Below, in pieces: positions 1 to 15,294 of a stretch of DNA of 15,294 nt. The position numbers and the translations under genes were made by a program. This stretch comes from a bacterium (GTDB lineage: Bacteria; CSSED10-310; JAJRTK01), in contig JAJRTK010000042.1 in the NCBI GenBank assembly GCA_024278345.1, positions 1 to 15,294 of the forward strand. The letters are read 5' to 3'. The notes beneath the pieces were generated by a model, which saw nothing but the letters and a program-made list of their open reading frames with translations, did no database searches and had not been told where the DNA came from. Each line of letters starts with the position of its first letter. The stretch's first letter is position 1.

Positions 1-1
1 A

Positions 2-478
2 GATTCGGCGGCGCCCTCGCTTCCTGGCGATACTCTCGAAGTCATGGCGGTGACTTCCCGAATGACCGGAGATAGCCGGCTGGTAAGTTACGGGGCGATC
101 TTCACTCAGCCGGGGGGCACGCTTTTCCTTGCCCACGTGGAAGATATGGAGATATTCGAGCGGTACATTGGGGTGATTTCGAAGATTCCGCAGATCAACA
201 CAGACGTGGCCCGGGAGGCCATCGTCAAGCAGCTTTTGAAGGAGCCCAGGGATTACATAGAGTCGTGCCGGGAGGTCCTGGAATCTCAGCAACTCCAAAT
301 CCAGGTGGAGTCCATCGTCACGCTTGGCAAGCGTGTGGAGCAGTACAAGAAGCTCATCGAGGACAGGAAAATTGATCTTTTGGTTCTCAATAGCAAGGAC
401 GCGGAGCAGCTCGCCATGCAGGGGCTGGCCTATTCTCTGGCCGTGGAGTTTCGTCACCTTCCCTTACTGATGCTCTGA
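2..478 (+). CDS. Universal stress protein (UspA) family, C-terminal part, 5'-truncated by the window
   Basis: The frame is open to the left edge, so the gene almost certainly starts upstream; the first in-window ATG is at 44. The visible 158 residues show a UspA-like alternation. A beta strand, GTLFLAHVED, is followed by helices (residues around KEPRDYIESCREVLESQ), a strand IQVESIVTLG, then KKLIEDRKIDLLVLNSKD and a final strand HLPLLML. The canonical ATP-binding glycine motif (G-x2-G-x9-G-S/T) is not present: the region reads LAMQGLAYSLAVEFRHLP, so this domain is probably the non-nucleotide-binding type or the second half of a tandem Usp protein. It lies 80 bases upstream of the antiporter start in the same direction, a common partnership in which Usp domains regulate membrane transporters. 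Family assignment is fairly sure; the role is inferred. Confidence 0.7.
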   Translation, partial: DSAAPSLPGDTLEVMAVTSRMTGDSRLVSYGAIFTQPGGTLFLAHVEDMEIFERYIGVISKIPQINTDVAREAIVKQLLKEPRDYIESCREVLESQQLQIQVESIVTLGKRVEQYKKLIEDRKIDLLVLNSKDAEQLAMQGLAYSLAVEFRHLPLLML

Positions 479-488
479 TACGGATTTC

Positions 489-517
489 TTGACCCTGGCG
501 CTACTCTAGCGTGTATT
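489..517 (+). promoter_or_regulatory. Possible sigma-70-type promoter for the antiporter
   Basis: TTGACC at 489-494 is separated by 17 bases from TGTATT at 512-517. Transcription from here would begin near 524, about 35 bases before the ATG at 559. The match at -10 is only moderate. The placement supports the ATG start over the GTG at 511, because that GTG would overlap the -10 box. Confidence 0.35.
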
Positions 518-558
518 TCCTTCTCCTTAGCGAATCAACCCAAGGGAAACGAAAGCTC

Positions 559-1965
559 ATGAATCTATTCATTGCTTCCACAGCGCAGGTTGCGGGCCAC
601 GATGCTGGAGAGGTCTCCCTTATGGTGACACTTCTCTTTTTGGCGATTCTTGTGGGGCTGATTGTAGCTCTGGCGCTCGAGGAGAAACTCCATGCCAAGA
701 AATCGGTCATTGTAGGTTTAACCGCCATCGTTTCGCTCTTCTTGGGGGATTTTTTCGGGCTCCTCCCCGTGGGAGACGTGACCAATGTGTTCGGACAGGC
801 CATGGAGATTCCCGTTTACATCCCGGCCATCGACTGGAGCGTCATCGCGATCATTTTCGGGTCGAGCCTCTTTGTCGATTTGACGTCGGGGTCGGGTCTC
901 TTTACCTGGATCGCCATCAAGCTGACGAAGGCGTCGAAGGGTGATCCGGTGCGGCTGCTTTGGCTTTATGGCCTGATGACCGTGCTTTTTTCGGCGGTGC
1001 TGAACAACGTGACGGCAATGATTATCGTTGGGTCTCTCACGGGAGTTTCCCTTCGGAAACTGGGGCTGGTGAACAAGCTTTTGGGCTTCTTGCTGGTGGA
1101 GGGACTGCTCACCAACATCGGTGGGCTTCTGACGCTCATCAGCTCGGTGCCAAACATCATTGTGGGAAATGCCGCCGGGATCAGTTTTGTGAGGTTTTTC
1201 CTGACCTCGGCACCTTACGTTGTGGTTTCTACCATAGGGACCTTGCTTTTGGGTGCAAAGCTCTTTGGTATCCGTAGACTGGAGGACCAGGAGGAGCGAG
1301 ATCGGGCGCTACGGTTAGTCGGGAGTTTCGACGAGAACGATGGGATCGAGAGTGCCGGGCTGTTTTGGTTTGGCGCCGTGATGATGGTGCTCTTCATCCT
1401 GACGATTGCATCGACGTCGGTGCTGCCGGTCATCAAGGACTTGGGGATGGGGTTTGTGGCACTAGCGTTCGCCGGGATCATGCTCGTTCGGTATAAGGCC
1501 GAAGCTGATCGGTATTACAAAGCGCTCGACTGGGATCTCCTTGGTTTTTTTGCTGCTCTCTTCGTCGTCATCAACGTGATGGAGCATGCCGAGGTCTTAG
1601 CTCTCATCGGTCAGGGGCTTGCCGCGATGATCGGCCTTGGCGAGACCATGGGGACGGGTGCCATCCTCTTGGCTTCGGCTGGCTTTTCATCGGTGACGGA
1701 CAATATCCCGCTGGCGGCCATGCTGGCGAAGATCCTCCGAGGGCTAGGCACTCCAGGCGACTCCGCCCTTTGGTGGGCCGTGGTATTTGGGGCGAACCTG
1801 GGGGGAAATCTCACTCCTATCGGCTCGGCTTCGACTCTGGTGGCCGTGACAATCATTCACAAAAATGGACTGCGCTTTTCGTTCTTGGACTTTGTGAAGA
1901 CAGCGTTTCCCTACGCTTTAGCCCAAATATCCCTTGCCGTGCTCTATCTGCTTTTGTTCCTCTAG
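559..1965 (+). CDS. NhaD/ArsB-family sodium/proton antiporter (ion transporter superfamily)
   Basis: This 468-aa inner-membrane protein has roughly 11-12 hydrophobic segments. Conserved ion-transporter motifs are visible: NNVTAM at residues 149-154, SSVTDNIP at 377-384, and the glycine-rich GANLGGNLTPIGS starting at about 411, which form the paired half-site reentrant signatures of the NhaD/ArsB/CitM superfamily. The likely reaction is exchange of cytoplasmic Na+ (or Li+) for protons; an arsenite permease is less likely because no ars genes are nearby. I chose ATG 559, preceded by AAGGGA about 11 bases upstream. An in-frame GTG at 511 would add 16 residues (MYFLLLSESTQ...) but has no ribosome-binding site and overlaps a possible promoter. 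The Usp-family gene directly upstream may encode a regulatory partner. No truncation or frameshift is seen. Confidence 0.85.
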   Translation: MNLFIASTAQVAGHDAGEVSLMVTLLFLAILVGLIVALALEEKLHAKKSVIVGLTAIVSLFLGDFFGLLPVGDVTNVFGQAMEIPVYIPAIDWSVIAIIFGSSLFVDLTSGSGLFTWIAIKLTKASKGDPVRLLWLYGLMTVLFSAVLNNVTAMIIVGSLTGVSLRKLGLVNKLLGFLLVEGLLTNIGGLLTLISSVPNIIVGNAAGISFVRFFLTSAPYVVVSTIGTLLLGAKLFGIRRLEDQEERDRALRLVGSFDENDGIESAGLFWFGAVMMVLFILTIASTSVLPVIKDLGMGFVALAFAGIMLVRYKAEADRYYKALDWDLLGFFAALFVVINVMEHAEVLALIGQGLAAMIGLGETMGTGAILLASAGFSSVTDNIPLAAMLAKILRGLGTPGDSALWWAVVFGANLGGNLTPIGSASTLVAVTIIHKNGLRFSFLDFVKTAFPYALAQISLAVLYLLLFL

Positions 1966-2181
1966 GAGCCTGTTGGGCAGCCCCCCAAGCCCAAAACTTA
2001 GGTTTCTTCGCCCGTGGAGGGCATTCCCTGTTGCATCGCCAGATGACGGCTGTCTGGATTTCAGTTAGGCTAGAAGGTGATCCCAGGCGATGCGCGGAGC
2101 AGAACCCGCAATGGGCGAGGGTGCTGTGTCCACGGCGGTTGTTTTTTGAGGGAGGCGACGGGGAGGGGAAGGGCGGCGACC

Positions 2182-5100
2182 TTGGAGGTCCCAAAGAAGA
2201 TAGGTCCCTACCGGATCATTGCAGCCATTGGTCGTGGCGGAATGGGCATTGTCTATCGTGGCGTGGATTTCAAGACCGGCGAGGAGGCCGCGGTCAAGAC
2301 GGTTCGAGGGGCTCGTGAAGGGATGCTGTCAGGGATCCGGCGAGAGATCCGGGCGCTGGCTCGGCTCCGGCATCCGGGGATCATCGGCATCGTTGGGCAT
2401 GGAATCGAGCAAGGAGTTCCCTGGTACGCCATGGAGCTTCTAGAGGGCGAGACCCTTTCGAGGCACACCGTGAGGCTGGCACTTGAGGGCGGTGGGCAGC
2501 GAGGGGCTGATGACTGGGCGGAAGGGAGTTCGGAAGTTGAGGCTGTACTCTTAGCTTCATCCTCTAGTGAAGGCATCGCGGGGAGGAAGCAAGGTGACGC
2601 TGGCGATCTTCTTTCCTCTTCCGCGGCGGCTGTGACCGGTGGGGTGGTGTCTAGCGAGGGCAAGTGCGGATTTTCGAAGCCTTCCGCGCCGAAGCTGTTG
2701 ACGTGGAGTGGCGATACCCAGAGGCGAAAGCTGGACCCATGGTTCATTCGCCACGTGCTGACCTTGATTCGGCGGTTGTGTGCTCCCCTTTCGTTTCTTC
2801 ATGGCGAAGGGATCGTGCATCTCGACCTGAAGCCTGGGAACATTCTGGTCCAATCCGATGGAAACCCGGTACTCGTGGATTTTGGGTTGGTTTCCCGGTT
2901 TGGCGGTGGGTTGAGCCGGGAGGCTCTGGAGCCGGAGTGGACGGGGGGGGGCACGCCGCACTACATGGCGCCGGAAAAACTACTAGGGGAATTGGTGGAT
3001 GCCCGGGCCGATCTTTACGGATTGGGTTGTATTCTGTACGAGTTGCTCGTGGGGAGGCCCCCTTTTTTGGGGCGGACAAAACGGGAAGTAGCCCGGAGAC
3101 ATCTGACAGCGGATCCGGTGGCGCCGTCCAAGTTGGTGGAGGGGGTCCCGGTCGCTTTGGACGAGCTGATCTTAGGGCTCTTGGAAAAGAACCCCCAGAA
3201 CCGGGTGGGTTATGCGGCGGATGTGGCATCGGCCCTGGGCCGATTGGGTGCCGAGGAGCCGCTCTGGCCGGGAATGCCGACCTCGAAACCCTACCTTTAC
3301 CGCCCGGAGTTTGCCGGGCGAACGGAGTTTTTGGAGTATCTTGCCGGCCATTTCGCCCGGTTGCGTGAGCGACGGGGAAGTCTTGTGTTGATCGGCGGTG
3401 AACCCGGTGTTGGGAAGACGCGACTCGTGATGGAATTGGGATTTCTGGCTTCCGCGCAAAAGATGCGCGTGATGACCGGTGAGTGCGTCGCGGTGGCGCC
3501 GACGGAAGAAGGGGCGGAGGCCGCGGTGGTCGTTCCTTTGCATGGGTTCAAGAAGGTGCTCCAGGCAATCGGAGATCGCTGCCGCGCTCTGGGCGAGGAA
3601 GAAACGGAGCGGCTTCTGGGGCGCCGGGGACGTGTGTTGGCTCGCTACGAGCGCTCTCTTGAAGGGCTTCCGGGGTTGGAGCGCCATTCGGAGCCGCCGG
3701 AGCTCCCGCCGGAGGCGGCCAGGAATCGGCTTTTTCTTTACCTGACCAGCACTCTGGCGGCTCTTGCCCATCGGCGACCCGTGCTCGTCCTCCTGGACGA
3801 TTTGCACGTCGCTGATGAACTGACCCTGGGTTTCTTGGGGTTCTTGCTTCGCCATGGCTGGTTGGAGAAAATGCCGGTCATGATCGTCGGTACCTATCGC
3901 ACCGAAAAAGTTGGCCAAGAATTGAAAGTTCTTCTGGAAACGGGTTCCGCGGCTACCCTGGAACTCGAGCGGCTGGACGAAGAGGCCGTGAGTGTCATGC
4001 TGAGGAGCATGTTGGCGATGAAAACGGCGCCTCCGGCCTTCGTCGATTTTTTGGCCCGCCAGTCCGAGGGCAACCCCTTCTTCGTTTCGGAATACCTGGG
4101 GACGGCTGTGGGAGTGGGAATTCTTTACCGCGACGAACAGGGTCGTTGGCAGATTGCCGAGACACGGGAGGCCGAGGTCACGGCGGAGACTTTTGAAGCG
4201 CTGCCGTTTCCTCGCTCTCTTCGGGAGCTTATCGAGGAGAGGTTCGAGAGTCTCGCGCCCCTTGCGCATCGATTGCTGGAGTGTGCGGCGGTTTTGGGAA
4301 GAAAGATGGAAGAACGCGCATTGATGGCCATGGCGAGGTCGGGGCCGGAAGATCTTTCCGAGGCGCTCGAGGAGCTCTTGGGACAGCAGATCCTAGAGGA
4401 AGTGGGGGACGGGGGGCTAAGATTCGAGCACGAAAAGTTCCGGGAAGTTGCCTACGAGCAAATGGAGTATGCTACGCGCGGAGAGTTGCATCGACGGGCT
4501 GGAGAGGTCTTGTCCCTCTTGAGTCCAAAGCGGGAGGAACGGGACTATCGGGTGTTGGCCTTCCACTTTGAGCGGGCGGGGGACTTGGGGAAGGCGTGCT
4601 GGGCGTATGAAGAAGCCGGGGATCGGATGCAGGAGCGCCGGGGAGCCGAGGAGGCCCTGCGACTTTACGAAAAAGCCCTGGCGCTTTCCCGTGACTCGGA
4701 GGGGTCGCGGATGCACCGAAGGCGGGCAGTACTGCGGCTGAAAAGAGCGCGGATCTTGGAGGAAATGGGGCAAGATCGCCGAGCTTTACAGGTGCTCGGA
4801 CTTTGTGAGGCCGAGGCGCGGGCTGCCTTGGAGACGACGGTTGTCCTCGAAGCTCTGGAGATTCGAGCAAAGATCCTGGCTCGCCTCGGCGCCTTTCCGG
4901 AGGCCCTCCAGGCTCTAGACCAAGCCCTGGCCCTGGCTCATCGCAGGCCGGAACAGAAGACGAAGCTCCTGGAACAGCTTGGCCTGTTGTGGAACCGGTT
5001 GGGCGAAAAGGAGCGGCGGGACGTGGCGAAAAAATGGACGTTTGCTACCGTCCAAGAACCTAAGAACCTCGCGCCGCCGCCGGAGGCTCTGGCACGCCAG

Positions 5101-5187
5101 GGCGCCTCTTCCTTCAAAAATAGTGTGGGCAGGTGCGAAGCAGGGAAAACCGAAGGAAATGGATCGCCAGTGGCGGGCGAACTTTAG
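2182..5187 (+). CDS. Ser/Thr protein kinase fused to AAA/STAND-type ATPase and TPR-like repeats (PknK-like)
   Basis: This is a cytoplasmic protein of about 1001 aa. The N-terminal Hanks-type kinase (residues ~10-330) has glycine loop GRGGMG at 17-22, AVK lysine K39, catalytic loop HLDLKPGN at 213-220 (Leu replaces the HRD Arg), DFG at 233-235 and TPHYMAPE. It looks catalytically competent. An insert of about 85 low-complexity, Ser/Ala/Gly-rich residues (~98-182) separates the N-lobe from the C-lobe. Next comes an AAA_16-like ATPase with Walker A GGEPGVGKT (405-413) and Walker B VLVLLDDLH (D539/D540). Alpha-helical TPR-like repeats follow from about residue 760 to 950. TTG 2182 is chosen because it has a purine-rich GAGGGGAAGGG just upstream and starts right before IGPYRI; a GTG at 2077 would add 35 residues of unlikely composition. 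It is the first gene of the BREX-like cluster, ending 11 bases before the next start. It is the only clearly active enzyme there and may phosphorylate its neighbours (inference). Confidence 0.8.
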   Translation: MEVPKKIGPYRIIAAIGRGGMGIVYRGVDFKTGEEAAVKTVRGAREGMLSGIRREIRALARLRHPGIIGIVGHGIEQGVPWYAMELLEGETLSRHTVRLALEGGGQRGADDWAEGSSEVEAVLLASSSSEGIAGRKQGDAGDLLSSSAAAVTGGVVSSEGKCGFSKPSAPKLLTWSGDTQRRKLDPWFIRHVLTLIRRLCAPLSFLHGEGIVHLDLKPGNILVQSDGNPVLVDFGLVSRFGGGLSREALEPEWTGGGTPHYMAPEKLLGELVDARADLYGLGCILYELLVGRPPFLGRTKREVARRHLTADPVAPSKLVEGVPVALDELILGLLEKNPQNRVGYAADVASALGRLGAEEPLWPGMPTSKPYLYRPEFAGRTEFLEYLAGHFARLRERRGSLVLIGGEPGVGKTRLVMELGFLASAQKMRVMTGECVAVAPTEEGAEAAVVVPLHGFKKVLQAIGDRCRALGEEETERLLGRRGRVLARYERSLEGLPGLERHSEPPELPPEAARNRLFLYLTSTLAALAHRRPVLVLLDDLHVADELTLGFLGFLLRHGWLEKMPVMIVGTYRTEKVGQELKVLLETGSAATLELERLDEEAVSVMLRSMLAMKTAPPAFVDFLARQSEGNPFFVSEYLGTAVGVGILYRDEQGRWQIAETREAEVTAETFEALPFPRSLRELIEERFESLAPLAHRLLECAAVLGRKMEERALMAMARSGPEDLSEALEELLGQQILEEVGDGGLRFEHEKFREVAYEQMEYATRGELHRRAGEVLSLLSPKREERDYRVLAFHFERAGDLGKACWAYEEAGDRMQERRGAEEALRLYEKALALSRDSEGSRMHRRRAVLRLKRARILEEMGQDRRALQVLGLCEAEARAALETTVVLEALEIRAKILARLGAFPEALQALDQALALAHRRPEQKTKLLEQLGLLWNRLGEKERRDVAKKWTFATVQEPKNLAPPPEALARQGASSFKNSVGRCEAGKTEGNGSPVAGEL
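2943..2951 (+). repeat. G9 homopolymer tract in the kinase activation segment
   Basis: Nine consecutive G bases encode part of the Thr-Gly-Gly-Gly-Thr stretch just before PHYMAPE. A one-base slip would shift the frame in the activation segment and remove the ATPase and TPR parts. Poly-G slippage causes phase variation of pglX in Streptomyces, so the tract is worth noting, though it may simply reflect GGG glycine codons. Confidence 0.5.
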
Positions 5188-5191
5188 AGCT

Positions 5192-5195
5192 GGAG
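5192..5195 (+). promoter_or_regulatory. Ribosome-binding site deciding the start of the PglW-PglZ-like gene
   Basis: GGAG lies 3 and 6 bases ahead of the paired ATG codons at 5199 and 5202, just after the upstream kinase stop (5185-5187). The earlier in-frame GTG at 5133 has no good site and would make a 55-base overlap. This indicates translational coupling of the two genes. Confidence 0.5.
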
Positions 5196-5198
5196 CAA

Positions 5199-8100
5199 AT
5201 GATGGCGCGATGGGTGGAATGGGGGCGCGGCCATGGAGCCGTGGGAGAAATCCCTTTTCTTCAAAGGGCTCTGGACGAAGGGTGGACGGTCTATTCCGAT
5301 TTGCCCATTCCTATCCCCGGAGCCGGTATCGATTTCGTAGATGCCGTAATCATCGGCCATGGAAGAATTCACATCCTTGATAGAGGTAATTCTTTGCGGG
5401 TTCTGGAACCGGGACTGTTCGATTGGCAGGTTGACAGGGGCCGGTGGATCAGGAACCCCCTCCGGCGGCTTCGAAGCAAGGCTTTTGAGCTCAGGCGCCT
5501 CCTGCGGCGCCATGCGAAATGGACCGGTCCGCTGGATCTCCGCGCTCACTTTTTTTTGCCCGGGCTTGGGGCAAAAGTTGGAGACTGCGGGGAAGATCTT
5601 TCCCCATGGGCGGAGGCCGCGGGGATTGTAACCCGGGAAACAGTGGGGAGACTCTTCTCTGAGGATTCGGGGGCGCCTCTTTTTCGGGGTCACCGCCCCG
5701 GCAAGGGGGAAACCGAGGCGAGTAGCGGGTGCGGGCCCGCGCCCGATGGGAGCGGAAGACAACTCAAAAACGGACCATCGGCTCAGCGGGAGAGCCCTTT
5801 GACTCCGTGCCATCAGTCGGTGGATCGCCTCTTTTGCGAGGCCCTGGAAAGCGGTTTGTGGGCGACGCGGGATGCGCGGCCTTTTCGGGCTCCCGTGGGC
5901 GATTGGCAGCCGGTGTCGATCTTGGAATGTGGGTCCAGGTTTTCTGATTACGAAGCGGTTCACCTCCAGAACGGTCGGCGGGCTCTCTTGCGGCGGTACG
6001 CGGCAGGAACGGGGAAGAGATGGGAAGATCGGGCGCTTTGGGAGATGGAGCTTTTCCGGGAGTTGGCTCGGTTGCCATGGTTTCCCGAGGCGTCCGGTGC
6101 CATGGAGTTAGAGGGGGCGTGGGGCCAGGTGTTCGAGTGGGTGGAGGGGATCACTTTGGCCACTTGGGTGCGCCGTTATAAAAAGGGGGGGCTTCGCCAA
6201 CGCTTGTCTATTGCCAGGGCCGTGGCTACCGCGGTTGAAGAACTTCATGGAATAGGTCTGACCCACGGGAATCTGGGGCCTTTGAGCGTTTTGGTCGAGG
6301 ATGCTCCGTCGCCCTCTCGCGTGACGCTTTTGCCCTTCTCCCTTGACCGTTCGGTCAAGGCGGGAACCGCATCGAGGTTGGCCTGGACCAGGGATTCCCA
6401 TCGCTTTTTGGCTCCGGAGATCCTAAAGTTCGGGGGGAGGCCATCAGCGCTGGCCGATCGGTTTGGGTTGGGCCTTCTTTTGTTCGACCTTCTGGCGGAG
6501 GGGTTGGGGGCCACTGGGACTAGAACCGATTTTGTGTCGAGTCGGCCGGTTTTCCGGAAGTGGCCGGCGGAAGCACGGCGTTGGCTGGAACCTCTTGTGG
6601 AAAGCCTCCTTGATGCCCGGCCTTGGAAGCGAATCATGGCTGGGCTCGGGTCCGCGCCTGTCCATGGGACGGCAAGGACTGTCTTGGACGATTCTTCTTC
6701 TGGTTGCCTTCCGCTCGCGCCGCTCCCGTCCGCTACTTCGCGGTCCTGGGGTACTTTTTTGTCGCTCCACTCCAGTGCGCACCGTCCGTCCCTTGTCGCT
6801 CTTTTGCGGGAAGGTTCTTCTCAAGCGGGATCGCCCCCGTCCCATGCCGAAGGGCCTCCTGACGGACAGGGGGGGGCGGCGACCGGGCCGGTGCCGCCCT
6901 TGGAGGCCGGTGCCCAGATCGGGGCTGGGTTGCGGATTTTGCGTCTACTGGCATGGGGGAGCCGCATGGCCGTCTACGAGGTGCAAAAGCCAGCCGAGGA
7001 ATCGCCGCTGGTGCTGAAGGTTGCCCACGGGTTGGAGCGGGCCAGGAGGGCCTTGAAAAGAGAAGGCGTGCTTTTGCGGCGGCTTCGTCATCCCAGGTTG
7101 GTGCATTGTCATGGGGCCGGGCCGCCCGTGGATGGTCGGCCGAGTCTTCTTCTGGGAAAGGCCCCCGGGCGGCCGCTTTCCCAGCTCATTGGCCAAGGCG
7201 AGCTCGAGGAACCGGTGGCTCGGCGTTTCAGCTTGGATCTCATGGACATTCTGGCCTATTTTCATCGCGAGGGAGTTGTCCACCGGGACTTGAATCCAGG
7301 ACACCTCATGGTGGAGGGAGGGCGCTTGACGGTCCTGGATCTGTCCGCGGAAGAGGCGGTCCCCAACCCGCTCTACCGGGATCCCGCCGTCTGCCGCGGG
7401 GATCGCGGTTCTGTTCGGTGTTTGGAGGAGGGAGGAGCCAGCCCGCGTTCCAGGGGCTCCGCCCGCTTTTGGAGCTCCGGGTCGGACCGGTATTCGGCTG
7501 CCCTTTGCCTTTTCGAGCTCTTCACGGGACGGTTGCCCTTTCCGGGGGCCCCTCGGCCCGGGTTGCATCCAGAGCTTTCGCCAGCTCTCTTTTCCGTAGG
7601 GGATGGCGGATTGTTGGTAGGCTTTTTTCGCCGGGCTCTGGACCCCGACGCGTCGAAGCGATTTCAATCGGCCCAGGAGATGCGCCAGGCCCTGGTGACG
7701 GCCCTCCGACATGGCAAAAGCGAGCGTGCTTCCCGTCGGTTGCCGGTGGTGGGCCGGCTGCTACCAGCTTCACCTCTGGAGGCTTTAAACCTCGATCCCT
7801 GCACGGTTCGGGCTCTTGGCCGAGCGGGGCTTTACACGGTGAGGGAGCTCTTGGCTTCGGGGGCGGAGGTCTGGTGTCGCGTGGAAGGGATGGGCCGCGC
7901 CGCCATCGAGGAGCTCAAGCGGTGGAACCGCACCCTGTCGGTTTCCAGAGGCGATCTTTACGTCGAAGAACTGGGGCTGCCGGAGGCGCCCTTGTTTGGC
8001 CCGTTGGGGGCCCATGAGGCCAGTTTGAGTCTGTTGGGCTATTCGGATCGGCTCTGCCAGCGTTTGAATGAGTTGGGGTTCCGGACCCTTGGGCAGCTTG

Positions 8101-11027
8101 CATCCATGGGGCGCAGAGAGCTCCGTGGCCTGCCGGGAATCGGGCCGGCGGTGGTGGGGAGGCTCCTCAAGGGAATGCTTGGCCGAATGGCGGCGGAGGA
8201 AGGCGGTCGATTGGCCCCCGTGGGGATGGGGGAGTTGTGGCAGGCGATGGCCGGGGGCTTGAGCAACCGAGAGCAGGGATTCTTGAAGAGCCGCTACGGC
8301 TTGGAGGGAAGCAAACCGAAACCACTCTCCGTTGCGGCGCGTCGGGCCGGCTTTTCCCCGGGTTTGGCAGAGCTTCACGAGGGGGAATGTCTTGCCGCTC
8401 TCGATGGAGAAACGGTGGCCAGTGCATTGGAAATCCTGGAGGCAAGGCTTTGGGATGCTCCAGGCGCTCTTCCTTTGGAGAGCTTGGTGAAATCCGTCCT
8501 GGAGTGGTGGCTCGAAGATCCGGCTTGCTCCGCCCCGGGGATGGTGAGGCTGCTTTGCCATGTTGGCGGGCTCAAGCTTTTAGAGGGGCGCAGGTTCCAG
8601 GGAGTCTGGGTCTCCTTGGACGCCCATGGCGGTGAGCAGTTGACCAGGTTGGCGACGGCGGCTTCGCGGCTGGCCGGTTTGCCAGCGGGGGCGAAGCTGG
8701 ATCTGGTGGAGAGGTCGCTAAGAGATATTTCCATGGGCTTTTCGGGCAGTGCAGGCAGGAGTGGATTTTGCGATGCCGTGGCTCTGGGCGAGCTGCTGGC
8801 GACCGGGGGCCCACAGGTTTTTGCATCCCTTGAGGAGTCCGAGGCCGGGAGCGATTCTGCATACCTGGCCGGACCTGGGGAGGCGGATCGGGAGCGGTGC
8901 GGATGGGATGCCGCAGATTGGCTGTTGGAGTCGCTGAACGTCGGTATGGGCCCGGCTTCCGCCCTGCTAGAAACGCGGGCCGGGGAAAAAAAGACCCCTG
9001 GACCGCCGATGGTTCCGGATTTTCGTGGATGGTTCCGCCAATGCGGTGTCGATGGCGGTTTTCTTGGCTGGATAAGCCAGGGAGGTCGGCCCATGCGCCT
9101 GATGATGACCGGGATGATCGACGGCGAGAGGGCTGGCCATTCCGGCCACCCAATGACGCCACGAGGCCTCAAGAAGTGTTTCGGGAAAATCCGTCCTCCC
9201 GTGGCTTCGGAAGAGCTTCGAGACTGGACTTTCGTCTTGGTGAATCAAGTTCTGTCGAAGCAAAAGCCAGCTTGGAGGCAGGGCTGTATTCGGCGGGCGG
9301 AGCGCCTGGCTCGGGATTTGGGAATTCCGCTGGGATCGAGCCCCGTGCTTCCCGCGGTGTGGAGGGCTTGGTCCCGGGAGATGGGAGAGCGCCTGGTTTC
9401 GGGTCTTCCCGTCGAAGACATTCTTAGGATCATGGAGAGGCATGCTCAGCGCTGCCGTGAGCCCGAGGAATGGGAACTCTTGCTCCAGCTTGCCAGGCTG
9501 TCGAGATTTCTGAGAAGTAGGGAAAACCTTTCCATCCAGCCCGAAGGGTCCGAAAAACTTGAGTTTGGGGATTGGAAGCAGCTCTACCAGCGGGAACTGG
9601 CTTTTGGCGAGCTGGCGGCTGTCCAGCTTCGCCAAGCCCTGGAGCGTACGCCCCGTCACCACTCCACGGCCAGGAAGCTGCTGGAGCGGTTCAAGATTGC
9701 TCACGACCAATGGAGTCGCCAGTTTGGCAAGCTCCTGGCCGAAGATTACCAGGCCCTCCGAGAGAGGGAGGGCCTGCCTGGGATGCTCTATCGGCAGGTG
9801 GTTCCCTTGCTGCCCCAAAAACGGATCCTTTGCCTCGTGGCCAGAGGTCAGCCTGGATGGGGCTGGATCCGTCTGCTTTGGGAGATTGGCGGCCGGTGCG
9901 ATCTATGGCCTCGCGGACTCGGGGCCGGACTACGGCCAGGTGAACTGACGCTGGCTCTGGCTCCCCTTTCCCGTGAACCGGACGCGTTGTTTCGCTCGAT
10001 CCTCCGGAGATTGGGGTTCGGGCGTCCGGGGCGAGTACCGATTTCTGGCAAGGATCCGGCTAGCGGGAAGCGACTGATCGTGGACGAGAGGGAGCCAGAG
10101 AATTGGCGGACCTTCTTTCCCGCTGGCGCCATGGATCTTGACGAGGCGGTGGCAAGGTTTCGCCATGAGCGATGCCGCCTCGTTGTCATGGAGCTCGAGA
10201 ATGCCCTTCGAACATGGGAGAATGGGGTGACGGGAGGCTTTACGAGGCCTTGTGTGTCAGAGAAACTGATCCGGCTGGTCCAGATCGCTCATCTGGAGGG
10301 GTTTCGGATCCTGTTTCTCACGGATGGCGGCACGATTCCTCACTGGCCAGGCGCCGTTGGAGAAGGGCGCGGTTCTCCCCCCAGGGCCAAGGTGGTTCCC
10401 GCGGCCAAGGCACTGGAGGAGGGTTGGGTTGCCATCCCGGACGCCCTGGAGCATACAGCCGCGAGATGGGTCTTCGCCACGGGACTTGGCACCCACCGCG
10501 GGCGGCCACGGGCGGGATATCGCGGCGGCTGTTCGCCGGCGGAGGTCTTGGTTCCAATGGCCTGGCTGGAACCAGGAGGGGATCTGGTTCCGCCCGAGCC
10601 CGCCTGGTGGCACGGGGTTGGCCAAGAAGAATTCCCGGCGGCAAGAGGGGGCCAAGTCCAGGTAGAAGAGACACTGCCGCCTTCTCAAGACCTCGACTTG
10701 ATGGCGAATCCCTTGGAATCACCAACCTTGCCAGCGGAGGAACTGGTCCAGCTAGCGCTTCCCATGGACCTCGACTCGGAGCCTCAGCGGCTCCGGCTTC
10801 CACCGGAACTGGAGCCCGTTCAGAGGAAGGCTCTGGAGAACTTGGCCACCCACCGGGTTTTGGGGGCAGAGGAGCTGGCAGAGCTTCTGGGCGAGCCGGT
10901 CTGGCTGGTTTTGGGCCGGATGGCCCGCCTTCTCATGGAGCTTACGGCGCGGGGAATGGCCTATTTTTCCGTGGAAACCGGTTCCACTGGTCAGGTATGT
11001 TACCGCTGGCTTCCACAAGATCTTTAG
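5199..11027 (+). CDS. Giant PglW-PglZ-like fusion protein of a BREX type 2-derived module (probable pseudoenzyme)
   Basis: This protein of about 1942 aa is open over 5.8 kb. Domains in order: NERD-like (16-105) with Asp45 kept but the E-x-K motif changed to D61-R-G63; pseudokinase (235-460) with HGN at 356-358 instead of HRD and no DFG, APE kept; a second kinase-like domain (578-848) with a lysine in VLKVA, HRDLNPGH at 695-702 (Lys to Asn, Asn to His) and DLS for DFG; two alpha-CTD-like helix-hairpin-helix domains (859-913, 937-995, the latter with LPGIGPAVV); a sigma-region-4-like HTH (1021-1068, starting LSNREQ); a helical middle; a PglZ-like region (~1460-1800); and a winged helix (1869-1942). 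NERD-kinase-HTH is the PglW layout. The PglZ-like part shows LVARGQPGWGW where PglZ has its metal-binding DG motif, LTDGGT at 1708-1713 for the usual SDHG, and RGGCSPAEVLVP at 1775-1786 for HGG-S-x-EV-VP. ATG 5202 is an alternative start. Family relation is inferred from motifs; the function is unknown. Confidence 0.65.
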   Translation: MMARWVEWGRGHGAVGEIPFLQRALDEGWTVYSDLPIPIPGAGIDFVDAVIIGHGRIHILDRGNSLRVLEPGLFDWQVDRGRWIRNPLRRLRSKAFELRRLLRRHAKWTGPLDLRAHFFLPGLGAKVGDCGEDLSPWAEAAGIVTRETVGRLFSEDSGAPLFRGHRPGKGETEASSGCGPAPDGSGRQLKNGPSAQRESPLTPCHQSVDRLFCEALESGLWATRDARPFRAPVGDWQPVSILECGSRFSDYEAVHLQNGRRALLRRYAAGTGKRWEDRALWEMELFRELARLPWFPEASGAMELEGAWGQVFEWVEGITLATWVRRYKKGGLRQRLSIARAVATAVEELHGIGLTHGNLGPLSVLVEDAPSPSRVTLLPFSLDRSVKAGTASRLAWTRDSHRFLAPEILKFGGRPSALADRFGLGLLLFDLLAEGLGATGTRTDFVSSRPVFRKWPAEARRWLEPLVESLLDARPWKRIMAGLGSAPVHGTARTVLDDSSSGCLPLAPLPSATSRSWGTFLSLHSSAHRPSLVALLREGSSQAGSPPSHAEGPPDGQGGAATGPVPPLEAGAQIGAGLRILRLLAWGSRMAVYEVQKPAEESPLVLKVAHGLERARRALKREGVLLRRLRHPRLVHCHGAGPPVDGRPSLLLGKAPGRPLSQLIGQGELEEPVARRFSLDLMDILAYFHREGVVHRDLNPGHLMVEGGRLTVLDLSAEEAVPNPLYRDPAVCRGDRGSVRCLEEGGASPRSRGSARFWSSGSDRYSAALCLFELFTGRLPFPGAPRPGLHPELSPALFSVGDGGLLVGFFRRALDPDASKRFQSAQEMRQALVTALRHGKSERASRRLPVVGRLLPASPLEALNLDPCTVRALGRAGLYTVRELLASGAEVWCRVEGMGRAAIEELKRWNRTLSVSRGDLYVEELGLPEAPLFGPLGAHEASLSLLGYSDRLCQRLNELGFRTLGQLASMGRRELRGLPGIGPAVVGRLLKGMLGRMAAEEGGRLAPVGMGELWQAMAGGLSNREQGFLKSRYGLEGSKPKPLSVAARRAGFSPGLAELHEGECLAALDGETVASALEILEARLWDAPGALPLESLVKSVLEWWLEDPACSAPGMVRLLCHVGGLKLLEGRRFQGVWVSLDAHGGEQLTRLATAASRLAGLPAGAKLDLVERSLRDISMGFSGSAGRSGFCDAVALGELLATGGPQVFASLEESEAGSDSAYLAGPGEADRERCGWDAADWLLESLNVGMGPASALLETRAGEKKTPGPPMVPDFRGWFRQCGVDGGFLGWISQGGRPMRLMMTGMIDGERAGHSGHPMTPRGLKKCFGKIRPPVASEELRDWTFVLVNQVLSKQKPAWRQGCIRRAERLARDLGIPLGSSPVLPAVWRAWSREMGERLVSGLPVEDILRIMERHAQRCREPEEWELLLQLARLSRFLRSRENLSIQPEGSEKLEFGDWKQLYQRELAFGELAAVQLRQALERTPRHHSTARKLLERFKIAHDQWSRQFGKLLAEDYQALREREGLPGMLYRQVVPLLPQKRILCLVARGQPGWGWIRLLWEIGGRCDLWPRGLGAGLRPGELTLALAPLSREPDALFRSILRRLGFGRPGRVPISGKDPASGKRLIVDEREPENWRTFFPAGAMDLDEAVARFRHERCRLVVMELENALRTWENGVTGGFTRPCVSEKLIRLVQIAHLEGFRILFLTDGGTIPHWPGAVGEGRGSPPRAKVVPAAKALEEGWVAIPDALEHTAARWVFATGLGTHRGRPRAGYRGGCSPAEVLVPMAWLEPGGDLVPPEPAWWHGVGQEEFPAARGGQVQVEETLPPSQDLDLMANPLESPTLPAEELVQLALPMDLDSEPQRLRLPPELEPVQRKALENLATHRVLGAEELAELLGEPVWLVLGRMARLLMELTARGMAYFSVETGSTGQVCYRWLPQDL
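6869..6876 (+). repeat. G8 homopolymer tract in the linker between the two kinase-like domains
   Basis: Eight G bases encode glycines in a Pro/Gly/Ser-rich linker (around residues 557-560 of the fusion protein). Slippage here would remove the second kinase-like, HTH and PglZ-like parts. It may be incidental to glycine codon use in this GC-rich gene. Confidence 0.4.
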
Positions 11028-11050
11028 GGGCGGCCGCCCACCCGAAAGGC

Positions 11051-11055
11051 AGGAG
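11051..11055 (+). promoter_or_regulatory. Ribosome-binding site of the BrxD-like gene
   Basis: AGGAG abuts an ATG at 11056 with no spacing but is 6 bases ahead of the in-frame ATG at 11062. This favours 11062 as the start. Confidence 0.55.
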
Positions 11056-11061
11056 ATGTGC

Positions 11062-12507
11062 ATGAGAACGGCTATCAGACAGCGAAAGCCGGGTGCCGGA
11101 TGGTCTCGCTTCCTCTCCGTGTCGGAGGGGCTGGCCTGGATCGATCTGCTGGAAGAGGTTCGGGTAGGGCGGTTTCCTCGGGAGTTGATCCCACTGCTCC
11201 CGGGATTGGGGCGCGGGTCGAAGCTCTACGGCGGCGCTGCTCACGTCATCCAAGATCCTGCCACGGACGGATTGGCCAGAGAGTTCGATCTCTTGGCGGA
11301 AGGCCATTCCTGGCGCCGCTGGATCATCGGAGATCCAACTTGGAGCCGGCGCAGGTTTCTCTTTCACGTAAGAGAAACCGCGTTGGAGCGTGGTTTCGCA
11401 GTCAGCTTGGTAACCCTCCGCCCTCCTTCCATGGCAGGGGAAGATCTAGTGGGGTTTTCCCAACGCCTTCTTTCCAGCCTTGAGACATCCGCTTTCCCGG
11501 CGCCGGCCTTGGCTCCGCTGCTCCAGGTTTGGCTGCTGGAGATGGGCGAAGCCGTCGGCGGACTCGATGCTGACTCAAGTCCATCCAAGGAACTAAACCG
11601 GGCGATCCAAAGCTCTCTTGTCCACTTGAAAGGCCTGGGGGCCCAGCTTCCAAATGCCTATTTCGAAGCTTTGTCAAGGGAGCGGTTCCAGGAGGCCGCG
11701 AGGCTCCTTGACTGGTGTATGGGCCGAGAAAGCATCCCCGTGCGGCAGGCCAGGGCTCTGGGGCTTTCCAGGAAGCTCGACGCCGCGGGCGCCGGGAGCT
11801 TGGTCCGGTTGGGGGTCGCGCTACTCCGCCAGACCGGCCACCCGGGATGGCTCCTCCTCGTTGACGGTTTGGCGAATTCCGAGGATCCCTCCAACGGCCC
11901 TGAAAAGCCGTCGTTTGCCATCCCGGACGGTTTCCTGAAACTTCTTGCCGGCGGTCTCCTGCCCTGTACCGGACTTGCTTTGGCTGTAGACCGGGAATGT
12001 TTCACCGCATTTGAAAAGGACCGCTCCGGTCTCGCCGCCGCGGAACGTGCAACAGAGAATCCCGGGACTCCGTGGGAAGGCCAGTGGGAAATTCCCTCTT
12101 TTTTCGCCGGAGATCCCGAAACTCTTCTCAGCCTGGGCCGGCGGTTGGCCCAGGGCTGTCCGTGGCTTCGCGGCCTTGGGGACGGTGACGGGGAAAAAGC
12201 TCTCCAGGCTTTGTTCACTGCCCTTGACGTGGCGGAGAAGAACTCTGGCCCAGAATTCTTCCTTCAGGCCCTGGCATGGTGGCTGCTGGAAATACGGCGG
12301 GGCCAGAATGCTCCCATGGGAGAAGCCCAGGCCTCGCGTTTGGTGGCCAAGGCCGTGGAGTGGGCTCAAGGTCCGTTCCCCAAAGGCGGATCCGAAGGGA
12401 AGGCGAAACCGCCGGCGCAAGCAGGGCAGGAAGCTCCCGCCCCATTGCCAGACGCCATTGAGCTATCGCTGTTCCAGGAAGAAGAGGCCTCGGTCAACGA
12501 AGAATGA
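11062..12507 (+). CDS. BrxD-like (DUF2791-type) BREX ATPase homologue with a lost Walker A motif
   Basis: This protein of about 481 aa is close to BrxD in length. The N-terminal part follows the BrxD/BrxC ATPase pattern: a helix ending EEVRVGRFP, a DL-AEG stretch, then WIIGDPTWSRRRFLFHVRE where the family has I-x-G-x-x-G-x-GK-S/T followed by an L-x-x-V-R-E helix. Here the GK-S/T positions are S95-R96-R97, so ATP binding through a classical P-loop is unlikely. The Walker B-like strand LLLVDGL keeps D268 but has Gly269 where the catalytic Glu would be. The C-terminus is a Pro/Ala-rich tail ending in acidic residues. It lies 34 bases after the PglW-PglZ-like gene and is the last gene of the cluster. 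In type 2 BREX loci brxD accompanies pglW and pglZ, which supports the assignment. The likely role is a non-catalytic scaffold or regulatory subunit (inference). Confidence 0.6.
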   Translation: MRTAIRQRKPGAGWSRFLSVSEGLAWIDLLEEVRVGRFPRELIPLLPGLGRGSKLYGGAAHVIQDPATDGLAREFDLLAEGHSWRRWIIGDPTWSRRRFLFHVRETALERGFAVSLVTLRPPSMAGEDLVGFSQRLLSSLETSAFPAPALAPLLQVWLLEMGEAVGGLDADSSPSKELNRAIQSSLVHLKGLGAQLPNAYFEALSRERFQEAARLLDWCMGRESIPVRQARALGLSRKLDAAGAGSLVRLGVALLRQTGHPGWLLLVDGLANSEDPSNGPEKPSFAIPDGFLKLLAGGLLPCTGLALAVDRECFTAFEKDRSGLAAAERATENPGTPWEGQWEIPSFFAGDPETLLSLGRRLAQGCPWLRGLGDGDGEKALQALFTALDVAEKNSGPEFFLQALAWWLLEIRRGQNAPMGEAQASRLVAKAVEWAQGPFPKGGSEGKAKPPAQAGQEAPAPLPDAIELSLFQEEEASVNEE

Positions 12508-12527
12508 GCCGTACAGCGTTACCCAGC

Positions 12528-13643
12528 TCAGATTTGCCTCTTTGCCTCGATAGCTTCGAGAAGCTTGTCCATGGCCGCGGCAAAGGCCGAAACGCCCTCC
12601 GCCAGAAGACCGTGGCAAACCTCGTTGACGTTGATACCGGCGTCGGTAAGCCTTGCGAGCTGCTTTCGGGCTCCCTCTGGATCGGTCTCCAGAGTCGCCG
12701 CCGCCCTGCCGTGGTCAAGGAATGCCTCCCAGGTGGCCGGCGGGATCGTGTTGACCGTCTGCCGACCGATGAGAGAATCGACGTAGAGTGTATCCCGGTA
12801 GACGGGATTCTTGGTGCTGGTGGATGCCCAAAGCAGGCGCTGAGGCCGAGCACCAGCCTTGGCAAGCCGCCTCCAGCGGTCGCCGGCAAGGAGCTTTTTG
12901 AACTCTTCGTAGGCGACCTTCGAGTTTGCGATGCCCGCCTTGCCCTTCAGGGATTCAAGGCGATCCGCTCTTTCGCCACCTTTGGCGATTTGGCTGTCAA
13001 GAAGCCTGTCGCAAGCCGTGTCAAGGCGACTCACGAAGAAACTGGCCACGCTGGCAATATCCCGCAGAGGCCCGCCCGATTCCAGCCTTCGCTCCAGGCC
13101 GCGGACGTAGGCTTCGGCGCTCTCAAGATACTGATCCACCGAAAAAAGAAGGGTCACGTTCACCGAGATCCCGTGAGCGATGCACTCTTCAATGGCCGGA
13201 AAACCCTCCTGTGTGCCGGGAATCTTGATGAGCAGGTTGGGCCGGTCGATGGTGCTCCAGAGCTTCCGGGCTTCCGCCACCGTGGCATCCGTCTTGTCGG
13301 CCAGGCTTGGAAGCACCTCCACCGACACGTGGCCGTCCAAACCGCCCGATTCCCGGTAAATCGGTAACAGAATGTCACAGGCGCCCCGGATATCTTCCCG
13401 GACCAGGGAACTATAGATTTCTTCCGTCGATGCGTTGGCCTTGGCAAGCTCCGCCACCTGATCATCGTAGTCCGCTTGCGACGAGATCGCCTTTTGGAAG
13501 ATCGACGGATTAGATGTGACCCCTCGAATCCCCAATTCGCGGAGCTTCTCAAGCTCACCCGAACGCACAAGCCGCCGACTGATGGAGTCAAACCAGAAGC
13601 TCTGGTCGAAAAGGCGATGAACCTGAATTGCTTTCGTAGCCAA
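12528..13643 (-). CDS. tal: Transaldolase
   Basis: This 371-aa cytoplasmic enzyme of the non-oxidative pentose phosphate pathway moves a dihydroxyacetone unit between sedoheptulose-7-phosphate and glyceraldehyde-3-phosphate. Hallmarks visible are TSNPSIF (43-49), NLLIKIPGT with the Schiff-base lysine at 140, NVTLLFS (162-168), a SFFVSRLD strand and RLLWASTSTKNP. The length fits the ~370-aa transaldolase type found in actinobacteria, cyanobacteria and others. The start is TTG at 13643, with GGAGG (13650-13654) six bases upstream; a longer reading from 13763 adds 40 residues lacking family character. The gene converges with the BrxD-like gene, leaving 20 bases between the stop codons. All key residues look intact. 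Confidence 0.93.
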   Translation of the reverse strand: MATKAIQVHRLFDQSFWFDSISRRLVRSGELEKLRELGIRGVTSNPSIFQKAISSQADYDDQVAELAKANASTEEIYSSLVREDIRGACDILLPIYRESGGLDGHVSVEVLPSLADKTDATVAEARKLWSTIDRPNLLIKIPGTQEGFPAIEECIAHGISVNVTLLFSVDQYLESAEAYVRGLERRLESGGPLRDIASVASFFVSRLDTACDRLLDSQIAKGGERADRLESLKGKAGIANSKVAYEEFKKLLAGDRWRRLAKAGARPQRLLWASTSTKNPVYRDTLYVDSLIGRQTVNTIPPATWEAFLDHGRAAATLETDPEGARKQLARLTDAGINVNEVCHGLLAEGVSAFAAAMDKLLEAIEAKRQI

Positions 13644-13649
13644 AATAAT

Positions 13650-13654
13650 CCTCC
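13650..13654 (-). promoter_or_regulatory. Ribosome-binding site deciding the TTG start of tal
   Basis: GGAGG on the minus strand is separated by ATTATT from TTG GCT ACG AAA. This is the strongest Shine-Dalgarno match in the window and fixes a TTG start. Confidence 0.7.
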
Positions 13655-13887
13655 GGTGCCTTGGGTTTGCCAGAGACTGGCCAGAGCCGATGAAAAAAGC
13701 AACACCAAACCCGGATCCCTTGGCAGTCCTGCTCCAGGTCAGGACAAAGTTCCCAGGACCCACTTCTTTTCTTTGTGCTGCCTTCCGCTCCCATCAGGCG
13801 CCGTCCGACGCCTGCTGTCCGCCATTTTTCCCCCACTCTCCGTCAACTGCCCAAGATCCCGAGCACCCCCCGGTTGATCCCACTATC

Positions 13888-14781
13888 CTACTTGAAACGA
13901 CCACCCGCGGCCAGAATCCCGGCACTCTTTTCGATCTCTTTTTGCCACCTGGCTGGAATTTGCTCTCCCAGTTTGGACAGGAAGGATAGATCCCCTTGGC
14001 TCTCCATCATTCCAGCAAGGGCCAGAGCGAAGGCAATTTGCTTCTTTTGCCGGTCCTCCAGCCGGTCGCTCTGGAATTGACCCACCAACCACCGGGCAGA
14101 AGGATCGCCCAACCCCCGCGGCCGGATGAAATCCAGAGCAATGCCGCGCTCCTCGCCGCCGGGGTGGTTTTCCACGATCTCCATGAGAGCATCCCGAGCC
14201 CGATCCGTGTCCAGACGCCCCATGGCATCGAGGGCCGCGGCCCGCGTCCGAGGTTCTGATGCCTCATAGACGATCACCCGGGCGTTTTCCACGAGTTCAT
14301 CCGAAATGGGGGTCGTCTCCAGTTGGCGCCGGAGATCGGGCTCCAGGCTTCCAAGCAGCTCCGGGTTCAGGGTGAGAATGCCAGGATCGGGTGGGACAGA
14401 GTCCGCGGCTTCCCAGCCGCCCTGAACAAGGAGGTTCTTCCCCTTCAGGGGCTGCCCACCCGGCGGTCGTGGCGGGGGTCCCCCCGGTGCGCCGGGAGGA
14501 ATCTCCCCCGGCCGGATCTCCCCCGGCGCCGGCGGCCGATTCGGAGGCGGCTCGTCCAGGAGCGGTTTCTTGCCCGCCCCCGTGCGCAGAGATGCCTGGT
14601 GGGAAAGGGGCGCCTGCTGAGGAGTCGAAGGCGGCTGGGTCAGCCACCAGAGCCCCCCAACAAGGATGACCGTGGCTGCTCCCAAACAGACCAGACTGAT
14701 GGCAAGGTAGCGGCGAAAGATCTCGCCTTCCCGGTGTTTCTTGCGTATCCGGCGCTGTTGGGCCTGTCTTCGTGGGTCCAT
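13888..14781 (-). CDS. Membrane-anchored protein with proline-rich linker and HEAT-like helical region
   Basis: I do not recognise a specific family for this 297-aa protein. A basic N-terminus (RRIRKKHR) precedes one transmembrane segment at about residues 25-47 (YLAISLVCLGAATVILVGGL), suggesting a type II anchor with the rest outside the cytoplasm. Residues ~48-115 are very rich in Pro and Gly (PPNRPPAPGEIRPGEIPPG). From about 150 the sequence is helical, with segments such as TRAAALDAMGRLDTDRARDALMEIVENH and a later ALALAGMMESQGD pair spaced like HEAT or armadillo repeats, which usually bind proteins. The start ATG at 14781 has GGGAG 10 bases upstream. It lies 244 bases ahead of tal on the same strand, probably as a separate unit. 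No catalytic motif is seen. Confidence 0.7.
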   Translation of the reverse strand: MDPRRQAQQRRIRKKHREGEIFRRYLAISLVCLGAATVILVGGLWWLTQPPSTPQQAPLSHQASLRTGAGKKPLLDEPPPNRPPAPGEIRPGEIPPGAPGGPPPRPPGGQPLKGKNLLVQGGWEAADSVPPDPGILTLNPELLGSLEPDLRRQLETTPISDELVENARVIVYEASEPRTRAAALDAMGRLDTDRARDALMEIVENHPGGEERGIALDFIRPRGLGDPSARWLVGQFQSDRLEDRQKKQIAFALALAGMMESQGDLSFLSKLGEQIPARWQKEIEKSAGILAAGGRFK

Positions 14782-14968
14782 GGTTCAGAGGCTCCCGCTG
14801 GTTGAGTGGCGATCCGCCAAACGGCATAAGATTAGGCCCACAAAGACGAAGGCGCAACTCTTCGAGGCTTCTTCCGTAGGGTGACAGCCTGCCGGGACCC
14901 GATGATATCGTCGTTTAGAACCTATTCCATCACTGTCGTCGGCCTTGCTTGGCGCTGTGCCCGAAATT
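14782..14968. other. Upstream region of the anchored HEAT-like gene
   Basis: No convincing gene lies here. A minus-strand 87-codon frame from 15048 to 14785 runs through it but has no recognisable domain and overlaps the inverted-repeat element. The region probably holds the promoter of the membrane-anchored protein gene. Confidence 0.5.
14829..14857 (-). promoter_or_regulatory. Weak candidate promoter of the anchored HEAT-like gene
   Basis: On the minus strand TTGCGC (14857-14852) is separated by 17 bases from TAATCT (14834-14829), about 48 bases before the ATG. Both hexamers are poor matches to the sigma-70 consensus, so this is tentative. Confidence 0.22.
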
Positions 14969-15043
14969 GGGTATCCACGCAAGGCGGGACAATGGCTCGG
15001 GAAAAAACTTGGCTTCGGACAACGCCGCGCTATCGCTCGGCGG

Positions 15044-15059
15044 GTCACGTTTGCGTGAC
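15044..15059. repeat. Small hairpin inside the inverted-repeat element
   Basis: GTCACG and CGTGAC form a perfect 6-bp stem with a 4-base loop. The first arm with two preceding G's (GGGTCACG) recurs directly at 15065-15072. Confidence 0.6.
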
Positions 15060-15142
15060 TCGAAGGGTCACGCCTCGCGTTACCCGGCGGTGGTCCGGGG
15101 ACTCCGTCCCCGGTCCCCTGGCAGGGCTTCGCCCCGCACCCA

Positions 15143-15178
15143 CCAGGGAGCTAGCTCCCTGGACCCACATTTTTTTTT
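15143..15178 (+). terminator. 20-bp palindrome followed by a T tract; possible terminator-like hairpin
   Basis: CCAGGGAGCT followed by its reverse complement makes a perfect 20-bp palindrome (15143-15162), and nine T's run from 15170. The seven-base gap between stem and T tract is longer than in standard intrinsic terminators, and no plus-strand gene precedes it. It is more likely part of the mobile element's fold. Confidence 0.25.
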
Positions 15179-15294
15179 CGGTGGGCCTCGCTTATGCTCG
15201 GCGTCTCGCTTCGCTCGGCACCACATTTTCCTTTTTTTTCCTGTTCTGTCCCGCCTTGCGTGGATGCCCCCTCCATGCGAAAACGTACCGGGGA

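What the first reader, a model, noticed from the sequence alone, without database searches (positions are those of the whole stretch)
2182..12507. Compact three-gene module derived from type 2 BREX but without methyltransferase, helicase or PglY
A kinase-AAA-TPR protein, a PglW-PglZ-like fusion and a BrxD-like protein sit in one transcriptional unit with gaps of 11 and 34 bases. Type 2 BREX is known to encode PglW, PglX, PglY, PglZ, BrxD and BrxHI. Here only PglW-, PglZ- and BrxD-like parts occur, and the flanks are an antiporter and transaldolase. Losing the PglX methyltransferase removes the known self-marking step, so this is either a defence system with a different self/non-self logic or a BREX complex recruited to regulation. 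I know of no described system with this composition.
Basis: partly seen in the sequence, partly recalled or inferred. Interest (0 to 1): 0.88.

Follow-up and report, generated by a model that had tools for sequence, protein, structure and literature searches.

The report
Catalytically dead BREX-derived gene trio
A bacterium keeps a compact, intact three-gene operon in which a phage-defence system (BREX type 2) has been stripped of half its genes and of nearly every catalytic residue and placed behind a working protein kinase, which suggests that defence parts were reused as a non-enzymatic sensor or scaffold.

Summary
ORF1 (2182-5187) is a kinase/AAA_16/TPR protein. ORF2 (5199-11027, 1942 aa) is one continuous frame: PglW without its C-terminal domain fused to PglZ without its N-terminal domains. 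ORF3 (11062-12507) is BrxD-like. PglX, PglY and BrxHI are absent from the locus; PglY and a genuine PglX were not found in the 88%-complete genome. Separate trees place both halves of ORF2 beside one divergent BREX-2 clade whose operons, where read, are complete.

PglZ keeps 1 of 8 predicted metal/nucleophile positions; BrxD lost Walker A and B; the NERD motif is gone; the PglW kinase is eroded. Frames stay open over 3,424 codons, and structural residues survive better than catalytic ones, so plain decay is unlikely. Only ORF1 looks fully catalytic, and it belongs to a family of at least 35 copies in this genome.

Best reading: an exapted BREX-2 pseudoenzyme scaffold feeding a kinase/NTPase switch; the function is inferred. 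No second copy was found. It is derived from BREX but is not a BREX system.

The parts
2182..5187 (+). ORF1: Ser/Thr kinase + AAA_16 (STAND-type) ATPase + short TPR tail, 1001 aa; kinase and P-loop motifs intact
   Evidence: Pfam; motifs AAVK Lys39, HLDLKPGN, DFG, GGEPGVGKT, LLDD; 36-50% identical to paralogues in G000 and G003, which have 200-400 more aa of TPR
2473..2751 (+). Ser/Gly-rich insert of ~90 aa that splits the ORF1 kinase domain between its lobes
   Evidence: Pkinase matches in two stretches; sequence
5199..11027 (+). ORF2: PglW-PglZ fusion, 1942 aa, no internal stop
5256..5507 (+). NERD nuclease-like domain, motif degraded (sisters VYELD...VVEIKS; here IDFVD...ILDRGN)
   Evidence: Pfam NERD 1.6e-3; alignments
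5916..6623 (+). First kinase domain of PglW, a pseudokinase (HGNLGP), as it also is in normal PglW
   Evidence: PMC12839542
6897..7733 (+). Second kinase domain of PglW; Lys (LVLKVA), HRD Asp and DFG Asp kept, but HKDLKPDN became HRDLNPGH, DFS became DLS, and the Gly loop is degraded
7773..8168 (+). RNA polymerase alpha-CTD/HHH domain followed by a second HHH, a feature shared with the divergent PglW clade only
   Evidence: HHH_5 5e-5; alignments
8286..9023 (+). wHTH region of PglW; the C-terminal inactive STAND of PglW is missing after it
   Evidence: domain names after PMC12839542
9297..11024 (+). PglZ-like part, collinear with sister PglZ residues ~283-858; the N-terminal ~280 aa of PglZ are missing
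   Evidence: blastp 27.9% over 614 columns, E 1e-31; Foldseek best hit BREX PglZ 9zn5_B E 4e-4, PorX 7pvk_A Z 11.9
9843..9854 (+). Former DGxS motif, now RGQP (Asp to Arg at aa 1549; equivalent of S. coelicolor PglZ D535)
   Evidence: PMC4365076
10200..10214 (+). Former NAVDD motif, now NALRT (aa 1668-1672)
10320..10334 (+). Former [ST]DHGH motif, now TDGGT (Asp kept, both His lost)
10515..10529 (+). Former G[YF]HGG motif, now GYRGG (His to Arg at aa 1775)
10776..10973 (+). C-terminal winged helix of type-2 PglZ, retained
   Evidence: AlphaFold/VIA-align; alignment
11062..12507 (+). ORF3: BrxD-like AAA+ protein, 481 aa; Walker A GEYG[ST]GKT became GDPTWSRR, Walker B LDEVE became VDGLA
   Evidence: NF033438 58.8 bits; hhalign 96.6%; model resembles RdrA and ORC2
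11329..11352 (+). Degenerate Walker A of ORF3

Best explanation
The operon is an exapted remnant of a divergent type 2 BREX system. ORF2 and ORF3 are kept as a non-enzymatic, probably DNA-binding assembly (two HHH domains, wHTHs, pseudokinase, weakened kinase, dead PglZ, dead BrxD). SHOWN: PglW, PglZ and BrxD ancestry; in-frame fusion; absence of PglX, PglY and BrxHI from the locus; loss of PglZ, BrxD and NERD catalytic residues; open frames. INFERRED: the assembly acts as scaffold or sensor, and the active Ser/Thr kinase/STAND ATPase encoded 11 bases upstream (ORF1) supplies the chemistry, phosphorylating a target or the complex when nucleic acid or another signal is bound. Whether the output is anti-phage defence without self-marking or ordinary regulation is not decided; I lean slightly to a defence-derived signalling switch.
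For: Ancestry. Same origin of both ORF2 halves: trees place each beside one BREX-2 clade, 100/100 for PglW and 100/98 for PglZ. In that clade PglW was found in six genomes, with intact NERD and kinase-2 motifs in the five copies aligned; PglZ with DGCS, PT[IV]T, NAVDD, ADHGH and GFHGG was aligned in four, and BrxD with GEYG[ST]GKT was read in four. One operon was named gene by gene: PglX, PglY, PglZ, BrxD, BrxHI. Loss: of 9 invariant catalytic-region columns in 20 PglZs the window keeps 2 (one of them a predicted metal ligand), against 21 of 30 other invariant columns (Fisher p 0.019). Mutation of equivalent residues inactivates PglZ: D535A (PMC4365076), T538A (PMC12205998). BrxD Walker A: 1 of 7 invariant positions kept. 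Maintained genes: no stops in 3,424 codons against ~106 expected in random sequence, codon-position G+C like the neighbours. ORF1 motifs intact.
Against: No second copy, so purifying selection cannot be measured. ORF1 may be a chance neighbour: at least 35 paralogues in the genome, none beside the sister operons. The PglZ branch is very long (3.75), which also fits relaxed constraint, and tree placement of long branches is unsure. The AlphaFold model of the PglZ part is weak (pLDDT 52). The second PglW kinase keeps K, HRD-D and DFG-D and may still be active. The MAG is 88% complete, so PglX or PglY could be on missing DNA.
Confidence: 0.5

Rival explanations
1. Reduced but working BREX-type defence without methyltransferase: PglZ and BrxD still act enzymatically and self is recognised in another way.
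For: Ancestral gene order PglW..PglZ-BrxD kept; PglW kinase 2 keeps its core acidic residues and Lys; E. fergusonii PglZ T538A still gave partial defence in vivo (PMC12205998).
Against: PglZ metal and nucleophile residues, BrxD Walker A/B and NERD motif all lost; PglY absent from the genome and BrxHI from the locus; the inactive STAND of PglW and the N-terminal modules of PglZ also lost.
Confidence: 0.12
2. Relic that is not yet broken: a defective BREX-2 locus that is drifting and will be lost.
For: Very long branches; missing genes; no relatives with the same fusion.
Against: Frames open over 3,424 codons after divergence to 21-28% identity; structural invariant residues preferentially kept (21 of 30 against 2 of 9); codon-position composition normal; tight operon spacing kept.
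Confidence: 0.2
3. Domesticated regulator with no role in defence: DNA-bound scaffold that couples the ORF1 kinase to cell physiology. (A special case of the best explanation, not exclusive of it.)
For: Flanks are an antiporter and transaldolase, no other defence genes recognised in the contig; HHH and wHTH domains kept; kinase-AAA-TPR proteins are hugely expanded in this phylum.
Against: No target or regulon known; nothing excludes defence; the contig ends 2-3 kb from the module on both sides.
Confidence: 0.3
4. ORF1 is an unrelated neighbour; only ORF2-ORF3 form the BREX-derived pair. (Not exclusive of the others.)
For: At least 35 matches to ORF1 in G000 and 103 in G003; no ORF1 relative beside the sister BREX-2 operons.
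Against: 11-base gap and same strand; ORF1 is shortened at its TPR end just where ORF2 begins.
Confidence: 0.3

Closest known systems
Type 2 BREX, divergent clade found here (G003 and six genomes of family f33)
   Same: PglW with alpha-CTD plus second HHH; PglZ 27-28% identical; PglW..PglZ-BrxD order; trees 100/100 and 100/98
   Different: Sister proteins have intact motifs and, where operons were read, PglX, PglY and BrxHI; here PglW and PglZ are fused, three genes are missing, catalytic residues are lost, and a kinase-AAA-TPR gene lies upstream
Canonical type 2 BREX / Pgl (S. coelicolor, Polaromonas, Streptomyces, Thiodictyon)
   Same: Same families of PglW, PglZ and BrxD
   Different: 20-24% identity in PglZ; six separate genes; PglZ, PglY ATPase and PglW kinase required for defence in S. 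coelicolor (PMC4365076)
PorX (PglZ-domain response regulator)
   Same: Fold of the PglZ part (Z 11.9, 274 residues)
   Different: PorX is an active phosphodiesterase with a receiver domain; neither feature is seen here
MADS kinase MAD6
   Same: NERD + two kinase domains; the sister PglWs score 424-429 bits on the MAD6 model, close to its 460 cut-off
   Different: Window scores 140 bits; the PglZ part and BrxD link it to BREX-2
Shango SngB
   Same: AAA+ family related to BrxD
   Different: Window ORF3 scores 22.8 bits against 56.4 for BrxD; no TerB-like protein or helicase here

Membership tests
Type 2 BREX | PglZ, PglY/BrxC and PglX core present | tested here: not met
   Only a PglZ-like part; no PglY in the genome, no genuine PglX; MAG 88% complete
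Type 2 BREX | PglW present | tested here: inconclusive
   PglW-derived region of ~1275 aa, 156 bits against a cut-off of 990; C-terminal inactive STAND missing
Type 2 BREX | BrxD ATPase with P-loop | tested here: not met
   BrxD homology by profile, but Walker A and B lost
Type 2 BREX | BrxHI helicase next to BrxD | tested here: not met
   ORF3 is followed by a convergent transaldolase
PglZ metal-dependent nuclease/phosphodiesterase | Metal ligands and Thr nucleophile (DGxS, PTVT, NAVDD, DHGH, GYHGG) | tested here: not met
   1 of 8 predicted positions kept
PglZ metal-dependent nuclease/phosphodiesterase | PglZ fold and sequence homology | tested here: met
PglZ metal-dependent nuclease/phosphodiesterase | Nuclease or phosphodiesterase activity in vitro | not testable with these tools
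   needs purified protein
MADS | MAD6-type kinase with a methyltransferase | tested here: not met
   MAD6 model 140 bits against 460; no methyltransferase in the locus
Shango | SngB ATPase with SngA (TerB) and SngC helicase | tested here: not met
   ORF3 closer to BrxD; neither partner in the locus
Anti-phage defence system | Protects against phage | not testable with these tools
   plaquing assay needed

The most novel reading that the evidence does not exclude
A whole BREX-2 assembly has been converted into a pseudoenzyme signalling scaffold: the dead PglW-PglZ fusion and dead BrxD sense nucleic acid and switch an adjacent kinase/STAND ATPase, giving a defence (or regulatory) system that needs no methylation and no BREX enzyme activity.
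Probability: 0.3. Interest if true: 0.82.

Novelty: new variant of a known kind. Interest (0 to 1): 0.58.

Why it matters
Enzymes of BREX are being assigned roles one by one (PglZ as a nuclease, PglW as a kinase and sensor). A natural locus that keeps the PglW, PglZ and BrxD folds but drops nearly all catalytic residues and the methyltransferase separates scaffold from chemistry, and makes it testable whether the BREX scaffold alone can recognise invading DNA or signal through phosphorylation. I found no description of a PglW-PglZ fusion or of a BREX-derived pseudoenzyme set in the papers searched; the 2026 survey of BREX diversity (PMC12839542) describes type 2 as having an active PglZ.

Tried and rejected
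(1) Close relatives of ORF2 by exact peptides: none in genome contigs or IMG/VR; no plasmid hit for ORF2 parts or ORF3. (2) Profile-guided scan of genome contigs: 18 PglZ loci; those with a readable PglZ gene carry the canonical motifs and mostly sit beside an intact brxD; no fusion. (3) An alignment of eight PglZs was too degenerate for the scan. (4) Fusion artefact: rejected, one frame of 1,942 codons, both halves from the same clade. (5) ORF1 as an insertion-truncated gene with a remnant after ORF3: no remnant found. (6) Empty-site comparison: the antiporter has no match in the seven other genomes of the phylum at E 1e-20. (7) RNA families and tRNAs: none. (8) Promoter/terminator scan uninformative: 0 promoter-like sites, 19 terminator-like against 15.4 expected. 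(9) The PglW-like hit of G095 is a NERD-kinase-kinase protein of another kind. (10) No sequence match of the PglZ part in the PDB by phmmer; the fold search found PglZ and PorX. (11) Literature on MADS components: nothing relevant returned. (12) PglZ was not read as one ORF from L149 and L150, so the sister PglZ motifs rest on four genomes.
Full report
What is there. The window is one whole contig (G000:C509) of a 6.06 Mb metagenome-assembled genome, 88% complete, in a phylum of which only eight genomes are held. Three genes lie on the + strand in tight array: ORF1 2182-5187, ORF2 5199-11027, ORF3 11062-12507, with gaps of 11 and 34 bases. They sit between an antiporter and a convergent transaldolase.

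Who they are. ORF1 carries a kinase domain, an AAA_16 ATPase and a few TPRs, with kinase and P-loop motifs intact. ORF2 matches PglW over its first ~1,275 residues and PglZ after that. ORF3 matches BrxD over residues ~67-271. All scores on the NCBI BREX models are far below the curated cut-offs, so the names are of ancestry, not of function.

The PglZ assignment is the weakest by sequence and was tested most. hhalign against eight PglZs gave 96%. A search of 386 mainly family-level genomes found only marginal matches, but in one other phylum six genomes of family f33 hold proteins of ~860 aa that match the PglZ part, four over nearly its full length (28-30% identity, best E 1e-27) and two in pieces. 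The AlphaFold model, although weak (mean pLDDT 51.9), has BREX PglZ 9zn5_B as its best Foldseek hit and PorX structures as the best VIA-align hits, Z 11.9.

The sister clade. I read those six genomes further. PglW of 1,360-1,380 aa was found in all six. BrxD hits of ~450 aa were found in five of the loci and PglZ as one ORF in four; L149 gave neither by this method, and the PglZ of L150 was not recovered as one ORF. One locus (L146) was named gene by gene by PADLOC profiles as PglX, an LmuB-like protein, PglY, PglZ, BrxD and BrxHI, and the helicase of a second (L148) as BrxHI. So 'complete operon' is shown in full for L146 and in part for the others. No relative of ORF1 lies in any of the stretches fetched. 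G003, in the window's own phylum, has PglW of the same clade on two contigs, with PglX matches downstream.

Trees of the two halves of ORF2 were built separately. PglW: window beside this clade, 100/100. PglZ: the same, 100/98. The program warns that the window's branches are long (1.63 and 3.75) and that such joins may be false; the agreement of two independent halves, plus a second HHH domain shared only with this clade, makes the placement credible. The window is sister to the clade, not nested in it.

What has been lost. Compared with the sister clade, ORF2 lacks the C-terminal inactive STAND of PglW and the N-terminal ~280 residues of PglZ, both proposed as sensor modules in PMC12839542. 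PglX, PglY and BrxHI are absent from the locus. PglY is absent from the genome, and PglX has only weak methyltransferase matches there; BrxHI was not searched genome-wide.

In an alignment of the window with 20 PglZs (four sister, sixteen canonical), these positions are invariant or nearly so in the others and changed in the window: DGxS Asp to Arg; the PTVT Thr and the following Arg deleted; the two Asp of NAVDD to Arg and Thr (the second is Asp in 17 of 20); both His of DHGH to Gly and Thr; the His of GYHGG to Arg. Only the Asp of DHGH, and the Asn of NAVDD, remain. Across 39 invariant columns the window keeps 2 of 9 in the catalytic set and 21 of 30 elsewhere (Fisher p 0.019). The set was named by me from motifs, and the test is small. 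Published mutants bear on it: S. coelicolor PglZ D535A and D694A fail to complement (PMC4365076), where by spacing D535 is the DGxS Asp lost here and D694 the DHGH Asp kept here; E. fergusonii PglZ T538A loses nuclease activity and H741A is reduced (PMC12205998).

BrxD: Walker A GEYG[ST]GKT, read in canonical sequences (GDYGAGKT in one) and in four sister ones, is GDPTWSRR here, and the LDE of Walker B is VDG. NERD: the E-x-K motif is gone. PglW kinase 2: core Lys, HRD Asp and DFG Asp stay, while the catalytic-loop Lys and Asn and the Gly loop are changed; I call it weakened, not dead. The first kinase domain is a pseudokinase in normal PglW too.

Decay or use. The three frames hold 3,424 codons without a stop where ~106 would be expected in random sequence of the same composition; codon-position G+C is like that of the neighbours. 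After divergence to 21-28% identity, plain neutral drift would have broken the frames. This argues for maintained proteins but cannot measure selection: no second copy exists in the data.

ORF1. It belongs to a family with at least 35 matches in this genome and 103 in G003, mostly in frames of 1,100-1,400 aa. ORF1 is shorter, ending in the TPR region just before ORF2. Its link to ORF2/ORF3 rests on position alone.

How it most likely works. Shown: ancestry, fusion, losses, open frames. Inferred: ORF2 and ORF3 form a DNA-binding, non-enzymatic assembly, and ORF1 supplies phosphorylation under its control. Defence and regulation are both open. Rivals are listed with confidences; plain decay is kept at 0.2, and an unrelated ORF1 at 0.3 (not exclusive of the others).

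Comparison. It fails the core of type 2 BREX (PglX, PglY, BrxHI, active PglZ and BrxD), so it is not a BREX system; it is derived from one. The papers searched hold no description of a PglW-PglZ fusion, but preprints and most subscription journals are not covered. I rate it a new variant of a known kind, interest 0.58, limited by a single occurrence in a metagenome assembly and an inferred function.

Noticed in passing
G000 and G003, many contigs: Kinase-AAA-TPR proteins of ~1,100-1,400 aa are hugely expanded in this phylum: 35 matches in G000 and 103 in G003 at E 1e-40.
   Followed up: partly
L145-L157 (G462, G460, G492, G449, G479, G522) and L029/L030 (G003): A divergent type 2 BREX clade whose PglW has a second HHH domain and scores higher on the MADS kinase model (424-429 bits) than on the PglW model (379-411).
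   Followed up: partly
L146:14671-16671 (minus): LmuB-like protein (Lamassu family profile) between pglX and pglY in a sister BREX-2 operon.
   Followed up: no
L026 (G000:C278), 5635-8135: A second BrxD-like ATPase (159 bits) beside a large ORF that starts like a DEAD-box helicase; possibly a Shango-like system, not tested.
   Followed up: no
window 2473-2751: Serine- and glycine-rich insert of about 90 aa inside the ORF1 kinase domain, a possible autophosphorylation region.
   Followed up: no
G000:C146:1323-1490: Short second PglZ-like match (E 4e-7, 725-aa frame) in the same genome, nature unknown.
   Followed up: no
window 1-2000 against 2000-12500: G+C is 55-56% at the antiporter end and 61-65% across the module.
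   Followed up: no
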